Part shown: positions 1 through 64,000 of the stretch, in pieces | How positions within the stretch are numbered: position 1 is the first letter of the stretch | Layout of the letters: each line of letters begins with the position of its first letter | Source: Acetomicrobium thermoterrenum DSM 13490 | Lineage (GTDB): Bacteria; Synergistota; Synergistia; Synergistales; Acetomicrobiaceae | Assembly: GCF_900107215.1 (NCBI RefSeq) | Contig: NZ_FNPD01000007.1 | Location: forward strand, 62,001-126,000 | Reading direction: 5' to 3' | Length of the DNA: 64,000 bases | Translations under genes and position numbers: made by a program | Notes under the pieces: generated by a model | What the model was told of the DNA's origin: nothing | Databases searched by the model: none | Seen by the model: only the letters and a program-made list of their open reading frames with translations

Positions 1-1
1 T

Positions 2-142
2 AACGATGGGAAGGGCTATAAAGGCTATGTCATGAACAATGTAAATTATAAATATAGATTGCAGGGTAACAGCAAGGATGTAGTCCAAGGTCTTTGTCAA
101 GATAAGAGCAAGGGCGACCAATGTACTTTTGGCTCGCATTGA
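2..142 (+). CDS. possible 3' end of a gene cut by the window edge
   Basis: One frame is open from the window start to a TGA at 140-142, giving 46 residues rich in Asn, Lys, Gly, Tyr and Asp with two Cys near the end. It contains no recognisable motif and no start codon with a ribosome binding site, so it may be the C-terminus of a gene starting upstream. It could equally be a chance open frame, since 46 codons is short. About 65 bases separate it from the following transporter operon. Confidence 0.25.
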   Translation, partial: NDGKGYKGYVMNNVNYKYRLQGNSKDVVQGLCQDKSKGDQCTFGSH

Positions 143-209
143 CCGGCATTGCATGAATTCATTATAATAATTTCAAGTTTGATTGAGTCATAAATAGATT
201 AGGAGAGTG

Positions 210-1250
210 ATGAGGATGAGGCGCGCAGTTATCTGTTTGCTTATCATGGTCTCTATATTGGCTTTATCAGGGCCTGCACTGGCAGAGACGCTGACGGTGA
301 AGATGTCTTACAACGGCCCACCCGACGAGGTTAATAACGCTGTCCACTATTACGCCGTTAATTTTAAAAAGCTAGTAGAGGACAAACTTGAGGGCAAGAT
401 AAAGATCGAGCTTTATCCCGACAGCCAGCTGGGCACTGAAGAGGAACGCATGGAGCTTTTGACGAAGAGCGGGCTTAACCAACCCATCATAAATGTTGCG
501 TCATATGCCGGCATGGCCCCCCTTTTACCCGAACTTTATGCAGCTTCGATTCCCTTCATGTTCGACAGCTACAAGGCGGCCCACCAATTCTTCGACTCCG
601 GCAGATATTGGTCAAAGGTAAAAGAGGAGTTCAAAAAACGCACTGGCGCCGTTCTGCTGGAGGCCGTAGAAGAGGGTGGGTTTCTTGCCTTTACCAACTC
701 AAAGCGCGAGATTAAAAGCCCCGACGACTTTAAGGGACTTAAATTCAGGGCAATGGACGAAGGCCAGGTGATACTTTACAAAGCCTTTGGCGCAAGCGGC
801 ATACCCATCCCATGGACGGAGCTTTATATGGCCTTAAAAACAGGCGTCGTCGACGGCCAGATGAACCCCGCCACCTACATCATCATAGGAAGCCTTTACG
901 AGGTCCAAAAATATATGACTTTGGCCAACATTCAGTATTCAGACCAATTTTTGGTGGTAAACGGCGATCTTTTTGACGGACTGCCCGAAGCCGAGCAAAA
1001 GGCCATAGCCGAAGCCGCCCATCAGGCCAACGTGATGACCAGAGAAATGGTCGAGTCACAAGATGCAGAACAGATAAAGTTCCTCGAGGAAAAGGGGATG
1101 AAAGTTTATGCCCCAAACGAGGATGAAATGAACGCCTTTAGGGACAAAGGTCAGCCGGCTTACATAGAATGGCTAAAGACTACTGTTGACGAGGAATGGC
1201 TAAATATGGCTCTGGAAGACGCTAAGGCCGCAAATGAGGCCGTAAAGTAA
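210..1250 (+). CDS. TRAP transporter substrate-binding protein, DctP family
   Basis: Extracytoplasmic receptor of a tripartite ATP-independent periplasmic transporter; it delivers an organic acid or similar anion to the DctQM membrane subunits. A Sec signal peptide (basic start, hydrophobic stretch, cleavage near ALA-E at about residue 25) precedes a DctP fold. The family's ligand-carboxylate arginine is visible at about residue 180 (KFRAMDEG), followed by the signature ALKTGVVDGQMNP. The start is uncertain: a GTG at 207, ATG at 210 and ATG at 216 all follow AGGAG at 201-205; 210 is used here and the mature protein is unaffected. The next gene begins 9 bases after the stop, so it is first in a dctPQM operon. 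The substrate cannot be read from sequence. Confidence 0.93.
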   Translation: MRMRRAVICLLIMVSILALSGPALAETLTVKMSYNGPPDEVNNAVHYYAVNFKKLVEDKLEGKIKIELYPDSQLGTEEERMELLTKSGLNQPIINVASYAGMAPLLPELYAASIPFMFDSYKAAHQFFDSGRYWSKVKEEFKKRTGAVLLEAVEEGGFLAFTNSKREIKSPDDFKGLKFRAMDEGQVILYKAFGASGIPIPWTELYMALKTGVVDGQMNPATYIIIGSLYEVQKYMTLANIQYSDQFLVVNGDLFDGLPEAEQKAIAEAAHQANVMTREMVESQDAEQIKFLEEKGMKVYAPNEDEMNAFRDKGQPAYIEWLKTTVDEEWLNMALEDAKAANEAVK

Positions 1251-1259
1251 GGACTAGGC

Positions 1260-1742
1260 ATGCCGAAGGATATTTTGCCCAAGTTGTCTGCGGCCATAGA
1301 GCGGGCATGCGCTTACGTCTCGTGCTCGCTCTTGGCCTTAAATATATGTGACATACTCACGGGAGTGGTCTCGCGGTATCTATTTCATACTTCCTTCATC
1401 TGGACGGAGGAGTTGGCGCGATACACGCTGATATGGATGGTCATGGTGGGGGCAAGCTGTGCACACCTTCGAGGAGATATGATGGCCATCGATTTCATCC
1501 TGCCCAGGCTTCCCATGAAGCTGCAGCGCATCTTCAACGTGCTCAAGTTCATCATAGGCGTTATCGTGCTGATATTGGTCGTTTATTTTGGAGCCCATAA
1601 TGCCATTGGAGCCTGGAACATGAGGACGATGGGCTTAAAAATCCCCAAAACCATACCGCTGCTTTCCCTGCCGGTGGGCCTTGGAATACTGCTCGTAGAG
1701 TTTGTCATCTACAGAAAAGACATGGGGGCGAACGAGAGATGA
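1260..1742 (+). CDS. TRAP transporter small permease, DctQ family
   Basis: Small membrane subunit of the TRAP transporter (160 residues, normal for the family). Four hydrophobic segments are visible, and the DctQ signature region reads FIWTEELARYTLIW near residue 43, where the EELARY core is typical. It begins 9 bases after the binding-protein stop, and its TGA overlaps the ATG of the large permease (ATGA at 1739-1742), which implies translational coupling. It acts in the inner membrane together with the DctM subunit encoded next. Confidence 0.92.
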   Translation: MPKDILPKLSAAIERACAYVSCSLLALNICDILTGVVSRYLFHTSFIWTEELARYTLIWMVMVGASCAHLRGDMMAIDFILPRLPMKLQRIFNVLKFIIGVIVLILVVYFGAHNAIGAWNMRTMGLKIPKTIPLLSLPVGLGILLVEFVIYRKDMGANER

Positions 1743-3028
1743 GTCTGCTTCTTTTACTGCTATTTTTCTTTTTTCTTATGTTAATAGGCCTTCCCCTTTA
1801 CCTTTCGCTCTTATCAGTTGCCTTTGCCGGGATAGCGGTATTGGGTGACGCATCACTTCTTCGCGTCGTAAGCCAGCAGCTCTTTGGCGGTATGGATTCC
1901 TTCACCCTGATGGCCATCCCATTTTTCGTCCTGGCCGGGTCTTTGATGAACAGGTCAGGTCTTACCGACAAGCTCATAGACTTTTCCAAGCTCTTAGTGG
2001 GCTCCATGCGCGGCGGATTGGGATATGTAAACATAGTTGCAGGGATAATACTGGCAGGCGTAAACGGGTCAGCAGCTGCAGATGCCTCTGCTCTCTCTTC
2101 GATCTTAATTCCGGCCATGAGAAAGGAAGGCTACAACCAAGGTTACGCTGCAGGCCTTACTGCCGCAAGCTCTCTCATTGGCCCCATAATACCTCCTTCG
2201 ATCTTCATGATCATTTATGCTTCCATGACAAATACGTCGATCGGCGGTCTTTTTGCAGCCGGCATCGTTCCGGGGTTGATTTTAGGCCTATCCTATGCTG
2301 TCATGAATTACTTCTATTCTTTCAGATACGGTGCTCCGATTTCGAGCGGAGAAGAAAGGTCGCAGGCAAAAAAGATACTAATTCAATCCATATCCGGCTT
2401 ACTTGCGCCGATAATCATCATCGGCGGCATAGTTACAGGCATAGTAACCCCGACGGAATCTGGGGCATTGGCTGCTGCTTACTGCCTCCTGGTAGGGCTG
2501 TTTTACACCAAAAGGCTCGACAAAAGGGGCATTTTCGAGGCACTTTACGAGACGGTGCGCACGACCAGCTCAATATTTCTGATAATGGGAGCAGCACAAG
2601 CGGTCGGCTGGCTGCTCAAATGGGAAAGAATACCACAGCAATTTGCGGGCTTGCTTGCCGAAGCAGGGTTGACTTCAAGCCCCGTCTTGCTCATGTTGAC
2701 CTTTAGCGCCATCATATTCGTGGTGGGTTGCTTCATGGAAGAAGTGGCGACACTTACCCTTCTTACGCCCATATTTTATCCGCTGGCCCTGCAGGCGGGC
2801 ATTGACCCGCTGCATTTTGGCATCGTCATGACGCTAAACGTCACCATTGCCCTGGTAACCCCTCCTATGGGTGCTTGTAACTACATCGTTTCTGCGGTGG
2901 GTAAGGTGCCTTTAAGTGAGGTATTGAAGTTCATATGGCCCTTTATAGCTGTCTCCCTTGTCGTATTATCTATGATCATATTGCTCCCGGGTCTAACAAT
3001 TTATGTTCCAAAATTACTGGGGCTTTAA
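1739..3028 (+). CDS. TRAP transporter large permease, DctM family
   Basis: Large membrane subunit that carries the ion-coupled transport path. The 429 residues contain about twelve hydrophobic segments and family landmarks: the AIPFFVLAGSLMNRSG stretch near residue 60, NGSAAADASA near 110, the IPPSI turn near 150, and VTPPMGACNY in the C-terminal half. The start overlaps the dctQ stop by four bases. It ends only 10 bases from the stop of a second, oppositely oriented dctM, and no clear terminator hairpin lies between them. Confidence 0.94.
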   Translation: MSLLLLLLFFFFLMLIGLPLYLSLLSVAFAGIAVLGDASLLRVVSQQLFGGMDSFTLMAIPFFVLAGSLMNRSGLTDKLIDFSKLLVGSMRGGLGYVNIVAGIILAGVNGSAAADASALSSILIPAMRKEGYNQGYAAGLTAASSLIGPIIPPSIFMIIYASMTNTSIGGLFAAGIVPGLILGLSYAVMNYFYSFRYGAPISSGEERSQAKKILIQSISGLLAPIIIIGGIVTGIVTPTESGALAAAYCLLVGLFYTKRLDKRGIFEALYETVRTTSSIFLIMGAAQAVGWLLKWERIPQQFAGLLAEAGLTSSPVLLMLTFSAIIFVVGCFMEEVATLTLLTPIFYPLALQAGIDPLHFGIVMTLNVTIALVTPPMGACNYIVSAVGKVPLSEVLKFIWPFIAVSLVVLSMIILLPGLTIYVPKLLGL

Positions 3029-3038
3029 TGAATTGACC

Positions 3039-4322
3039 TCAACGATTTAACATCCCCACCAACCACAGGGATAAACCAGGAATATTCGTTAGCAGAAGGA
3101 CACATAATATCATTGCAGCTATGAAGTAAAGTAGGTTCTTGGAGATCCTTTCAATGCTTTCCCCCGAGATGGCTGTAGCAACAAAGAGGTTAATGCCATA
3201 GGGAGGCGTAACAAAACCCACGGCAAGGTTTACGGTGAGAAACACCCCAAAATGGATAGGATCGACCCCAAGCTGTCTCATGATCGGAAGAAGTATCGGT
3301 GTAAGGATAATTACGGCAGGAATGTTATCGACGAAACATCCCATTATGAGCAGAAAGATATTGATTATAAGTAACGTTACCCAGGGCGTACTCGATATGT
3401 TAGAAAGCCATGAAGCGACAGTCGACGGTATTTGTGCCAATGCAAGATAGGAGGCGAAGGCCATGGAAAGCCCGATCATAAACTGCGTAACGCCGTTGAC
3501 CAGGGAGGAATCGAGCAAGCAATTGTATATTTTTTTCAGAGTGAGCTCTTTATACACGAATTTGCCGACGAAAAAAGCGTATACGACAGTTACAACAGCC
3601 GCCTCTGTAGGGGTAAAGATGCCGCCGTATATGCCACCTAAGACGATGACGGGTATGATCAAAGCCCACACGGCCTCTTTGAAGGCCCTGCCAATAGCCT
3701 TAAGGGAAGGCCTCTGGGCGCTTCCAAGGTATCCTTTTTTGCGGGAGATGATGTAGCATACTGTCATCAGGGCAATCCCCAATATTATTCCTGGTATGAT
3801 ACCGGCAATGAACATGTCCCCGATCGAAACTTGTGCGACGACACCATATATCACGAAGGGAATGCTTGGTGGGATTATAACGCCGATAGAACCGGCACAA
3901 GCCGTCAGGGCAGCGGCAAAACCGGAATCGTACCCTCTATCCCTCATCGCCGGTATCATAAAAGAGCCGATTGCGGAAACCGTTGCGGGGCCCGAACCTG
4001 AAATGGCAGCGAAGAACATGCAGGCCAACACGGTGACCATGGACAGCCCTCCCGTGACAAAACCGAGCAGGCTGTCGGCGAGGTTTACCAGTCGTCTGGA
4101 TATGCCTCCCTCAAGCATCAATGCACCTGCCAGTATAAAATAGGGGATCGCCAGGAGGGGAAAGGAATCGAGCCCGGTCACCGATTTTTGCGCCACTAAA
4201 ACGAGAGGGATATCCGTCGTTGTCGCAAGGCATATCGCAGTTGCCAGGCCTATCGTGACACCTATCGGGACGCTTAGCGATATGAAGATTATGAGGAGGG
4301 CGAACAGCAACAACGCTTCCAT
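3039..4322 (-). CDS. TRAP transporter large permease, DctM family (second system)
   Basis: Large permease of a second TRAP transporter, 427 residues, with about twelve membrane segments and the usual AIPYFILAGALMLEGG, GSGPATVSAIG, IPPSIPFVIYG and FVTPPYGINLF stretches. It is clearly diverged from the 1739-3028 protein, so it is not a recent tandem copy, and probably has a different substrate. Its ATG overlaps the TAA of the upstream dctQ by one base (TAATG). It is the last gene of a minus-strand dctPQM operon that converges with the first one. Confidence 0.94.
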   Translation of the reverse strand: MEALLLFALLIIFISLSVPIGVTIGLATAICLATTTDIPLVLVAQKSVTGLDSFPLLAIPYFILAGALMLEGGISRRLVNLADSLLGFVTGGLSMVTVLACMFFAAISGSGPATVSAIGSFMIPAMRDRGYDSGFAAALTACAGSIGVIIPPSIPFVIYGVVAQVSIGDMFIAGIIPGIILGIALMTVCYIISRKKGYLGSAQRPSLKAIGRAFKEAVWALIIPVIVLGGIYGGIFTPTEAAVVTVVYAFFVGKFVYKELTLKKIYNCLLDSSLVNGVTQFMIGLSMAFASYLALAQIPSTVASWLSNISSTPWVTLLIINIFLLIMGCFVDNIPAVIILTPILLPIMRQLGVDPIHFGVFLTVNLAVGFVTPPYGINLFVATAISGESIERISKNLLYFIAAMILCVLLLTNIPGLSLWLVGMLNR

Positions 4323-4822
4323 TAAAAGGCCTCCTCTTGCTTGAACTTACGAAATAACCCCGCCAGATCTTCAACTAAATGTATTAACATCAAAAAACAA
4401 CCCACAGGAACGGAGGCATAGGCGTAGCCCATAGGAATTCTCATTGCAGGTGAAAGTTGCCCGCTATTGAAGACATGAGTCGTAATCCGTGTTCCAGTAT
4501 AGGCTAGAAATATAGTAAATGAAAACCAGATTAGCGTAATAATAACTTCAAACATAACTTTCTTTTTGCCAGCAAATTTGTTAGGTAAAATTTCGACTCG
4601 GATATGGCTGCCTTTCTTGACGGCATAACTGGCTCCTATCCAGCATTGCCACAGGAAGATATATCTGGCAAGCTCTTCGCTCCATGTGAGCGAGTTCTGG
4701 AATACGTATCTCATTACAACCTGGAGAAATACTATGCAGACGCTTACCACCATGCTGCTGACGAGCAGATATTCTTCGAGCTTGTCGAACATTTTTAAAT
4801 TAAAGGCAAATGATTTCAACAT
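4322..4822 (-). CDS. TRAP transporter small permease, DctQ family (second system)
   Basis: Small membrane subunit, 166 residues from the ATG at 4822. That start is chosen because GGGGAGGA lies about 5 bases upstream; an in-frame ATG at 4861 would run back through an intercistronic hairpin and has no such site. Four hydrophobic segments are present, with the DctQ signature SLTWSEELARYIFLWQ near residue 45. It lies between the binding protein and the DctM gene, sharing one base with the latter. Confidence 0.9.
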   Translation of the reverse strand: MLKSFAFNLKMFDKLEEYLLVSSMVVSVCIVFLQVVMRYVFQNSLTWSEELARYIFLWQCWIGASYAVKKGSHIRVEILPNKFAGKKKVMFEVIITLIWFSFTIFLAYTGTRITTHVFNSGQLSPAMRIPMGYAYASVPVGCFLMLIHLVEDLAGLFRKFKQEEAF

Positions 4823-4841
4823 GAATTCCTCCCCGGAAAAC

Positions 4842-4872
4842 AAGAGGGGCCCTAAAGGCATGAGCCCCTCTT
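4842..4872 (-). terminator. hairpin between TRAP binding protein and permease genes
   Basis: Nine-base perfect arms (AAGAGGGGC at 4842-4850 and GCCCCTCTT at 4864-4872) enclose a 13-base loop in the gap between the dctP stop and the dctQ start. On the minus strand it is followed by the interrupted T-rich run CTTGTTTT. It looks like a partial terminator or a 3'-end stabiliser that would make the binding-protein message more abundant than the permease message. Confidence 0.6.
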
Positions 4873-4882
4873 AAATCTTGAT

Positions 4883-5878
4883 CTATTTTGCTACCTTTTC
4901 AGCTAGGGCGATGATGTCTTCTCCGATCTCGCCCTTGAACTGCTCGTAAATGGCGTGGGCCGCTTCAACGAAGGGCTTCTTCTGCTCGGGCGTGAGGTCG
5001 TTTATCTTCATACCCTTGTTTTGGAGTTCCACTATAAGTTCTTCCTCTTCCTGTGGCATGACTTCCCGATGTCTTGCTACAAACCTCCTTGCTCCTTCCT
5101 TTACGACTTCCTGCAACTCGGAGGGAAGGTTATCAATGAAGGACTTATTGGTCAAAATGTGAACGACGGAAAAGACATGTCCGGTCAGAGAACAGTATTT
5201 CTGTACTTCATAGAACCTGCTGTCGTGTATTAGGACTATGGGGTTTTCCTGACCATCTACGGTACCTTGCTGAAGGGCCGTGTAAAGCTCACCAAAGCTC
5301 ATAGGAGTGGGATTTGCCCCCAATTCTTTGAAGAAGGCTATATGCGGAGGCACTTCCATTGTCCTTATCTTCAGGCCTTTCAAATCCTCGGGACTGTAGA
5401 TAGGGCGTTTGTTGTTGGTAATGTGTCTGAAACCGTTTTCGAAATAGCCTAAATTCATCATGCCCGTTTTAAGCAATCTCTTGTCCAGCTCCTTGCCCAA
5501 CTCCCCGTCGAGCGCCTCAAATGCTGATTCCCTGGTCGTGAAAAGATATGGAAGTTCGACGACGTTGAAACTCTTCTCGAAACTGGCTGTAATGGACGTA
5601 ACGGGGAGGGCCATCTGAAGGATGCCCAATTGAACTGCTTCGGCCATCTCCCTGTCTCCACCCATCTGTGCATTGGGATATAGCTCGACCTTTATCCTAC
5701 CACCGGAATTCTCTTCCACGTATTTTTGAAAGACCTCCCTCATTAGGACACAGTCGGGATGGCTTTCGGGCTGAATGGTTCCCACCTTGATCGTGTAGTC
5801 AGCTGCAGATGCGCAAAAGGCGAAAAAGAACAAAAACATCGCTGCCATTGATAAACTCAACCACCGCTTAAAGCTCAT
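4883..5878 (-). CDS. TRAP transporter substrate-binding protein, DctP family (second system)
   Basis: Periplasmic receptor of the second TRAP transporter, 331 residues. A signal peptide ends at about residue 26 (CASAA-D). Binding residues of the family are visible: Arg151 in FENGFRHITN, Arg172 in LKIRTMEVP, and the ALQQGTVDGQENP signature near 205-217. GGGGGAG lies just upstream of the ATG. Only distantly similar to the DctP at 210-1250. First gene of its operon, separated from the permeases by a strong hairpin. Confidence 0.94.
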   Translation of the reverse strand: MSFKRWLSLSMAAMFLFFFAFCASAADYTIKVGTIQPESHPDCVLMREVFQKYVEENSGGRIKVELYPNAQMGGDREMAEAVQLGILQMALPVTSITASFEKSFNVVELPYLFTTRESAFEALDGELGKELDKRLLKTGMMNLGYFENGFRHITNNKRPIYSPEDLKGLKIRTMEVPPHIAFFKELGANPTPMSFGELYTALQQGTVDGQENPIVLIHDSRFYEVQKYCSLTGHVFSVVHILTNKSFIDNLPSELQEVVKEGARRFVARHREVMPQEEEELIVELQNKGMKINDLTPEQKKPFVEAAHAIYEQFKGEIGEDIIALAEKVAK

Positions 5879-5973
5879 ACATTACTCCCCCTTATGATGT
5901 ATTTCATTGTGATAGAATATAACACATTTATCGGAATTCTAGAATAGTATTTTAAGGGAGTGTGTAACTTACA

Positions 5974-6018
5974 ATACGTGGCCTAGCAAGTGGAAATTGA
6001 GTTTGCTAGGCCACGTAT
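5974..6018 (-). terminator. 16-bp perfect inverted repeat between the hydrolase and dctP
   Basis: Arms ATACGTGGCCTAGCAA (5974-5989) and its exact complement (6003-6018) enclose a 13-base loop. It lies 16 bases after the stop of the minus-strand hydrolase gene and about 95 bases upstream of the dctP start. There is no good T run, so a factor-assisted terminator or RNA stabiliser fits as well as an intrinsic terminator. It could also be a binding site for a dctP regulator. Confidence 0.55.
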
Positions 6019-6034
6019 ATGCTAACGCAATACT

Positions 6035-6877
6035 CTACTTTGCGAATATCTCGTTGAAAAATGCCTTCATGGCTTCGAAGGAGCGCCTTTCCGATATTGG
6101 ATTGTAGGCAACGCCAATTTCAGGGTTATTGCCCGCATTCGGGTTAGTAAAACTGTGTACTGTATTGCCATAGAAGATCATCTGCCAATCAACGTTAGCG
6201 CTTCTCATTTCTTCCTGGAAGGCAATTACCTGCTCCATTGGGACCATTGGGTCATCGGCACCATGCAGGACTAAAATTGACCCCTTGATATTTTTAGCAT
6301 CATCCGGGTTTGGCGTGTCGAGATTTCCGTGAAAGCTTATGGCTCCTCTAATTGGCGCTCCGCTCCTTGCAAGCTCAAGCGATGCTCCTCCGCCGAAGCA
6401 ATATCCCATGGTCGCTATGCGTTCGGGATCTACAAGAGGATGATTTTGGAGCACCGAAAGGGCCGCCTGACCCCTTTCCCTCAATAAATTCCTGTCGCTT
6501 CTAAACTTCCCTGCCAACTGTGCTGCTTCATCTGCGTTTTTGGGCCTCACGCCCTTACCGTAGATGTCGGCGGCGAAAGCGACATAACCCAGCTCTGCTA
6601 TTTGTCTGGCCCTCATCTTCTCGTATTCCGACAAACCCATCCATTCGTGAATTATGATGACCCCTGGACGTTTGTCTTTGACGGATTCCTCGTAGACCAA
6701 ATAGCCCTCAAGTACAGTATCTTCGTGGTTGTATGTTATTATCTCTTCTTTCAACGTCTGAGCCCCCTCCGCTCGTTGCAGTAAAGGATTAGTACCTGCC
6801 AATGCGGGCAGCAAAGCAACGATCAAAAACAGACAGATCGTTGCAAATGCAATTGAAATTCCTTTATCTGACATCAT
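6035..6877 (-). CDS. exported dienelactone hydrolase family protein
   Basis: Alpha/beta hydrolase of the dienelactone hydrolase family, 280 residues. The triad is readable: nucleophile Cys160 in GYCFGGG, Asp in HGADDPMVP (208/209) and His241 in VHSF. A hydrophobic N-terminus (residues 8-28) looks like a signal peptide or anchor, so the enzyme probably acts outside the cytoplasm, unlike classical dienelactone hydrolases. Two adjacent ATGs (6877, 6874) follow GGGGG; either would serve. It is transcribed alone, with a large inverted repeat after the stop. The substrate is unknown; family members hydrolyse lactones and small esters. Confidence 0.85.
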   Translation of the reverse strand: MMSDKGISIAFATICLFLIVALLPALAGTNPLLQRAEGAQTLKEEIITYNHEDTVLEGYLVYEESVKDKRPGVIIIHEWMGLSEYEKMRARQIAELGYVAFAADIYGKGVRPKNADEAAQLAGKFRSDRNLLRERGQAALSVLQNHPLVDPERIATMGYCFGGGASLELARSGAPIRGAISFHGNLDTPNPDDAKNIKGSILVLHGADDPMVPMEQVIAFQEEMRSANVDWQMIFYGNTVHSFTNPNAGNNPEIGVAYNPISERRSFEAMKAFFNEIFAK

Positions 6878-7054
6878 ATCGACCCCCTTTTTTGAGTAAA
6901 CCGCTTATTTGTATTTATTTTAAATTATATGATGTAATTGTAAAGGGTAGGTCCTCAATTGATACGTCTTTCTGAGGCACATCAAAATCCTTATAACTAT
7001 TTTTGAGAATTCATTTATTTAATTAATCGAATAATGATTGAGTTTCATTTTCAC

Positions 7055-7083
7055 TTGACATATACGATGCTCGGTTATATTAT
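7055..7083 (+). promoter_or_regulatory. sigma-70 type promoter of the peptide transport operon
   Basis: A perfect -35 box TTGACA (7055-7060) is followed after 17 bases by TATTAT (7078-7083), five of six matches to the -10 consensus. Transcription would start at about 7090, directly at a 20-bp palindrome, with the first gene 40 bases further on. Confidence 0.7.
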
Positions 7084-7089
7084 TTCATA

Positions 7090-7109
7090 AGCGGATATAT
7101 ATATCCGCT
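7090..7109. promoter_or_regulatory. 20-bp perfect palindrome at the predicted transcription start
   Basis: The half-site AGCGGATATA is followed immediately by its exact reverse complement, giving a 20-bp palindrome without a spacer, 6 bases downstream of the -10 box. Position and symmetry suit an operator for a dimeric repressor covering the +1 site. As RNA it would be an unstable AU-rich hairpin ending 4 bases before the ribosome binding site GGGAGGT. Confidence 0.6.
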
Positions 7110-7128
7110 AAGTGGGAGGTGCGCCTTA

Positions 7129-8094
7129 GTGGGAATTCCGCTACTGGATGTGAGAAATCTGAAGACCTACTTTTACATCGAAGATAGCGTAATCACAGCG
7201 GTAGATTCAGTTAGTTTCGTCGTTCAAGAAGGAGAAACACTGGGCATAGTCGGCGAGTCAGGTTCTGGCAAAAGCGTGACAGCCCTTTCTATCATGCGCT
7301 TGATACAATCGCCTCCTGCAAAGATCGTCGATGGAAAGATATTATTTAAAGGCGAAGATCTTTTGCTTAAAAGCGAAGACGAAATGAGACGGATTCGCGG
7401 AAATGAGATTTCCATGATCTTCCAGGAACCGATGACTTCCTTAAACCCCGTTCTTACCATTGGAGCTCAAATTTCCGAAGCTATAATGCTTCATGAAGGA
7501 GCATCCAAAAAAGAGGCACTGGAAAAAAGCGAGCATCTGTTGCGCCTTTGCAAAGTCTCCCTGCCCAAAAAGCGTTTGCGCCAATATCCTCATGAACTTA
7601 GCGGCGGCATGAGGCAGCGTGCCATGATCGCCATGGCCTTGGCCTGTAATCCAAGCCTCCTGATAGCAGATGAACCGACAACGGCCTTAGACGTAACGGT
7701 TCAGGCCCAAATTCTAGATTTAATACTTGAACTTCAGAAAAGAATGGGGACTGCGGTATTGTTTATTACCCACGACTTGGGAGTAATCAATGAGGTGGCG
7801 GATAATGTTGCCGTAATGTACTGTGGACGTATCGTCGAATACGGACCTACGAAGGATGTTTTGAGACACCCCCTTCATCCCTATACGAAAGGCCTTCTTG
7901 CCTCTCTGCCCACCATAAAGGGACCAAGGAAGCCATTGAAGTCCATCAAAGGCAGCGTGCCATCTCCTCAAGAGATACTCTCAGGTTGTCGATTTGCACC
8001 GCGTTGTGATTATGCCTCAGATCGTTGCGTACATACCGAACCAACGCTATCGAAGGTGGACGATCGTCTTGTTCGATGTTACAACATCCCGTGA
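7129..8094 (+). CDS. dppD: peptide ABC transporter ATP-binding protein, DppD/OppD type
   Basis: First of two ATPases powering a dipeptide/oligopeptide importer. Walker A GESGSGKS lies near residue 43, the signature LSGGMRQR near 160, Walker B LLIADEPT near 178 and the H-loop His near 212. The C-terminal oligopeptide/dipeptide extension carries the cysteines CRFAPRCDYASDRC, which in this family can hold an iron-sulfur cluster. The GTG start has GGGAGGT 8 bases upstream. First gene of the operon; the second ATPase follows 20 bases after its stop. Confidence 0.93.
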   Translation: MGIPLLDVRNLKTYFYIEDSVITAVDSVSFVVQEGETLGIVGESGSGKSVTALSIMRLIQSPPAKIVDGKILFKGEDLLLKSEDEMRRIRGNEISMIFQEPMTSLNPVLTIGAQISEAIMLHEGASKKEALEKSEHLLRLCKVSLPKKRLRQYPHELSGGMRQRAMIAMALACNPSLLIADEPTTALDVTVQAQILDLILELQKRMGTAVLFITHDLGVINEVADNVAVMYCGRIVEYGPTKDVLRHPLHPYTKGLLASLPTIKGPRKPLKSIKGSVPSPQEILSGCRFAPRCDYASDRCVHTEPTLSKVDDRLVRCYNIP

Positions 8095-8114
8095 AGTGAG
8101 AGAGGAATGATTTC

Positions 8115-9080
8115 ATGTCGGAAATTTTGCTTCAATTGCAGGATTTGCGTGTATACTTCTCGGCGACAAGCGGAACCTTTGGCAAAAAACAATACATAAG
8201 GGCAGTCGATGGCATAGACTTAGAAGTGAAAGCAGGCGAGGTCCTCGGCTTAGTTGGAGAAAGCGGATGTGGAAAATCAACTCTGGGCAGGGCCATAGTA
8301 AGGCTTGTAGAGGCTTTAGGGAAAAGCAAGGTTTATTATCGCGGAATCGATGTGCTCTCCTTCGATAAAAGACAGCTTAAAGACTTTCGCAAAAAGGCCC
8401 AGATGGTCTTTCAGGATCCCTTCGGTTCGCTCAATCCTAGACTTACAGTGGGCGACACCATTGAAGAGGTACTCATCGTTCACGAGAGGTCGATTAAATT
8501 AGAAAGAAAGCACAAAGTAGAAAAGCTGATGGACGCAGTGGGTTTGGCTAAACACTTCCGCAACAGATACCCCCACGAATTGAGCGGAGGGCAGAGACAG
8601 CGAGTTGTAATCGCCAGAGCATTGGCCATAGACCCCGAGTTTTTAATTTGCGATGAACCCGTTTCGGCACTTGATGTTTCTATCAGGGCTCAGATAATAA
8701 ACTTATTTGAAGAGCTTCAAAAGAGATTTAATTTAACCTATTTATTCATCTCCCATGATATGAGCGTCGTTAGGCATATTAGCACTCGCGTAGCTGTTAT
8801 GTACCTCGGCAAAATCGTGGAGATCGCGGAGACCGATACATTGTTTGACACCCCCCTTCACCCTTATACGCAAGCCCTTCTCGAGGCCATACCGGATGTA
8901 TTGGAAGATAGAGATGTAAGACGCAGAATCCTCGAGGGGGATGTTCCGAGCCCTTTGCATCCCCCCGAGGGTTGCAGGTTTCATCCTCGATGTTTTATGG
9001 CCAAAGAAAGATGTTCAATTGAAGAACCGCCTTTAATAAAAAAAGGTATCGATCATTTTGTAGCTTGTCATTATGCTTAA
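8115..9080 (+). CDS. dppF: peptide ABC transporter ATP-binding protein, DppF/OppF type
   Basis: Second ATPase of the importer, 321 residues. Walker A GESGCGKST (near residue 50), signature LSGGQRQRV, Walker B LICDEPVSALD and a C-terminal extension with the cysteine motif CRFHPRC...C are all present. It pairs with the DppD protein as the usual heterodimer under the two permeases. The gene order ATPase-ATPase-binding protein-permease-permease differs from the E. coli dpp order but is common in other phyla. Confidence 0.93.
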   Translation: MSEILLQLQDLRVYFSATSGTFGKKQYIRAVDGIDLEVKAGEVLGLVGESGCGKSTLGRAIVRLVEALGKSKVYYRGIDVLSFDKRQLKDFRKKAQMVFQDPFGSLNPRLTVGDTIEEVLIVHERSIKLERKHKVEKLMDAVGLAKHFRNRYPHELSGGQRQRVVIARALAIDPEFLICDEPVSALDVSIRAQIINLFEELQKRFNLTYLFISHDMSVVRHISTRVAVMYLGKIVEIAETDTLFDTPLHPYTQALLEAIPDVLEDRDVRRRILEGDVPSPLHPPEGCRFHPRCFMAKERCSIEEPPLIKKGIDHFVACHYA

Positions 9081-9132
9081 ATAATAATTAATAATAAAGT
9101 GATGTCCAAAAAACGGAAGGAGGTAGAAAAAA

Positions 9133-10719
9133 ATGAGGAGGTATAGAGGTTCTGTGGGAAAAGGTCCTTTTGGGGTGGGCATTTTTATTGCGTTGATCGT
9201 ACTTTTTAGTTTTTTTGGCATGATCTTTTCAGAATCTCCTTCGATAGCTGCGGAAAAGAAGGTCATCGTTCAAGCAATGGATAGGGATCCCGATATTTTA
9301 GACACCATGAAAGCTGCATGGTATTCGGATGCGTTGATCTATTTGCACGATCGCTTGGTGTCGAGGGATTACAATTTCGGGTATCGACCGGGGTTGGCGA
9401 CAAGTTGGGATGTATCGGAAGATGGGCTGATGTGGACATTTCATTTAAAAAAGGAAGTCAAGTTCCACGATGGCACCCCTTTTACCGCAAAGGACGTGAA
9501 ATGGACAATCGATACAATTAAAGATCCGAAGACAGCTTCTCCCTTTGCCGGAGATCTCAAGGCCATCGACCAAGTCAAAATTATCGATGATTATACTGTG
9601 CAGATGACGTTGAAATATCCCTTTCCGAACCTGCTTTTCAACTTATCCAACACGGCCTCCGGAATTCAGAAGGCAGGTTGTTATGATGAATATGGGGAGG
9701 ACTACGGCATCAAGACCGTCATAGGAACTGGTCCCTTTATGTTCAAGGAATGGGTCCGTGGAGACAGGATAGTGCTCGTCAAAAACCCTCATTACAATTG
9801 GGGGCCGGAATGGATGTCCAATCAGGGGCCACCCCTTTTCGATGAATTGGTCATAAGAACTATACCTGAGGAAAGCTCGCGCATAATGGAACTTTTGACC
9901 GGTGGGGTCCACGTGCTTCGCGATGTGCCTCCATTGCAGGTCGATAAACTGAAGAACAATCCCGAAATAAACATATTTACTGAACAGTCGACCAAGTTGG
10001 GGTATCTAGCCTATGCATGTGACAAAAAGCCCTTTGACGACGTGCTCGTCAGGAGGGCAATCAATCACGCAGTCGACAGAGAAACGATAGTGAAATACAT
10101 ATTTAGTGGCTATGCCACGCCTGCATACGGTTATCTTCCCCAGGCGTTGAAAGATGAATATCTGGAGGAAAGCGAGGAGTTGGGCTACAAATATGACCCC
10201 GCTAAGGCGAAGGAGCTGCTTGCCAAAGCAGGATTCCCAGATGGCTTTGAGACCACTCTTTCAGCTGAAAACGATTCTACATCGAAAAGGCTCGCGGAGG
10301 TTCTTCAGGCTCAACTAGCAGAAATAGGGATAAGGGCCAAGATTCAGCTTTTCGACAGCGCAAGCTATGTTGCCATGCTAAAGGCAGGGCAACAAGACCT
10401 TTTCGTCCGCCTTTATAGCTGGCCCAATGCCGATATTCTCGATTGGTTCTTGTTATCGTCGCAGTTTCCCTATCCCAACCACTCTCGCTGGTGTGATCCC
10501 AAGACAGACGAGCTGATCAACTCGGCCGCGACTGCACCTACGTGGGAAGAGCGAGCGGAGAAGTATAAGGAAGTGCAGCGATATCTCATCGAACAAGCAG
10601 TATGGTGCCCTATCTACATTCCAGACATGATGTTGGCAGTGCGGAAAGAGGTCAAAAACTTCAAGATCCATCCATGGATGATTCAATACAGCGACGGAAT
10701 CGATATAGAAACCAAATAG
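9133..10719 (+). CDS. peptide ABC transporter substrate-binding protein, family 5
   Basis: Periplasmic receptor of the importer, 528 residues, typical for extracellular solute-binding protein family 5. A signal peptide spans about residues 18-41 (ending SIAAEKK). The family region WTFHLKKEVKFHDGTPFTAKDV lies near residue 98, and the hinge and C-terminal lobe follow in the usual order. The ATG follows GGAGG by 8 bases. Family 5 proteins bind di- and oligopeptides, nickel or sugars; the downstream deacylase and amidase suggest acylated or gamma-linked amino acids here, which is inference only. Confidence 0.9.
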   Translation: MRRYRGSVGKGPFGVGIFIALIVLFSFFGMIFSESPSIAAEKKVIVQAMDRDPDILDTMKAAWYSDALIYLHDRLVSRDYNFGYRPGLATSWDVSEDGLMWTFHLKKEVKFHDGTPFTAKDVKWTIDTIKDPKTASPFAGDLKAIDQVKIIDDYTVQMTLKYPFPNLLFNLSNTASGIQKAGCYDEYGEDYGIKTVIGTGPFMFKEWVRGDRIVLVKNPHYNWGPEWMSNQGPPLFDELVIRTIPEESSRIMELLTGGVHVLRDVPPLQVDKLKNNPEINIFTEQSTKLGYLAYACDKKPFDDVLVRRAINHAVDRETIVKYIFSGYATPAYGYLPQALKDEYLEESEELGYKYDPAKAKELLAKAGFPDGFETTLSAENDSTSKRLAEVLQAQLAEIGIRAKIQLFDSASYVAMLKAGQQDLFVRLYSWPNADILDWFLLSSQFPYPNHSRWCDPKTDELINSAATAPTWEERAEKYKEVQRYLIEQAVWCPIYIPDMMLAVRKEVKNFKIHPWMIQYSDGIDIETK

Positions 10720-10742
10720 AACCATCTTTGTTAAATTTAATG

Positions 10743-10782
10743 ATTGGAGAAGGGGGGTTTCATGCAAGCCCCTTTCTCCAAT
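10743..10782 (+). terminator. intercistronic hairpin after the peptide-binding protein gene
   Basis: A 14-pair stem containing one G-T pair is formed by 10743-10756 (ATTGGAGAAGGGGG) and 10769-10782 (CCCCTTTCTCCAAT) around a 12-base loop, in the gap between the binding-protein stop and the permease start. No T run follows, so it is more likely a 3'-end stabiliser or processing site than a full terminator. Confidence 0.6.
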
Positions 10783-10802
10783 AACCAGCAGGAGTGGTTG
10801 TG

Positions 10803-11723
10803 ATGCTAAGATATTTCGCCAGGCGAATGACATTTCTAGCTTTAACTTTGTTGGGAATGACGATCATCATATTTTCAATGCTCCATTTATCTCCTGGAGA
10901 TCCTATAGATTTGATCGTCGGTCCTAACGTAACCCCTGAAGTGCGGGAAAATATACGACATCAATATGGCTTGGACCAACCCCTGATAGTCCAATATCTT
11001 GGCTTTATGAGATCTCTTATTCGCGGCGATTTGGGACAATCGATAATTCAGCATAAGCCCGTATCAGAGTTGATTGCAGAGAGGTTTTACGTCACCTTTG
11101 AATTGAGCGTGACGGCTTTGATCATATCATTTTTAATAGCAATTCCCATTGGTATTAAAGCCGCCTTGAAGAGAAATACCGCCACGGATTACTCGCTTAT
11201 GGCCGCTTCTCTGATCGGCATTTCGATGCCAACCTTTTGGTTTGGGCTGATGCTATTGTATATAGTAGCTTTCAAACTGAGGCTTTTCCCGATTTCAGGT
11301 TACGGGACATGGAGGCATCTCTTTTTGCCTGCATTGACGATTGGAATAACCGATGCGGCTTTGGTCGCTAGAATGGTGCGATCTAGCATGCTTGAGGTAA
11401 TTCGCCAGGATTACATACGCACCGCCAGAAGCAAGGGCCTGCCTGAGCGGGTCGTAATTAACCGTCACGCCCTGAGAAATGCATTAATTCCGATAATTAC
11501 CTTGTTAGGATTGCGCATAGGATGGATTGTGGGAGGATCTGTCGTAGTGGAGATCGTCTTTGCCAGACCTGGATTGGGAAGGTTGATGGTCGATTCCATT
11601 TTGGCCCGCGACTACCCTGTCGTCCAGGGGACAATGGTTGTTTTGACGACCTGCATAATATTGGGAAACCTCCTTGCAGATGTCCTATATGCGGTTGTAG
11701 ATCCGCGTATAAAGTTGAGATGA
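10803..11723 (+). CDS. dppB: peptide ABC transporter permease, DppB type
   Basis: Integral membrane subunit with about six membrane segments; the N-terminal domain reads RYFARRMTFLALTLLGMTIIIF, typical of DppB/OppB. The EAA loop that contacts the ATPase is visible as YIRTARSKGLPERVVINRHALRN cut into family pieces near residues 205-227. The ATG at 10803 is chosen because AGGAG lies 8 bases upstream, whereas a GTG at 10794 overlaps that site. 11 bases separate its stop from an in-frame TTG of the next gene. Confidence 0.9.
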   Translation: MLRYFARRMTFLALTLLGMTIIIFSMLHLSPGDPIDLIVGPNVTPEVRENIRHQYGLDQPLIVQYLGFMRSLIRGDLGQSIIQHKPVSELIAERFYVTFELSVTALIISFLIAIPIGIKAALKRNTATDYSLMAASLIGISMPTFWFGLMLLYIVAFKLRLFPISGYGTWRHLFLPALTIGITDAALVARMVRSSMLEVIRQDYIRTARSKGLPERVVINRHALRNALIPIITLLGLRIGWIVGGSVVVEIVFARPGLGRLMVDSILARDYPVVQGTMVVLTTCIILGNLLADVLYAVVDPRIKLR

Positions 11724-11754
11724 AACAAGAAGGTTGATAAGGTGGCGATTATAT

Positions 11755-12633
11755 ATGGCTGAAGAGGTAGCAGGTGCCAGGATTGCCAGAAGCGAGAGCG
11801 CCTTCTGGCATTTGATGAAGCGTTTGTTTCGCAATAAAGCCGCGGTCTTTGGGTTGGTCATCATAGTGTTGATGTTTCTCTGCGCCATTGCGGCTCCGCT
11901 GATAGCCACTCATGATTACGCTAAACAGGATTTGCCGTCCATGCTGCAATCACCATCGAGGGCCCATTTGTTCGGCACCGACGAATTTGGGCGCGATATT
12001 TTTAGTCGGGTGATCTATGGTTCGAGAGTCTCTCTTAAGGTTGGCTTTCTGGCCGTGGGCATTTCTCTCTTCGCAGGACTTCTCTTGGGAAGCATCGCCG
12101 GTTATTACGGTCGTATTTTGGACAGCGCCATATGTGCGTTGATAGATATAGCTTTAGCCTTTCCCATGACGTTGCTCGCAATAGCCATCATCGCCATCCT
12201 TGGACCAGGTTTGTTCAACGTATGTCTGGCCATAGCGCTTTCCTCCTGGGGGTCCTTTGCCCGCATCACGCGGGGTCAATTTCTATCCCTGAAAAGCCAA
12301 GAGTTCATAGAAGCAGCTAAGATTCTCGGATATTCCGATCTTAGGATTATATTACGCCACATTTTACCAAATTCCCTGGCTCCTTTGGTCGTCTTGACGA
12401 CGCTCGAGGTACCAAAGGCCATAATCGTAGAAGCGACGCTGAGTTTTTTGGGGCTCGGGATACAGCCCCCTTTGCCCAGCTGGGGTTCGATCATGAGTTC
12501 TGGCCGCTCCTTTCTTTTCGATGCTCCCTGGATAACGGTCTTTCCCGGGCTGATGATCATCTTGATTGTCATGGGTTTTAATCTCTTCGGTGATGCCCTG
12601 AGGGACACCCTTGACCCGAGACTTCGAAACTAA
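11755..12633 (+). CDS. dppC: peptide ABC transporter permease, DppC type
   Basis: Second membrane subunit, about 292 residues. It has the OppC N-terminal domain with one membrane segment (NKAAVFGLVIIVLMFLCAI), the LFGTDEFGRDIFSRVIYG motif characteristic of DppC/OppC, and an EAA loop near QEFIEAAKILGYSDLRII. The ATG at 11755 is preferred (AAGGTGG about 8 bases upstream); an in-frame TTG at 11734 is a weaker alternative. The downstream amidase gene starts 23 bases after the stop. Confidence 0.9.
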   Translation: MAEEVAGARIARSESAFWHLMKRLFRNKAAVFGLVIIVLMFLCAIAAPLIATHDYAKQDLPSMLQSPSRAHLFGTDEFGRDIFSRVIYGSRVSLKVGFLAVGISLFAGLLLGSIAGYYGRILDSAICALIDIALAFPMTLLAIAIIAILGPGLFNVCLAIALSSWGSFARITRGQFLSLKSQEFIEAAKILGYSDLRIILRHILPNSLAPLVVLTTLEVPKAIIVEATLSFLGLGIQPPLPSWGSIMSSGRSFLFDAPWITVFPGLMIILIVMGFNLFGDALRDTLDPRLRN

Positions 12634-12656
12634 AAATATGGAGGAGTGTAAAAATC

Positions 12657-13397
12657 TTGAAGCCTATAATCGGAATAAGCAGCGTATGGTCGGCTGAAAC
12701 GTGGTCAAGCGATGAGAATAAAGTCGGTTGCATCTATATTGGCAAGCAATATGTCGATGCTATTTTATACTCTGGCGGCACTCCCTTCATCCTTCCCATG
12801 ATCAACGAGAGGGAATTATTGATACCCCTAATTGAGGATATCATGATGGTGATCGATGGCCTCCTGCTCAGTGGGGGTGGCAGTCTGGAGGGAATCCCGT
12901 CGCAGACGACGCGCCCTACCTTGACGGAACAACAACCCAAAAGATATGAATTCGAGAAAGAATTGCTCCTTCATGCCCGCATGAAGGGAATGCCCATTTT
13001 GGGCATCTGCCGAGGCTGCCAAATGATTGCTGAGGTGTTTGGAGGAAAGATGGATTACTCTCATTTTTTGCAGGGCCATCGACAAAAGGAGTCGGGAGAT
13101 CACCCGACTCATAATGTTAGAATAACTGACAATACGAAGGCGAAGCTCCTCTTGCAGGCCGACAACATGCTGGTCAACAGCTTTCACGTGCAATCCATAG
13201 AGTCCGTACCCGAAGGCTTTATCGCAAGCGCCATATCCGATGATGGGGTCATCGAAATAATCGAATCCACTCTGGATCCTTTCGTAGTGGGCGTTCAGTT
13301 TCATCCTGAGGAGATGTTGCTATCCAGCGAACAGGCAAAGAGGATCATCGATCTTTTCGTCGAAAGCGCCAGGGACTTTAAGAAAACTCGATCGTAG
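12657..13397 (+). CDS. class I glutamine amidotransferase-like peptidase C26 (PuuD-like)
   Basis: Gamma-glutamyl hydrolase family enzyme of 246 residues. The catalytic triad is readable: Cys118 in GICRGCQ, His216 and Glu218 in VQFHPEEM. Relatives such as PuuD cleave gamma-glutamyl amides, others hydrolyse gamma-linked peptides. The start is a TTG with a strong GGAGGAG 10 bases upstream and no better ATG nearby. It follows the peptide permeases directly, so it probably processes what they import. The exact substrate cannot be told. Confidence 0.85.
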   Translation: MKPIIGISSVWSAETWSSDENKVGCIYIGKQYVDAILYSGGTPFILPMINERELLIPLIEDIMMVIDGLLLSGGGSLEGIPSQTTRPTLTEQQPKRYEFEKELLLHARMKGMPILGICRGCQMIAEVFGGKMDYSHFLQGHRQKESGDHPTHNVRITDNTKAKLLLQADNMLVNSFHVQSIESVPEGFIASAISDDGVIEIIESTLDPFVVGVQFHPEEMLLSSEQAKRIIDLFVESARDFKKTRS

Positions 13398-13449
13398 TCA
13401 AGCTGCAACATAGCGATTTAAAAATTTATGATTATTAGAAAGGAATAAT

Positions 13450-15087
13450 ATGTTAGATATAATTATAAAAAATGGAATTATAATAGATGGGTCCGGCAAA
13501 AAGAGATACATTTCAGATATAGGAGTAAAAGATAATTATATTTGCAAAATTCAAAGCAACATCGAAGATTGCGCCGCAAGATACATAGACGCCAAGGATT
13601 TAATAGTGTCTCCGGGCTTTATAGACGCTCATAGTCATTCTGACTTTACTATCTTTATAAATAATTTTGGAGAGAGCAAAATAAGGCAGGGCATAACTAC
13701 TGAGGTGGTCGGAAATTGCGGATTTACTGCTGGACCTATAGTATCTGAGCATAAAAATGAGCAGTTGCAATATTTAGCCAACACAATTGTATTAAACGAT
13801 GAAATGGAAAAAATATGGGATTGGAAAAGCCAAAAAAGTTTTTTGGATTATTCTTCTAGGGATGGAATGTCCTTCAATCTAGCACCCTTAGTGGGACATG
13901 GAATGATCCATGTCGGCGTAATGGGGTTTGACCAGAGAAAACCTACGCATGATGAAATGGATAAGATGAAGGCATTGCTAAAGTCAGAACTGGATAGTGG
14001 ATTTTATGGTCTATCCACAGCCTTTCAATACGAACCAGGTAACTTCATCGATATGGACGAGATTGCCGAATTATGCGAGATGATAAGAGATTATGGCGGA
14101 ATCTATGCCATCCACATGAGAGACGAAGGCAAGGATTTAATACTTTGTGTGAAACATGCCATAGAGATAGCGAGAAGGACTGGAGTAAGAATTCAAATAT
14201 CGCACTTAAAGGCCACTTACAAGCCCAATTGGGGCAAAGTCAATGAAGCCTTAACTTTGATAGACGAGGCTGAAGACGCCGGCCTTGATGTTGGATTTGA
14301 CGTTTACCCCTATACGGCCTATGGTAGCGGCCTTATCGATTTAGTCCCACCCCGGGCAAAAAGAGACGGGCCCAAAGAAATGGTAAACCTTCTTAAATAC
14401 GAAGAGACTAGACGAAGAGCGGTAAAGGACATGGAAGAGGGATTAGAAGATTGGGAGACGATAATGGTCTGCGATGACTGGGACGAATGCGTCAAAGTAG
14501 CCTTATTAAAGAGTGATAAGAACAAAAAATACGAAGGAATGACGATAAAGGAAATAGCCGAAGACATGAAATGCACCCCTTATGAAGCCGTCATTCAATT
14601 GTTAATCGATGAAGATGCTTCCGTGAAGTGCATATTCTTTGCCATGTGCGAAAAGGACTTGGTCTACGTCATGTCTCATCCCGAAGCTTGCTTTGGAACA
14701 GATGGAAGGGCATGCGCGACCTACGGGGAATTGAGCAAAGGTTCTGTGCACCCCCGTTATTACGGCACCTATCCTCGTATAATGGGACATTACACAAGGG
14801 AAGAAAAAGTCCTGACCTTGGAGGAAGCCGTGAAAAAATCGACGTCATTGCCTGCGGAGAGGTTCAACATACGAAAACGTGGAGCCATAAAAGAAGATTA
14901 TTTTGCCGACATAACCATATTTGATCCCGATGTAATCATCGACACAGCCACATTTGAAAACCCCCATCAATATCCAAAGGGAATTGAGTACGTAATAGTA
15001 AATGGCCAAATGGTCATTGAGAAGGGTTTTCATACTGGAAATCTCCCTGGCCTCGTATTAAACAAGATTGCAGGGGTTAAAGATTAA
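13450..15087 (+). CDS. N-acyl-D-amino-acid deacylase (D-aminoacylase, amidohydrolase family)
   Basis: Zinc amidohydrolase that removes the acyl group from N-acyl-D-amino acids, 545 residues, normal for the family. Visible motifs: metal-binding DAHSHSD near residue 58, GNCGFTAGP near 93, IHMRDEG near 220, ISHLK near 251 and the late Asp in CFGTDGRA. The opening part (roughly the first 400 bases) is visibly AT-richer and uses more ATA and AAT codons than the genes before it, hinting at a separate origin. With the upstream importer and amidase it suggests salvage of acylated or D-amino-acid peptides, for instance from cell-wall debris. Confidence 0.87.
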   Translation: MLDIIIKNGIIIDGSGKKRYISDIGVKDNYICKIQSNIEDCAARYIDAKDLIVSPGFIDAHSHSDFTIFINNFGESKIRQGITTEVVGNCGFTAGPIVSEHKNEQLQYLANTIVLNDEMEKIWDWKSQKSFLDYSSRDGMSFNLAPLVGHGMIHVGVMGFDQRKPTHDEMDKMKALLKSELDSGFYGLSTAFQYEPGNFIDMDEIAELCEMIRDYGGIYAIHMRDEGKDLILCVKHAIEIARRTGVRIQISHLKATYKPNWGKVNEALTLIDEAEDAGLDVGFDVYPYTAYGSGLIDLVPPRAKRDGPKEMVNLLKYEETRRRAVKDMEEGLEDWETIMVCDDWDECVKVALLKSDKNKKYEGMTIKEIAEDMKCTPYEAVIQLLIDEDASVKCIFFAMCEKDLVYVMSHPEACFGTDGRACATYGELSKGSVHPRYYGTYPRIMGHYTREEKVLTLEEAVKKSTSLPAERFNIRKRGAIKEDYFADITIFDPDVIIDTATFENPHQYPKGIEYVIVNGQMVIEKGFHTGNLPGLVLNKIAGVKD

Positions 15088-15112
15088 ATTGTTTCGAAAC
15101 CGATTAACAAGT

Positions 15113-15130
15113 CGGCGCAGCCGCTTTTTT
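15113..15130 (+). terminator. weak candidate terminator after the deacylase
   Basis: A four-base stem CGGC/GCCG with a three-base loop is followed by C and six T (15125-15130), 25 bases after the deacylase stop. The stem is short, so this is a tentative call; other GC-rich pairings with the next 15 bases are possible. Confidence 0.35.
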
Positions 15131-15277
15131 CGGCCGCCTGCAGTAATTTTTCGTCCCGAACGATATTAAAAGAGCTTTGCCTGACTATTTATTAAAAAAG
15201 TCTATGATCAATAACATCATCTTGTATTATAACAATAAATTGGGAAAGGGTGTCTGAAAAGGGGCGGTTTTCAAGTT

Positions 15278-15490
15278 TTAACCGACGCTTACGCCTTCGT
15301 TCCACAGGCGTTCTTCTGCAGTCTCGCTAGCAACCACCAGGGGAAGAATCCAAGAGTCTTTCGGCTCAAGGGATACCGCACAGCCGGGAGAGAATGTCGA
15401 CCTGCCAAGCTCAGAGACAGGCCATGTCTCGCCCGTCAACTCCTGCTTTAAAAGATATCTGGCGGCTGTACCCCAGAATGCTGCATTTTT
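15278..15490 (-). pseudogene. decayed 3' fragment of an unrecognised gene
   Basis: On the minus strand a frame is open for 70 codons to a TAA at 15278-15280. The residues look protein-like (for example AARYLLKQELTGETWPVSE and PGCAVSLEPKDSWILPLVVA), with good codon usage and no low complexity. Reading upstream, the frame hits a TAA at 15491-15493 and has no ATG, GTG or ribosome binding site, and the sequence beyond is AT-rich non-coding DNA ending in the aro promoter. This is best read as the C-terminal remnant of a gene whose 5' part was lost. I do not recognise the family. Confidence 0.5.
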
Positions 15491-15512
15491 TTATCGTCTC
15501 AAAAAATTTTTG

Positions 15513-15539
15513 TTGACAAACTATGACATGTCGTATAAC
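15513..15539 (+). promoter_or_regulatory. promoter of the aro leader and operon
   Basis: TTGACA at 15513-15518 is followed by TATAAC at 15534-15539 (15-base spacing, somewhat short); TAACAT at 15536 would give 17. Transcripts would begin about 35-40 bases before the leader peptide start. It is the only good promoter seen before the aro operon. Confidence 0.55.
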
Positions 15540-15585
15540 ATAATTGTCAACCTAAAACTTTGCGAAATGGAGGAGGCGCCAAGTG

Positions 15586-15768
15586 ATGATAGGACAACGT
15601 TTCTTAGCTACGTCAGGGCAATGTGTCAGTGCCATTAGCAACATGTGCGCCTCCATATCCGGCGGTTATTACTTTAGCAACGGCCAGTGGCGTTATTATT
15701 ACGCTTCTGGCCCTTTTTCTTATGGAGACCGACCGCCGGGTGGGAAAGATTACTTTAATTTCAGATAG
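15586..15768 (+). CDS. aromatic-residue-rich leader peptide of the aro operon
   Basis: A 60-codon reading frame with a strong ribosome binding site (GGAGGAGG at 15569-15576, 9 bases before the ATG; a GTG at 15583 is in frame). Its first half is unremarkable. From codon 29 of the GTG frame onward 12 of 33 codons are aromatic: Tyr-Tyr-Phe at 15667-15675, Trp at 15688, three consecutive Tyr at 15694-15702, Phe at 15715, Tyr at 15721 and Tyr-Phe-Asn-Phe at 15751-15762. It ends 22 bases before an intrinsic terminator and 87 bases before the DAHP synthase gene. I read it as a regulatory leader peptide whose translation senses charged aromatic tRNAs. It is longer than classical leaders (14-30 residues), so a small functional protein is the alternative. 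Confidence 0.75.
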   Translation: MIGQRFLATSGQCVSAISNMCASISGGYYFSNGQWRYYYASGPFSYGDRPPGGKDYFNFR

Positions 15769-15832
15769 TAGAGTAACATAATAGCAGATTAAATCCGGGG
15801 TTCGGTCTCAAAGCCGAACCTCGGATTTTTTT
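15659..15832 (+). promoter_or_regulatory. transcription attenuator with alternative RNA pairings
   Basis: Four segments compete. Segment 1 (15659-15666, CCGGCGGT, just before the first Tyr-Tyr-Phe codons) pairs perfectly over 8 bases with part of segment 2 (15732-15739). Segment 2 (15726-15739) also pairs 12 of 14 bases with segment 3 (15795-15808). Segment 3 is the left arm of the terminator closed by segment 4 (15813-15828). A further hairpin GGCCAG/CTGGCC (15682-15687 with 15707-15712, inner GCG/CGC) spans the Trp-Arg-Tyr-Tyr-Tyr codons and is followed by a T run, as expected for a pause site. A ribosome stalled on the aromatic codons would mask segment 1, free segment 2 to hold segment 3, and prevent termination. 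Confidence 0.7.
15791..15832 (+). terminator. intrinsic terminator in the aro leader
   Basis: A 16-pair stem (15791-15806 with 15813-15828, two G-T pairs) and a six-base loop are followed by an unbroken run of seven T (15826-15832). It lies between the leader peptide stop and the DAHP synthase start with no other gene to terminate, so it must act on the operon's own transcript. Confidence 0.85.
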
Positions 15833-15855
15833 ATTTCAAAAGGGAGGGAAAGAAG

Positions 15856-16893
15856 ATGGAAAGAGCCATCGTAAAGACAAAAAGAGGAGAATCGGCAGGA
15901 AGGCTTTTAATGAAATTGGACCAAATAGGGATAAGGGCCAGGATCGCAAAGGAGGAACCAGAGGCAATCCTGTTGGCCGAAGGGGAGATCGACGAGACCA
16001 GCATAAAGACGATGCCGGAAGTAGATCAGGTGACCAAGGTTAAGTTGCCCTTCTCTTTGGCAAGCAGAGAGTGGCATAAAAAAGACAGCGTAGTGAATAT
16101 AGCACCGGGAATCTCCGTTGGCGGAGGAAACGTTCTCATCATTGCCGGCCCCTGTGCTGTAGAGGGAAAGGAGCAGATTGTAAAGACGGCACAATCGGTA
16201 AAAAGATCCGGAGCACTGGCGCTTAGAGGAGGCGCTTACAAGCCGAGGACCAATCCGTACACCTTCCAGGGGCTCGGCATCGAGGGCTTGGCTCTGCTGG
16301 CAGAGGCAAAAAAAATCTCGGGCCTTCCGATCGTCACGGAAATAATGACCCCCGAAGACATCGACTTCATGCTCCCCCACACCGACATCCTGCAGGTCGG
16401 TTCCCGAAACATGCAGAACTTCTCCCTCCTCAAGGCCTTAGGCAAGGTCGACAAACCAGTTCTGCTTAAAAGGGGCATGATGGCCACCATAGATGAATGG
16501 CTACAAGCTGCGGAATACATCATGGCCGGAGGAAACTTCAACGTCATACTCTGCGAGAGGGGAATAAGAAGTTTCGAAAAAAGGACGAGAAACACCCTGG
16601 ATCTAAACGCCGTCCCCCTGGTCAAGAGCTTAAGCCATTTGCCTGTGATCGTAGATCCCAGCCACGGAACGGGAAAGAGCGAGCTCGTTCCCAGCATGAG
16701 CCTGGCTGCCCTTGCCGCGGGAGCGGACGGCCTGATCGTAGAGGTGCACCCGAATCCCGAGGAAGCGGTAAGCGACGGCGACCAATCGCTCGACCTGGAG
16801 GAGTTCGACAAACTGATGAAATCGATCAAAAGACTGCTTTCCGTGATGCCCGAAAAAACTCTGGAGGGATCGAAGTGCTCTGTAGCAGCGTAG
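15856..16893 (+). CDS. aroF: 3-deoxy-7-phosphoheptulonate (DAHP) synthase with N-terminal regulatory domain
   Basis: First committed enzyme of the shikimate pathway: condenses phosphoenolpyruvate and erythrose 4-phosphate. The 345 residues comprise an N-terminal ferredoxin-like domain (about 1-65), as in the Thermotoga-type enzyme where it mediates Tyr/Phe feedback inhibition, and a type I beta barrel with IIAGPCAVE, GGAYKPRT, LLKRGM, ILCERGIR and the metal/substrate motif VDPSHGTGK. A GGGAGGG site lies 7 bases upstream of the ATG. Expression is probably gated by the attenuator just upstream, so both enzyme activity and transcription would respond to aromatic amino acids. Confidence 0.95.
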   Translation: MERAIVKTKRGESAGRLLMKLDQIGIRARIAKEEPEAILLAEGEIDETSIKTMPEVDQVTKVKLPFSLASREWHKKDSVVNIAPGISVGGGNVLIIAGPCAVEGKEQIVKTAQSVKRSGALALRGGAYKPRTNPYTFQGLGIEGLALLAEAKKISGLPIVTEIMTPEDIDFMLPHTDILQVGSRNMQNFSLLKALGKVDKPVLLKRGMMATIDEWLQAAEYIMAGGNFNVILCERGIRSFEKRTRNTLDLNAVPLVKSLSHLPVIVDPSHGTGKSELVPSMSLAALAAGADGLIVEVHPNPEEAVSDGDQSLDLEEFDKLMKSIKRLLSVMPEKTLEGSKCSVAA

Positions 16894-17744
16894 GCATCGT
16901 AGGGCTTGGGCTTATAGGCGGTTCCATGGGGAAAGGATTGCTCGAAAGCCGCTCCGTCGACAGGGTCCTCGGTTGGGACGTGGACGGAAACGTGCTGGAG
17001 CATGCCCTTTCATCAAAAGCCATAACTTCGATCGCTAGCCCGAAGGAAACGGTCGAAGAAACCGAACTTTTGATCATAGCCACCCCGCCAAGCAAAATGA
17101 CCGCCTTAAGCAAAACATTGGCCCCTCTTGCGGGTAAAAATTTAAAGGCCGTTGTGGATACGGCCAGCACCAAATCTGCTCTGTCAAAGGAATTATCCTT
17201 TATCTGGAAGGAAAAATACGTAGGGCTTCATCCCATGGCGGGCAAGGAAAAGGGCGGTATCCAAAACGCAACAGCAGAAATGCTCTATGGCGCCGTTTGC
17301 GCGCTGGTTCCCACCGAAATTTCTGACGGCGAAGCTACGAAAATGGCCAAAGACCTCATCTGCGCCCTAGGCATGCTCCCCGTAATAACAGCTCCGGAAG
17401 AACACGACGAAATTGTGGCCCTTACGAGCCATCTTCCCATGTTTATGGCCATTAGCCTTGCCTTGTCGGCATTCAAGGGAGCTTCTAAAAACCAAAAACT
17501 TCCATACTTCATAGCCGGCGGTTTCAAAGACACCACGAGAGTGGCATCTTGCCCTCCCTGGCTCGTAACCGACGTGTGGGAGACGAATAGAGGCTTTATA
17601 AAAAAGGCGATAAAGGAATTTATAGATATTTTATCCGAGTTGTCAGAGGTAGAGCCGGAGAGTTTGTTCGATTTGGCGACCAAGGCCAAAGAGGCAAGGG
17701 AATCACTGCTAAAGCGTCGAGGTGAGATAAGTGATAGAAATTAG
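16875..17744 (+). CDS. tyrA: prephenate dehydrogenase
   Basis: NAD(P)-dependent oxidative decarboxylation of prephenate to 4-hydroxyphenylpyruvate in tyrosine synthesis; 289 residues. The dinucleotide motif GIVGLGLIGG opens the protein, and the family motifs DTASTKS and GLHPMAGKE (with the substrate-binding His) follow. The GTG at 16875 is chosen because GGAGGG lies 6 bases upstream and the Rossmann motif starts at residue 7; the frame remains open far upstream, but that part is aroF in another frame. It overlaps the end of aroF by 19 bases and aroA by 14. No ACT domain is present. Confidence 0.93.
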   Translation: MLCSSVGIVGLGLIGGSMGKGLLESRSVDRVLGWDVDGNVLEHALSSKAITSIASPKETVEETELLIIATPPSKMTALSKTLAPLAGKNLKAVVDTASTKSALSKELSFIWKEKYVGLHPMAGKEKGGIQNATAEMLYGAVCALVPTEISDGEATKMAKDLICALGMLPVITAPEEHDEIVALTSHLPMFMAISLALSAFKGASKNQKLPYFIAGGFKDTTRVASCPPWLVTDVWETNRGFIKKAIKEFIDILSELSEVEPESLFDLATKAKEARESLLKRRGEISDRN

Positions 17745-19044
17745 ACCGCAAGAAGGAATTGTCGGCGAGATAAAGGTACCGGGCGACAAATCAATATCCC
17801 ATAGAGCTGCCCTGCTGGGGTCTCTTTCGAGGGAAGGCATAGAAGTGGAAAATTTTTCTCCGGGGGAGGACTGCGCGAGCACCCTTTCGTGCCTTAGGAC
17901 GATGGGCTGCGAAGTCAACAAAGATGCCGTCTCAGGCAAGGTATCGGTAAAAGCCCCTGACGGCTTAAAAGAACCGAACGATGTCTTGGACGCAGGAAAC
18001 TCCGGGACCACGGCCAGGCTCATATTGGGATTAATATCGGGAATCCCTAACATATTTGCCGTCATCACGGGCGATGAAAGCCTGAAGAGAAGACCTATGG
18101 GAAGAGTTGCCAAGCCGCTAGTTGCCATGGGCGCAAAGATAGACGGAAGGGAATTCGGAGAGAAGCTTCCCCTGGCGGTTAGAGGAAGAAAGCTTACGGG
18201 CGGCGTTCACACCCTCCAGGTGGCAAGCGCTCAGGTGAAAACGGCAATACTTTTCGCCGGCCTTAGAGCGCAGGGAGCAACTACAGTGATCGAGCCTACC
18301 CTTACGAGGGACCACACAGAGATAATGCTGGAACACCTGGGAACCCCCATCTTCAGAAAGGGCCTCAAGGTCACCGTGTACCCCGTTTCTTCCCTTAAGG
18401 GAGCAAGCTGGACCATACCGGGAGATTTTTCTGCTGCCGCCTTTTGGATAGTGGCTGCAGCCATTACCGAGAAAAGCGAGCTTCAAATCAAAAAGGTCAA
18501 CGTAAATCCTACGAGGACAGGACTTCTAAGGGTGCTTCAAAGAATGGGGCTGGATTACAACATCGAAGACGAGATCTTGAGCGGAGGAGAAAGGATGGCC
18601 ACCATCACGGTGAGGTCGTCGTATCTTAAGGGCACAAAGGTAATGCCCGAAGAGATACCCTCCATGATAGACGAACTTCCCGTACTGGCCGTGGCAGCCA
18701 CCCAGGCAGAAGGGACCACCGAAATAAGGGGCGCCGGCGAGCTCAGGGTAAAGGAAAGCGACAGGATTCACGCCATGACTGAAGGCCTCAAGAGGATGGG
18801 CGCCCAAATAGAAGAGCTTCAAGACGGCTGGATCATAAAGGGCAAAACAAAACTTTCCGGCGCAAGGCTCAAAAGCTTCGGCGATCACCGGATAGCAATG
18901 GCCCTTGCTGTAGCCGGATTGGCCGCAGACGACAGTGTGATACTTGAAGGCGAAAGTTGCGTACACATATCCTACCCCTCCTTTTTCGAGGACTTAAAGG
19001 CCCTGACGACGAAATCCCAACCGAAGGAGAGGGTGTCGTCATGA
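17731..19044 (+). CDS. aroA: 3-phosphoshikimate 1-carboxyvinyltransferase (EPSP synthase)
   Basis: Transfers enolpyruvyl from PEP to shikimate 3-phosphate; 437 residues. Readable landmarks: GDKSISHRAA near residue 17, DAGNSGTTARLILG near 88, RRPMGRVAKPL near 119, the catalytic Asp in IPSMIDELP near 312, RVKESDRI near 342 and GDHRIAMALAVAG near 388. The GTG start overlaps the tyrA stop, and the final TGA shares ATGA with aroC at 19041-19044. The gene context leaves no doubt about its pathway. Confidence 0.96.
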   Translation: MIEIRPQEGIVGEIKVPGDKSISHRAALLGSLSREGIEVENFSPGEDCASTLSCLRTMGCEVNKDAVSGKVSVKAPDGLKEPNDVLDAGNSGTTARLILGLISGIPNIFAVITGDESLKRRPMGRVAKPLVAMGAKIDGREFGEKLPLAVRGRKLTGGVHTLQVASAQVKTAILFAGLRAQGATTVIEPTLTRDHTEIMLEHLGTPIFRKGLKVTVYPVSSLKGASWTIPGDFSAAAFWIVAAAITEKSELQIKKVNVNPTRTGLLRVLQRMGLDYNIEDEILSGGERMATITVRSSYLKGTKVMPEEIPSMIDELPVLAVAATQAEGTTEIRGAGELRVKESDRIHAMTEGLKRMGAQIEELQDGWIIKGKTKLSGARLKSFGDHRIAMALAVAGLAADDSVILEGESCVHISYPSFFEDLKALTTKSQPKERVSS

Positions 19045-20210
19045 GCATTCGCATGCTGTCCAGTGGTGAATCACACGGCAAGGGTTATCTGATCATTGTC
19101 GAAGGTTTGCCGGCGGGCCTTCCCATATCTAAGGACTACATCGAAGAGCAGCTTGCCAGAAGAAGGCGTGGCTACGGCAGAGGAGAACGCATGAAACTCG
19201 AAAGGGACGAGTTCGAGTTTTACAGCGGCGTCAGGGGAAAAGTTACGACGGGAAACCCCATTGGGGTGGTCCTTCGCAACAGCGAATGGGAAAAGTGGAA
19301 GGACGCCATGGACGCCTTCGACCTGAAAGAAGACGAGGCCAAAGAGAGGGAGATAACAAAGCCAAGGCCGGGACACGCCGACGCGTCGGGCATGGCAAAG
19401 TTCGGATTTGAAGAGGCAAGAAACGTATTGGAGCGGACAAGTGCAAGGGCCACCGCTGCCTGGACGATAGCAGGGACATTATGCAGGAGGCTTTTAGAAG
19501 ACCTGGGCATAGCCGTGAGAAGTTCCGTCACATCCGTAGGACCACGATCGATCGGCCTGCCCCGAAGCGAGGAAGAATGGACCAGGGCCTGCTCTTCCGA
19601 CATGGGCCTTCCGAGAGAGGAAGACGAAGAAGAAATTATGGCGATCATAGACGAAGCCAGAAGCTCCGGCGATTCCCTGGGCGGTACTTTCGCAATATCC
19701 GTGAAAAACGTCCCCGCCGGCATAGGATCTTACAGCGAATGGGACAGGCGCCTGGACGGACGCCTTGCTCAGGCCTTGATGGCAATCCCTTCGGCCAAGG
19801 GAGTGGAGATAGGCGGCGGTTTCGGCCTTTCGCAGAGGCCGGGCAGCGAAGTACACGACGAGTTCGTACTCTCCTCAGGCCTTTGGACTCGCCGGACGAA
19901 CAACGCCGGCGGCATAGAAGGTGGCGTAACTAACGGCGAGGAATTGACCCTTCACGTCGCCCTAAAGCCAATCCCTACTTTGAAAAAGCCCCTTCGCACC
20001 TTCGACGTGCGGACTAAAAGGGAAACTTCGGCTCACGTGGAACGGGGGGACGTTTGCGTCGTGCCCGCTGCCTCTGTGGTGGGAGAGGCGATGACGTCGC
20101 TGGTGCTCGCACAGGCCTTATGCGAACAATTCGGTGGCGACAGGATGGAAGATTTGCGATCTCGATTCGAGGAACATACAAAGAGGACGAGGAGGATGTT
20201 TCATGTCTGA
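19041..20210 (+). CDS. aroC: chorismate synthase
   Basis: Converts EPSP to chorismate using reduced FMN; 389 residues. The start is the ATG at 19041 in the ATGA overlap with aroA, with GGAGAGG 9 bases upstream; the frame is open further back, but only through aroA. Family motifs include GESHGKGYLIIVEGLPAG at the N-terminus, the RPGHAD stretch near residue 111, ERTSARATAAWT near 130 and the C-terminal GGIEGG plus RTFDV region. The enzyme needs FMNH2, which suits an anaerobe. Confidence 0.95.
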   Translation: MSIRMLSSGESHGKGYLIIVEGLPAGLPISKDYIEEQLARRRRGYGRGERMKLERDEFEFYSGVRGKVTTGNPIGVVLRNSEWEKWKDAMDAFDLKEDEAKEREITKPRPGHADASGMAKFGFEEARNVLERTSARATAAWTIAGTLCRRLLEDLGIAVRSSVTSVGPRSIGLPRSEEEWTRACSSDMGLPREEDEEEIMAIIDEARSSGDSLGGTFAISVKNVPAGIGSYSEWDRRLDGRLAQALMAIPSAKGVEIGGGFGLSQRPGSEVHDEFVLSSGLWTRRTNNAGGIEGGVTNGEELTLHVALKPIPTLKKPLRTFDVRTKRETSAHVERGDVCVVPAASVVGEAMTSLVLAQALCEQFGGDRMEDLRSRFEEHTKRTRRMFHV

Positions 20211-21861
20211 CATAGCTCATATTACAATGATAAAGGAGTCTCAGGCAAAAGGTAAGGTTGCTTCAAAACCCTTCAGACTCTACCTGGGCGGATTCATGGC
20301 AGCGGGCAAGACCTCTGTCGGAAGAAAGCTTGCGGAGCTGACGGGCTTCCCCTTCGTCGATACCGATGATCTCGTCGAGGCCATGGCCGGGATGAGCGTA
20401 GCCGAGATATTCCAAAAGCATGGTGAACTTTACTTTAGAGCCCTCGAAGCGGAAGCCTTAGAGGAGACTTTCAAGCTTAAAAACGTGATAGTAGGCCTCG
20501 GCGGAGGTGTGCTCGTCAACCCAGAGAATAAGGCCAAGATTTTCGCGAATGGTACTTTGATAATTTTAGACGCTGCCATAGAGACGATCCTAAAACGGGC
20601 ATCCAACGAACCCGGCAAGAGACCTCTACTGAAAGAAGAATCCGTGGCAGAACTCATGAATCGGAGGCGAGAAGCCTACAGCAAGGCTCACATCCGCGTC
20701 CGGACGGACGACCTCTTCGTTGATGAAGTAGCCATGAGCGTAATGGATATGCTCGCCGACCTCTTTCCCGAAATCAAACAACCCAAGAAAGTCGAAACGA
20801 TCCCAGTAAAAACGGCAAATGCAGAATATCCCGTCCTGGTGGGAAGCGACATATTGGCTTCTTTCGAGGACATTATGTCGGAGATCGTCCCAAAAAAATT
20901 CAGCTCTGCCTTTTTGGTAAGCGACCCCCTTACCTTCTCCCTATTTTCCAGGAACTTCAAAAACTTGAAGGATGTACACTTGCTGCCTAGAGGAGAGGCG
21001 GGGAAATCCTTAAGCCAGCTTTCGCTGCTCTACGAAGATCTGGCACGAAACAACATTGATAGGAAGGGGCTAATAGTAGCTTTAGGCGGCGGCTGCGTGG
21101 GAGATACGGCGGGCTTTGCAGCCTCCACTTGGATGCGAGGCATCGACGTCGTCCACATCCCCACCACCCTTATAGCTCAAGCAGACAGCGCCATCGGCGG
21201 AAAGACCGCCGTAAACCTGCCTGAGGGCAAAAACCTCGTTGGCACCTTTCATCAGCCCTGCGCCGTGATCGTCGACGTAAACTGTCTCCTGAGTTTGCCC
21301 GACGAGGAGTTCAGGCAGGGCATGGCCGAGGTCATTAAGTACGGGCTGGGGGAGGACAGGGAATTTTTGAGTTGGCTTTCGGAAAATAGGGGCTCGATCG
21401 CAGAAAGAAATCCCGAAACCTTGCTAAAAATGGTAAAACGTTGTATAGAGCTTAAAGCATCGGTGGTGAAAGAAGACGAAAGAGAGACGACGGGGGCAAG
21501 AAGCCGCCTCAATCTCGGCCACACTATTGCACACGGGCTGGAAGCCCTTCAGGGATACGGCGGCATAAAACACGGAGACGCCGTGGCCGTCGGAATGGTC
21601 GTGGCGACGCACCTTGCCGTCATACTTGAATTGGAAAGCAAAGGCACCCTGGCCGAGCTCCTCGACCTGCTCGAACATTTCGGCCTGCCCACAAAACCTT
21701 GCGCAGATTTCGACAGCATTCTCCCTTACATCATGAGGGACAAAAAGTTCGTCGGTTCAAAGCCCATGTTCGTTCTGCCGAGGAAAGGCTACAAATGCGA
21801 GATGATGGAGGTAGATACAGACCTTTTAAAAAAGGCCTACGAAAGGGCCGGAGGCCGATAA
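20203..21861 (+). CDS. aroKB: bifunctional shikimate kinase / 3-dehydroquinate synthase (AroK-AroB fusion)
   Basis: Fusion of two shikimate-pathway enzymes in 552 residues. Residues about 24-190 are shikimate kinase: Walker A GGFMAAGKTSVG (29-40), Asp pair at 55-56 in DTDD, and the lid/shikimate region with GKRPLL. Residues about 205-552 are dehydroquinate synthase: GGGCVGDTAGFAASTWMRG, PTTLIAQADSAIGGKTAVN, the zinc ligands in KYGL...E and LGHTIAHGLE. The same fusion is known from Thermotoga. GGAGGA lies 6 bases before the ATG, and 8 bases overlap aroC. The steps are not consecutive (AroB is second, AroK fifth); aroD and aroE are not in the window. Confidence 0.94.
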   Translation: MSDIAHITMIKESQAKGKVASKPFRLYLGGFMAAGKTSVGRKLAELTGFPFVDTDDLVEAMAGMSVAEIFQKHGELYFRALEAEALEETFKLKNVIVGLGGGVLVNPENKAKIFANGTLIILDAAIETILKRASNEPGKRPLLKEESVAELMNRRREAYSKAHIRVRTDDLFVDEVAMSVMDMLADLFPEIKQPKKVETIPVKTANAEYPVLVGSDILASFEDIMSEIVPKKFSSAFLVSDPLTFSLFSRNFKNLKDVHLLPRGEAGKSLSQLSLLYEDLARNNIDRKGLIVALGGGCVGDTAGFAASTWMRGIDVVHIPTTLIAQADSAIGGKTAVNLPEGKNLVGTFHQPCAVIVDVNCLLSLPDEEFRQGMAEVIKYGLGEDREFLSWLSENRGSIAERNPETLLKMVKRCIELKASVVKEDERETTGARSRLNLGHTIAHGLEALQGYGGIKHGDAVAVGMVVATHLAVILELESKGTLAELLDLLEHFGLPTKPCADFDSILPYIMRDKKFVGSKPMFVLPRKGYKCEMMEVDTDLLKKAYERAGGR

Positions 21862-21913
21862 TTCGAACATATCGACCATTGCAAGAAGACAACCTGATGG
21901 GCTTAAGTCAAGC

Positions 21914-22987
21914 TCATCTTCTTATTTGAGGGTAAGAGCCCAGAACGCGAAGCCTTTCCACCCTGGAATTCATCGTTGCGAGGGCTTCCTTTACCTTCTT
22001 GTCTTCTGCGTCTCCCTCGAAATCGACGAAAAAGAAATACTCAAAGGGATTTCCCGGAAGGGGGCGAGACTGGATCAGAGTGAGGTTAAGCCCTGCCCTG
22101 TACAGGGGCTCCAAAGCCTGAAATAAAGTGCCCGGCTTGTGGGATACATTAAACAATATGGATGTCTTGTTTCTCTTGGACCTGCCTTCGCAAGCATGTC
22201 CGACAAGCCAGAACCTCGTGGCGTTGTAAGGCCTGTCCTCAATGCCCTCCTCTAAAATGTTAAGACCCTTCAGTTCGGCCGCCAGCTTTCCGCAGATGGC
22301 GGCGCTCTTTTGTTTCGACTTTGCGATGTTAGCCGCATAGCTGGTGCTTGAAGTGGGTATTAGCCTCACTCCCGGCAGGTTTCTGCTAAGCCAGTTTCTG
22401 CACTGCCCGAAGGGCTGGGGATGGGAGTAAACCTCTTCGATGTCGGAAAAAGAATTCTCACAGCTTGCCAACACCAGCCTTATGGGAAGCTGTCCCTCCC
22501 CTATGACAGATAAACTTTGATCGGCAGTGGCAAAGGCATCCAAAGTGGCGTATACGGTGCCCTCCGTGGTGTTTTCCACGGGCACGACGCCCATTTGAGC
22601 TTTTTCCTTCGAGATGGAGCTTAAGACCTGTGCCGGGTCTTCAACGAAGACAAGATCTACTGACCTCCCCAATAGGGCAAAGGCCGCTTCGTGGGAAAAG
22701 GAGCCCTCGGGTCCCATGCAAGCGACGGTGGCAGGCCTTTGAACGGACCTGCAAAAGGATATTACCTCGCCAAAAAGCAGGCGGACGAATTTGGGATCCA
22801 CATCTCTGGCCAAGCCGCAAAGCCTGTCCAGGACCTCAATTTCCCTCAAGGGATCGTAGACAGGAGCGTCACCTTTAACCTCGCCTATCCCTTTGGCCAG
22901 GCTGACCCGCCTTTCGAGAAGACGAAGCAACTCCTCGTCTATGGATTCGATCTCTTTCCTCAAAGCGTGAAGATCCTGATTGGACAT
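21914..22987 (-). CDS. pheA: bifunctional chorismate mutase / prephenate dehydratase (P-protein)
   Basis: Makes phenylpyruvate from chorismate in two steps; 357 residues. Residues 1-85 are an AroQ-type chorismate mutase (LRKEIESIDEELLRLLERRV), about 95-275 the dehydratase with the catalytic TRF motif (NATRFWLVG), and the rest an ACT domain whose KPGTLFQAL and LIQSRP segments correspond to the Phe-binding GALV and ESRP regions, so Phe feedback is expected. It converges with the aro operon, 52 bases apart. Upstream pilM ends 31 bases before its start, so it may be read through from that gene string. The ATG follows GAGGGAGG. Confidence 0.94.
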   Translation of the reverse strand: MSNQDLHALRKEIESIDEELLRLLERRVSLAKGIGEVKGDAPVYDPLREIEVLDRLCGLARDVDPKFVRLLFGEVISFCRSVQRPATVACMGPEGSFSHEAAFALLGRSVDLVFVEDPAQVLSSISKEKAQMGVVPVENTTEGTVYATLDAFATADQSLSVIGEGQLPIRLVLASCENSFSDIEEVYSHPQPFGQCRNWLSRNLPGVRLIPTSSTSYAANIAKSKQKSAAICGKLAAELKGLNILEEGIEDRPYNATRFWLVGHACEGRSKRNKTSILFNVSHKPGTLFQALEPLYRAGLNLTLIQSRPLPGNPFEYFFFVDFEGDAEDKKVKEALATMNSRVERLRVLGSYPQIRR

Positions 22988-23018
22988 CTCCAGGCCTCCC
23001 TCTTTTCGTTTCTAGCAA

Positions 23019-23972
23019 TTATACAATATCTCTGAGGGCCAAGCCCAGCGATGCCTCCCAGCCATATCCTTTGGGCCGCTCGTGAGACGAAAAACTATCC
23101 CAGGGATTGAACAAAACCGTAACAAGGTTCAGTACAGATTGCGACGCTGTCTTTAACGACGCCCCAAATTTATCGGAGGCGACCAAAAACAAACGATCTA
23201 TTTCGATCCAGGGATAAAAACCGTATAGATAATCCAAGGTAAACTTTATCTCTTTTATGAAACTTTGGATTACATTTTCGGAGGCCGTTTTTCGTCCTAC
23301 CATAACGGGCCTGTAAAATATGTCATTTCCTCTGTAATTCAATGAGATCATGGAAATTGAGTCACCGGGAAACAAACACAACGTCCCTCTGTCAAAAGAC
23401 GAATCGCGGCGCCTTGCGCTTTCAACATGAAAACCTACCGTTCTCGTTAGGGCCAGGCTAACGGGCTCCAAAGCGGAGGGCAAAAAACCCGCTTTCATGG
23501 CAGCTTCCATAATTTTATCCACAAGGTCCTTTCCGGAGGCAGCGACAAGATATTTTTTAAATGATCCCTTCTCGTCTATGCCATTACAGCGAGGAAAGTC
23601 AATTTCCACTGTATCATAATAGGCCTTTTCGCCGGAAATAGGAAAAAGATCTTCCAATTGCCAGTAAAGCGATTTTTTTACGTCCTCAAAGTCCATATCC
23701 CCTGGAAAGTCGGCAAACCCGATATGGCTATCCCTTATAGGAATGCCAAAGGCCGCTTTTATCTTTCCAAAGCGGCCTATCTTCAGCTTTAATTTTCTAA
23801 GTGCTGCATACAATGAATCCGTGTCTCTAATGCTTTCCGTCTTTATTGTTTTTTGAGAAAGGTAGACCTTGATATGAGCGTTGCATTTTATGGATCTGCC
23901 TTCCCTTTCAAGCTCCACGTAGCGAAGTCCTTCTCCTGTTATGGATATGCCGCGGCGTAGATTCCTTTTCAT
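23019..23972 (-). CDS. pilM: PilM-like type IV pilus assembly ATPase
   Basis: Actin-like inner-membrane-associated protein of the PilMNO platform, about 317 residues. N-terminal GISITGEGLRYVELE matches the first phosphate loop strand of PilM, AFGIPIRDSHI and WQLEDLFPIS follow as in the family, and ALEPVSLALTR near residue 175 is the typical PAxLEPxxLA-like segment. The ATG at 23972 has GGAAGTGAT 5 bases upstream; an upstream in-frame start at 24023 lacks a site. It lies about 8.7 kb from pilN and on the same strand, whereas pilM normally precedes pilN directly. Similarity is moderate, so the name is an inference from motif and absence elsewhere. Confidence 0.7.
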   Translation of the reverse strand: MKRNLRRGISITGEGLRYVELEREGRSIKCNAHIKVYLSQKTIKTESIRDTDSLYAALRKLKLKIGRFGKIKAAFGIPIRDSHIGFADFPGDMDFEDVKKSLYWQLEDLFPISGEKAYYDTVEIDFPRCNGIDEKGSFKKYLVAASGKDLVDKIMEAAMKAGFLPSALEPVSLALTRTVGFHVESARRRDSSFDRGTLCLFPGDSISMISLNYRGNDIFYRPVMVGRKTASENVIQSFIKEIKFTLDYLYGFYPWIEIDRLFLVASDKFGASLKTASQSVLNLVTVLFNPWDSFSSHERPKGYGWEASLGLALRDIV

Positions 23973-24096
23973 AAGATCACTTCCATTCGTATATGCTGGA
24001 TCGATGATAACACCATACGGCAAATTTAGGCATCAGGATTAGGTATACTTTATATGAATGTATTTCTTAGCAGGCTCCTTTCTGTGGGTCCGTAAT

Positions 24097-24471
24097 TCAT
24101 ATCTTTATCCTACAGTGCTTCTCCAGCGCCAAAAGGTAATCCCTAAGTTCGCGGAAATCTTCGTGGAAGGCGGTTATTCCGTAACGTTCAAATTGATAGT
24201 AACAATCTCTTTCGAGGGAATTGATCAGCCAAAGGATTTGCCGTCCGAGGTCCAGAACGTAGCTCTCGCCTTCATCGTAGGCCCAGTATTTCGTCAAGAC
24301 ATCCGAAGCGTTTAACTTTATCAGGCCCTCGACGAATTCATCCAATGTTATCTCGTCCGTATTCAGACGGTACAAAAGCCTTAGGGCTCCTTTCCCGATG
24401 CGGACGACCTCTTGAAGAAAGCCGCCTTCATATTTCTCGTTACTTTCGGGGACACCTTTTACGTCTGCCAT
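24097..24471 (-). CDS. small conserved-looking protein of unknown function
   Basis: I do not recognise this 124-residue protein. It is acidic and probably all-helical, with no signal peptide, membrane segment or metal motif; notable are several Leu-Leu and Tyr-rich stretches (LRLLYRLNTDEITLDEFVE, DCYYQFERYG). It begins 6 bases after the mrp stop, so the two are almost certainly co-transcribed and perhaps functionally linked. pilM starts about 125 bases further on. Confidence 0.65.
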   Translation of the reverse strand: MADVKGVPESNEKYEGGFLQEVVRIGKGALRLLYRLNTDEITLDEFVEGLIKLNASDVLTKYWAYDEGESYVLDLGRQILWLINSLERDCYYQFERYGITAFHEDFRELRDYLLALEKHCRIKI

Positions 24472-24477
24472 GGGACA

Positions 24478-25365
24478 TCACTTCTTTTTGAGGGATGCCG
24501 TTAATTTTGATGCTATATCGTCTAAGGTCCGGGCAAAAGCGGAATCGGGTTTCTTGTCCACAAGAGGAACGCCGTCGTCAACGCACTGACCCATATCGAG
24601 CTCGATGGGTATATCGCCCAGGAAGGGAATATTCATTAAACGAGCCAACTTTTCGCCCTCGCCTTTTCCGAAGGGATACATCTTTTCTCCGCAGGCGGAG
24701 CACTTGAGCGAACTCATATTTTCCACGAGACCTAAGAGAGGTATGTCGAGCTCCTTTGCGGCACTTATAGCCCGCGAGCATACCATGGCAGAGACCCCCT
24801 GCGGGGTGGTAACGACGAGCATTCCGTCCAGCTCAGGTATGGATCTCATCACTGTTTGAACCTCATCTCCCGTGCCCGGAGGGAGGTCTACAAGCAGAAA
24901 GTCGGCCTTTCCCCAATTTACAGATGCTATGAGCTGCCTTATAGCGCGCATCTTGTGAGCACCCTTCCACATTATGGGTTGCTCTTGCGACGCCCACATG
25001 GAAGCCACGGAAACGACCTTTATGCCCCTTGATGAAGTCAAGGGATTGAGACGGAGATCGTGATGTCCGGGATGATCGTGTTCGCTTACCACATCCATCC
25101 TTCCCAGCAAACCCAAGGCCCTCGGAACGGCGGGACCGTGAAGGTCGGCATCAAAGATGCAGACTTCATAGCCCCTCCTCTTCAAGGCCGAGGCCAAATT
25201 AACGGTTACTACGGTCTTTCCGACACCGCCTTTGCCGCTCAATATGGCAATTTTGTGCTTGATGTCCTTTAAAGCCATTGCCAGTGGTCCTTTGGTCCTG
25301 AGCGCCTCCTCTCTGATCCTCGCTTTCATGGCTTCGAATTGTTCTCTTTCAAGGTTAACGTTCAC
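24478..25365 (-). CDS. mrp: Mrp/NBP35-type iron-sulfur cluster carrier ATPase
   Basis: P-loop ATPase that carries and transfers Fe-S clusters; 295 residues. Deviant Walker A GKGGVGKTVV near residue 40, the switch region DLHGPAVPR, DLPPGTGDE near 145 and the cluster-binding CSACGEK motif near 228 are visible. The start is a GTG preceded by GAGGTGAG. It lies 13 bases after the DUF362 ferredoxin-like gene, fitting a cluster-assembly role for those proteins. The usual N-terminal DUF59 domain is absent. Confidence 0.92.
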   Translation of the reverse strand: MNVNLEREQFEAMKARIREEALRTKGPLAMALKDIKHKIAILSGKGGVGKTVVTVNLASALKRRGYEVCIFDADLHGPAVPRALGLLGRMDVVSEHDHPGHHDLRLNPLTSSRGIKVVSVASMWASQEQPIMWKGAHKMRAIRQLIASVNWGKADFLLVDLPPGTGDEVQTVMRSIPELDGMLVVTTPQGVSAMVCSRAISAAKELDIPLLGLVENMSSLKCSACGEKMYPFGKGEGEKLARLMNIPFLGDIPIELDMGQCVDDGVPLVDKKPDSAFARTLDDIASKLTASLKKK

Positions 25366-25378
25366 GATTTAACTCACC

Positions 25379-26488
25379 TCACATCCAACAGGTTTCAAAG
25401 TCGGCGCTCCCAAGCCCCATTTTTTCCGCATATAAAAGCATGTCTTGAGGCTTCATCCCCGTTATCTTAAAAAGCTTCTCCTCCGAAGGGCTTAATGCCT
25501 CACACTCTTCGGCGATTGAGCCCCTTATGCCAAAGGCCTCGTCTATCAATTGGATAGAGGCGAAATCTAAAGCAACGGGATCGAAGGACATTAAAATGCC
25601 TTGATCCGAGATGAAGGGAACGTCCGAAATGGGGTAACAGTCAGGATAGGGAGATACGTCCATTAAAATATTTACGTAAAAGACCTTTCCCTGGAGGGCG
25701 ATATCGACGGCCAAGGCCGCATCGACTGTTCGCTTTTGAAAACGTCGGGCTGAATCTCTGTCAACAACCACTGCACCCGTCGGGCAGGAGGCCGTGCAGT
25801 AATAAGCGCAACCTCTGCAGATTTTTTCTTCGAGTCGAGGCCGACCCTCCTTCACCTGTACCACACCGTGCGGGCAGTGTATCGCACATTGGCCGCATCC
25901 GTCGCAACTATCTTCGATAAAAATAGGGTGCAAGGGAGCATGGATCCTCTCCTTTCCCCTCAAAGACGAACAACCGACACCACAGGAAACCAGCGCCCCC
26001 GACAAGCCGGCAAAGGGGTGGGCCGTAACGTGAGATATGACAACGAGAGCTTGAGACTCGGCTACGGCCCTTGCAACTTCTACGCCGCCCAGTTCTTCGC
26101 CTTCGACGGGGATCAACAGATCTTCTTCTCCCGTATATCCGTCAGCCAACATGGGACTTTTACCCAGGCTCGTCACGTCAAAACCGTGCAGCGCTGCCGC
26201 TTCAAGCCACCTGCTGCCCACCTCCGAGGCCTTCGAGTTCATGCTCAGGGTATCTACCAGCAGCAGATGCCCCCCAAAAGAGTAGACCGCGTCGACAACT
26301 GCCTTGACTAGCAATGGCCTTATGTGATTAAGGTTTTCCCTCTCTCCTACCTCGAATTTGACGGCAATCAGATCGCCCGAAGAAAACATGTCCCCCAGTT
26401 CGCTTCGTTTTAAAGCCTCCCTTAAGCGCTTTATCAAGTTCGAGGAGCTGTATTGCTCCCTTGCGCCCACAGAATGCACGACTGACAT
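25379..26488 (-). CDS. DUF362 protein with 4Fe-4S ferredoxin domain (shorter paralogue)
   Basis: A DUF362 domain with an inserted ferredoxin-type module; 369 residues. Two cluster motifs are clear near residues 195-240: CDGCGQCAIHCPHG and CRGCAYYCTASCPTGA. The remainder follows the DUF362 pattern (VAVKFEVGERENL, HVTAHPFAGLSGAL). The function is not established; such proteins are common in anaerobes and are thought to bind or transfer Fe-S clusters. It starts 4 bases after a second DUF362 gene and precedes mrp by 13 bases. Confidence 0.85.
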   Translation of the reverse strand: MSVVHSVGAREQYSSSNLIKRLREALKRSELGDMFSSGDLIAVKFEVGERENLNHIRPLLVKAVVDAVYSFGGHLLLVDTLSMNSKASEVGSRWLEAAALHGFDVTSLGKSPMLADGYTGEEDLLIPVEGEELGGVEVARAVAESQALVVISHVTAHPFAGLSGALVSCGVGCSSLRGKERIHAPLHPIFIEDSCDGCGQCAIHCPHGVVQVKEGRPRLEEKICRGCAYYCTASCPTGAVVVDRDSARRFQKRTVDAALAVDIALQGKVFYVNILMDVSPYPDCYPISDVPFISDQGILMSFDPVALDFASIQLIDEAFGIRGSIAEECEALSPSEEKLFKITGMKPQDMLLYAEKMGLGSADFETCWM

Positions 26489-26492
26489 ATTG

Positions 26493-27914
26493 TTAGTCCT
26501 TTCCTACGGCGTCAGCCCATTCCTTGACGGGCAGTTTCTTTAAATACTTCTTTCTGTCGCCCGGCTTGAATTCTTCGTGGCTCGGCTTTTCCTCGAAGGG
26601 AACCCTCTTATAGGGCGCAGCCTCGAGGACGAAATCGCGCTTCTTCCACATCTCTCTCTGGATGAGGGTCGTAGGCGTCGGCCTGATCTGCCACTTTGCA
26701 ATGTGCTCTTCGTTATAAGGAGGCGTATAGGTTAGTATCTCATATTCCATATTCCCCAATCCGTTTTTAACGCCTGCCGTAATCTGGTACCTTGGAGAGG
26801 TGCCCTGGGTTATTGCAAACTTGTCCTGCCCCTGCTTGTAGCCGCCCTCCACGCCTTCCAAGGCTTTGTTGGCACCGCCTGGATAGGCCGGAGCGGCATC
26901 AATCATGTCAAGTATGGCGGCATCGATGGCAACGGGGTCTTTGGAGGCGAACACGCCAATGTCTGGCACCACGGGAAGCGTAGCCCAGGGGATGCAGTCG
27001 CAGTTGGGATCCACGTCTATGCAGTAGGCCATATGTCCGACCTTGCCCTCCTCGAAGGTGAGCATGACGCCTTTGGCCGCATCTGCCATGGCTATCTGCG
27101 CATAGGGGAAGTAATCGGGAGTGAAGACCATGCACTCATGCCCCGTGAACATGCACGTTATTTGACAGGAGTAGCAAAGCCAGCACTTTTCTGCGTCGAA
27201 GTGATGTCCCTTTTCGTCGATGTGATATGCTCCTCTTGGGCAGGAGTCCTCGCATAGCTTGTGGAAGGGGCAATCCAGACCAAGGCATTTCTCGGGATAC
27301 CTTGCGGGCCATCCCAGGAAGTCCTCGGGGCTTCCCCAGTGGGCTAGATGTTCATGATACTTGCCCCGTTTGGACTGACCGCCTATGCCAATGTTCTTGA
27401 TGCATCCGCCGAAAGAAGCAACGGGGTGCCCCTTTGCGTGGGCCAGGTTTATCATGGCGTCAGCATGAGCTATGGCCGCAGCGACGTACGCCTCTTTGAG
27501 CAGGACGCCCGTCGGGACCTCCACCCTCACGTCGTCGTCTCCTGAAAAGCCGTCTGCCACCACGACGGGACAGCCCATGGAGGCCTCGGTAAATCCGTGT
27601 CTGGCGGCGGTCTCAAGCGCGAGGTTTCCGATAAACCTGGAGCTGTAGGGATGATAGGTAAGCGTAGTAGTGTCGCAAACGAAAGGTCTTCCTCCGCAGG
27701 CCTTGACTTCCTCGACTATTGCGGCAACCAGTTCGGGACGCAAGCACCTTGTCCTGTTCCATTCGCCGAAGTGTATCTTTATGGCTACACTGTCTCCTTT
27801 TTCGATGCATTCGTTTAGCTTGGCTTTGTAGAAGAGATCTTTGGCCTTCGGAACAAGGGATTCTACCCAATTTGCTGCGTTGGCGTCGGCAAACCACACC
27901 TTTTGTTTTGCCAT
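26493..27914 (-). CDS. DUF362 protein with 4Fe-4S ferredoxin domain (longer paralogue)
   Basis: Larger relative of the next gene, about 473 residues. The DUF362 part shows VAIKIHFGEWNRTRCLRPEL near the N-terminus and NLAHAKGHPVASFGGCIKNIG near 160; the cysteine module reads CLGLDCPFHKLCEDSCPRGA and CWLCYSCQITC near 210-255, with non-standard spacing compared with ferredoxins. The ATG at 27914 follows GGGGGG by 8 bases; a TTG at 27920 is possible. First gene of the minus-strand string DUF362-DUF362-mrp-hypothetical-pilM-pheA. Confidence 0.85.
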   Translation of the reverse strand: MAKQKVWFADANAANWVESLVPKAKDLFYKAKLNECIEKGDSVAIKIHFGEWNRTRCLRPELVAAIVEEVKACGGRPFVCDTTTLTYHPYSSRFIGNLALETAARHGFTEASMGCPVVVADGFSGDDDVRVEVPTGVLLKEAYVAAAIAHADAMINLAHAKGHPVASFGGCIKNIGIGGQSKRGKYHEHLAHWGSPEDFLGWPARYPEKCLGLDCPFHKLCEDSCPRGAYHIDEKGHHFDAEKCWLCYSCQITCMFTGHECMVFTPDYFPYAQIAMADAAKGVMLTFEEGKVGHMAYCIDVDPNCDCIPWATLPVVPDIGVFASKDPVAIDAAILDMIDAAPAYPGGANKALEGVEGGYKQGQDKFAITQGTSPRYQITAGVKNGLGNMEYEILTYTPPYNEEHIAKWQIRPTPTTLIQREMWKKRDFVLEAAPYKRVPFEEKPSHEEFKPGDRKKYLKKLPVKEWADAVGKD

Positions 27915-27999
27915 TTCCAATCCCCCCCTGTTCGTGAAAACGAGGTATTTTTCATTATTTTAGCACTAACCGCAAAATTTGCAAATGCAGTAATGAATT

Positions 28000-28043
28000 A
28001 AAATAATTTCACATAATCGGCGCAGATTACATGAAATTATTTT
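28000..28043. promoter_or_regulatory. long AT-rich inverted repeat between divergent genes
   Basis: Two 19-base arms (28000-28018 and 28025-28043) match at 17 positions around the six-base centre GGCGCA. A -10-like TATAAT follows at 28047-28052, about 60 bases before the potassium channel start. It may be an operator for a large dimeric regulator or a hairpin; transcription of both divergent genes could be affected. Confidence 0.5.
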
Positions 28044-28113
28044 TGATATAATAATTTTTATCTAACCAGCAACAGGCAAGCTCCAAAGTTTCAATCATAA
28101 GGGGCCAGCAAAG

Positions 28114-29118
28114 ATGAAAATAACTAAGTCAGCGTGGATTTGGCTGTTTACCCTTCTTTTCGTTCTGGGCTTTGGGATCGGCGGGTTTTGTATATTATTA
28201 GACCTCTCCTTCGTAGAGGCCTTTTACTACACAATCATTACTCTGGCCACGGTCGGATACAATGCGCCGCCCAACCTCTCCATGGAAGGGATGCTTTTCA
28301 TTGCCATTCTCGTAATTTTGGGCATCAGCGCAGCAGGCTATGCCGTCAGCCAGGTTACGCGCTATTTTCTCGTCGAAAGAATTCTGACAGCGCTGGGCAA
28401 AAGGAGGGACATCAGGGTGGACAGGCTGGAAAAACACTGGATAATCTGCGGGCTGGGCAGGATGGGAGAAGAGGTCTTTGAACACCTGAGACATTACGAT
28501 ATTCCCTGTATGGCACTGGAAATGTCGGAACAAAAGGTCGCCTGGGCACGCGAAAAGGGGTGGATAGTCCTTCAAGGGGACGCCCGAGACGAAGATACTT
28601 TGGAGAGCGCAGGCGTGAGAAGGGCAGAGGGCCTTATCGTCACCCTGTCAGACGCCTCGGACAACGTCTACGTAATCATAACCGCCCGCTCCTTAAACCC
28701 CAATTTGAGGACTATCGCAAGGGCGAGCGACTCTCAGTCCGTCCGCATACTCTACAGGGCAGGTGCTGAAAAGGTAATAAACCCCATCATAGCTGGAGCA
28801 GCGGCCATCGCCAGGGCCTCCATAAAACCGACGGTAGCAAACTTTTTGGAGCTGGTGAATATATCCAGGGACCTGGACATCGACTTCGATTCCGTTCACA
28901 TCATGCCGGGAAGCCCCCTCCTAGGCAAAAGCCTGGCGGAATCTCCCCTTAGGTCCGAATACAACGCCATGGTAATCGCCGTAAAAAGAGATTCCGGAGA
29001 GTACATCTATAACCCCACGAGTTCACTGGTGATCGAGCAGGGAGACGAGCTCATCGTCTTCGCCGACGGAAAGCGCATGGCAAATTTAAGAAAAGTGGCC
29101 GCCGGCCTTAAGGAATAA
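28114..29118 (+). CDS. two-TM potassium channel with RCK (TrkA) domains
   Basis: MthK-like channel, 334 residues. Segment one is at about 8-30, the pore helix and filter at 36-52 and segment two at about 58-80. A TrkA-N/RCK domain with the nucleotide motif CGLGRMGEEV starts near 110, and a TrkA-C domain forms the last 80 residues. The filter reads TVGYN (46-50) instead of the canonical TVGYG. This may alter K+ selectivity or gating. It stands alone, divergent from the DUF362 genes, with a large inverted repeat in its promoter region. Confidence 0.88.
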   Translation: MKITKSAWIWLFTLLFVLGFGIGGFCILLDLSFVEAFYYTIITLATVGYNAPPNLSMEGMLFIAILVILGISAAGYAVSQVTRYFLVERILTALGKRRDIRVDRLEKHWIICGLGRMGEEVFEHLRHYDIPCMALEMSEQKVAWAREKGWIVLQGDARDEDTLESAGVRRAEGLIVTLSDASDNVYVIITARSLNPNLRTIARASDSQSVRILYRAGAEKVINPIIAGAAAIARASIKPTVANFLELVNISRDLDIDFDSVHIMPGSPLLGKSLAESPLRSEYNAMVIAVKRDSGEYIYNPTSSLVIEQGDELIVFADGKRMANLRKVAAGLKE

Positions 29119-29138
29119 ACCCAAAAGACCGGACGGCC
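29097..29138 (+). terminator. possible terminator between channel and secretin genes
   Basis: GGCCGCCGG (29097-29105) can pair with CCGGACGGCC (29129-29138) with one bulged A, closing a 23-base loop that includes the channel stop; the following sequence TCCTTTATTTAC is only moderately T-rich. This is the only candidate between the two convergent genes. Confidence 0.35.
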
Positions 29139-29170
29139 TCCTTTATTTACTTCTTTTGCCGACCTTTTAT

Positions 29171-30940
29171 CTATTTGCCGAAGTTCGTGCTCAATGCCCC
29201 CAATTCGCCCACCTCTATGGATGTATCAGGAACATCCAATATATAGGGAACCACCACGGTTACGACTTCCGATTCTTCGTCCCTCTTCGTGCGAGTCTTG
29301 AATATCTCCCCCAACAAAGGAATGTCGGCCAGTACCGGAATTTTGGAAACGGTATCGGTCTTTCTCCTGTCAAACAAGCCTCCTATGACGAAGGGCTCTC
29401 CGTTTCTTACCCTCACCATGGTGGTCACTTCACGGGAGCTGGTGACGGGGACTTCCTCTCCCATGCCTCCCGGCCGCCACTCCACCACTTCGCCCGTCGA
29501 GATGGCAACGTTTATGGTAACCGTGTCGTCCCTGCCTACAATAGGAGTAAAATCGAGCTTAGGGCCGACTCGCTCCTCGCTATAAACGGGATTCCCGGCA
29601 TCGTCGCGTTCGGAAATGTATTTGATGTTCGTGGTCAAGGCGATGGATGCCTTCTGCCCGTCGACAGTTACGACGGAAGGGCTTGCAAGTATATCTGCCT
29701 TGTTGGATTCGACCAGATTCCTTATTCCGACATCCAAAAGCCTGAGCGTGCCGTCGGTTATGTCAACGAGGTCCACGTCAAGAGGCGAGGTTGGCCTGTC
29801 GTCGTCGGGATCGAACTTGTCGGGTTCGCTCGCATGAACATAGCCTATGGCGCCGCCGCCTGCTCCGTAGGAAAACCACCAGTGTTTGTAAACGGCATCT
29901 ACGATGCTCTCCAGTTCCTTCCTGCCGGTGTCCCTGACCTCTATGAGGCGCGCCTGAAGCATGACCTGACGTCCGGGATGGTCGATCCTTTGAAGCAGTT
30001 GTTCAACGTCCCTCAAATTGTCGGGCCTTCCCGTCACGTATACCGTCCGAAGCCTCTCGTCCACAGCTACGTTGGTTATCCCGACAAGGCTCTGGAGGAT
30101 AGCGGGCACCTGCTTAGGGTCGGCATAAGCTATCTTGAAGGACTTCGTCTGCTCCATCCCCAGCGATCTGCCCAGGTTTTCTGGGGTCCCAAACAAAATA
30201 GTATTTCCCATCATGGCGTATTTCAAGTTGTTCATACGCATTACATAGGCCAAAACTTCTCTCAAGGGGGCATCCTTTACGCTTAAAGTCATCGTAGCAG
30301 GCGGCACTGAAGGGTCTATTATGATGTTTATGCCCATGAACTTGGCGAGCATCCTCAAGACGTCTTTGAGCTCGGTGTCCCTAAGTTCGAGGGTCACAGG
30401 GGTGGAGAGGGACATGGGATCCTTGGGCCCCGTTTTAAGCGAGAGAGGGGGTGTTTCATCGACTTTCTTCGGCGGCTCCTCAGGGGCTTTGACGCCTTGC
30501 TTTACAATATGTATCTTGTAAAGGGGGGCAGGCTCAGTTCCCTTTATCTCCTTTGTTTCAAGAGGCTCTGTGGTAAAAAGACGCATTTCGAGGCTGCCTT
30601 CGACGTTTTGTACTTCTATGCCGCTCAAAAGGGGAAAGCTGTAGCTTCTGGACCACTTCTGTGCAGGGATATAGGCATTCTCGAAAAAGAAGACCATTTC
30701 CCCCGGATTGTTGAACAAAAGCTGAGGGAGCGGCAATTTCGTCCCCTTCACCTCCACTAGCAAGAGATTTGAACCCACCTGATGTATCATGACCCCACCG
30801 AATAAAGGAGCATCCGGTGGTATCTGGACTGGCGACGTACTGCCCGTTTGCGCCAGCGCCTTCCCGCCCGTAAAAGAGCAGAGGGCGAAACATAAAAACA
30901 CCACGACGAGCATAAAGCCAACCTCTTTAGTCTTTCTCAT
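29171..30940 (-). CDS. pilQ: type IV pilus / type II secretion secretin
   Basis: Outer-membrane gate for the pilus, about 589 residues. A signal peptide ends near residue 30 (GGKALAQ). An N-terminal beta domain is followed by the STN/secretin-N region (LRDTELKDVLRMLAKFMGIN; VYVTGRPDNLRDVEQLLQRID) and the conserved secretin core ending in VPVLADIPLLGEIFKTR-like residues near 540. The ATG at 30940 overlaps the previous stop (ATGA at 30937-30940) and starts the signal peptide; an in-frame start at 30979 is less likely. Last gene of the pilNOPQ block; presence of a secretin shows a diderm cell. Confidence 0.92.
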   Translation of the reverse strand: MRKTKEVGFMLVVVFLCFALCSFTGGKALAQTGSTSPVQIPPDAPLFGGVMIHQVGSNLLLVEVKGTKLPLPQLLFNNPGEMVFFFENAYIPAQKWSRSYSFPLLSGIEVQNVEGSLEMRLFTTEPLETKEIKGTEPAPLYKIHIVKQGVKAPEEPPKKVDETPPLSLKTGPKDPMSLSTPVTLELRDTELKDVLRMLAKFMGINIIIDPSVPPATMTLSVKDAPLREVLAYVMRMNNLKYAMMGNTILFGTPENLGRSLGMEQTKSFKIAYADPKQVPAILQSLVGITNVAVDERLRTVYVTGRPDNLRDVEQLLQRIDHPGRQVMLQARLIEVRDTGRKELESIVDAVYKHWWFSYGAGGGAIGYVHASEPDKFDPDDDRPTSPLDVDLVDITDGTLRLLDVGIRNLVESNKADILASPSVVTVDGQKASIALTTNIKYISERDDAGNPVYSEERVGPKLDFTPIVGRDDTVTINVAISTGEVVEWRPGGMGEEVPVTSSREVTTMVRVRNGEPFVIGGLFDRRKTDTVSKIPVLADIPLLGEIFKTRTKRDEESEVVTVVVPYILDVPDTSIEVGELGALSTNFGK

Positions 30941-31548
30941 AGCACATCCATCCCTAATTCCATTTTCGTTCCTGCCCATAATACCACCACCTTCGTCTGG
31001 GTAATGCTCACTACCCTGCCCCGTCCGTCTCCGAACCTGTAACCCGGCGAGACTATAAGGCCGTCACCTTCGCCCTCGATGTTCATCAGCGCCATGGCTT
31101 TTCCGTCCAGCAACATTACGGCGCGAACTTCCATGTAGGGAGGCAAATAAAGCTCTGCCTGCAAAGGATAGCTTTTTTCATCTTCCGATGGAACATCAGA
31201 ATATGATAGCTGATAAGAAGTCAAGACGGGTTCTTCGAAGGGACACCGCTCAAGGGTTGAAGCCACATGGGTGAGCTCTCCCTTCCTTGACCTGATCATG
31301 ATGATTCTTTCTAACCCCTCGACGGTATTTGCGTAATTATCCCCCTCCTCCGCCTTGAGCTTTACTTCCGAGGCTTCTACAGGAGTTACCGCCGATAAGG
31401 TCGCTATTTGCCTGTAAAGATACATTGACCATACGATGCTCAAAATAAACAAGAGGGCTATTAATATGCGCAAAAAACGCATTGCGCCTTTCTCATAAAG
31501 AAAACTCTTCCATAAAGAAACGAAGGACTCTCTCCATCCTTCATTCAC
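30937..31548 (-). CDS. PilP-like pilus alignment protein
   Basis: 203-residue protein with one membrane segment at about 24-44 and a periplasmic part. The C-terminal stretch GYRFGDGRGRVVSITQTKVVVLW resembles the beta-sandwich of PilP and GspC homology domains that contact the secretin. No lipoprotein cysteine is seen, unlike Neisseria PilP, so GspC-like anchoring is equally possible. It begins directly after the pilO stop and overlaps pilQ by four bases. Assignment rests on position and this short similarity. Confidence 0.6.
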   Translation of the reverse strand: MNEGWRESFVSLWKSFLYEKGAMRFLRILIALLFILSIVWSMYLYRQIATLSAVTPVEASEVKLKAEEGDNYANTVEGLERIIMIRSRKGELTHVASTLERCPFEEPVLTSYQLSYSDVPSEDEKSYPLQAELYLPPYMEVRAVMLLDGKAMALMNIEGEGDGLIVSPGYRFGDGRGRVVSITQTKVVVLWAGTKMELGMDVL

Positions 31549-31549
31549 G

Positions 31550-32062
31550 CTAATTCCACTCCCCCGCCATGATGGTCTCTACAAATATTTCAACGTCAAC
31601 TAGCTTTTCCTCTTGACCTTTGACTGTTAGGCTAAAAAGGCGCATCGCCATTTTGCTACTTCGAATGTCAGAAAGTGCTCTAAGGAGATCGAAATAATCG
31701 CCTCCACAAGACACCGATACGGCCTTTCGGTCGGAATCGGTCGATTTAATGGGGTTAACCCGGTAGATTTTCATCATATTCCTAGCCAAAATCCTCTCGA
31801 TAGTGGAAAAAGGGGCTACATTATCCCCCGGAAATTCCAAGCTGTATTCCGTCAGCTTGTCCAACGAGGCTCGATAAATCTTAAGCAACGCCCTCTTCTG
31901 CGCAACAGCAGACTCTAAAACCATTACCTGTCTTTTCAAATCATTAACGGCGTCTCTCTCGCTCAAAATATTCACGCTAACAGACCGCTGAAACCAAAGA
32001 ACCTCGCCCAAAATAAGACAAAAACAAAAGACGATAACTGCCTTTTTAGCGTTTAATCTCAT
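31550..32062 (-). CDS. pilO: PilO-like pilus alignment protein
   Basis: About 170 residues: one N-terminal membrane segment (VIVFCFCLILGEVLWF), a coiled-coil stretch to about residue 65, then a ferredoxin-like domain as in PilO. The ATG at 32062 has AAGGAG 9 bases upstream; a start at 32089 would sit deeper inside pilN. It overlaps pilN by 17 bases. Sequence conservation in this family is low, so the name depends on its place between pilN-like and pilP-like genes. Confidence 0.7.
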   Translation of the reverse strand: MRLNAKKAVIVFCFCLILGEVLWFQRSVSVNILSERDAVNDLKRQVMVLESAVAQKRALLKIYRASLDKLTEYSLEFPGDNVAPFSTIERILARNMMKIYRVNPIKSTDSDRKAVSVSCGGDYFDLLRALSDIRSSKMAMRLFSLTVKGQEEKLVDVEIFVETIMAGEWN

Positions 32063-32660
32063 CTTTTTCGACTCCTTCAACGACATCATGGGTGCTCATA
32101 AAATCTTTAAGTTCGCAGGAAAAGCTGAATTTCACCAAAGAGCTTTCTTGTTCGCCCTTTGTCCTTTTCGTTTCCTTGGTCGTAACGAGAGGGCTGATAG
32201 CATTAACCACGCTTGAATTGAGGAGTTTCAATGCAAAGGCGGCCACATCGTTTTCCGCAAAGGCATAACCCTCTACGTCAGCCCTGCCGGGTACTTGCCT
32301 TACCTGAGAAAGCCATACATCGTCGGACAGGGAGACTATGGTTGCAAAAAGAAACTCTATAGATGGAAGCTCCTGCTTAAGCATTGACAGTGCCTTTTCG
32401 TATTGATCAAGTCTTTTCTTATTTTCTGCTATATAGCCATCAAGTCCTTTGTTTTCGCTGGCGAGCCTATCAACGCTTTCCTGAAGAAGCTGCCTCTGGG
32501 ATTCAAGATCCCTCAAAATGAAGAGGCCGTATGCTACCGTAAAGGAGGACGTAACGACAAAAACCGAAAGAAGTGCCAATGCCACGACCCTCGGCAGATC
32601 GACTTTTTTTCGTTCCGCCAATTTTAAGCCTTGAGGCCTAAGGTCCACTTTAACTGTCAT
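32046..32660 (-). CDS. pilN: PilN-like pilus assembly protein
   Basis: 204 residues with the N-terminal VDLRPQG motif that corresponds to the INLLP element with which PilN docks into PilM. One membrane segment spans about 27-49, followed by a coiled coil (55-95) and a periplasmic domain. The ATG follows AAGGAT by 5 bases. pilM is not upstream here; a PilM-like gene lies at 23.0-24.0 kb. The 278 bases before it contain an AT-rich inverted repeat (32713-32731), so it probably has its own promoter. Confidence 0.8.
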   Translation of the reverse strand: MTVKVDLRPQGLKLAERKKVDLPRVVALALLSVFVVTSSFTVAYGLFILRDLESQRQLLQESVDRLASENKGLDGYIAENKKRLDQYEKALSMLKQELPSIEFLFATIVSLSDDVWLSQVRQVPGRADVEGYAFAENDVAAFALKLLNSSVVNAISPLVTTKETKRTKGEQESSLVKFSFSCELKDFMSTHDVVEGVEKDEIKR

Positions 32661-32712
32661 GATTTATCCTTAAAACAGTCATCTCCGATGTGAAATTATG
32701 GGATGATCCAGT

Positions 32713-32731
32713 GTTAATATTTTGTATTAAC
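32713..32731. repeat. AT-rich inverted repeat upstream of pilN
   Basis: GTTAATA and TATTAAC, 7 bases each, enclose five bases. It lies about 55 bases before the pilN start in a gene-free, AT-rich stretch (32661-32938) that otherwise shows nothing recognisable. It may be a regulator site. Confidence 0.3.
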
Positions 32732-32938
32732 AAATCATCATACAATACTAATTGTTTTACTTTTACCAACAATAAGCCCTCCTGAAAATTTAGTTTAACG
32801 TATGCTATGACAAAGCCGCCATCTAATCAAATACATATTAAATTAAAGTTAACTCCCAATACCTTTATAAAATTTTCTATGCGAAATTAGCATTAAACTA
32901 TTTTTAACAAGCATCGTAAAAAAGTCTTAATGGAATAT

Positions 32939-35137
32939 TCATTGCTTCCAACTTCTCCAATAGGAAGGAACCATAACGCCTTCCGGGTATAGCGATTCCC
33001 AGTTAGTCACTTCAAGGGGCACATCAAAAATCAATAAACCTTTATGGATACTGGCCGATTCTTCTTCGACTTTTAGGTCATCTGGGATAAAGACCTCTAG
33101 TTGTGGAAATTTTATAACGCCTGCATAAACGTAATCTTCCGACATGACCATTCCCGTCATCCTTACACCTTCCAGCTCTATAAATTTTTTATTACCCGTC
33201 CATGCGCCTTTACCCGTTACGGCATTTAAAATGTAAATGCGACTTTTACCAAGATCGCATGGCCTTTCTGGTTTTAAGTAAGTGGAAAAGAAGATATGAC
33301 CTTTATAATACGTAGTGGAAGTCGCGGGATATTCATTCGCATCAAGCCTTATGTACCATCCTCTACTATCTGCGTTCGCAGTTTCAGAAGATAATTCCGT
33401 GAGGTCATCAATGCTACTTGAGCCTTTAGAGATATTTGCAGCTATCATATAATTTGTGGTGGCCTCGTCTCCTATCAAATCTTCATCATCTCCTGTGAGG
33501 GCAAAAAGCCACTTATCACGATTAATATACGCAACATCTAACGTATAAAAGGATCCAGATGAGCTTTTTATATCAAAGACATTTTTAATGGTCCATTGCC
33601 CAGGTGTCTTGGCCCTTAGATCGCCTTCGTATATGACTCCGTTATTTCCTCCAACATAAAAATATTTAGCCAAACGCGTATAGGCCTTGCAAAGCATCGC
33701 TACAGGAGTTGCAATTTCTTGTGCAGAAGGAATGCTAAAGACCTTAAGCAGCCTGCCATTTTCGATGTTAATGACATAAACTCCAGCTAATAACGAGGAA
33801 TCGTCGCCACTTTTCATCATAGATCCGTTCCCCATGATTGCGACCCACGTATCCGTCTGTGATCCCTTTTGGGTCGATACATAACCTATAGCAGGTGTGC
33901 TTTTTGTAAAGCGCATATCTTTATAATTTAAGTCGCTGTTGTCTGTTATTTCATTGTGCATTTGGTCCATACGAGAAACGGCATTTCCATTCCTAACCCA
34001 ATAGGAAACATACCGGCCCTGATTTGGAAGCAAACTATCTCCGGCACGAGTGTATATGGCATTTTCAACTGCCCACATAAATTGCGGCTCGTTTGGGTCG
34101 GTTACGTCCAGGACATAAAGACCAGCTCCAGCATAACCAAGCAGGCCCAATATAATGGTGTGATATCTGCCATCACTAAACAACACGTCTTCCGCCACTA
34201 ACGGGCCATCTAGCAAGTAACGCGAATGAGATGTGTCACCCTCCTCCCACTTCGGTTCTTTACCAGATAGGTCCTGCTTCATTCCTACAATTCTCCCTTC
34301 GGCAAGCACGTTTGGAGGGATAAAAGCCCACTTCTCCTGCCCAGTACTGCAGTTAAATGCATGAAGCATTCCATCGTTAGCTTGAACATATATCAACTTT
34401 TCCCTCTTTGCATTTTTTTTCTTAAACTCGTTGTATTTTGTATCAATATACCCACCTTTTGGAGCGCAAACTTTCACTAAGCCACTGTGATATATATCAC
34501 CCAGCTTGTATCTTTCATTTTCGTTAGTTTCATGCCATTCATCACTGCCCAGTACCCATCTTATGAATTTGGGCACCTGTTCAAAAGGAAGATAATTAAC
34601 GTTGGGCTCAAGCATCTGAGCCAGAGTTGAAGAGTTATTGATACTACTATTAAAATTTATTCTCCAATTTCGATCCTTCCAATTGGCAGTAAAGACATCT
34701 CGGTCGCTATAAGGTTGACTATCAAGTTTCATGCCTGCATCCCACTCAGGAGACGCAGGCATGATCCCTGAAGACAATATATATTTATACAAATGACCTT
34801 TCCATTGCCCTTCCTTCGTCGGCTCAAAGCTGGCAGTATAAATAACAACATCTCCACCGGGATTGTCAGGCGAGATTACAAGAAGGGTTCCATTAAAAAA
34901 TGGTGTGCTATGATAACATTGATCAAAACTTTCTGGAAATGCTTTACTTATACTGCATAGAATAGGTGTTTGTATTTGCAACTTTTCCCCTTCTACAGGT
35001 TCCGTCTCTGCATAAAGTAAAGGGGACATAACAAATGTCAATCCACAAAAAAGAAAAAGGGCTACAATAGGAGTTGAATATTTCAAAGAAAACTTTTTAA
35101 ACATCTTCAGAGGAGACGCCTTCCTAGGAAGCTTCAT
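32939..35137 (-). CDS. pilY1: PilY1-like pilus tip/assembly protein
   Basis: 732 residues with a signal peptide (hydrophobic 24-46) and a PilY1-type beta propeller: YVQANDGMLHAFNCSTGQEKWAF near residue 255 is the family hallmark, and further WD/PQQ-like blades (AGLYVLDVTDPNEPQFMWAV; YFYVGGNNGVIYEGDL) follow. The N-terminal von Willebrand-type half of Pseudomonas PilY1 seems absent or reduced. The ATG at 35137 overlaps the upstream stop (ATGA), which decides the start. It ends the minor-pilin block. PilY1 proteins prime pilus assembly and may act as adhesins or Ca-dependent regulators. Confidence 0.82.
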   Translation of the reverse strand: MKLPRKASPLKMFKKFSLKYSTPIVALFLFCGLTFVMSPLLYAETEPVEGEKLQIQTPILCSISKAFPESFDQCYHSTPFFNGTLLVISPDNPGGDVVIYTASFEPTKEGQWKGHLYKYILSSGIMPASPEWDAGMKLDSQPYSDRDVFTANWKDRNWRINFNSSINNSSTLAQMLEPNVNYLPFEQVPKFIRWVLGSDEWHETNENERYKLGDIYHSGLVKVCAPKGGYIDTKYNEFKKKNAKREKLIYVQANDGMLHAFNCSTGQEKWAFIPPNVLAEGRIVGMKQDLSGKEPKWEEGDTSHSRYLLDGPLVAEDVLFSDGRYHTIILGLLGYAGAGLYVLDVTDPNEPQFMWAVENAIYTRAGDSLLPNQGRYVSYWVRNGNAVSRMDQMHNEITDNSDLNYKDMRFTKSTPAIGYVSTQKGSQTDTWVAIMGNGSMMKSGDDSSLLAGVYVINIENGRLLKVFSIPSAQEIATPVAMLCKAYTRLAKYFYVGGNNGVIYEGDLRAKTPGQWTIKNVFDIKSSSGSFYTLDVAYINRDKWLFALTGDDEDLIGDEATTNYMIAANISKGSSSIDDLTELSSETANADSRGWYIRLDANEYPATSTTYYKGHIFFSTYLKPERPCDLGKSRIYILNAVTGKGAWTGNKKFIELEGVRMTGMVMSEDYVYAGVIKFPQLEVFIPDDLKVEEESASIHKGLLIFDVPLEVTNWESLYPEGVMVPSYWRSWKQ

Positions 35138-35751
35138 AACCGCATAGCGACCGTTTGTTCCACAGTAATTGTTCTGTCCTTGTAGGTAGCAATGCAACGT
35201 ATTAGGTAAATTGCCATATAGCCTTCTTCCATTGCCCTTTCCACACCACTTCCGACTCTATTGGCTGAAGGGTAACTTGGTCCAGTTACTGCACTAATGT
35301 CATCAACTTGCGGGCGAATGCGGGGAGGAAAGCCTCTCTCGTAATTCAGGTCAGGATCAGGCTCGTAGACTAGATCGTAAACTACAATGTGCAATTTTAT
35401 TCCATCTTCCGTTATTTCTTCAAAAACGCCGCTGTCCGCCATTCCGATCTTGGCAAGAAGAGCCTCGTATACGTAGGCAGCACTGTTGGGTCTATCGTCG
35501 GAGGAAAGGAAGCCATCGCCATCTTTATCTTCCCAGTGAGGTATTTTGCCTGACTTGACGTTTTCGTAGATCCATGCCTTACCGATCTCGATGCCACTTA
35601 CGGCGGCGTTGTAAAGGCGGGTGCCTGTCACCATTTGTCTGGCGCTTGAGTAGTAATTTTCAGTCATGTAAAGAGCCGCCGTCACGAGAACACCTCCCAC
35701 CAGCAACACGACAAGGACGAGGGGCAGTGCTATGGCCCTTCTATTTACCAT
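35134..35751 (-). CDS. PilX-like minor pilin/assembly protein
   Basis: 205 residues with an N-terminal basic segment and hydrophobic helix (ALPLVLVVLLVGGVLVTAAL) lacking the usual Phe-Thr-Leu-Ile-Glu prepilin motif, as is common for PilX-N-type and GspK-like proteins. A later DKDGDGFLSSDD stretch near residue 75 looks like a calcium-binding loop. The ATG at 35751 overlaps the upstream TGA and is preferred to one at 35769. Its stop overlaps pilY1. Position between pilW-like and pilY1 genes supports the call. Confidence 0.7.
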   Translation of the reverse strand: MVNRRAIALPLVLVVLLVGGVLVTAALYMTENYYSSARQMVTGTRLYNAAVSGIEIGKAWIYENVKSGKIPHWEDKDGDGFLSSDDRPNSAAYVYEALLAKIGMADSGVFEEITEDGIKLHIVVYDLVYEPDPDLNYERGFPPRIRPQVDDISAVTGPSYPSANRVGSGVERAMEEGYMAIYLIRCIATYKDRTITVEQTVAMRL

Positions 35752-36710
35752 CAGTTTCTCACCCGCCACGAGGCCGTCATGGCAATGAGCCTGTAGTGTC
35801 TGTCTTCGTCGGTAACGATCTCATCAAGCGGCCAACCGGAGACGTCACCCAGAGTGATTTTTTCGAAAAACCTGCGGTTTCCTCTGAGGAGTAGATGAAC
35901 AGTCAAAAGGCTGTTTTGCTCATCGAAGGAAAAAAGTGCTTGAGATACGCCTTCGACTATTGGCTGGGCAGGGCTTCGTGTGACGTCTCTGACGTAAAAG
36001 GAAGGAGAAGAACCGCCCGGGTTATTAACGTAGGCGGACATGGCCCTTACGTACTGAAGCTCGGAAAATTGGGGTATGAGATCTATTTTAGAGGCGACTA
36101 CGGTGAGCCTTTTTCGATCGGCACTTATATTTTTTACGATAAATGGCGTCTGGCATCCCGAAAAGGATACCCAATAGTCGGTCATTACCGACAAAGAAAA
36201 GTTCGCTGGCTTCAACTGGTCACCGGGGCACGGAGACGATAGATCAAGCACGACTTCCTGGCCTGCTTCTGCGTCCCCTTCGGCCAATACACCTACACCT
36301 GAGCCCAAGCTGTAGACGATACCTATCTTTTTGTAATAATCCGTTCCGGCAATCTTTACGCTATCTGGAAGAAAGATCGGCCTATCCCAGCCCCTTGTAT
36401 CACTACGTAACGCCGCAAGAAGGTCGACTCCTGGATTTGAACGAACTACAAAGACATCTTCAAAAACACCTGGATCATTTGGCATAGATAAACCTGCATG
36501 AAGAAAAGGAAGTTCAAGACGGGTTAATACCATCTCCCCCCGCTGACGGGCTATTGTGAGATCAGCCGACTGCTCAAAGTGCCTCGAAAAGGAAAAGAAT
36601 AGCCCCACGGCGGCGATGCCAACCACGGCAAGGATGATCATCGCAACGAGAAGTTCAATTAGCGTAAAAGCTTGAAGTCGTTTAACCCGAGGTATGGCAC
36701 GCACTGACAC
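35751..36710 (-). CDS. PilW-like prepilin
   Basis: 319 residues. A leader of about 13 residues precedes the prepilin motif AFTLIELLVAMIILAVVG, cleaved before Phe by the prepilin peptidase, with Glu at position +5. The long globular part fits PilW/GspJ-type minor pilins that form the tip complex. It overlaps the pilV-like gene by 29 bases and the pilX-like gene by one. Confidence 0.82.
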   Translation of the reverse strand: MSVRAIPRVKRLQAFTLIELLVAMIILAVVGIAAVGLFFSFSRHFEQSADLTIARQRGEMVLTRLELPFLHAGLSMPNDPGVFEDVFVVRSNPGVDLLAALRSDTRGWDRPIFLPDSVKIAGTDYYKKIGIVYSLGSGVGVLAEGDAEAGQEVVLDLSSPCPGDQLKPANFSLSVMTDYWVSFSGCQTPFIVKNISADRKRLTVVASKIDLIPQFSELQYVRAMSAYVNNPGGSSPSFYVRDVTRSPAQPIVEGVSQALFSFDEQNSLLTVHLLLRGNRRFFEKITLGDVSGWPLDEIVTDEDRHYRLIAMTASWRVRN

Positions 36711-37038
36711 TCACCTGCCTCGTAATTTCGAGCTTGCTCTTTCCGTCGTTCCAGGCGACGCTTACTCTTACTTCCTTTTGTTGGCCCACTGTTTCCCCGA
36801 CGGACCAATCTATTCTGTAACCGTCGATAGTTTGAGACCCGACCGATAGGTCATTGAACTCCTTCGACTCGAGCTCGTCGAGCTTTTGCACGGCAAGCAG
36901 CGCGGCCTGCTCCCTGGCGGCCGAGACCGCATAAAGCCTACTTGTAGCCGCAGGAAGGGCCGCCATGGGTATGAGCGCCACAGTAAGTAGCATCAGCGCC
37001 ACTAAAGCTTCTATCAGGAAGAAACCGCGCCGCTTCAC
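36682..37038 (-). CDS. PilV-like prepilin
   Basis: 118 residues with a very short leader and the prepilin helix RGFFLIEALVALMLLTVAL (Glu at +5 after cleavage between Gly and Phe). Size and position fit PilV/GspI-type minor pilins. It starts 15 bases after the stop of the preceding pilin and overlaps the PilW-like gene. Confidence 0.8.
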   Translation of the reverse strand: MKRRGFFLIEALVALMLLTVALIPMAALPAATSRLYAVSAAREQAALLAVQKLDELESKEFNDLSVGSQTIDGYRIDWSVGETVGQQKEVRVSVAWNDGKSKLEITRQVSVSACHTSG

Positions 37039-37053
37039 GTCACTTCACCTGGA

Positions 37054-37641
37054 CTATTGGACGATTACGTAGATTTTAGAATCAGTTTCTTTGAAATATC
37101 CGGGGTCATTCGCGCCTGACGCTATATCTAACTCGTTTGTGCCGTACAGTCCAGCAGATTTGGCTTGCTGTGCTAAATTTTTCTTCACGCCACTTCTGAC
37201 TTCACCATATTTTTCTTCTGATGCTGCTAAATCATAGCCCAGAAACCATGCGTCTTCCGTTTCATTTGCTTGCTCTGAATCAGTCCAGGATTTTACTATA
37301 CTTCCTTCTTCAAATTTAAAACGCATGGTGTTTTTATCCAGCGGTCTATCTAAATACTTATTTAAAGGGCCTGGGTCACCTTGAAGACTTGTCCAATCAG
37401 TGTTTGAATAACCCGTTGGATTTTCCGCCATCCACATCAAAGCTGCCGCCTTCATATTCCTCAGGTCGCTCATTATTCTCGTCGCTTCGGCTGCGTCCCT
37501 ACTTCCCCCTGCAGCAAGTGTCATCCCAGCCGTCAATATTCCAATAATTGCTATAACTATCAAGACTTCGATTAGTGTAAAACCTTTCCTAGATTTCTCT
37601 TTTTTCAACATTTTTATAAATACCTCGCTCAATTTTACCAT
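37054..37641 (-). CDS. type IV prepilin (major or pseudopilin GspH/FimT-like)
   Basis: 195 residues with a prepilin leader ending KGFTLIEVLIVIAIIGILTA, cleaved after Gly. The 160-residue globular part is acidic and has no obvious cysteine pair. A start at 37611 would give a shorter leader; neither start has a convincing ribosome binding site. It heads the minor-pilin block after its own AT-rich upstream region, so it could be the main pilin, but the leader length and neighbours also fit a FimU/GspH pseudopilin. Confidence 0.8.
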   Translation of the reverse strand: MVKLSEVFIKMLKKEKSRKGFTLIEVLIVIAIIGILTAGMTLAAGGSRDAAEATRIMSDLRNMKAAALMWMAENPTGYSNTDWTSLQGDPGPLNKYLDRPLDKNTMRFKFEEGSIVKSWTDSEQANETEDAWFLGYDLAASEEKYGEVRSGVKKNLAQQAKSAGLYGTNELDIASGANDPGYFKETDSKIYVIVQ

Positions 37642-37694
37642 CCTTTCTTGAAGATATAATATATTTAGTATCGTGTTCCCAAATAGTATAAAAC

Positions 37695-37727
37695 AAAAAA
37701 ATAATAATGCCAGATTAGCACTATTAT
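37695..37727 (-). terminator. AT-rich terminator after pilC
   Basis: On the minus strand ten bases (37727-37718) pair with 37710-37701 (one G-T pair) around a seven-base loop, followed by a run of T (37700-37695). It lies about 200 bases after the pilC stop and 55 before the pilin start, separating the motor genes from the pilin genes. The rest of 37642-37926 is AT-rich with no gene. Confidence 0.5.
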
Positions 37728-37926
37728 AATATATTTTATATTTATTAATTATAATCAGATATTATATCTTAAGCTATCAAATGATTAAGCAGTGTAATTA
37801 TACTTTTGATGTTCTATAAATGGACGAAATCGCTCATTAAGTTGTATATATTTCTGACGATAATACAATGTACAAATCTTGCTTAAATTTATATCTTATA
37901 TTATTAATATACTTAATATTATCATA

Positions 37927-39147
37927 TTATATCCCATTCAGTAAACCCTGAATCGAACCGATTATGGGCATAAAAACTGCAAATACGACCAGTGCAACCA
38001 CACCTCCGACGAAGACAATGAGCACGGGCTCGATTATGGAGGTGAGACGCTTTATCTTCTCGTCGAGCTCGAACTCAAACCAATCCGCAACCTTGTCTAC
38101 CATATCTTCTAGCCTGCCGGTCTGCTCCCCTATGGTTATCATATGAGCTGCCAGGGGAGGTACGACCTTTATTTTTTTGGCCGTCTCGCCCAGAGCAACT
38201 CCTCTTTTTGCCTTTTCTGCCAGCTGGGCGAAGGCGGCTTCCACAATGGCGTTTCCCGACACATCTGCTGTCATCTCAAGGGCAGAAAGTATGGGAACAC
38301 CCGCCTGGATAAGTCCGGCAAAAGTCCTAAACGTTCTTGCCAAAACAGATTTTTTCCATATGTCGCCAAAAAGCGGCAACCCGAGCTTTAAAGCGTCAAC
38401 CTTCCTCTTAGTCTCTTTCTTTCTTGAAAAAAGATATGTGGTTAAGGCCAAAAGCAGGACCGCCACAAGGGATAAATGCCAGCGACTGCTAAGCCACAGC
38501 GAAAAGCCCAAAACAAGCCTGGTTGGCAGCGGAAGCTCCACACTTAAATCGGTAAAGACGTCGGCAAGTCGGGGCATTATCAGCGTCACCAGCAAAAACA
38601 CTACGATTATGGCAAAGCCCATGACCACTGCCGGGTAGGTCGAGGCCGAAATGATCTTTTTCCGGAGCTCGTCCTGACGCTCCAGGAAGGTGGCAAGACG
38701 GTCCAGGCTCGATTCCAGCACTCCGCCTTCTTCTCCTGCCCTGGCGATGGCCACCATGAGCTTTGAAAATTCCTTCCTGGTAGCCATGGCGGCACTCAAA
38801 GAGGTGCCCCTGTCAACCATGGTCTTGACTTCCCTAATGGCCTCGGCGAAGCGCTTGTTTTCTGTCTGTTCGGCGAGCATATCAAGGGCCATGCCTAAGG
38901 TTATGCCGGCATCGAGCATCGTGGCCAGCTGCCTGAAGAAAACGGCCTTGTCCTTGAGCTTTACGGTCGACATCGTCTCAAGCCTGGCTTTTAACGTCTT
39001 GGCGACGGGTACCTCAATCTCTCCTATCTCTATGGGGTAGTATGCTCTCTCCCTGAGCCATTGAAGCACCTGCTCCTTCGAATAAGCCTCAAGTGTCCCC
39101 TGAACAATCTTACCCTCTTTACTTCTTGCTCTATACCTGTAAGCCAT
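37927..39147 (-). CDS. pilC: type IV pilus inner-membrane platform protein
   Basis: GspF/PilC family protein of about 406 residues with two homologous GspF domains (about 70-195 and 270-400) and three membrane segments. YRYRARSKEGKIVQGTLEA at the N-terminus and EEGGVLESSLDRLATFLE and GEQTGRLEDMVDKVADWFE are family landmarks. The ATG at 39147 is used; a GTG at 39153 is possible. It follows pilT by 12-18 bases. Confidence 0.92.
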   Translation of the reverse strand: MAYRYRARSKEGKIVQGTLEAYSKEQVLQWLRERAYYPIEIGEIEVPVAKTLKARLETMSTVKLKDKAVFFRQLATMLDAGITLGMALDMLAEQTENKRFAEAIREVKTMVDRGTSLSAAMATRKEFSKLMVAIARAGEEGGVLESSLDRLATFLERQDELRKKIISASTYPAVVMGFAIIVVFLLVTLIMPRLADVFTDLSVELPLPTRLVLGFSLWLSSRWHLSLVAVLLLALTTYLFSRKKETKRKVDALKLGLPLFGDIWKKSVLARTFRTFAGLIQAGVPILSALEMTADVSGNAIVEAAFAQLAEKAKRGVALGETAKKIKVVPPLAAHMITIGEQTGRLEDMVDKVADWFEFELDEKIKRLTSIIEPVLIVFVGGVVALVVFAVFMPIIGSIQGLLNGI

Positions 39148-39165
39148 TGTCACCCAACTCTTTTT

Positions 39166-40242
39166 TTAGGTATGAAGAACCCTGTTAAAGTCCTTGAGAT
39201 CGAAGGCGTAGGAAGCTGCCAGGTCGTAAGGCAATTTGCCTTCCTTCACTAACCGGGCCAAGTCCTGGTCCATGGTGTGCATGCCCTGATCAAGCCCAGT
39301 CTGTATGATGCTCTTCAAGCCGTGGATTTTCCTTTCCCTTATGCAGTTTCGCACTGCAGGAACAGCCCACATTAGCTCCGTAGCAACTATTCTGCCGCCT
39401 CCTGGCAGAGGGACGAGCTGCTGGGAACAGACTCCTATCAATATGTTGGCGAGCTGTAGCTTCACCTGCTCCTGCTGATGGGGCGGAAAGATGTCCAAGA
39501 TCCTGTCTATGCTCTGTGGGGCGTCGGGGGTATGAAGCGTCGTAAGGACGAGATGTCCCGTCTCCGCAGCCATTATTGCAGCCCTTGTGGTTTCTAAATC
39601 CCTCATTTCGCCGATCATTATCACGTCGGGGTCCTGGCGCAACACCCTCCTCAAGGCCTCAGCGAAACTTGAGGTATCCACCTCGACTTCCCTCTGATGA
39701 ATCAGTGACTTTGCCGAGGTAAATATATATTCTATTGGATCCTCAATGGTAACTATATGACAACTCCTGGTCAAGTTTATCTCCTGTATTATAGCTGCCA
39801 AAGTCGTGGATTTGCCATGCCCTGTGGGCCCTGTTACGAGAAAGAGACCGTGGCGTCTCTTTGTGACTTCCTGAATCTGAGGGGGAAGGAGAAGGTGTTT
39901 TATAAGGCGAATCCTCTGGGGTATCAACCTTAAGGCCAAAGCTAGGTTACCACGCTCGAAAGAGCAATTGCCCCTAAAGCGGACTATTTCCCCGTTGGCG
40001 AGGGAAAAGTTGAAGCTGAAGTCCAGCTCTCTTTCCTTGTAGAAACGCTCAAGCTGGGTTTCCGATATAAGGCGAGACAATATGCTCCTGACGTCAGTTG
40101 TCGTCAGAGGAGGATGGTCGATCGGGTACAACTGTTCGTCTATGCGAAAGGTTGGAGGAAAACCCACCGAAATATGAATGTCGCTGGCATTTCTCCTTGA
40201 AGCCTCAGTAAACAATTCCTGAATTCCGAAACGCAAGGACAT
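39166..40242 (-). CDS. pilT: twitching motility / pilus retraction ATPase
   Basis: Hexameric ATPase for pilus retraction, 358 residues. Walker A GPTGHGKST (138-146; His in place of the usual Ser), the Asp box IVTIEDPIEY, Walker B VIMIGEMRD and the His box TGHLVLTTLHT are all present. GAGGTG lies 5 bases before the ATG. It lies 16 bases after pilB. Presence of PilT supports a true, retractable type IV pilus rather than a type II secretion system. Confidence 0.92.
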   Translation of the reverse strand: MSLRFGIQELFTEASRRNASDIHISVGFPPTFRIDEQLYPIDHPPLTTTDVRSILSRLISETQLERFYKERELDFSFNFSLANGEIVRFRGNCSFERGNLALALRLIPQRIRLIKHLLLPPQIQEVTKRRHGLFLVTGPTGHGKSTTLAAIIQEINLTRSCHIVTIEDPIEYIFTSAKSLIHQREVEVDTSSFAEALRRVLRQDPDVIMIGEMRDLETTRAAIMAAETGHLVLTTLHTPDAPQSIDRILDIFPPHQQEQVKLQLANILIGVCSQQLVPLPGGGRIVATELMWAVPAVRNCIRERKIHGLKSIIQTGLDQGMHTMDQDLARLVKEGKLPYDLAASYAFDLKDFNRVLHT

Positions 40243-40258
40243 GACAACACCTCGATCC

Positions 40259-41950
40259 TCACAGTGTCACCGACAGCACTTCGTCGGCGCTCGTTATCCC
40301 GTCTTTCACTTTTTTGGCACCCGAGACTCGAAGGGTTCTCATGCCCTGACGAATGGCCATGGCCCGAAGATCGTCGGAGGTGGCTCCCGTCATCACGGCC
40401 CTCCTTATCTCCTCGGTCATGGGCATTATCTCGAAAATTGCCGTCCTTCCCCTGTATCCTGTGCCGCGGCATTCATCGCAGCCTCCGGGCTTATAAACGG
40501 TCGTAAAGCCATCCAGGCCCAGACTTTCGGCCACGTCCTGCGGCAGCTCATAAGACACCTTGCAGCTGGGGCACAGTTTTCTGACCAACCTCTGCGCCAT
40601 CACGGCGACCACGGAAGAGGACACCAGGAAGGGCGGAATTCCCATGTCTACCATCCTTATGATGGAGCTTGGGGCGTCGTTTGTATGAAGCGTCGACATC
40701 ACCAAGTGTCCCGTGAGGGCAGCCCTGACGGCCAGCTGGGCCGTTTCCGTATCGCGCATCTCACCCACCAGTATGATGTCGGGGTCCTGGCGCAGTATGG
40801 ACCTCAAGACCGTGTCGAAGGTAAGGCCTGCCTTTTCGTTTATCTGCACCTGGTTGACTCCCGCAATGGTGTACTCGACGGGGTCTTCCACCGTCGTGAT
40901 GTTCACGTCGTAGGAGTTAAGGGTCTGTAGTATCGAATAAAGGGTGGTCGATTTTCCGCTCCCCGTCGGCCCCGTGACCAATATGATGCCATAAGGTACT
41001 TTTATGATCTTATCCAGGACCACTCTCTCATCGGTATCCAGTCCGAGCTTTTCCAAGCCCACCATGGCTGTGGCCTGATCGAGCAAGCGCATGACCAGCT
41101 TTTCGCCGTAAATGGCAGGAAGGCTTGATACTCTTATATCGATGCGCCGACCCTCTGCGCGAAGGAGTATCCTGCCGTCCTGAGGGTGGCGCTTCTCTGC
41201 GATGTCCATGCCCGACATTATCTTTATTCGAGACGACACAGGGGGGTGAAGGTGTTTAGGAAAGGTGAGCATATCGAACAAGACGCCGTCTATTCTGTAC
41301 CTGACCCGCGTCTCACTCTCGAAGGGCTCCACGTGGACGTCGGAGGCGCCGCTTTCCACGGCCTGCCCCAATATGGTGTTAACGAGCTTGACGACGGGGG
41401 CATCGTCTATGGAGACGGCCTCTTCCCTCGACAGGTCAAACTCGGCGCCTTCTTCCTCTACCACCTCGATTAAAGCCCTGTCGATGCTTGATTTTACGCT
41501 GTAAAAGGACTCTATGGCGCGCTTGATGTCGGAAAGGGTTGCGATCATGATGTCAAGGTCCATGCCCGTTATCATCCTGATCTCATCGAGGGCCAGGATG
41601 TTGAAGGGATCGGAGATTGCTATGGTCAGCTTATTTGCGTTTTCATCGATCGAAAGGGGAACAACCTCAAGCCTCCCGGCCATGCTCTCGGGTATGGTGT
41701 CAATGGCCTCCTGCATGGGGCGAAACATGGAAAGGGAAACGAAGGGATACTTCGTCTGCTTTGAAATGGCCTGGGCTAGATCCTTTTCCGTGACCCAACC
41801 GTTTTTGACAAGGATCTCGCCGATGCGCAGGTTCGTAGCGGTCTGCTCCTTTAAGGCCATCTCCAACTGCTCGGGCAGGATGTAACCCTGCTCGAGCAGT
41901 ATCCGGCCCAAAAGAGGCTTCCTCTCGGCCTGCTTGTCCCTGTTATTCAT
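40259..41950 (-). CDS. pilB: type IV pilus extension ATPase
   Basis: 563 residues. The N-terminus has two tandem 24-residue MshEN-type motifs (about 13-36 and 42-65) separated by exactly five residues, the arrangement that binds cyclic di-GMP in MshE/PilB proteins. Walker A GPTGSGKST lies at 337-345, then VEDPVEY, ILVGEMRD and TGHLVMSTLHT, and a four-cysteine zinc motif (CPSC...CDEC) near 460-490. GGAGG lies 7 bases before the ATG. First gene of pilB-pilT-pilC. The 5' region holds a terminator and a broken small ORF. Confidence 0.94.
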   Translation of the reverse strand: MNNRDKQAERKPLLGRILLEQGYILPEQLEMALKEQTATNLRIGEILVKNGWVTEKDLAQAISKQTKYPFVSLSMFRPMQEAIDTIPESMAGRLEVVPLSIDENANKLTIAISDPFNILALDEIRMITGMDLDIMIATLSDIKRAIESFYSVKSSIDRALIEVVEEEGAEFDLSREEAVSIDDAPVVKLVNTILGQAVESGASDVHVEPFESETRVRYRIDGVLFDMLTFPKHLHPPVSSRIKIMSGMDIAEKRHPQDGRILLRAEGRRIDIRVSSLPAIYGEKLVMRLLDQATAMVGLEKLGLDTDERVVLDKIIKVPYGIILVTGPTGSGKSTTLYSILQTLNSYDVNITTVEDPVEYTIAGVNQVQINEKAGLTFDTVLRSILRQDPDIILVGEMRDTETAQLAVRAALTGHLVMSTLHTNDAPSSIIRMVDMGIPPFLVSSSVVAVMAQRLVRKLCPSCKVSYELPQDVAESLGLDGFTTVYKPGGCDECRGTGYRGRTAIFEIMPMTEEIRRAVMTGATSDDLRAMAIRQGMRTLRVSGAKKVKDGITSADEVLSVTL

Positions 41951-42132
41951 AAACCTGCCTCCAGACTATCAGAATATTAAACAGATTTTGTAATGTTGTT
42001 ATAGCATAGCATACAATAACTAATCGAACGTGAGCTGAAAAATTCCGGACAATGTTAAAATTTATTTTGTACGGCACTAACGACATGTTCTATTACTTTG
42101 ATGTAATTAGTTAACATATCTTAACTATCCAT

Positions 42133-42174
42133 AAAAAAGCCCATGAAGCCTGTAAATCACACAACTCCATGGGT
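42133..42174 (-). terminator. intrinsic terminator 180 bases upstream of pilB
   Basis: On the minus strand CCCATG (42173-42168) pairs with CATGGG (42145-42140), extended by a flanking G-T pair and two inner pairs after a mismatch, and is followed by C and six T down to 42133. It lies 13 bases after the end of the broken small ORF and points toward pilB, so it either ends transcripts from the yjbQ side or attenuates the pil operon. Confidence 0.65.
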
Positions 42175-42186
42175 CTGTCGCGCTAC

Positions 42187-42326
42187 TCACTCACCCTTCG
42201 CTCTTGCACCCGCCATCAGAAATCCAAAGGGATTATCGTACCCCCGAAACCATAGATATTTTTTATATCACGGACATCTTGTTTTAACAATAGGGCAAAC
42301 TTCAAAATAATAAAAATTTTCTGCAT
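42187..42326 (-). pseudogene. small ORF apparently broken by a G-run frameshift
   Basis: An ATG at 42326 starts a 36-codon frame (hydrophobic beginning MQKIFIILKFALLLKQD) ending at TGA 42216-42218. Within a run of five G about 26 codons in, moving to the frame reached by one added G gives a continuous 46-residue product that ends PFGFLMAGARAKGE at TGA 42187-42189. The joined protein reads far more naturally than either frame alone. Possible explanations are a sequencing error, a decayed small gene, or slippage/phase variation. I do not recognise the protein, and the ribosome binding site (GTGGAA) is weak. Confidence 0.4.
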
Positions 42327-42402
42327 GAAAATTCCACATGAGCTCGCCGGGAATTCACAACCGGGACACGTGACGACCCCCACCTGTTTGCCTGGCGACC
42401 CC

Positions 42403-42440
42403 TAACTATATTTAATATAACTAGATTTATATAACTAGAT
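42403..42440. repeat. three short iterated sites TAACTAnAT
   Basis: TAACTATAT (42403), TAACTAGAT (42418) and TAACTAGAT (42432) are spaced 15 and 14 bases apart, the last two as 12-base identical copies of ATATAACTAGAT. The array lies between the yjbQ stop and the small ORF. Spacing that differs from a whole helical turn by several bases is unusual for cooperative operators, so the role is open. Confidence 0.4.
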
Positions 42441-42489
42441 CCCGGGGAACTATTTGTGTCCGCCACGCGTTCTTTCTTACTAAAACTTT

Positions 42490-42882
42490 TTATTTTAATA
42501 AAACATAAAAGAGCCTGTCCCTCGGTCCGTCGAACTCGCAGAAAAATATGCCCTGCCAAGTACCGAGCATTAAACGACCATCATGGATGGGTATGACCTG
42601 CGAGGCGCCGATGAGGCTAGACTTTATGTGGGCATCGGAGTTGCCCTCGAGGTGCGAATACTCTCCCTTACGCGGAGCCAGGTTCTTAAGCTGTCTCAAG
42701 ATGTCCTTCCTGACGCTCGGATCAGCGTCTTCGTTTATCGTAACGGCCGCAGTGGTATGGGGGACGTAAACCACACATAAGCCCTCCTTTATGCCTGAGG
42801 ACCTCACGTCCTCCTCCGCCGTACGCGAAATGTCTATAAGCTCCTCGCGAGCCTTAGTGCGCAACGTATGAGCCATAAACAC
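42490..42882 (-). CDS. yjbQ: YjbQ family protein (UPF0047)
   Basis: 130-residue member of the YjbQ/UPF0047 family. Typical segments: [18 protein letters not shown] near residue 36, and the late [20 protein letters not shown]. Some members have weak thiamine phosphate synthase activity; the physiological role is unclear. The frame starts with GTG at 42882, 6 bases after GGAGGTG; an ATG at 42876 is the alternative. It ends before the region upstream of pilB and starts 43 bases after the toxin gene's stop. Confidence 0.9.
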
Positions 42883-42925
42883 CTAAAACACCTCCGTAAA
42901 ATGTTTCATACCGCAATACCGCAGT

Positions 42926-43285
42926 CTATCCATCCAGGCCAAAGACGACCTTTAGGGCCTCGTCGATCTTTGACATCACGTCTTCTTCAAGCTCGCCGCG
43001 CACCCTGACAAGGCGCTCGGCGTAATCGACGGGCCTGGTTTGCAGGCAGTCAGCGACGGATTTTTTGGTCAGTCCGTTTCGGGGAGTCGGATCTATTTCA
43101 ACGTTTGTGATAATCCTGGCCTTCTTTTCGCTCCAGGCCATTACGGGCACCACCTGAACGACGGGAACGCGCTCGTTGTAAACGTCGTTGGTAACGACCA
43201 CGCAGGGGCGAACTTTCCCCGTCTCGGAACCCTTCGTGGGATCAAGGTCGATGTCTATCACCATTCCCCGTTTTAACACGCTCAT
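42926..43285 (-). CDS. MazF/PemK-type toxin endoribonuclease
   Basis: 119 residues, typical for MazF. The family core GMVIDIDLDPTKGSETGKVRPCVVVTND shows the conserved Lys/Arg and Pro of the RNA cleavage site; QVVPVMAW and KKSVADCLQTRPVD follow. The ATG at 43285 overlaps the antitoxin stop by four bases (ATGA), the usual coupled arrangement, and has GGAG 8 bases upstream; an in-frame start at 43318 is unlikely. Cleaves single-stranded RNA when not bound by its antitoxin. Confidence 0.88.
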   Translation of the reverse strand: MSVLKRGMVIDIDLDPTKGSETGKVRPCVVVTNDVYNERVPVVQVVPVMAWSEKKARIITNVEIDPTPRNGLTKKSVADCLQTRPVDYAERLVRVRGELEEDVMSKIDEALKVVFGLDG

Positions 43286-43515
43286 GACGGCCACTCCGCG
43301 GTGTTTGCCTTCGTCCATTCTCGGGTCTCGGCGTCCTCTTCGTAAACTTGGGCGTAAAGGGCCGCCGATTCGCGCAAACGTCGATTAGCCATATCCTTCA
43401 CATATAGATCCAGGGCAAAACGAACCATTTCGCTTTTGTCCTTGAATCCGAAGCGCTTGAACTGTTCAAGCAATTTGACGTGCGATTCATCGAGTCCGAC
43501 TTTGACCTGTTTCAT
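43282..43515 (-). CDS. MazE-like antitoxin, ribbon-helix-helix type
   Basis: 77 residues. The N-terminal KQVKVGLDESHVKLLEQFKRFGFKDKSEMVRFAL pattern, seen in two pieces, fits a ribbon-helix-helix DNA-binding domain; the acidic C-terminal tail (EEDAETREWTKANTAEWP) would occupy the toxin groove. It probably binds its own promoter in the 103 bases between it and the macB permease stop. Gene order antitoxin-toxin with ATGA overlap. Confidence 0.82.
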   Translation of the reverse strand: MKQVKVGLDESHVKLLEQFKRFGFKDKSEMVRFALDLYVKDMANRRLRESAALYAQVYEEDAETREWTKANTAEWPS

Positions 43516-43618
43516 GTGAACCCTCCTTTAGGCCCTACATCTGGGCCCAATAAATAGTGCCATTGGTAACTGCTATTATAGGGTCTAAAAATCGAGGGTC
43601 AAGCCGGCACCACGCATA

Positions 43619-44848
43619 TCATTCGTACCGAAGTGCATCTATGGGGTTCAAAAGCGAGGCCTTGTAGGCAGGGTACAAGCCGAAGACGATGCCGACCAAT
43701 GCGGAAAAGCCAAAGGACAAGGCAACGGAGCCGGGAAGCACGACGGTCTGCCAGTTGAAGGCTTGCGACAGCACGTAAGACAGCAGTGCCCCAAGGAAGA
43801 CCCCCACCGCTCCGCCGGTCATGGAAAGCATGCCCGACTCCACCAGAAACTGAAGCATTATGTCCTTTGAAGTCGCGCCGACGGCCATGCGGATGCCTAT
43901 CTCCCTGGTGCGCTCGGTGACGGAAACGAGCATTACGTTCATTATGCCGATGCCGCCCACCAGCAGCGATACCGATGCTATGGAGCCCAAAAGAAGGGAC
44001 ATCACCTTCATGGACTCTTGGGCTGCTTCCATGGCCTGCTGCATGTTTCTCACGGTGAAGTCGTCGTCCTGTGGATTTGATATCTTGTGGCGCTGTCTTA
44101 ACAGCAGGGTCACCTCTTCCTGGGCCCTGTCCATTAGGTCTTCTGACTTGACCTTTACCGTTATGGAAGAAACCATGTCTGGTCTTGGCATGCCAAAAAG
44201 CCTCTTCTGCGCCGTCGTTACGGGCACCATGACTACGTCGTCCTGATCCCTGCCCCAGCTCGACTCGCCCTTGGGCTCAAGCACGCCTATCACCTGAAAA
44301 GGTATGTTTTTTATCCTGATCGTCTCGCCCACGGGGTCGGAATAGCCAAAAAGCTCTTGCGCCACGGTCGTCCCAAGTATGGCCACCTTGGCGGCGCTTC
44401 TTATGTCCTGCTCCGTGAAGGGACGCCCCAACTTCAGCTGCCAGTCGTTGACCACGAATACTCCTTCAGTAACGCCTGAAATTTGGGTTGACCAGTTTTG
44501 GTTTCCGTAGACCACCTGAGCTACCCCTGAGTATTGGGCCAACACTTCTTCGATGGACGGACATTCCTCTTTTATGGCCGTGGCGTCGCCTAAAGTCAGC
44601 GAGGGGATGCTGCCGGCGCCCATGCGGATGCCTCCTGAGGTTACCGTCCCGGGCCGTATCATGAGCAGATTGCTTCCCATGCTGGACATGACGCTTTTTA
44701 TCTGAAAAGTAGCGCCCGCACCCAGCGCAAGCATAGCTATGACCGCCCCAACGCCTATGACTATGCCCAGCATGGCAAGGCCCGAGCGCATCTTGTTTGA
44801 AACTATGGCCCTGAAGGAAACGCGGCAGGTCTCGACGAAGGATATCAT
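43619..44848 (-). CDS. macB: MacB-type ABC transporter permease (FtsX family)
   Basis: 409 residues: one membrane segment near 25-45, a large periplasmic MacB-PCD domain (about 50-240) and three C-terminal segments of the FtsX core (VSLLVGGIGIMNVMLVSVTERTREIGIRMAVGA). The start is the ATG at 44848 overlapping the ATPase stop (ATGA); the frame is open back to 45154 only through the ATPase gene. Here permease and ATPase are separate polypeptides, unlike E. coli MacB. Last gene of the efflux operon. Confidence 0.92.
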   Translation of the reverse strand: MISFVETCRVSFRAIVSNKMRSGLAMLGIVIGVGAVIAMLALGAGATFQIKSVMSSMGSNLLMIRPGTVTSGGIRMGAGSIPSLTLGDATAIKEECPSIEEVLAQYSGVAQVVYGNQNWSTQISGVTEGVFVVNDWQLKLGRPFTEQDIRSAAKVAILGTTVAQELFGYSDPVGETIRIKNIPFQVIGVLEPKGESSWGRDQDDVVMVPVTTAQKRLFGMPRPDMVSSITVKVKSEDLMDRAQEEVTLLLRQRHKISNPQDDDFTVRNMQQAMEAAQESMKVMSLLLGSIASVSLLVGGIGIMNVMLVSVTERTREIGIRMAVGATSKDIMLQFLVESGMLSMTGGAVGVFLGALLSYVLSQAFNWQTVVLPGSVALSFGFSALVGIVFGLYPAYKASLLNPIDALRYE

Positions 44849-45558
44849 TCGACATCCACCCGACTTTCGACTGTTTCTTTCGACCCGTCGCTCGATATCA
44901 GGCCGTCTAAAACACCTATAACCCTCTTTCCGTAGCTTGCGATGTTGCTGTCGTGAGTCACGAGCACCACCGTTATGCCCCGTTTTTCGTTCAAACTCAC
45001 CAACATTTCCATTACCTGAGCACCGGTCTTGGAATCCAGGCTTCCCGTCGGCTCGTCGGCCAAAAGAAGGGGGGCATCGTTCACCAGCGCCCTGGCTATG
45101 GCCACCCTCTGCTGCTGGCCTCCCGAGAGCTGGTTCGGCCTGTGATCGGCCCAATCAAGCAAACCCACCAGCTCCAGCGCCTCCTCGGCCTTCCGCTTTC
45201 GCTCTGCCGTTGGAAATCCCGCGTAGAGCATGGGAAGCTCCACGTTTTCCATGGCATTCATCCTGGGAAGGAGGTTAAACCCCTGAAATATGAAGCCGAT
45301 CTTTGCGTTTCTGACGCGGGCTAGCTCATCTCTCGTCATGTCGGTGATCTCCCTGCCGTCCAGCAGGTAGGAGCCGGACGTGGGCACATCCAGAGCTCCC
45401 AATATGTGCATGAGGGTTGATTTGCCCGACCCCGAAGGACCCATTATTATCACGAATTCCCCCTTTTCGATAGAAAAGGAAACCCCCTTCAGGGCCTCGA
45501 ACTCCACGCCGTCCATCCTGTAAACCTTTCGTACGTCTTTCACCTCTATTAACGCCAT
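44845..45558 (-). CDS. MacB-type ABC transporter ATP-binding protein
   Basis: 237-residue ATPase of the LolD/MacB type. Walker [10 protein letters not shown] near residue 42, signature [15 protein letters not shown], Walker [13 protein letters not shown] and the H-loop in VLVTHDSN are clear. The ATG at 45558 is used; a TTG at 45564, closer to GGGAG, is possible. It lies between the MacA-like adaptor (15 bases upstream) and the permease it overlaps. Confidence 0.92.
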
Positions 45559-45573
45559 TTCCAACCCATCTCC

Positions 45574-46728
45574 CTAGAAGGGAAATCTCCTTGCGCTTGC
45601 CCTTCCCTTTGTGGAGCCTGCTTCCTCGCCGATTATGACGCGATCGCCCTCTTTAAGATCGTCGCTTTTTATCTCCACGTAAGCTCCGTCGGTTATTCCC
45701 GTCTCCACTTGTACGGGAAGGGGGCGTCCCTCCTCCAGCACCCAAAGGACCCGGCCTCGCAGGAGCTCTCCTTCGTAAGCGGAAGGCCTGTACCTGAAGG
45801 CAGCGCTTGGCACGGCCAGGACGTTCTCCTTTTTATCGGTAATTATGGTCACGTTTGCCGTCATGCCGGGTTTTAACATCAAATCGGGATTGGACACGTC
45901 GATAATCACAGGATAGGTTACCACGTTTTCGACGACGCTCGATGCTATCCTCACCTGCTTTATCCTGCCCGAAAAGATGGCGTTGGGGTAGGCATCGACT
46001 GTGAAGGTCACCTCCAGTCCCTCTCTCACGTTTCCTATGTCGGCTTCGTCCACGTTGGTCTCTATCTGCATCTTAGTGAGGTCCTGAGCTATGGTAAAAA
46101 GCGTAGGCGTCTGAAAGCTTGCAGCCACCGTCTGCCCTACGTCCACGTCGCGGGAGACCACTATGCCATCGACGGGAGAGTAGATCCTGGTGTAGCCGAG
46201 GTCGGTCTCGACCTTCTTTAATGAAGCCTGAGCCTGAAGGACGTTCGCATCGGCCTCGCTCACGCCTGCCACTGCAAGGTCGTAGTTGGTCTGGGCAGAA
46301 TCGAGGTCACTCCTTGCGATTAAGTCCCTCTCCCAGAGCATCTTCTGGCGATCGAGGTTTCTTTTCGCATCGGCAAGGGTGGCCTGTGCCCTCTGCAGCC
46401 CGGCTTTTGCCTGCATGAGGTTGGCCTTTGCCTGCTCCACCTGGGCTTCAAAGGTGGTGGGATCTATGAGGGCTATTATCTGCCCCTTATTCACGATGGA
46501 GTTGTAATCTGCGTAGATTTCCCTTATAGTCCCTGAGACCTGAGTTCCCACTTCTACGGTCGTCACCGCCGAAACGTTTCCTATGGCAGTCACGAAAGAA
46601 GAGATATCGCGCCTTTCGACGGGCGCCATATCGTAGTTTACGCCCTCCTTCCTGCTAAAAACCCCCCTGCCAAAGGCCGCGAAAAGCACCGCTCCTATGA
46701 CGAGGACAAATAACATCTTCTTTTTCAC
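45574..46728 (-). CDS. macA: MacA/HlyD-type periplasmic adaptor protein
   Basis: 384-residue membrane-fusion protein linking the ABC transporter to the TolC-like channel. One N-terminal membrane segment (residues 3-22), a lipoyl half-motif, a long coiled-coil hairpin (about 95-165: AQVEQAKANLMQAKAGL and later repeats), second lipoyl half YTRIYSPVDGIVVSRDVDVG and a beta-barrel domain with SAAFRYRP. Start overlaps the TolC gene stop by four bases. Substrate could be a macrolide, peptide or siderophore; not determinable. Confidence 0.92.
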   Translation of the reverse strand: MKKKMLFVLVIGAVLFAAFGRGVFSRKEGVNYDMAPVERRDISSFVTAIGNVSAVTTVEVGTQVSGTIREIYADYNSIVNKGQIIALIDPTTFEAQVEQAKANLMQAKAGLQRAQATLADAKRNLDRQKMLWERDLIARSDLDSAQTNYDLAVAGVSEADANVLQAQASLKKVETDLGYTRIYSPVDGIVVSRDVDVGQTVAASFQTPTLFTIAQDLTKMQIETNVDEADIGNVREGLEVTFTVDAYPNAIFSGRIKQVRIASSVVENVVTYPVIIDVSNPDLMLKPGMTANVTIITDKKENVLAVPSAAFRYRPSAYEGELLRGRVLWVLEEGRPLPVQVETGITDGAYVEIKSDDLKEGDRVIIGEEAGSTKGRASARRFPF

Positions 46729-48014
46729 GGCAAATTCTCTCCCATCGCACTTTTAAGCGTAATTTCGGCCATCCTGTAATCGTAAAGGACCTGAACGTAA
46801 TTTCTCCTGGCGTCGTTTAAAGCCACCGTGGCATCCGTAACCTCGATGGGGCTTCCAACTCCCGCCTGATATCTTCCAATGGCCAGCTCCAGGTTTTCCT
46901 CCGCCTGCCTGACCATTAGCCTGGACACTTCCACGCTTTCGCCGTATTCGATCAAGGAAAGATAACCCTCTTCGATTTCGAGGGAGATGTCGTTTCTCAA
47001 GGATGAAGTGGCCAACTTAACTTCCTCTAGGTTGGCGGCCGCTTCCTTCGTCCGATATTCCACGAGATGCCCGTCGAAAACGGGTACGCTCAAAGACAGG
47101 CCGTAATTCCAACCTTCATCGAGGGGGAAATCCCTGCCCTCAAAATTATAGGCCGCATAGGCCGAAAGAGTCGGAGAATCGCCTCTGGCCGCAAGCTCCA
47201 GCGATTTTTGTGCCGCGACCTCGCTGGTTTCCTGAGCCTTGAGGTCCGGCCTGTTTTCAAAAGCCCTCTCCAGCGCCTCCTGTTTCGTTATATCGTAGGC
47301 CTTGAAGTCCATGTCGTCTGCTATGTCATAGGAGGGCGTGTCGGCAAAGCCCATGGCATTGCTCAAGGTCTTCCACGCTATCTCAAGCGAGGATCTGGCC
47401 TTTATTAGCTCGAGGCGGGCGTTGCTCAAATCCACCTGCGCCTTCGTTACGTCGAAGCGGGGCGCCGTGCCTGCCTCGTAAAAGCCCTGAGCCTGCCTTA
47501 AGTGTTCCTCAAACTGTCTCACCGTATCCTCGGCCACGGAGACGTTTCTCTTAGCAGCCAGCACCCCGTAGTAGGCCTCCGAGACGCCGTAGGCAATATT
47601 TCTTTTCGTGTTGTCCGCCTCAAATCCTGTCGCCGTGACGTTTTCTCTCTCAATGCCTATCTTCCTTTCCCGCTGACCGAAGTCGGTTATAACTTGAGAT
47701 AGGGAGATGTCGCTGGAGTAATTTGAGCGGGTGCTTCCGCCTGCCGGAGAGCTTCTCGAGTAGTTGGTGGATGCGGACAGCTCGGGGTAATTTTGCGACA
47801 TTGCCTGGCCAACCCTGCTTTCCTGGGCTTCAACCTTCTTTTGAGCGCCCATGACGTCGGGATGGGCCTGAAGGGCTATCTCTATACATTGCTCCAAGGT
47901 TAAAAGATCGCCCTCTTGTAGCATTGAGGTCTCGGCCTGAGAAGGCGAAGGTCCGAATAAAGCTGCCGAATAAATAAAAATTGACGCCAAGGTTAATTTA
48001 GTCCGAGCCTTCAA
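46725..48014 (-). CDS. TolC-like outer membrane efflux protein
   Basis: About 429 residues with the two-repeat OEP fold: long helical stretches and the typical DLSNARLELIKARSSLEIA segment. The start is taken as a TTG at 48014, because GGAG lies 10 bases upstream and it directly gives a proper signal peptide (KARTKLTLASIFIYSAALFG...SQA); a TTG at 48074 would add 20 charged residues and break the signal. First gene of tolC-macA-ATPase-macB. Its presence confirms an outer membrane. Confidence 0.88.
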   Translation of the reverse strand: MKARTKLTLASIFIYSAALFGPSPSQAETSMLQEGDLLTLEQCIEIALQAHPDVMGAQKKVEAQESRVGQAMSQNYPELSASTNYSRSSPAGGSTRSNYSSDISLSQVITDFGQRERKIGIERENVTATGFEADNTKRNIAYGVSEAYYGVLAAKRNVSVAEDTVRQFEEHLRQAQGFYEAGTAPRFDVTKAQVDLSNARLELIKARSSLEIAWKTLSNAMGFADTPSYDIADDMDFKAYDITKQEALERAFENRPDLKAQETSEVAAQKSLELAARGDSPTLSAYAAYNFEGRDFPLDEGWNYGLSLSVPVFDGHLVEYRTKEAAANLEEVKLATSSLRNDISLEIEEGYLSLIEYGESVEVSRLMVRQAEENLELAIGRYQAGVGSPIEVTDATVALNDARRNYVQVLYDYRMAEITLKSAMGENLP

Positions 48015-48153
48015 ATGCGTTTTGCTCCTTTCTATCTTTTTCTGTAATTTTATTTTAATATTTATATAATGCAATCCGTACTTACACCTATGCCTGTTTT
48101 AGCATTAAAGTCCTGTTAAGGCCACTGAATTTGAAAAAAGGAGTGATGTAGGG

Positions 48154-49371
48154 TTGGACATAATGTCATTGCTGGGTAAAAGGGTCACCGAGAGGATCAA
48201 GCCTTCCGCCATCACGGAGATGATGATACTCGTAAAGAAACACAAGGCAATTTCGCTGACGGCGGGCGAGCCCTCGAGCGAGATGTATCCCGTAGATCTG
48301 CTGCGGGAGACCATAGAGGGGGCTTTGAGGGATCCCGGAATCCTCAGCTACTATCCCCTTTCCACGGGGATAACGGAGCTTAGGGAATGGATAGCCGAAT
48401 GGATGAAGGAAGACGGACTTTTGCCGCAAAGCTACGGCGGGGAAAACGTGATAATGACTAACGGCTCGCAGGACGGGCTTAACCTCGTTTCCGAGGCCTT
48501 CGTAGAGCCGGGCAACACGGTGCTGGTCGAAAATCCCACCTATCCGGAGGCCCTTCTTGCCTTCGGCAAGGAAGGGGCAAGGTTCGTAAGCGTCCCCGTC
48601 GACAAGGACGGCCCTATAGTCGAGGAAATGGAAAGGGTCTTATCTCAAAACAAGGTTAAACTCTTTTACACGATAGTGAACTTCCAAAATCCCTCGGGCT
48701 GTGTGACGACGGAGGAACGGAAGAAAAGGATGTTGGAGCTGGCCTCGCGGTACGGCTTTTTGATCATAGAAGACGATCCCTACAGATACCTCAGGTATGA
48801 GGGGGAACACGAAGGGTCTTATATCGGCCTCGCCCAAGATGAGGATAGGGTCATATATCTTGGAAGTTTCTCGAAGATCATAGCGCCGGGCATAAGGTGC
48901 GGATATATGGTCGTATCCTCAAAGATCACATCTCAAATGGGAGAACTTGTGCTTGCGACGAAGCTGTCCCTTCCGGCATTTCTGCAGAGGGCGACCTGGG
49001 AGCTGTTGCGAAATATCGACATGAAAGCCCACCTTGCCAAGCTGGCCGATACCTACAGGACAAGAAGGGACGCTCTGCATCGCTTTTTGCAGGAAAAGGC
49101 GGTGCCTCAGGGCATGACCTACGACCTGCCCAAAGGAGGGTTTTTCATATGGGCCCGCGTGCCGTGGCTGAAGGACTGCTTCGACTTTGCCAAATTTGCG
49201 GTGCTTGAAGAAAAGGTAGGCGTCGTTCCGGGGGCTGCCTTTTATCCCGACGTCTTGACTGCCGACAGATCTACCTTGAGGCTTTCCTTCGCGAAGGTCC
49301 CACCGGAAACTGCCGAAGAGGCGGGCGAAAGGCTTGGGAGGGCTTTGGCCAGATATAAGGAAACCGGATAA
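48154..49371 (+). CDS. PLP-dependent class I/II aminotransferase (2-aminoadipate/aromatic type)
   Basis: 405 residues, fold type I. SLTAGEPSSEMYP near residue 33, TNGSQDGLNLV near 110, the NPSGC segment near 176 and the PLP lysine in LGSFSKIIAPGIRCGYM near 245 are visible. Relatives include LysN-type 2-aminoadipate and kynurenine/aromatic aminotransferases, so it could supply the last step of Phe/Tyr synthesis for the nearby aro genes, but this is a guess. The TTG start has GGAG 10 bases upstream. It is followed by a strong terminator. Confidence 0.88.
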   Translation: MDIMSLLGKRVTERIKPSAITEMMILVKKHKAISLTAGEPSSEMYPVDLLRETIEGALRDPGILSYYPLSTGITELREWIAEWMKEDGLLPQSYGGENVIMTNGSQDGLNLVSEAFVEPGNTVLVENPTYPEALLAFGKEGARFVSVPVDKDGPIVEEMERVLSQNKVKLFYTIVNFQNPSGCVTTEERKKRMLELASRYGFLIIEDDPYRYLRYEGEHEGSYIGLAQDEDRVIYLGSFSKIIAPGIRCGYMVVSSKITSQMGELVLATKLSLPAFLQRATWELLRNIDMKAHLAKLADTYRTRRDALHRFLQEKAVPQGMTYDLPKGGFFIWARVPWLKDCFDFAKFAVLEEKVGVVPGAAFYPDVLTADRSTLRLSFAKVPPETAEEAGERLGRALARYKETG

Positions 49372-49386
49372 AAAGACAAGGACACG

Positions 49387-49430
49387 AAGTTGGCCCCAAA
49401 GCATATGCTCGGCTTTGGGGCCAACTTTTT
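49387..49430 (+). terminator. strong intrinsic terminator after the aminotransferase
   Basis: Perfect 16-base arms (49387-49402 and 49412-49427) around a nine-base loop, followed by T to 49430. It ends the plus-strand aminotransferase message and lies 36 bases from the stop of the minus-strand toxin gene. Confidence 0.85.
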
Positions 49431-49466
49431 CAGTTTAAGAAACAGGATGCCATACCTATATTTCAA

Positions 49467-49736
49467 CTACCTGAGATGCCTGTAAGCCTGCCCGCGTGGT
49501 CGTACGGCTAATACAATTACCGCATTAGTGGAGTTATCTATTGTATAAAGTATCCGCCACCCGCCGACGCGGGACGAGCGCAACCCTTCCATATCCGTCA
49601 ACGGCTTGCTCAACCGTGGATCGAGCGGATCATCGGACAGTTCGTGCAGCCGACTGCGGATACGTTTTTCAAGTTTGGAGTCCATGCGGTCTAAAGTTTT
49701 TACGGCTTCACGGGAGAGCCTTACTTCATAATTCAC
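49467..49736 (-). CDS. RelE/ParE-family toxin
   Basis: 89 residues. The pattern YEVRLSREAVKTLDRMD at the start, RIRSRLHELSDDP in the middle and the end GGWRILYTIDNSTNAVIVLAVRPRG are typical of RelE/ParE toxins, including the conserved Arg in WRILY. Its ATG overlaps the upstream antitoxin stop (49733-49736). RelE members cleave mRNA on the ribosome, ParE members inhibit gyrase; sequence alone does not separate them here. Confidence 0.88.
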   Translation of the reverse strand: MNYEVRLSREAVKTLDRMDSKLEKRIRSRLHELSDDPLDPRLSKPLTDMEGLRSSRVGGWRILYTIDNSTNAVIVLAVRPRGQAYRHLR

Positions 49737-50011
49737 AGTCTTTTATCTTGCTCGTACTCTTTCAGCGTCACATATCTGCCGGCTTTGATGTCTTCCAGGC
49801 CGCGCTTTACAGCTTCCAGGTCATCCCTGCTCAACTTCTCTTCATCGTCATTGCTTGTCTTTAAAAATGCCTTTAGGTCGCTTTCTCTGATCCGCCACAC
49901 GCTGCCCACTTTGATTCCTTTTAATTTTCCCTGCCAAAGCCATTTTTTTATCGTCACAGGCGAAAGCGAAAGGATTTCGGCCGCATCCTTGGGCGTAAGT
50001 AGCTTTTCCAT
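49733..50011 (-). CDS. antitoxin with excisionase-like helix-turn-helix domain
   Basis: 92 residues. The first 50 form a winged-helix of the excisionase/HTH-17 type (LTPKDAAEILSLSPVTIKKWL ... GSVWRIRESDLKAFL seen in two pieces). The acidic tail with LEAVKRGLEDIKAGRYVTLKEYE resembles the toxin-binding tails of RelB/Phd-like antitoxins. Gene order and four-base overlap with the RelE toxin support the pairing. The ATG at 50011 follows AGGAAG by 8 bases; a GTG at 50020 is less likely. No integrase is near, so it is not part of a phage excision module. Confidence 0.78.
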   Translation of the reverse strand: MEKLLTPKDAAEILSLSPVTIKKWLWQGKLKGIKVGSVWRIRESDLKAFLKTSNDDEEKLSRDDLEAVKRGLEDIKAGRYVTLKEYEQDKRL

Positions 50012-50233
50012 TTCTATCACTTCCTAACGGTTCCTATTTGTTATTAATAATTGCTATTCCTGTCTACGGCAATATGATACCACATATTAAATTCTATATC
50101 ATCTTTTTTCATATCAATACGAACAATCAAACTGGACCGACCTCGGACGTCTAATTTAACATTTGTGCATTTTAGTGTAAAATTATATGCGTAACTCTGT
50201 CTTGATCACAAAAATGAAAAGGGGGAGAGCACA

Positions 50234-51334
50234 TTGAGAGTAACCCTAACAGCGATCAAGGCCGACATAGGAAGCATTGGAGGGCACATTCGCCCCAGTG
50301 TTTCGCTGCTCAAGGAGGTGGAAAGGTCGCTTCAACCTCATCTGGGCAGTGATTTCATCGATTTCCGCCTTTCCTACACGGGAGACGACATCGCCATATT
50401 GATGACCCATACTCACGGCACGGACAACCCACTCATCCACCAGATAGCCTGGGACGCCTTCAAGGCTGCCGCCGACGTGGCAATGAAAGAGGGCCTCTAT
50501 GGTGCGGGGCAGGACCTGCTTAAGGATGCCTTCTCCGGCAACATAAGGGGGCTTGGTCCCGGCATCGCCGAGATGGAGTTCGAGGAAAGAAAAAGCGAGC
50601 CTTTCCTGCTTTTTGCCGCCGACAAGACCGACCCCGGAGCCTTCAACCTGCCGCTTTACCTTGCCTTTTGCGATCCCATGTACTGCAGCGGGCTGCTTCT
50701 TTCGCCGAACATGTTCAAGGGGTTCAAGTTTGAGATCATGGACGTCTCATACACCGGGGGCGACAAAGTAATAGCTCTCGTCGCCCCCGAGGAGTTGTAC
50801 GACATCGCGGCGCTGCTTCGGGATCCGGAGCGCTACGTGATAAAAGCTGTTTATTCAAGGACAACAGGGGAGATAGCGGCCGTCGCCAGCACCACAAGGC
50901 TTCACAACATAGCGGGCAAATACGTGGGAAAAGACGACCCCATCCTTTTGGTCAGGGCCCAGGGCAGTTTTCCTGCCACGGGAGAGATTCTTGAGCCTTA
51001 TGCGCTGGTACCTTACGTAGGCGGCTTCATGAGGGGCAGTCACCAGGGGCCTCTCATGCCCGTCAAGCAAAACAGCTCCGTGTCCTTCTTCGACGGCCCG
51101 CCAATCGTAAGCTGCACTGCCTACTGCGTCAAAGAGGGCAAGTTGTCCGAGGAAGCCGACGCCTTTGATCATCCCTTCTGGGATTACGTGAGGGAGATAG
51201 CCTCAAAAAAGGCAATAGAGCTGCGCAGGCAAGGATTTTACGGAAACGCCATGCTGCCCTACGGGGAACTCGAGTACGGCGGCATAGTCGAAAGGCTCAA
51301 GGCCTTGGAAGGCAAGTTCGAGATCAGGCATTAA
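50234..51334 (+). CDS. archaeal-type fructose-1,6-bisphosphate aldolase/phosphatase
   Basis: Bifunctional gluconeogenic enzyme that condenses triose phosphates and dephosphorylates the product to fructose 6-phosphate; 366 residues. Family landmarks: the N-terminal TLTAIKADIGSIGGHIRPS, YTGDDIAILMTHTHG near residue 48, DKTDPGAFNLPLYLAF near 130 and FFDGPPIVSC near 285. The TTG start follows GGGGGAGAG by 7 bases. The enzyme is typical of Archaea and thermophilic deep-branching bacteria, so it hints at growth at elevated temperature and gluconeogenic life on amino acids. panB follows 67 bases downstream. Confidence 0.93.
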   Translation: MRVTLTAIKADIGSIGGHIRPSVSLLKEVERSLQPHLGSDFIDFRLSYTGDDIAILMTHTHGTDNPLIHQIAWDAFKAAADVAMKEGLYGAGQDLLKDAFSGNIRGLGPGIAEMEFEERKSEPFLLFAADKTDPGAFNLPLYLAFCDPMYCSGLLLSPNMFKGFKFEIMDVSYTGGDKVIALVAPEELYDIAALLRDPERYVIKAVYSRTTGEIAAVASTTRLHNIAGKYVGKDDPILLVRAQGSFPATGEILEPYALVPYVGGFMRGSHQGPLMPVKQNSSVSFFDGPPIVSCTAYCVKEGKLSEEADAFDHPFWDYVREIASKKAIELRRQGFYGNAMLPYGELEYGGIVERLKALEGKFEIRH

Positions 51335-51401
51335 CTGCAATCCGGGCGGGAGAAAGTCTTCCGTCCGGATAATTTTAATCCATAAGAGGAGGAAAAGGGT
51401 T

Positions 51402-52259
51402 ATGTCAAAGAAATCACGTCTGGACCTCATGAAGATGAAGGAAAAGGGCGAGCCCGTAGCATGGATAACGGCTTACGACTTTCCCACGGCATCCTTTGCC
51501 GAACAGGCAGGGATGGACATGATACTCGTAGGAGACAGCTTAGGGATGGTATTGCTGGGCTACAAGGGAACCGTACCTGTGACGATGGAAGAATGCATCA
51601 CCTGCTGCAAGGCAGTGCGAAGAGGTGCTCCTAATACCTTTTGCATAGGCGATATGCCCTTTATGTCATACCAGATATCCGACGAAGACGCCGTGTATAA
51701 CGCAGGAAGGTTTTTGAAGGAAGCCGACATGGACGCCGTGAAACTTGAAGGCGGAAGAAGGGTCATTACGAGGATAAAGGCCATTGCCGACGCAGGGATC
51801 TTGGTCATGGGACATATCGGTCTTACCCCGCAAAGCTCAGGAGTCCTTGGAGGATTTAAGGCACAGGGCAGAGACCCAAAAAGCGCCAGAGACCTAATAA
51901 TGGACGCCCGAGCCATAGAGGAAGCCGGAGCTTTCGCCCTACTTCTTGAGGCGGTGCCGCCGGAACTGACGGAATTCATAACAAAAGACCTTTCCATACC
52001 CGTTTACTCCATAGGAGCAGGAGCTCCCTGCGACGGACAGCTTCTCATATGCGGAGACATGCTAGGGTTATTCCAGGCCTTCACTCCAAAGTTCGTAAAG
52101 AAGTACGCAAACGTCGCAGAAGTTGAGACAAATGCCTTCAAGAGATATATAGAGGACGTCAAGACGGGCAAATTCCCGGAGGATCAGCATTGCTACCACA
52201 TACTGCCCGAGACGGCTGAGGAATATCAGAAGATGCTTGAAGAGCTAAAGAGAAAGTAA
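51402..52259 (+). CDS. panB: 3-methyl-2-oxobutanoate hydroxymethyltransferase (ketopantoate)
   Basis: Makes ketopantoate from 2-oxoisovalerate and methylene-tetrahydrofolate in pantothenate/CoA synthesis; 285 residues. Visible: AYDFPTASFAEQAGMDMILVGDSLGMV with metal ligand Asp, GDMPFMSYQ, VKLEGG, MGHIGLTPQ and the C-terminal GDMLGLF...KFVKKYA. The ATG follows GGAGGAAAAGGG. panC, panD and panE are not nearby. It is followed after 14 bases by an unrecognised gene in the same orientation. Confidence 0.94.
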   Translation: MSKKSRLDLMKMKEKGEPVAWITAYDFPTASFAEQAGMDMILVGDSLGMVLLGYKGTVPVTMEECITCCKAVRRGAPNTFCIGDMPFMSYQISDEDAVYNAGRFLKEADMDAVKLEGGRRVITRIKAIADAGILVMGHIGLTPQSSGVLGGFKAQGRDPKSARDLIMDARAIEEAGAFALLLEAVPPELTEFITKDLSIPVYSIGAGAPCDGQLLICGDMLGLFQAFTPKFVKKYANVAEVETNAFKRYIEDVKTGKFPEDQHCYHILPETAEEYQKMLEELKRK

Positions 52260-52273
52260 GGAGGGTTAAAGCC

Positions 52274-53536
52274 ATGAGTTGCGGAGGAATTTTTTGTGAG
52301 GAGGCTTTAAGGAGCTTAAATTGCTATCTCGCCGACCCCAACAGCAAGCTGGTAAAGGACATATCGAACGTCATCAAGAAGTATGGATCCCCTTCGGAGA
52401 TAAACGAAAGGGCCTGCGAGGCAAGAAAGGTGCCGAATTTGCTCCAGCGCTTGAGCAGGATCAACTCGCCCTACCTAAAGGACCTGGAATGGCTGATGGA
52501 ACAAAAGGAAAAGAGGGCCTTCGTATCCCTAAGCGAGTTTCGGGCAAAGGTGTTGGGCGAAAAGGCCTCATCGATGCAGTTTGACGAGTCAACCGCCGTC
52601 ACCCTTGAGATTAGCGCCCTTCAATACTTCCCCTGGTTCATAAGCGAGGCAAAAAGGGCTATAGAGAAGCGAGAGCTCATGCCCGGACGCTACATAAGGG
52701 TAAGGAACATGAAGGAACAGGAGCACGACAACGGAGACATCATGGCCGTCGCAGCCGCCGCCCAGATTGCAGGGGCGAGCTGGGTCGAGACCCTGGACAC
52801 AAAGGGAACGGACGGATCCAACATACACTTGGGAGGGCCTGAGACCATAACGGGCTACTTCACGGGCGTGGGGCAGCCCAACGACCACCCTCTTCAGTGG
52901 GTGGACGAGTACCTTTACTACGCCACCAATTACGGAGTCCGTGAGGTCTTGAACATCAATCCCGGGTCGGTGCTGGCGGGGTTGATACTCTACAGGCTGG
53001 GAGTCGACATAAAATTCAAGATCTCAGTTTTCATGGGAACCGACAACCTTTATTACCTTTTTATCATATTCGCCCTTGCGAAGCTGCTTGCCCGAGAGGA
53101 CGGATCCACTGCCCTGTCGGGGATAAATCTCGCAAATTCCGTAAACGTAAAGACCTTCCTAGACATGGCCAAGATGCGGAGGGATATGGGCCTTGAGGAC
53201 AAGGTAAGGATAGAACATCACATAACGGAGGCCTACAAGAGCATCATTATACAGCCTTACTGCCGAAGAGACGACCTGCTTTTGGCAGTAGAGCACGGCA
53301 TACCCAACATCTCAGCAAAACATGAGGGCGGCGACCCGGAAGACGAAGAAAAGCTCGATCATCCTTCCGACATACTCGACTATTTCAGGGCTAAAAGCGA
53401 AATCGAGGAAACAGGAGACTTTGAAAAGCTCGAACAAAACTACATTTACAAGCACATCGCCTTGAACCGCACGGCTGAAGAGCTCACCAAGAGAGGATTT
53501 TCCTTCGTAGCCGCCACGGGATTGCACTCAAGGTAA
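52274..53536 (+). CDS. unrecognised 420-residue enzyme-like protein
   Basis: I do not recognise the family. The protein is soluble, without signal or membrane segments. Segments that look conserved include RVRNMKEQEHDNGDIMAVA near residue 145, WVETLDTKGTDGSNIHLGG near 172, TGYFTGVGQPNDHPLQW near 196 and RIEHHITEAYKS near 315, a pattern rich in His, Asp, Asn and Gly that suggests a metal- or cofactor-dependent barrel enzyme; CGGIFCEE at the N-terminus adds two Cys. GGAGG lies 9 bases upstream of the ATG. Tight spacing to panB and a shared terminator imply an operon. Assignment to CoA or one-carbon metabolism would be speculation. Confidence 0.8.
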   Translation: MSCGGIFCEEALRSLNCYLADPNSKLVKDISNVIKKYGSPSEINERACEARKVPNLLQRLSRINSPYLKDLEWLMEQKEKRAFVSLSEFRAKVLGEKASSMQFDESTAVTLEISALQYFPWFISEAKRAIEKRELMPGRYIRVRNMKEQEHDNGDIMAVAAAAQIAGASWVETLDTKGTDGSNIHLGGPETITGYFTGVGQPNDHPLQWVDEYLYYATNYGVREVLNINPGSVLAGLILYRLGVDIKFKISVFMGTDNLYYLFIIFALAKLLAREDGSTALSGINLANSVNVKTFLDMAKMRRDMGLEDKVRIEHHITEAYKSIIIQPYCRRDDLLLAVEHGIPNISAKHEGGDPEDEEKLDHPSDILDYFRAKSEIEETGDFEKLEQNYIYKHIALNRTAEELTKRGFSFVAATGLHSR

Positions 53537-53548
53537 TTTAAAAAGCGC

Positions 53549-53604
53549 TGCCTAACATAAAAGCCGTACCCTCCAAAGAGTACGGCTTTTATGTTAGGCA
53601 TTTT
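53549..53604. terminator. bidirectional terminator between convergent genes
   Basis: Perfect 21-base arms (53549-53569 and 53580-53600) around a ten-base loop. TTTT follows on the plus strand, and on the minus strand GCGC then five T. It ends the FBP aldolase-panB operon and the YkvI-like gene from the other side. Confidence 0.88.
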
Positions 53605-53610
53605 GAGGTT

Positions 53611-54762
53611 TTATTTGGTCACCGCTTCGGTGGCAGGAATCGCCTTCGGTTCTGTCTCTGAAAAGCCCTTCACCAACACCGGAATGATGATAAGAGGAAT
53701 GGCAAGCACCCCAAGGGTGCCGTAACCTTTGGCGATCAACGGGAGAAGGCCAAAAAGCGCAATACCCCACGTTACCGCCACATACACCAGTGAGGACATG
53801 ATGTGCGTGGCTCTAGCTCCCTTAGCCGTAGCCTTGTCGCCTAAACGCTCCTGCAGCGCCACAACGATCCTTTTAGCTCCACCGTAAACACAGCTGACCC
53901 CCGTAGATATGACAGCCAAAAGTATGAGCCCCGATACTATTCCACCGGCTGCCCCCTCTCCGACGGAATGACGGGCTATGTAAATGATGGGAACCACTTC
54001 GTTGTTTATGGCAGGATAATGTGTCAATGCCCCCGCAGTTGCCAGCCATAAAATGACAGCATTTACGATAAAACCGTAAAGAGAAGCTCTAAAGACATCT
54101 TGTTTTGTTTTAAGCACATCGGCAACGGATACAAAAGCCCCTATGAGGCAAACCTGAAAGCCCGCATAGGTAATCGCTTTCCATACGGCTCCTCCCGCTC
54201 CCTTGGGAGAAGGGGCTTGAAGAATTACCTGTTTTAATAGCGGGAAATTTACCACAAGGTTAGTGGCATAAACTGCCACCATACCACCTATTATCAAAAC
54301 GGCCATAACCGTCGCGGCGCGTCTTACCACCTCTGCGCCAAATATGGTAAGCAAAAGTATTAAAACCGCAATTATAATGGTGTTTAAAACATAGGGAGAG
54401 CCGAAAAGCTCCTTCAGAACCGACCCTCCCGTTGCAAAGGCTACGGATGTGGCAGTGAGTAGGATCAGGTTGTACATTATGGAGTTTGCCGTTCCAAAAA
54501 CCGCACTATAACGTCCATAAAACTTCTTCCCCCAGGAATGATAGTCGAAAGCCCGATGAACGACCGAACCCTTCCAGGCGAAATAATAGACAAATGCCAT
54601 TACCGTCAGGGCAATAAAGGGTGTGAAAATGGCATACCGGCCATATGATACGTAGAAATCAACCAATTGCCTGCCCGAAGAAAAACCACCGCCAAAATGT
54701 GTCGTAAACCATACAAAGGCCAACGAAAGCGCAGCAGCCCTCGTCCCCGTCCCCTTCGTCAT
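53611..54762 (-). CDS. YkvI-like membrane protein (LeuT-fold transporter relative)
   Basis: 383 residues with about ten hydrophobic segments. It opens with LSLAFVWFTTHFGGGFSSGRQ, where the unwound GGGFSSG of the first helix matches the substrate site of LeuT/APC-fold carriers, and resembles B. subtilis YkvI. The substrate is unknown. Located between a bidirectional terminator and the GlcD-type gene, whose stop lies 61 bases upstream, so the two may form one message with the transporter feeding the oxidase. Confidence 0.8.
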   Translation of the reverse strand: MTKGTGTRAAALSLAFVWFTTHFGGGFSSGRQLVDFYVSYGRYAIFTPFIALTVMAFVYYFAWKGSVVHRAFDYHSWGKKFYGRYSAVFGTANSIMYNLILLTATSVAFATGGSVLKELFGSPYVLNTIIIAVLILLLTIFGAEVVRRAATVMAVLIIGGMVAVYATNLVVNFPLLKQVILQAPSPKGAGGAVWKAITYAGFQVCLIGAFVSVADVLKTKQDVFRASLYGFIVNAVILWLATAGALTHYPAINNEVVPIIYIARHSVGEGAAGGIVSGLILLAVISTGVSCVYGGAKRIVVALQERLGDKATAKGARATHIMSSLVYVAVTWGIALFGLLPLIAKGYGTLGVLAIPLIIIPVLVKGFSETEPKAIPATEAVTK

Positions 54763-54823
54763 ATTTCATCACCTCTTACTCTTATCACTCAGAATAGTAT
54801 TGCAGATGCTAAAACTATTTAAA

Positions 54824-56242
54824 TCACTCAAAGAGCTTGCCAGGGTTTAAGATCCCGTTGGGATCGAAGGCCCTTTTTATCCCTCGCATCACCTCAAGCT
54901 TGCTTTTCGCCTCGTATTTCATGAAGGTATGTTTCTTTAAGAAACCGACGCCGTGCTCGCCACTTCCGACTCCTCCCAAGCTTATGGCCACGCCTATGAG
55001 CTCATCCACTATGTTCTCAACGAAGTCGGGCCATTCCTCAAGGGGGATGCGGTCAGGCTTGAAAAATAGCGGATGGATGTTTCCGTCGGCGATATGGCCT
55101 CCCAGGGCGATCGTAATGTCGTATTTCTTTGCTGCTTCTTCTACGGCCTTAACCATCTCCGATATCTTTGACATAGGCACGACCATGTCTCCGCTGAGGG
55201 AAGCGTTGGGATCCACAGCGCGTACGGCCTCTGCAAAGCTTTCCCTCACCTTCCAGATGTTTCGCGACTCCGTGCTGCTTTCAGCGGTGAAGACTTCCAT
55301 GGCGCCGTGTTCCAGGCAGGTCTCGCCCACTTTTTCGATGTACATATCCAGCTGTTCGGGCGTCTGTCCCTCCACCTGGATTATGAGGAAGGCCTTCGCC
55401 TCATCCTGCATGGGAAATGTAGTGTTGTGGTACTGGGTGGCACATTTCGCGGAGAGCTGGTCCATGAACTCGCAGGCCATTAATACAACCCCAGCCCTTA
55501 AAATTGCAGCGACTGCCTCGACTGCCTCCTCTATGGAGGGGAAGGGCGCCAGAAAGGTGACGGTGTCTCCCGGTGCCGGCTCGAGGTTTAATATGGCCTT
55601 GGTGACCACTCCAAGCGTCCCCTCGGAGCCTATTATGGTCTGTAGCAGGTCGTAGCCCCAGGTCTGCTTTCTTATCCTACCGCCAAGCTCCAGGACGTCT
55701 CCCGTGGGAAGCACGACCTCGATTCCAAGGACGTGTCGCCTAGTGCTTCCGTATCGAATGACCTTGGCCCCGCCGGCATTGGTGGCGATGTTGCCTCCTA
55801 TGAAGCTCGTCTCCGTGCTCATGGGGTATCCTGCGTACATGAGGCCTTCTTTGAGGACCATCTGGCATAAGTCGTTGGTGACCACGCCCGGCTCGACGAC
55901 GGCAACTCGGTTTATCTTGTCTATCTCAAGCACTCTGTTCATCCTCTCAAGGGAGAGAACTATCCCGCCCTCTATGGGAATGGCGCCTCCGGCGATCCCG
56001 CTTCCCGCACCCCTTGCCGTAACGGGTATTCTTTCCCTGTTGGCCAACTTCATCACGCTAGATACCTGCTGAGTATTCTCAGGTTTTACCACCACATCCG
56101 GCATCCTGGCATAAACCTTGCCCGATTCATCGTAAGAATAAGCCTCAATGGCTAACTCATCTGTTGCTACGTTATCCGGTCCCGCAATATTCTTAAGCTC
56201 TGCAATAATTTCTGGTGTAACCTTGTTATAATTTTCTCCCAA
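54824..56242 (-). CDS. FAD-linked 2-hydroxyacid oxidase/dehydrogenase, GlcD type
   Basis: About 472 residues. The PCMH-type FAD domain shows VTARGAGSGIAGGAIP near residue 75, GNIATNAGGAKVIRYG near 150 and WGYDLLQTIIGSEGTLGVVT near 195; the C-terminal FAD-oxidase domain ends with GSGEHGVGFLKK and DPNGILNPGKLF. Members oxidise glycolate, D-lactate or D-2-hydroxyglutarate. A TTG at 56242, 8 bases after GGGGAG, is taken as start; GTGs at 56248 and 56251 are too close to that site. No GlcE/GlcF or Fe-S partner is adjacent. Confidence 0.9.
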   Translation of the reverse strand: MGENYNKVTPEIIAELKNIAGPDNVATDELAIEAYSYDESGKVYARMPDVVVKPENTQQVSSVMKLANRERIPVTARGAGSGIAGGAIPIEGGIVLSLERMNRVLEIDKINRVAVVEPGVVTNDLCQMVLKEGLMYAGYPMSTETSFIGGNIATNAGGAKVIRYGSTRRHVLGIEVVLPTGDVLELGGRIRKQTWGYDLLQTIIGSEGTLGVVTKAILNLEPAPGDTVTFLAPFPSIEEAVEAVAAILRAGVVLMACEFMDQLSAKCATQYHNTTFPMQDEAKAFLIIQVEGQTPEQLDMYIEKVGETCLEHGAMEVFTAESSTESRNIWKVRESFAEAVRAVDPNASLSGDMVVPMSKISEMVKAVEEAAKKYDITIALGGHIADGNIHPLFFKPDRIPLEEWPDFVENIVDELIGVAISLGGVGSGEHGVGFLKKHTFMKYEAKSKLEVMRGIKRAFDPNGILNPGKLFE

Positions 56243-56370
56243 TGACACCACTCCCCTTCATCTTTATCATAATTTAGTTGCCGATTATAATACTTAATCG
56301 TCAATTTTTCCAGTGTTTCAAGAAATTGTAATTGTTTCATTAATGCGCCTTCTTTCTTAAAACAAACTTA

Positions 56371-56398
56371 AAACAAAACCCCTCCCTATCGGGAGGGG
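56371..56398 (-). terminator. terminator after the RpiR regulator
   Basis: On the minus strand CCCCTCCC and GGGAGGGG close a four-base loop (56398-56379) and are followed by TTTTGTTT (56378-56371). It lies about 20 bases after the regulator stop and about 130 bases before the GlcD gene, separating the two. Confidence 0.82.
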
Positions 56399-56417
56399 CA
56401 ATAAAATCCATTTTCTC

Positions 56418-57263
56418 TTACTCTCGGTCTTCGTAAACTCCATATTGGGCCCAAGCTCTTTCGAGCTCCTGCAACCGCTTTGTAGTGAGCTCTCCTAAGT
56501 TATCGGCCACCTTTAAAAGAACTGCATTGACGAGTCCAACGGGTATTACAAAGGAATCGATGAAGGAAATATGAGAACAGGGCGCGTAGACCAAAATATC
56601 GGCATGGGGCGCAAGAGGGCTTAAGGGAGAATCCGTTATGGCAGCCGTCTTCTTTCCCAATTCACGTGCTAATGTCAAACACTGAACGGTCCCTTTCGTG
56701 TAGCGGGGAAAGCTTATTCCTATAAAGAGGCTATCGCCCCTTGCATTAATGACATTTTCCAGGAACATATCGGCATTCAGCACATGAGTTTCTGGGATAA
56801 ACCAAGAAAGGTAGGCACTAAAGTAGTAGGCCAGCCCCTTAGCGCTTCTAAGCCCTACGATATTTATGCAAGATGACTCGCAAATTGCCCGGGCAAGGTC
56901 CTCTATTGGTCTGTCGTCCAGTGTAGCTAGGATATTTATTCCCTTTTGGAGATCCTGACGAATGACGCTTTGAATAAAGTTGTTTCCTTCGCCTACCGTC
57001 TGGTAAAGCTGATGCCTTTCCAAAGCCTTAAGCTGGTCCAACAACGATTCCTGCAAAGCCTCCCTGAACTCTGGGTAACCAGGGAAGCCCAGAGAAGAGG
57101 CAAATCTTATGACCGTGGCTTCGCTAACTCCAACGACTTTGCCCAATTCAGAGGCGGTAAGGCCAACGGCCTCGCGGGCATGCTCCAAGACATAAAGTGC
57201 CACCGCTTTCTGACCTCTGGGCAATTGTTCCATCTTGCTTTGAATTATTTCCCTTAGGGACAA
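56418..57263 (-). CDS. RpiR-family transcriptional regulator
   Basis: 281 residues: an N-terminal helix-turn-helix (about 1-77; TASELGKVVGVSEATVIRFASSLGF) and a SIS domain (about 125-255; NIVGLRSAKGLAYYFSAYLSWF) that would bind a phosphorylated or other effector. It directly follows the thiolase operon on the same strand after a hairpin, so control of that catabolic operon is likely but not shown. RpiR proteins usually regulate sugar-phosphate genes; relatives beside TRAP transporters are also known. Confidence 0.88.
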   Translation of the reverse strand: MSLREIIQSKMEQLPRGQKAVALYVLEHAREAVGLTASELGKVVGVSEATVIRFASSLGFPGYPEFREALQESLLDQLKALERHQLYQTVGEGNNFIQSVIRQDLQKGINILATLDDRPIEDLARAICESSCINIVGLRSAKGLAYYFSAYLSWFIPETHVLNADMFLENVINARGDSLFIGISFPRYTKGTVQCLTLARELGKKTAAITDSPLSPLAPHADILVYAPCSHISFIDSFVIPVGLVNAVLLKVADNLGELTTKRLQELERAWAQYGVYEDRE

Positions 57264-57290
57264 CCAATCATCTCTCCTTGTGACTAATAT

Positions 57291-57333
57291 TAAAGCGGGG
57301 CATGGCGCTTATTATAATCGCATAATGCCCCGC
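57291..57333 (-). terminator. hairpin between thiolase and regulator genes
   Basis: GCGGGGCAT (57295-57303) and ATGCCCCGC (57325-57333) form a nine-pair stem around a 21-base AT-rich loop, 27 bases after the thiolase stop. The minus-strand T run is short (TTTA), so partial read-through into the regulator gene is plausible. Confidence 0.6.
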
Positions 57334-57360
57334 CTTTTCGTTTTATAATTCTCCTATATT

Positions 57361-58545
57361 TTACTTCAAGCGTCGAACGACAATGGCAACTCCCTGGCCT
57401 CCGCCAATGCAGGCACTTGCAACTCCCAACTCCTTATCATGATTTCGCAAAGCGTAAAGTAAGGTAGTGAGTATCTTAGCCCCCGTAGCTCCGATGGGGT
57501 GTCCCAGAGCTATGGCACCCCCGTGGACGTTTAATTTTTCAATATCGAAGGGCATGACACGGTGACAGGCTATGACCTGAGCCGCAAAGGCCTCGTTGAT
57601 TTCTATTAAATCCATATCATCAAGGGATAACCCCGCTCTTTCAAGCGCTTTCGGGATCGCCAAAGTGGGGGACAGGCCAAATCGCTCGGCTTCGAGCGCT
57701 ACCGCCGCATATCCGATGATTTCGGCCATGGGCTCCAAACCGTTGGCCTTCGCAAAATCTTCATCTGCTATAACGAGGGCGCTTCCCGCATCGCACAAAG
57801 CGGAACTCGAACCGGCAGTGATGGTCCCTCCTTCTTTAAAGACGGGCGGAAGCTTGGCCAATGCTTCCATGCTCGTGTCAGGCCGGGGAATCTCATCCTT
57901 ATCGATAACTATTTCGCCTTTCTTCCTGTCCTTATAAGACAGAGGAACGATCTCGTCCTTAAAAAGTCCTTCCTCCGTCGCTTTGCAGGCCTTTCTGTGG
58001 CTGTTTAAAGAAAATTCGTCCTGTTCTTCTCTCGTGATGTGAAATTCCTCAGCCAAACTTTCGGTGGCTTCTCCCATCAACATCCCCGCAAGGGGACATA
58101 AAAAACCGTCCTTTTGAAGCACGTCCAGGGCATTTTTATCTCCCATCCTCATGCCCCACCTGGCCTCCGGCAAAATATAGGGGACGTTGGAAGCGCTCTC
58201 CATCCCTCCTCCAACTATGACTTTAGCATCGCCCAAACGTATACGGTCGGCGCCGAGCATTATCGTCCTTATGCCCGATCCGCAACGAATGTTGACAGTG
58301 AAAGCAGGGATTTTTTGAGGTAACCCGGCTTTGAACATTGCAATCCTGGCCGGATTTGCCCCCACGCCGGCTTGCCAACCGTTACCCATTATAACTTCCT
58401 CTATATCCTCTATTGACACTCCGCTGCGCTTTACAGCCTCTTTGATAGCTACAGCTCCCAGATCCGAAGCCTCAAACCTTGATAATCCGCCGCCGAACTT
58501 GCCTCCTGCGGTCCTGCATGCGCTCAGTATAACTACCCTTTTCAT
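57361..58545 (-). CDS. acetyl-CoA acetyltransferase (thiolase)
   Basis: 394 residues, normal for thiolase II. Acylated Cys88 in NIRCGSGIRTIM, the NEAFA motif near 315, the active His in GGAIALGHPIGATGAKIL and the second Cys in ASACIGGGQG are all present. In the degradative direction it splits a 3-oxoacyl-CoA with CoA; with acetoacetyl-CoA it gives two acetyl-CoA. Its ATG overlaps the CoA-transferase B stop by four bases, coupling the two. Confidence 0.94.
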   Translation of the reverse strand: MKRVVILSACRTAGGKFGGGLSRFEASDLGAVAIKEAVKRSGVSIEDIEEVIMGNGWQAGVGANPARIAMFKAGLPQKIPAFTVNIRCGSGIRTIMLGADRIRLGDAKVIVGGGMESASNVPYILPEARWGMRMGDKNALDVLQKDGFLCPLAGMLMGEATESLAEEFHITREEQDEFSLNSHRKACKATEEGLFKDEIVPLSYKDRKKGEIVIDKDEIPRPDTSMEALAKLPPVFKEGGTITAGSSSALCDAGSALVIADEDFAKANGLEPMAEIIGYAAVALEAERFGLSPTLAIPKALERAGLSLDDMDLIEINEAFAAQVIACHRVMPFDIEKLNVHGGAIALGHPIGATGAKILTTLLYALRNHDKELGVASACIGGGQGVAIVVRRLK

Positions 58546-59228
58546 GCCTTTTCCTCCTCCGTTCCTTGCATGGTGATGAGAGGATCAGCCACGGTAAAAT
58601 CGGCCTCGGTAATTGCCCTGATTTCGTCAAGGGTCGTTTCGGGAGCGATCTCCAACAACTTCAATTGCCCTTTTTCTATCGAAAATACGGCATACTCGGT
58701 CACTATCAACTTGACCACACCTTTGGCAGTCAGGGGCAGGGTGCACTTTCTCAATATCTTGGCCTCACCCTTCTTGGTGGTATGCGTCGTGGCGATGATG
58801 ACCCTGCGCGCTCCAACCACCAAGTCCATGGCACCACCCATGCCCGGCACGATTTTGCCGGGCACCATCCAGTTCGCAAGATCTCCTTCTTGGCTCACCT
58901 GGAGGGCGCCTAAAACCGTAGCATCCACATGCCCTCCTCGAATAAGACCAAAACTTAAATCGCTGGCTACGAAACAACCTCCGGGCAGTATGGTAAGCGG
59001 CCTGCCCCCTGCACCTATGAACCTGAGATCGGGTTTGTCCGGTGCCGGTCCTGCGCCAACAGCCCCATTTTCCGTTTGAAAGATAACCCGCACATCTTCG
59101 GGGATATAGTCGGAAACTAGAGTAGGTATTCCGATGCCCAGGTTCACAACATCTCCATCGTGAAATTCCCTAGCTATGCGGCGGGCTATCCTTTGTCTAA
59201 CCATCTCTTCATTAAGTTCTATTGGCAT
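58542..59228 (-). CDS. 3-oxoacid CoA-transferase, subunit B
   Basis: 228 residues. The catalytic Glu53 lies in QTENGAVGAG, preceded by VNLGIGIPTLV; later GGAMDLVVGARRVIIATTHT is typical of the family. It forms a heterodimer or heterotetramer with subunit A and moves CoA from acetyl-CoA or succinyl-CoA to a 3-oxoacid such as acetoacetate. It overlaps subunit A by 17 bases and thiolase by four. Confidence 0.94.
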   Translation of the reverse strand: MPIELNEEMVRQRIARRIAREFHDGDVVNLGIGIPTLVSDYIPEDVRVIFQTENGAVGAGPAPDKPDLRFIGAGGRPLTILPGGCFVASDLSFGLIRGGHVDATVLGALQVSQEGDLANWMVPGKIVPGMGGAMDLVVGARRVIIATTHTTKKGEAKILRKCTLPLTAKGVVKLIVTEYAVFSIEKGQLKLLEIAPETTLDEIRAITEADFTVADPLITMQGTEEEKA

Positions 59229-59901
59229 AATAGTTATCCCCCTTTACGACTAATGCATCTATTAAAATTCCCGGGGTCACGATCTCATTGGGATCCAGCT
59301 CTCCCACTTCCAGCACGCTGTCCACTTCCGCTACCACATAATCGGCAGCGGTAGCCATTATGGGGTTGAAATTTCTGTTGGTACCAAAATATGTAAGGTT
59401 TCCCATTCTGTCGGCTTGATATGCTCTTATTAAGGCTACATTAGCCCTGAGAGGGAGCTCCAGAAGGTACTTCTTTCCATCTATCTCCAGGACCTGCTTT
59501 CCTTCCTCCACTACAGTGCCTACTCCCGTTGGAGTAAGTATGCCGCCTAAACCGAAGCCACCTGCTCTTATCCTCTCTACAAAAGTCCCCTGGGGACAGA
59601 GTTCCAGTTCCAGCTTCCCCTCCATGTAAAACTGCCCAGTCTTTTTGTTAAGTCCAACGTGGGAAGCAACGACCTTTTTTACCTGTCCATTCGCCACTAA
59701 TTTTCCATGTCCCACATCTTCGTAAGCAGAGTCGTTTGCTATCAAGGTTAACTCCCCAACGCCGGACTCCACCAATGCGTCGACCAAAGTATAGGGAATG
59801 CCTCCGTAATTAAAACCACCTATTATTACGCTCATTCCTGGCTTAATGCATTTCACGGCCTCCGCCGCCGATAAGACAGGCTTTATTACCTTTTTAGCCA
59901 A
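59212..59901 (-). CDS. 3-oxoacid CoA-transferase, subunit A
   Basis: 229 residues from the TTG at 59901, which is preceded by GGGAGGTG at 8 bases; an ATG at 59958 would overlap the transporter gene and add an unrelated extension. The CoA-transferase landmark MSVIIGGFNYGGIPYTLVDAL near residue 22 and FGLGGILTPTGVGTVVEEGK near 115 are present. Partner of the subunit B encoded next. The upstream fused TRAP permease ends 46 bases before this start. Confidence 0.93.
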   Translation of the reverse strand: MAKKVIKPVLSAAEAVKCIKPGMSVIIGGFNYGGIPYTLVDALVESGVGELTLIANDSAYEDVGHGKLVANGQVKKVVASHVGLNKKTGQFYMEGKLELELCPQGTFVERIRAGGFGLGGILTPTGVGTVVEEGKQVLEIDGKKYLLELPLRANVALIRAYQADRMGNLTYFGTNRNFNPIMATAADYVVAEVDSVLEVGELDPNEIVTPGILIDALVVKGDNYYANRT

Positions 59902-59947
59902 AATATTGCACCTCCCTGCCCCAATGGGCAAATATTTATCTGTATAT

Positions 59948-61897
59948 TTATACGACATATTGCCTTAAGCGAACCTTTTGAAGCAAGAAAACTACCACGA
60001 TAACCGTTACGGCCAACAAATTGGCCAATAAAGAGGGATATATAATGGCAAAGGGCAATACTATGAAGGTCAATCTTTCGACGATGTTGAGCTTGGATAG
60101 GAAATGGCCCTGTATTCCTGCAGATAAGGCAATGACTGCCAGTATCGCCGTTACACAGCCTAATATGATGTGCAATATGTCTCCCTTTAAAAGCAAGTAA
60201 GGATTGTATACGAACATATAAGGGACCAAAAAACCGGCCGCAGCTGTAGCTAGCGCAGTAAAACCGGTCTTCATGGGATTAGATTTAGCTATGCCCGAAG
60301 CGGCATAGGTGGCCAAAGCAACGGGTGGTGTGACATCTGCCAAAACTCCAAAATAAAGACAAAAAAGGTGAGCCGAAAACATTGGAACGCCCATCTGCGC
60401 CAATGCAGGGGCAGCAAGGGTAGAAGTAATAATGTACTGAGCCGTCGTCGGCACTCCCATGCCAAGTATGATCGACCCAATCATGGTGAGTATCAGGGCA
60501 AAGGGAAGGATCCCGTGAGAGAGGCTCAACACGAATGAAGAAAAGGCAAGCCCCACTCCGGTAATGCCGATAACTCCGATGATTAATCCCGAACAAGCAC
60601 AAGCTGCAGCAACTTCCACTGCTCCAATGGCACCGTTTATCAAGGCATCGACGATTCTTTTTGGTGTCATGCGATATTCTTTCTTGCCTCCCCAGGACAC
60701 CACAACCAAAAGCACCAAAGACCAGAAGACAGCTTTTACGGGCGAATAACCAAGGGCTAAAAAGATGACCAACGTTACTATCGGCAAGAGCAAATGCCAT
60801 CCTTCTTTGAAGACAATTTTAAGCTTTGGCATGTTTTCAGCGCTGAATTTTTGTAATCCTATTCTTCCCGAACGAAAATGCACCATAAACCATATCGAGG
60901 CAAAATATAAAGTGGCTGGCACAGCTGCTGCTACAACTATTTCCCAATAAGAAACGCCTAAAAATTGGGCCATGATAAATGCTGCCGCCCCCATAACCGG
61001 AGGCATGACCTGCCCTCCTGTAGATGCAGCTGCGACGACGGCTCCGGAAAATTCGTTTTTATAACCCGACTGCTTCATAAGGGGAATTGTAAAAGCCCCC
61101 GTTGTCACTGCATTGGCAACGGAACTTCCGGAGACGGTCCCCATTAAACCGCTTGCGATTACCGCCGCCTTGCCGGGACCTCCCTGGCTTCGACCGGTGA
61201 GAGCAACGGCTAAATCGATAAAAAACTTGCCTGCCCCCGAGGAGCTTAAAAAAGCGCCAAACAAAACGAAGAGAAATATGAATGAGGCAGAAACGCCCAA
61301 GGGAACGCCGAAAATGCCGTCGGTGCGAAGATATTCGAAGGGAGCGAGCTCCTTGAGAGGAAATCCTCCATGACCTAAAAGCCCAGGAAAATAGGGTCCG
61401 AAAAGGGCGTATATCAGAGCAACTATGGCGACAATTGGCAAAGGCCAACCCATTGAACGCCTCGCTCCCTCGATGACCAAAATTATCATCATTAAGCCAA
61501 GATATATATCAGACGAGGTTGGCATCCCTTCGCGTTGAGATATGGCGTCCCAATTTAAGAGTATATTTAAACAACCTATGGCCAAAAGGATGGCGAAACC
61601 CCAGTCCCATATATCTATCTTATCCTTCGGCCTTCCCTTCGAAATGGGATACAGCAAAAAGAGGAGAACGCCCATAAACATCCAGTGCACGCCCCTTTGA
61701 TACATGGCTGGCAAAAGACCATATAAAGCGGTGTATAGATGAAATAACGAAGCAGATATGGCAATTCCGGCCACTAGCCACCATTGCCACCCTTTCAATT
61801 GACGTGCCTTTGATTCCACTTCCAGAATCTCGCTCTTGTTGGGCTCATCAAGGGATGAAGATATTTTAGGGTCATTATTGCGATCCTCGGTTACCAT
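59948..61897 (-). CDS. TRAP transporter fused permease (4TM/12TM)
   Basis: About 649 residues joining a DctQ-like four-segment part (about 35-140) to a DctM-like twelve-segment part, as usual for TAXI-TRAP systems. VSGSSVANAVTTGAFTIPLMK near 260, GGQVMPPVMGAAAFIMA near 295 and ADVTPPVALATYAASGIAKS near 520 are family signatures. The ATG at 61897 has GGGGG 9 bases upstream; an upstream GTG-like start at 61936 would run through the intercistronic hairpin. It works with the TAXI receptor encoded just upstream. Confidence 0.93.
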   Translation of the reverse strand: MVTEDRNNDPKISSSLDEPNKSEILEVESKARQLKGWQWWLVAGIAISASLFHLYTALYGLLPAMYQRGVHWMFMGVLLFLLYPISKGRPKDKIDIWDWGFAILLAIGCLNILLNWDAISQREGMPTSSDIYLGLMMIILVIEGARRSMGWPLPIVAIVALIYALFGPYFPGLLGHGGFPLKELAPFEYLRTDGIFGVPLGVSASFIFLFVLFGAFLSSSGAGKFFIDLAVALTGRSQGGPGKAAVIASGLMGTVSGSSVANAVTTGAFTIPLMKQSGYKNEFSGAVVAAASTGGQVMPPVMGAAAFIMAQFLGVSYWEIVVAAAVPATLYFASIWFMVHFRSGRIGLQKFSAENMPKLKIVFKEGWHLLLPIVTLVIFLALGYSPVKAVFWSLVLLVVVSWGGKKEYRMTPKRIVDALINGAIGAVEVAAACACSGLIIGVIGITGVGLAFSSFVLSLSHGILPFALILTMIGSIILGMGVPTTAQYIITSTLAAPALAQMGVPMFSAHLFCLYFGVLADVTPPVALATYAASGIAKSNPMKTGFTALATAAAGFLVPYMFVYNPYLLLKGDILHIILGCVTAILAVIALSAGIQGHFLSKLNIVERLTFIVLPFAIIYPSLLANLLAVTVIVVVFLLQKVRLRQYVV

Positions 61898-61922
61898 AAA
61901 AATGCCCCCTTTACTGTGAAGG

Positions 61923-61958
61923 AAAAATTGGCCCAACCGATATATCGCCGGCTGGGCC
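61923..61958 (-). terminator. hairpin with T run after the TAXI binding-protein gene
   Basis: On the minus strand GGCCCAGCCGG (61958-61948) pairs with 61940-61930 over 11 positions, two of them G-T, and is followed by AATTTTT (T run at 61927-61923). It lies 12 bases after the binding-protein stop and before the permease start, acting as a partial terminator between them. Confidence 0.7.
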
Positions 61959-61970
61959 TCTGAACTGTTC

Positions 61971-62930
61971 TTATTCTACAGGTACCTCTATGCCGTGCTC
62001 TTTAAAGTATTTTGCGGCCCCCGGATGGACAGGTATAATAGCAATGCTTGCCTCTTCGGGTACAAAATGCTCGGCCTGTGGAATGGATTTCATGATCTCT
62101 TCCCTATTTTCTATGATGGTCTTGACGAGCTTGTAGGCCAGTTCTTCATCCATGTCCTTGTTAACAACCAGGAAGTTGCCGTCGGCAACGGTGAGAACGT
62201 CTTCTTCTTTACCTGGATAGGTTCCTTTGGGGATTTTATAGGGAAACATGAAGGGAAATTTCTCTACTACCTTATCGACGACATCCTGTGGAATGGGTAT
62301 CATGACTATATCGCGAACAGCGGCCACTTCCAGCACTGCAGACCCGGGAGTGGCGAAGTTCCAAAAGACTACATCCACATTTCCGTCTTTAAGGGCCATT
62401 ACGCCCTCTGGTTGAGTCAGCTGTTGTTTTTTAATGTCCTTATCCGGATCTATTCCTGCCGCTTCCAGGATCATGTTCGTAAGAACCTGGTCGCCTCCGC
62501 CGGGCGCGCCGACGGAAACTCTTTTACCAATAATGTCCTCGAACTTGGTTATTCCCGTACCTTTCGTCGTCACTATGTGATGAGGCGCCGGATACATATG
62601 CATCAGTATTCGCAGGGGCAAAGCACCATCTTCTTCAAAGGCCTCCGTTCCGGTGTAGGCTTGGTAGAGTGTGGAGCCCATGGACATCCCTATATGCGCT
62701 CTACCTGAGGCCACAAGACGACAATTTTCCCTCGACGCGGAAGTAGCCCTGGATGTGGCTTTTACGTCGATGCCGGCCTTTGTCAAAATTTCCGCCATAA
62801 CCCCTCCTAAAGGATAGTATGTACCTCCAATCCCTCCTGATGCTATGGTGATATAAGTGACGGCGTAAGCTGTGCCCACAAAGGCTACCAAAGATAACAA
62901 AGCAACTGCCAATAACGTCCTTTTTTTCAT
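61971..62930 (-). CDS. TAXI-family TRAP substrate-binding protein
   Basis: 319-residue periplasmic receptor. A signal peptide ends near residue 23 (GTAYA-V), followed by the family's ITIASGGIGGTYYPLGGVMAEIL opening and the middle SVGAPGGGDQVLTNMILEAAG. The few TAXI proteins studied bind glutamate, 2-oxoglutarate or related acids. It is encoded between a class III aminotransferase and the fused permease, so an amino or keto acid is likely. The following hairpin probably raises its expression over the permease. Confidence 0.93.
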   Translation of the reverse strand: MKKRTLLAVALLSLVAFVGTAYAVTYITIASGGIGGTYYPLGGVMAEILTKAGIDVKATSRATSASRENCRLVASGRAHIGMSMGSTLYQAYTGTEAFEEDGALPLRILMHMYPAPHHIVTTKGTGITKFEDIIGKRVSVGAPGGGDQVLTNMILEAAGIDPDKDIKKQQLTQPEGVMALKDGNVDVVFWNFATPGSAVLEVAAVRDIVMIPIPQDVVDKVVEKFPFMFPYKIPKGTYPGKEEDVLTVADGNFLVVNKDMDEELAYKLVKTIIENREEIMKSIPQAEHFVPEEASIAIIPVHPGAAKYFKEHGIEVPVE

Positions 62931-63030
62931 AACCTACTCTCCTCCCTATTGTTTATTGTTTATTTTTTCGTCACATCAAAATCAACTAATCACTCTATAT
63001 CTATAGGCAACTTAAACCCAAAGGTGCACT

Positions 63031-64000
63031 TTAAAGCAACTTTTCAGCCGTCGCCGCTAATCCTTCTTCTAACTTGTTCAACAATTCATCTACCTGCTCG
63101 GCGGTTATGACGAGAGGAGGACCGATGAGGAAGTTGTCGCCATCTATGCCGTCCACCATCCCTCCGCCAGGGTAGATGACAAGCCCCCTATCGAGGCATT
63201 CCTTCATCGCCAACGCGGCAGCGCCTTTGCTTTTAGGGAATGGCTTTTTGCTTTCTTTATCCATGACCAGCTCTACGCCCCACATAAGCCCCCTTCCTCT
63301 TACATCTCCCACTATTGAATTGGAAGCCTCTATCTCTTTAAGGCCCCTGCCAAGTTTTTCGCCCTGAAGGCGAGCGTTAGTTACTAAATCGTGCTTTTTC
63401 ATGTATCGTATGACGGCAGCTGTAGCAGCACCGCTTACTGGATTTCCGTTGTAGGTGTGGCCATGGACAAAGGCACCGCTTCCGTTACGTATCGTCTCGG
63501 CGATCTCATTTCTAATGATGATTCCACCCGTAGGGACATAACCGGCGGCCATGCCCTTCGCCGTTGCGATTATGTCAGGGGTTACGTTCCAGTGGTTCAC
63601 GCAGAAGTTGACACCGGTCCTGCCGAAGCCAGTCATCACTTCGTCGGCAATGAGCAAAATGTCATAACGGTCGCATATTTCACGAACTATAGGCCAGTAT
63701 TCGTCGGGGGGGACCAACGCCCCAATGGCAGAACCGACCATGGGTTCGGCTATGAAGGCAGAGATATATTGGGAGCCGATATTTTTTATGATGTCCTCCA
63801 GCTGATGGGCGCAGGCAATGCCACATTCAGGATATTTCTTGCCAAAGGGACAGCGATAACAGTAATGAGCCACGATCTTGGGGTACTCTTTGAAGAGCGG
63901 AGAGTAGATGCGACGTCGGGGTATGCTGCCTCCGACTGCCATGGTACCAATTGTACTTCCATGATAGGAATTCCATCTGGCTACGATAAGTGCTTTAGAA
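63031..64000 (-). CDS. class III PLP aminotransferase, N-terminus beyond the window
   Basis: At least 322 residues; the frame is open to the window edge, and residues there (ARWNSYHGSTIG) match the internal class III motif, so the true start lies beyond 64000. DEVMTGFGRTG with the PLP-contacting Asp, the PLP lysine in IATAKGMAAGYVPTGG and the HGHTYNGNPVSGAA segment are clear. An insertion with four Cys (YCYRCPFGKKYPECGIAC) marks a subgroup and may bind metal. Likely substrates are omega- or beta-amino acids. It begins the TAXI-TRAP/CoA-transferase/thiolase gene string. Confidence 0.9.
   Translation of the reverse strand, partial: SKALIVARWNSYHGSTIGTMAVGGSIPRRRIYSPLFKEYPKIVAHYCYRCPFGKKYPECGIACAHQLEDIIKNIGSQYISAFIAEPMVGSAIGALVPPDEYWPIVREICDRYDILLIADEVMTGFGRTGVNFCVNHWNVTPDIIATAKGMAAGYVPTGGIIIRNEIAETIRNGSGAFVHGHTYNGNPVSGAATAAVIRYMKKHDLVTNARLQGEKLGRGLKEIEASNSIVGDVRGRGLMWGVELVMDKESKKPFPKSKGAAALAMKECLDRGLVIYPGGGMVDGIDGDNFLIGPPLVITAEQVDELLNKLEEGLAATAEKLL

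Follow-up and report, generated by a model that had tools for sequence, protein, structure and literature searches.

A candidate ribosome-mediated transcription attenuator, to which a probability of about 0.92 is assigned, would gate the aroF-tyrA-aroA-aroC-aroKB operon of Acetomicrobium thermoterrenum DSM 13490 through the supply of charged aromatic tRNA. It lies in the window analysed here (the whole 64,000-nucleotide stretch of contig NZ_FNPD01000007.1) and comprises a leader open reading frame (ORF), its aromatic codons and a set of alternative stems, whose covariation, spacing and recurrence are seen in the sequence and in comparison with relatives. The initial annotation had proposed such control for this shikimate-to-tyrosine operon, and the proposal is now strongly supported: the stems covary, the codons are kept, and further copies of the element precede other shikimate operons. 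The features are collected in Table 1, where L-numbers denote compared loci, G-numbers genomes and f-numbers families.

Table 1. Features of the aro attenuator, its operon and related leaders
Feature	Position	Strand	Basis or remark
Putative sigma-70-like promoter, TTGACA-N17-TAACAT	15513..15541	+	consensus matches 10/12
Shine-Dalgarno (SD) of leader ORF, GGAGGAGG	15569..15576	+	sequence
Leader ORF, 60-61 aa	15583..15768	+	GTG 15583 or ATG 15586 to TAG 15766
Segment 1, CCGGCGGT	15659..15666	+	pairs with 15732-15739; Acetomicrobium-specific
Predicted sensing codons Y28 Y29 F30 W35 Y37 Y38 Y39	15667-15702	+	stall modelling; possibly also F44
P hairpin, GGCCAGTGGCG/CGCTTCTGGCC	15682..15712	+	11 pairs; Tyr codons in loop
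Segment 2, antiterminator 5' arm, GGAGACCGACCGCCGG	15724..15739	+	within leader coding region; pairs with 15795-15810
Segment 3, terminator 5' arm	15791..15806	+	with 15807-15810 added, antiterminator 3' arm
Intrinsic terminator, 16-bp stem and T tract	15791..15832	+	23 bases 5' of aroF
aroF, DAHP synthase with N-terminal extension	15856..16893	+	NF006421 460 bits, TIGR01361 395 bits
tyrA, prephenate dehydrogenase	16890..17744	+	family search; start approximate
aroA, EPSP synthase	17731..19044	+	TIGR01356 414 bits
aroC, chorismate synthase	19038..20210	+	TIGR00033 361 bits; start approximate
aroKB, shikimate kinase fused to 3-dehydroquinate synthase	20200..21861	+	TIGR01357 335 bits and shikimate kinase models
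pheA	21914-22987	-	convergent, behind aro operon
Second copies, family f5	L091, L093, L094, L095, L096; L092		before aroA; before aroE (L092)
trp leader	L077 1994-2200 = G000:C11:34993-35199		upstream of trpE

The leader ORF is preceded by a putative promoter whose -35 element and spacing are also kept in L004 and L005; a consensus match by itself is weak evidence for a promoter, because chance yields such sites about once per 800 bases. An inverted repeat (TTGACAA...TTGTCAA, window positions 15513-15549) spans this promoter, and an operator role for it was rejected, as the palindrome is not kept in L005. The leader peptide, MIGQRFLATSGQCVSAISNMCASISGGYYFSNGQWRYYYASGPFSYGDRPPGGKDYFNFR, ends at a double stop (TAG TAG at 15766), and 12 of its last 33 codons encode Tyr, Phe or Trp, as initially annotated. 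Only three of the 970 window ORFs of 15-100 aa contain at least seven aromatic residues in 12 (shuffled windows yield 0.47 per window), and among these three the aroF leader alone has an SD. Most relatives' leaders are also preceded by an SD. ORF and SD would form a short translated unit between promoter and first gene.

Downstream of its start, the leader contains the elements of a termination switch. In Acetomicrobium, segment 1 is CCGGCGGU, directly 5' of the first Tyr codon, and the P hairpin, which covers the Trp-Arg-Tyr-Tyr-Tyr codons, is probably an RNA polymerase pause hairpin. An intrinsic terminator precedes the first structural gene; its stem occupies 15791-15828 and its T tract 15826-15832, three of the seven T being counted in the stem. 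The pairing energies are -20.9 (1:2), -27.1 (2:3) and -26.4 kcal/mol (3:4), the best leader:segment-3 duplex (-27.8) is reached by 0 of 500 shuffles (mean -16.2, sd 2.4), and the folding z of the whole region is -4.9. The initial annotation had described the three pairings, the hairpin over the Trp/Tyr codons, the terminator with seven T before the DAHP synthase gene and the position of segment 2 inside the coding region, and each of these was recovered.

From this arrangement we infer pausing, stalling, termination efficiency and the amino acids sensed. RNA polymerase would transcribe the leader and probably pause past the P hairpin, which would allow the ribosome to catch up. A shortage of charged tRNA for Tyr (also Phe, perhaps Trp) would stall the ribosome at codons 28-39, leaving segment 2 free to pair with the emerging segment 3, so that no terminator would form and the operon would be read. 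With good supply, the ribosome would run through the coding segment 2 and block its pairing, so that 3:4 would form and transcription would stop near 15832. With the ribosome absent or departed, segment 1 may pair with segment 2, also favouring termination. Constrained folding under an equilibrium model, with segment 3 already transcribed and segment 4 still to come, gives 2:3 a probability of about 0.8 with the ribosome at codons 28-39, about half with the ribosome at codon 44 and upstream RNA free, and 0 when the ribosome covers codon 52. After synthesis of segment 4, the equilibrium favours the terminator in every scenario, and the decision must therefore be kinetic, as in known attenuators.

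The predicted position of the stall also limits which codons could act as sensors. The idea that all 12 aromatic codons do so is not upheld, since in the folding model only codons 28-39, perhaps 44, are placed to free segment 2. Codons 46, 56, 57 and 59 are unlikely sensors in the stall model, because a ribosome stalled there covers segment 2 or is beyond it; L005 and L006 do not retain codons 56, 57 and 59 together. All leaders have Tyr in common, and it appears to be the signal with the best support. Sensing of Trp is less certain: its TGG codon contributes to the P hairpin arm, and the aroA leaders do not have it. Leader Trp is commoner where trpA is present in the genome (33/38 vs 6/15, Fisher p 0.001), an association that does not prove a Trp signal, because it follows phylogeny and TGG lies in the P hairpin arm. 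The initial proposal that one leader senses all three aromatic amino acids is not supported in that form, and is doubtful for Trp.

Comparative evidence comes from an alignment (A2) of 26 sequences of the commonest leader design, with the linker excluded, in which the proposed stems covary. The 14 aligned pairs of the terminator are 91.1% paired and nine have changed on both sides (53 double-change cells vs 15.4 in shuffles; score 0.427 vs at most 0.187 in slid controls). The antiterminator, with 17 aligned pairs, is 86.7% paired and eight pairs have changed on both sides (34 cells vs 12.4; score 0.296 vs at most 0.151), and the P hairpin, at 88.8% paired, has changes on both sides in three of its 11 pairs. 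Segment 3 covaries with two partners because antiterminator and terminator share that 3' segment, and this covariation with both marks the two structures as mutually exclusive. With one sequence per family, the antiterminator pairs at -22.9 kcal/mol with its own partner vs -18.9 with swapped partners, and the median p of the swap test is below 1 in 2000 permutations. In divergent leaders, an automatic duplex search gives mixed results for the antiterminator, weak or negative in several (z +0.8 to -2.7).

The distance between the P hairpin and segment 2 is constant except in frameshifted members. In L023 and L026, a 1-base deletion shifts the leader frame; GGAAATCCGTCATCGGGACCTGC is unchanged relative to L015, and 23 antiterminator-arm bases are the same as in L015 despite the other reading frame, which makes the RNA constraint separable from the peptide constraint. 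A conserved peptide with unconserved alternative stems, the outcome against which the initial annotation had set its proposal, is contradicted: terminator and antiterminator covary, and the peptides differ.

The distribution of the leaders was followed across Synergistota. A DAHP synthase search of 188 genomes gave a match better than E 1e-40 in 76, and upstream DNA was oriented and read at 70 aroF loci. Aromatic-rich leaders pass the filter at 55 of these loci, and most of the families tested have such a leader, with a terminator, 5' of aroF. The peptides fall into three or more unrelated designs, and, as had been expected, it is the Tyr/Phe codons rather than the peptides that are kept. A core of the form xxGQWR[YF]xASG or GLWLYxATG is found in 34 of the 55 leaders (about ten families), and others are unrelated in peptide (MMNVSFFAAEYYYFYFFGASRKVILCCQKADR, MLKFSGFDFAGFYYFYCYTRNKSDSCCINSHTEGI, MKQFAAYQFYFGYFYFFSPQS). 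The deep-branching family f11 (L103, L104) has a short leader of YYYFFF type, either MNIWADRIRDFGYYYFFFE or MNIVVSKVGACWYYYFFFE, whose stop codon lies at segment 2; behind it come two mutually exclusive hairpins of textbook form. This is possibly the older design. No leader is found at L106 and L107, where aroF is operon-internal, nor at some other loci, and a few of the 55, L042 and L067 among them, have no strong terminator and could be chance ORFs.

In Thermovirga lienii (L109; CP003097.1 8744-15795), the whole aro operon with its attenuator is carried on the 31.9-kb plasmid pTLIE01, where the leader bears the annotation of a hypothetical protein, Tlie_1900. G131, G132, G147 and G159 have in-frame stops inside their aroF matches, and the trpA matches of G131 are fragmented, which possibly reflects decaying aromatic pathways.

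The partner of segment 2 in the termination state appears to vary among lineages. In Acetomicrobium, the interior-leader segment 1 (15659-15666) is a good match for segment 2, in agreement with the initial annotation; it is genus-specific and was rejected as a general element, with little specific pairing elsewhere (own -11.0 vs swapped -10.1, p 0.04). In most other families, the partner of segment 2 is the SD/start-codon region of the leader itself, for instance GGTGATCGAT:ATCGATCACC in L007 and CCGATGACGG:CCGTTATCGG in L010. With one sequence from each of 11 families, this pairing gives -16.7 vs -13.5 kcal/mol for swapped partners (p at most 0.0035), and the signal is maximal between positions -10 and +20 relative to the start codon. 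The aroA leaders, which differ in sequence, have partial start:segment 2 pairing (four of the six have z between -1.8 and -3.4). Alternative pairing of segment 2 with the leader start outside Acetomicrobium is thus suggested by good, not yet final, evidence. A distinct architecture is tentatively proposed, somewhat short of an even chance, in which the antiterminator arm lies in the leader ORF and pairs alternatively with the ORF's own start, so that pairing after passage of the ribosome would commit termination and block re-initiation, limiting each transcript to one ribosome. Self-limited translation of the Escherichia coli trp leader has been described, and a literature search for a start-codon-sequestering trp leader returned nothing.

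The element also recurs outside aroF. A covariance model (R1) built from the P hairpin and segment 2 recovers the aroF leaders of the main class at E 1e-8 or better and detects second copies (E about 1e-5) before aroA-first operons in G024, G025, G028, G041 and G103 and before an aroE-first operon in G039; we take these genes to be aroA and aroE by recognising their translations rather than from a family search. All second-copy operons have aromatic-rich leaders and terminators. In the aroA leaders, the hairpin and the run of Tyr codons are kept and the GQWR motif is lost (CDQGYYYYPLV). The trp operon of A. thermoterrenum is preceded by a leader of its own, MMILNDLNKKNNNWWWQAR, which contains WWW and is accompanied by a terminator, and which on its sequence would be a plain Trp attenuator; since it is independent, the same genome would control trp through Trp codons and aro through Tyr/Phe/Trp codons.

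The assignment of aroF is further supported by a match to the DAHP synthase structure 1rzm (E 1.4e-93), and an identical aroF is present in A. hydrogeniformans (NZ_ACJX03000001). The kept Tyr/Phe codons correspond to the product of the operon itself, which includes tyrA. pheA was rejected as a second attenuated gene, as another ORF closely precedes it and no leader is seen.

Other readings of the leader have been weighed against attenuation. The near invariance of GQWR[YF]xASG in about ten families could indicate an arrest peptide, in which GQWRYYASG itself stalls the ribosome on free Trp or Tyr in a TnaC-like manner; however, the motif is absent in the other leader classes, and its conservation in the main class can be explained by the P hairpin, because the same codons form the hairpin arms. 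In one family, Gln to Leu and Ser to Thr changes occur together with the stem kept (GGCCUGUGGC/GCCACCGGCC), the aroA leaders retain hairpin and Tyr codons without the motif, and other groups carry YYYFFF or FYYFY instead, all of which makes an arrest peptide very unlikely. That the ORF encodes a small functional protein, followed by an ordinary or constitutive terminator with incidental alternative pairings, would fit the deposition of the homologous T. lienii ORF as a hypothetical protein, but antiterminator DNA is conserved although frame-shifted, the antiterminator covaries, and the peptides differ completely between families, so that this is extremely improbable.

The strong structure and terminator would suit a ligand-, tRNA- or protein-binding leader (riboswitch, T-box or TRAP-like) in which the ORF is secondary. 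Such a leader is hardly to be expected, given that the conserved hairpin falls within a translated reading frame, its loop containing Tyr codons, and that an SD-led leader ORF is present in most loci. The Rfam models (Trp_leader, His_leader, Phe_leader and others) give no match above the gathering threshold, a weak negative, as they also miss the plain trp leader in L077.

Leaders preceding aroF have been described in other phyla. In Corynebacterium glutamicum, the AroR leader (Phe-Tyr-Phe) precedes aroF (PMC4046766; Neshat et al. 2014 as cited in PMC7356990); it is likewise an aromatic leader before a DAHP synthase gene, but it belongs to another phylum and has a three-residue motif, and the two are set apart here by the published description and not by RNA architecture. 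In Acholeplasma, the uORFC-13-1 motif before aroF similarly combines an upstream ORF with Phe codon(s) and a terminator, but it is confined to Acholeplasma, and the accessible text mentions neither a Tyr-rich core nor an antiterminator that covaries (PMC8632094). Stav et al. 2019 (PMC6429828, Fig. 6b) present two comparable uORF candidates with Phe and Tyr before shikimate genes from a study of five genomes including T. lienii (Synergistetes); the main text leaves their source genome unnamed, and the accession listed there is NC_016148.1, whereas the T. lienii aro operon is on pTLIE01. The initial statement that no described example was known for this operon in this phylum thus stands insofar as the literature search, thin on subscription papers, found no such attenuator for Synergistota, and is qualified by the aroF leaders of Corynebacterium and Acholeplasma.

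The candidate attenuator is therefore of a known kind, placed for the common aromatic pathway in a phylum for which no described case was found, and the analysis yields a covariance model and a putative regulon of aroF, aroA and aroE operons in which at least three leader designs keep codons, not peptides. It shares with the Trp, Phe and His leaders of Proteobacteria a product-rich peptide, exclusive antiterminator and terminator, and a hairpin over the control codons. Unlike these, the Synergistota leader is longer (about 46-60 codons), has several amino acids, lacks similarity to the Rfam models, uses the leader start as segment 1 in most families, and has segment 2 in the coding region, where the translating ribosome itself would remove it. 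What appears to be new is this antiterminator arm within the leader coding region, alternatively paired with the leader start, which raises the question in attenuator design of why the arm is placed within coding sequence, as a mirror of the start of its own leader.

Follow-up and report, generated by a model that had tools for sequence, protein, structure and literature searches.

A candidate RpiR-controlled operon for the catabolism of a beta-amino acid in Acetomicrobium

A run of genes in Acetomicrobium thermoterrenum raises the question of why a TAXI receptor and a fused TRAP permease should share a strand with a class III aminotransferase (AT), a two-subunit CoA-transferase (CtA and CtB) and a thiolase. 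The original prediction, made from the 64-kb stretch of DNA analyzed here (the window; contig C7 of genome G000, positions 62001 to 126000), was that these genes take up and thiolytically degrade a beta-amino acid such as 3-aminobutyrate, with the adjacent RpiR gene as their possible regulator. The gene positions and order that it gave are borne out by the open reading frames of the window, in which all of the named genes lie on the minus strand in the order AT, TAXI, TRAP, CtA, CtB, thiolase, and the family assignments hold in profile searches (Table 1). Reading past position 64000 recovered the full AT of 445 amino acids (L006:32-1369, minus strand, on the genome contig), which starts 368 bases beyond the window edge and heads the run. 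The gene upstream of it (L006:1559-2746) looks like that of an unrelated membrane protein. Reading frames overlap by 11 bases at TRAP/CtA, 17 at CtA/CtB and 4 at CtB/thiolase, and a gap of 97 bases separates thiolase from RpiR.

Table 1. Features of the gene run, in window coordinates
Feature	Position	Strand	Support
Class III aminotransferase (AT), C-terminal 323 codons	63031..64000, runs on to G000:C7:126368 (window position 64368)	-	PF00202 311 bits
TAXI-family TRAP solute receptor	61971..62930	-	TIGR02122 298.1 bits (cut-off 84.35); PF16868 263.8 bits
TRAP 4TM/12TM fused permease	59948..61936	-	TIGR02123 711 bits (cut-off 320.65)
CoA-transferase subunit A (CtA), AtoD-like	59212..59958	-	TIGR02429 above cut-off
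CoA-transferase subunit B (CtB), AtoA-like	58542..59228	-	TIGR02428 above cut-off
Thiolase, acetyl-CoA acetyltransferase type	57361..58545	-	TIGR01930 456.5 bits (cut-off 240.55)
Inverted repeat GCGGGGCAT ... ATGCCCCGC, 21-base loop, between thiolase and RpiR	57295..57333	-	by eye
RpiR-family regulator (HTH_6 + SIS), TTG start	56418..57263	-	PF01418, PF01380

Genome-wide profile searches of G000 found a single PF01144 pair and, with PF00108, a single strong match (278.8 bits; the other match scored only 26.4 bits), both of them in this run. TAXI genes and class III ATs number four each in the genome, with one of each here. As the sole CoA-transferase pair and the sole true thiolase of the genome both lie in the run, and as its order recurs across Synergistota, the gene grouping is not due to chance.

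The extent of this recurrence was determined by searching 185 Synergistota genomes for AT, which gave 92 matches, 75 of them at 44% identity or more and 17 weaker ones at 31-39%, 11 of which served as controls. The clade count of 69 loci leaves out five from Acetomicrobium, and L098 contains one additional match; neighboring genes were called with a simple codon-score script rather than a published gene finder. AT, CoA-transferase and thiolase occur together at 41 of the 46 loci with full flanks, at 51/69 overall and at 0/11 controls. Because the loci are not independent (L078/L129 and L084/L130 overlap, and many share a genus), we also counted by genus and family, finding the linkage in 24/29 genera and 9/10 families. 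All-against-all clustering of the neighbors returned seven widely shared families (AT, CtA, CtB, RpiR, thiolase, TAXI and TRAP) of 49-69 members each, the next largest having 5-9. Two loci with full flanks, L090 and L133, had no CoA-transferase, and one Acetomicrobium genome (G011, completeness 99) gave no AT match at the search threshold. The description of the pathway as TAXI-linked holds for Acetomicrobium but not as an invariant trait: families f11/f12 carry RpiR-AT-CtA-CtB-thiolase without a linked TAXI/TRAP pair (L118 has a divergent TAXI, 35%), so the transporter is not an invariant part of the gene set. A GlcD-like oxidase (54824-56251) and a YkvI-like membrane protein (53611-54762) were considered as operon members and rejected, being found at 0/69 clade loci; they are present at three Acetomicrobium loci (L013-L015).

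These data lead us to favor, as a reasonably probable reading, an operon that breaks down a beta-amino acid under the control of RpiR. In this scheme, the TAXI receptor would capture extracellular substrate for import by the fused permease; AT, for whose role the gene context argues strongly, would transaminate it at the beta position, with a 2-oxo acid as amino acceptor, leaving a beta-keto acid; the AtoDA-type CoA-transferase would activate this acid at the expense of an acyl-CoA, the CoA donor; and the thiolase would use CoA to release acetyl-CoA and a shortened acyl-CoA, which could donate CoA for the next round. For 3-aminobutyrate, acetoacetate would become acetoacetyl-CoA and then two acetyl-CoA.

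AT passes NCBIfam NF005685/PRK07483 (491.4 against a cut-off of 485), whose label, "aspartate aminotransferase family," is generic and implies no substrate. Its PLP lysine, K271, is invariant in the alignment (64/64 clade rows, 16/16 plasmid rows and 11/11 control rows); arginines R8, R112, R131 and R152 are typical of the AT clade, and the substrate assignment does not draw on them. None of its nearest solved relatives is a known beta-amino-acid enzyme, and they include putrescine and amine transaminases, as might be expected if acetoacetate or another keto acid were imported and fed to the CoA-transferase and thiolase, with AT co-regulated but acting on a different substrate (an omega-amino acid or diamine). 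The AtoDA-type enzymes would suit such an arrangement, as would the gene for an SCFA (AtoE-type) transporter that adjoins the thiolase in L070. We nevertheless consider it unlikely, given that AT stays with the CoA-transferase and thiolase in L117, L121 and L123, where the TAXI/TRAP pair is missing, and that the shared neighbor families of the AT loci include no aldehyde dehydrogenase, an enzyme needed for an omega-amino substrate.

The same pathway could also run in another order, with the CoA-transferase forming a beta-aminoacyl-CoA and AT transaminating the CoA ester to the beta-ketoacyl-CoA that the thiolase cleaves. A precedent is Kat, the 3-aminobutyryl-CoA aminotransferase of a variant lysine fermentation in Cloacimonas, which PMC3149608 describes as a class III enzyme specific to CoA esters that makes acetoacetyl-CoA from 3-aminobutyryl-CoA and whose gene adjoins that of an acetoacetyl-CoA thiolase. 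The two systems share this gene adjacency, the beta-amino to beta-keto chemistry and the acetyl-CoA end product. However, Kat is described there as a HemL-like enzyme that accepts nothing but CoA esters and clusters away from most of class III, whereas the window AT falls in the PRK07483/PRK06917 group (its top NCBIfam groups, with HemL absent among the best 25 of 69 families; Kat itself was compared by description), and the window set adds a CoA-transferase and an importer. Lysine fermentation as such was rejected for this genome, in which KamA scored 21.2 bits against a cut-off of 199.2 and the beta-keto acid cleavage enzyme BKACE (Kce) had no match; KamD also had none, in a search whose control was likewise silent. 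A further point against activation before transamination, an order to which we give little weight, comes from homologues of AT on plasmids.

Sixteen plasmid loci were picked for variety from 40 of 1925 PLSDB records, and at six of them, in Alphaproteobacteria, a BKACE-family gene stands beside the AT homologue; one locus reads TAXI-TRAP-USP-AT-BKACE with an RpiR gene. BKACEs use free beta-keto acid and acetyl-CoA, so their linkage to AT homologues implies a free beta-keto acid. Together with the linkage in Synergistota, this makes a beta-keto acid the most likely product of AT and a beta-amino acid its most likely substrate. BKACE pathways resemble the proposed one in processing free beta-keto acids with acetyl-CoA and in having their genes beside homologues of the window AT; they differ in that G000, where a genome search gave no BKACE match, has CoA-transferase and thiolase in that place. 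A CoA-transferase pair occurs at 1/16 plasmid loci, and thiolase with an AMP-binding/acyl-CoA synthetase at 2/16. Since none of these enzymes (CoA-transferase, thiolase, BKACE) is annotated near the AT homologue at 8/16 (the PLSDB annotation being incomplete), the wider AT family may act on other substrates. Alignment with the solved enzyme shows two substitutions in the AT-linked BKACEs, E to R and D to N, and their reaction may therefore be non-canonical. Arg14 replaces a Glu that presumably contacts the substrate amine in the solved enzyme, which hints at an anionic beta-keto acid in the alphaproteobacterial systems, for example 3-oxoglutarate from beta-glutamate. We did not carry this over to the window operon, the alphaproteobacterial ATs being only 42-44% identical.

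As in 3-oxoacid CoA-transferases (AtoDA/Sco), both subunits score above cut-off and subunit B has the Glu of the ENG motif, its QTENG aligning with the QSENG of solved enzymes. The nearest solved proteins are acetate CoA-transferase alpha (5dbn/1k6d) for CtA and butyrate-acetoacetate CoA-transferase B (8k9h) for CtB. The thiolase combines the TIGR01930 match with aligned catalytic Cys/His/Cys motifs of acetyl-CoA acetyltransferases, and its nearest solved relatives (4wyr/4n44) are such enzymes, which we take to be of the ThlA type. This pairing of an AtoDA-like transferase with a ThlA-like thiolase makes 3-aminobutyrate the best fit, and we tentatively put forward this compound or a close short, neutral homologue as the substrate. 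A second, separate CoA-transferase/thiolase set (44/50/40% identical to the first set, 68/68/61% within itself) adjoins AT or AT paralogues in several Synergistota families. That this set can be swapped in, and that BKACE takes the place of both enzymes in Alphaproteobacteria, supports a beta-amino acid as the substrate class, which we judge likely. With the phylum-wide co-conservation, these exchanges also lend weight to the predicted pathway as a class, running from beta-amino acid through beta-keto acid and beta-ketoacyl-CoA to acyl-CoA and acetyl-CoA. Thiolase, CoA-transferase and AT reactions are all reversible, and a ThlA-type thiolase would also suit a biosynthetic route, in which acetoacetate would be built from acetyl-CoA and then take up an amino group, the resulting 3-aminobutyrate being stored, exported or put to osmotic use. 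We consider this very improbable, as the condensing direction of thiolase faces a steep equilibrium and most of the loci co-encode a binding-protein-dependent uptake system.

The receptor and permease match the TAXI and fused 4TM/12TM profiles of a TAXI-family TRAP transporter. The likely real start of the permease is an internal ATG about 13 codons downstream of the called one, judged by eye. Glutamate receptors are among the nearest solved TAXI proteins (PMC11574862), and the window receptor shares the family and the carboxylate-end Tyr, Ser and Gly of VcGluP and TtGluBP. It differs from them in having Met84 and Ala115 for the amine-binding Gln93 and Glu125, the pair that marks glutamate-specific receptors of the VcGluP type, in having Asn for Met201, and in its linkage to CoA-transferase and thiolase genes. 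Met at the first and Ala at the second amine-binding position are each found in 44/45 orthologues; with the amine-holding pair lost so consistently, the protein is probably not a glutamate receptor. These predicted pocket residues weaken the case named at the outset as one that would overturn the pathway, namely ordinary use of glutamate or ornithine, in which the receptor would bind glutamate and AT would act on ornithine or a semialdehyde. Such use would also leave the thiolase and CoA-transferase without a role, and we hold it to be highly improbable. The TAXI proteins of the alphaproteobacterial AT systems keep both Gln and Glu.

The gene parts are individually of known types, and what would be new is their combination, of which we found no description in the titles and abstract openings of the open-licence PMC literature. 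The E. coli ato operon, AtoDAEB, is not known to include an aminotransferase or a TAXI/TRAP transporter; it resembles the window set in its AtoD/AtoA-like CoA-transferase and thiolase, and in the AtoE-type transporter beside the set in L070, but its regulator differs. In Pseudomonas SBV1, beta-valine is reported to be catabolized via CoA esters too, but with a CoA-dependent ammonia-lyase where the window operon has an aminotransferase (PMC4619459).

On a broader view, which we rate about even, these ATs would be a previously undescribed family of beta-amino-acid transaminases in Synergistota, Alphaproteobacteria and probably haloarchaea and actinobacteria, passing a beta-keto acid to CoA-transferase and thiolase or to BKACE. 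They would give Synergistota a fermentative route for free beta-amino acids, and the receptor would represent a new TAXI ligand class with a carboxylate site but no alpha-amine site. Some genomes would have two routes, as L129/L130 stand beside the clusters of L078/L084, presumably serving two substrates. If this is correct, a function could be assigned to the many proteins labeled "aspartate aminotransferase family," the little-studied TAXI receptors would gain a non-glutamate ligand class, and free beta-amino acids, from sources such as methanogen osmolytes and lysine fermentation, could serve anaerobes as an energy source, with an activation step that costs no ATP. All of the steps can be assayed with commercial substrates.

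The regulatory part of the original prediction is supported by the presence of RpiR near AT at 56/69 clade loci and by a palindrome, TGAAGGAWWTCCTTCA, that recurs 5' of AT or RpiR. With up to two mismatches, the palindrome lies upstream of AT at 17/69 clade loci, 0/11 controls and 0/2725 shuffles; with up to three, 55 of its 76 sites fall in the 450 bases preceding AT or RpiR. In G000 the palindrome spans 22 bp, at C7:126452-126473. HTH_6 and SIS domains, conserved linkage and a conserved palindromic site are together what is expected of a local regulator of the RpiR/MurR type, and the linkage and shared palindrome make RpiR the likely regulator of the operon. Conservation of the site suggests that RpiR binds it upstream of the first gene and probably represses its own operon. 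The inverted repeat between thiolase and RpiR is a possible terminator or attenuator.

The genes that the original prediction had placed on one strand were all recovered by gene calls in the A. thermoterrenum genome (G000; 1.97 Mb; the window is positions 62001-126000 of contig C7), and NCBIfam and Pfam profiles confirmed their families. In transcription order on the minus strand, they are a class III aminotransferase (AT), a TAXI receptor, a fused TRAP permease, CoA-transferase subunits CtA and CtB, a thiolase and RpiR; reading beyond position 64000 located the AT start past the window's end. From the TRAP permease to the thiolase, successive genes overlap by 11, 17 and 4 bases, suggestive of coupled translation. 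RpiR, separated from the thiolase by a GC-rich inverted repeat, may be transcribed partly by itself. The genome has no second CoA-transferase pair, and its single strong thiolase match lies in this run (278.8 bits; the other match scores 26.4 bits).

Features in and beside the operon (window positions unless marked)
Feature	Position	Strand	Remark
420-aa protein	52274-53536	+	conserved in Acetomicrobium and at locus L016 (86%)
Membrane protein, presumably YkvI-like	53611-54762	-	
GlcD-like FAD-linked oxidase	54824-56251	-	after RpiR
GC-rich inverted repeat	57295-57333		between thiolase and RpiR; found by eye
AT	start C7:126368; locus L006:32-1369	-	start outside the window

We asked how widely this gene set is kept by searching 185 Synergistota genomes for AT, which matched in 71 genomes and 34 of 62 genera. 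We then compared 69 clade loci with an AT identity of at least 44% to 11 control loci at 33-37%. Near the clade ATs we found a CoA-transferase in 56 loci, a thiolase in 51, TAXI in 53, TRAP in 51 and RpiR in 56; among the controls, CoA-transferase, thiolase, TAXI and RpiR each scored 0/11 and TRAP 1/11. Restricting the count to the 46 loci where AT has 5.5 kb or more of flank on each side gave 44 for CoA-transferase, 41 for thiolase, 41 for both enzymes, 37 for TAXI and 36 for RpiR. When all AT neighbours were clustered without preselecting genes, these seven families again proved to be those widely shared. Relatives within Acetomicrobium, including A. hydrogeniformans, carry AT at 98% identity (L013-L015). 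In G011, a congener with 99% completeness, the AT search gave no hit at E<=1e-60, so members of the genus can do without the operon.

Three lines of evidence suggest that the AT product is a beta-keto acid. First, AT is linked with a CoA-transferase and a thiolase, which jointly require one. Second, in several genomes AT or a paralogue is paired with a second CoA-transferase/thiolase set (medians: 40-50% identity to the first set, 61-68% within itself), so that two different enzyme sets serve the same two steps, which strengthens the case for those steps. Third, a gene of the beta-keto acid cleavage enzyme (BKACE) family adjoins AT in 6 of 16 plasmid loci; BKACEs convert a beta-keto acid and acetyl-CoA to acetoacetate and an acyl-CoA. 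Since the product would be a beta-keto acid, the predicted substrate is a beta-amino acid, and the pathway class originally proposed is well supported. One genome can carry two neighbouring AT/CoA-transferase/thiolase clusters of distinct types, as it does at L078/L129 and L084/L130.

The 16 plasmid loci, inspected for neighbours, carry AT homologues at 42-44% identity. On a Paracoccus sp. SMMA_5_TC plasmid (L151, 3262-10671), RpiR is followed by TAXI-TRAP-USP-AT-BKACE, an arrangement of the same design, in which a BKACE-family gene would replace CoA-transferase and thiolase; its TAXI retains the glutamate-type Gln and Glu. At L153, AT and the BKACE-family gene diverge across an RpiR gene; the other four BKACE loci are L032, L147, L148 and L149. 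All six AT-linked BKACEs have an invariant Arg where the solved enzyme has Glu, and Asn for Asp beside the metal-binding Glu, possibly reflecting anionic substrates or altered chemistry. A haloarchaeal plasmid (L028) has two CoA-transferase genes at AT, and L029 and L032 have thiolase and AMP-binding or acyl-CoA synthetase genes nearby. Eight loci (L030, L031, L033, L034, L035, L146, L150 and L152) have no annotated CoA-transferase, thiolase, BKACE or synthetase nearby; L033 and L146 have TAXI and TRAP. The Rhizobium, Sinorhizobium and Phyllobacterium plasmids (L031, L034 and L152) share an RpiR-AT-CMD-family order, with an Lrp regulator and peptidase/amidase or ABC genes close by, and the CMD-family gene is a possible third AT partner.

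As to which beta-amino acid is used, the CoA-transferase is closest, among solved relatives, to acetate and butyrate-acetoacetate CoA-transferases, and the thiolase to acetyl-CoA acetyltransferases (best 415 bits; BktB 312). At L070, an AtoE-type SCFA transporter gene (PF02667, 457 bits) follows the thiolase. These relatives favour acetoacetate, and hence 3-aminobutyrate, the example originally given, or a close short homologue. This choice is still a guess: the enzyme families involved are broad, and the substrate may be another beta-amino acid, such as beta-leucine, beta-lysine or beta-glutamate.

The receptor was compared by sequence alignment with VcGluP, a glutamate TAXI-TRAP transporter. 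According to PMC11574862, VcGluP holds the ligand amine by Tyr45, Gln93, Glu125 and the Met201 main chain, and the alpha-carboxylate by Ser75, Gly156 and a water at Asp157; mutants at Tyr45 and Gln93 lose affinity 213- and 990-fold, respectively. The transferred positions in the window receptor are Tyr38, Met84, Ala115, Asn191, Trp190, Ser66, Gly146 and Asp147. Counts at these positions in 45 operon orthologues are Y 43, M 44, A 44, N 45, W 35 or F 10, S 45, G 45, and D 38 or N 7. Thus the carboxylate end of the VcGluP site is retained and the alpha-amine end lost, in a fixed way. This points to a dedicated ligand, an acid that is unlikely to be an L-alpha-amino acid such as glutamate. Gln and Glu are retained in the G000 paralogue L001 and three plasmid receptors; paralogues L003 and L004 have neither.

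A perfect 22-bp palindrome, ATATGAAGGATATCCTTCATAT, lies 84 bases ahead of the AT start. It was first noticed in the window and then tested in the 69 loci, which leave out Acetomicrobium; because the motif came from the window, Acetomicrobium sites are not counted as evidence. Its core, TGAAGGAWWTCCTTCA, with at most 2 mismatches, occurs in the 250 bases upstream of AT in 17 of the 69 loci, against none of the 11 controls and none of the 2725 shuffled regions. When up to 3 mismatches are allowed, the 69 loci (1.04 Mb) contain 76 sites, of which 55 fall no more than 450 bases upstream of AT or RpiR; where RpiR precedes AT the site is mostly in front of RpiR. In G000 the 18-base pattern has a single place with fewer than 3 mismatches. 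Such a pattern would be expected of a local, self-controlling RpiR regulator, and we infer that RpiR binds the palindrome; with the linkage of RpiR to AT, this supports the suggestion that RpiR is the regulator.

A phylogeny of 63 ATs places most of the Synergistota sequences in a single clade (33 rows, 99/98) and 13 alphaproteobacterial ones in another (100/99). Synergistota families f11 and f12 branch first inside the former and carry RpiR-AT-CtA-CtB-thiolase without a linked TAXI/TRAP pair, which suggests that the three enzymes came together before they were linked to TAXI/TRAP. A weak fork uniting the long-branched L132-L134, Natronorubrum and Rhodococcus rows may be false.

None of the individual parts of the system is new. 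The nearest published logic is that of 3-aminobutyryl-CoA aminotransferase (Kat; PMC3149608), whose gene adjoins a thiolase gene; Kat, however, is HemL-like and uses CoA esters, whereas the route proposed here is for a free beta-amino acid. We did not find AT, CoA-transferase, thiolase, TAXI/TRAP and RpiR combined as such a route in searches of open-licence papers.

Among the neighbouring genes, the GlcD-like and YkvI-like genes past RpiR are near AT in 0 of the 69 clade loci and were ruled out as a common part of the set. The 420-aa protein has no Pfam, NCBIfam or PDB match and the membrane protein no Pfam or NCBIfam match; the latter, which we take to be YkvI-like, distantly resembles one adjoining AT at L132 (20%, E 2e-7). 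The GlcD-like oxidase accompanies RpiR only in Acetomicrobium, and at the Rhodococcus locus L029 an FAD-linked oxidase lies 4 kb away from AT.
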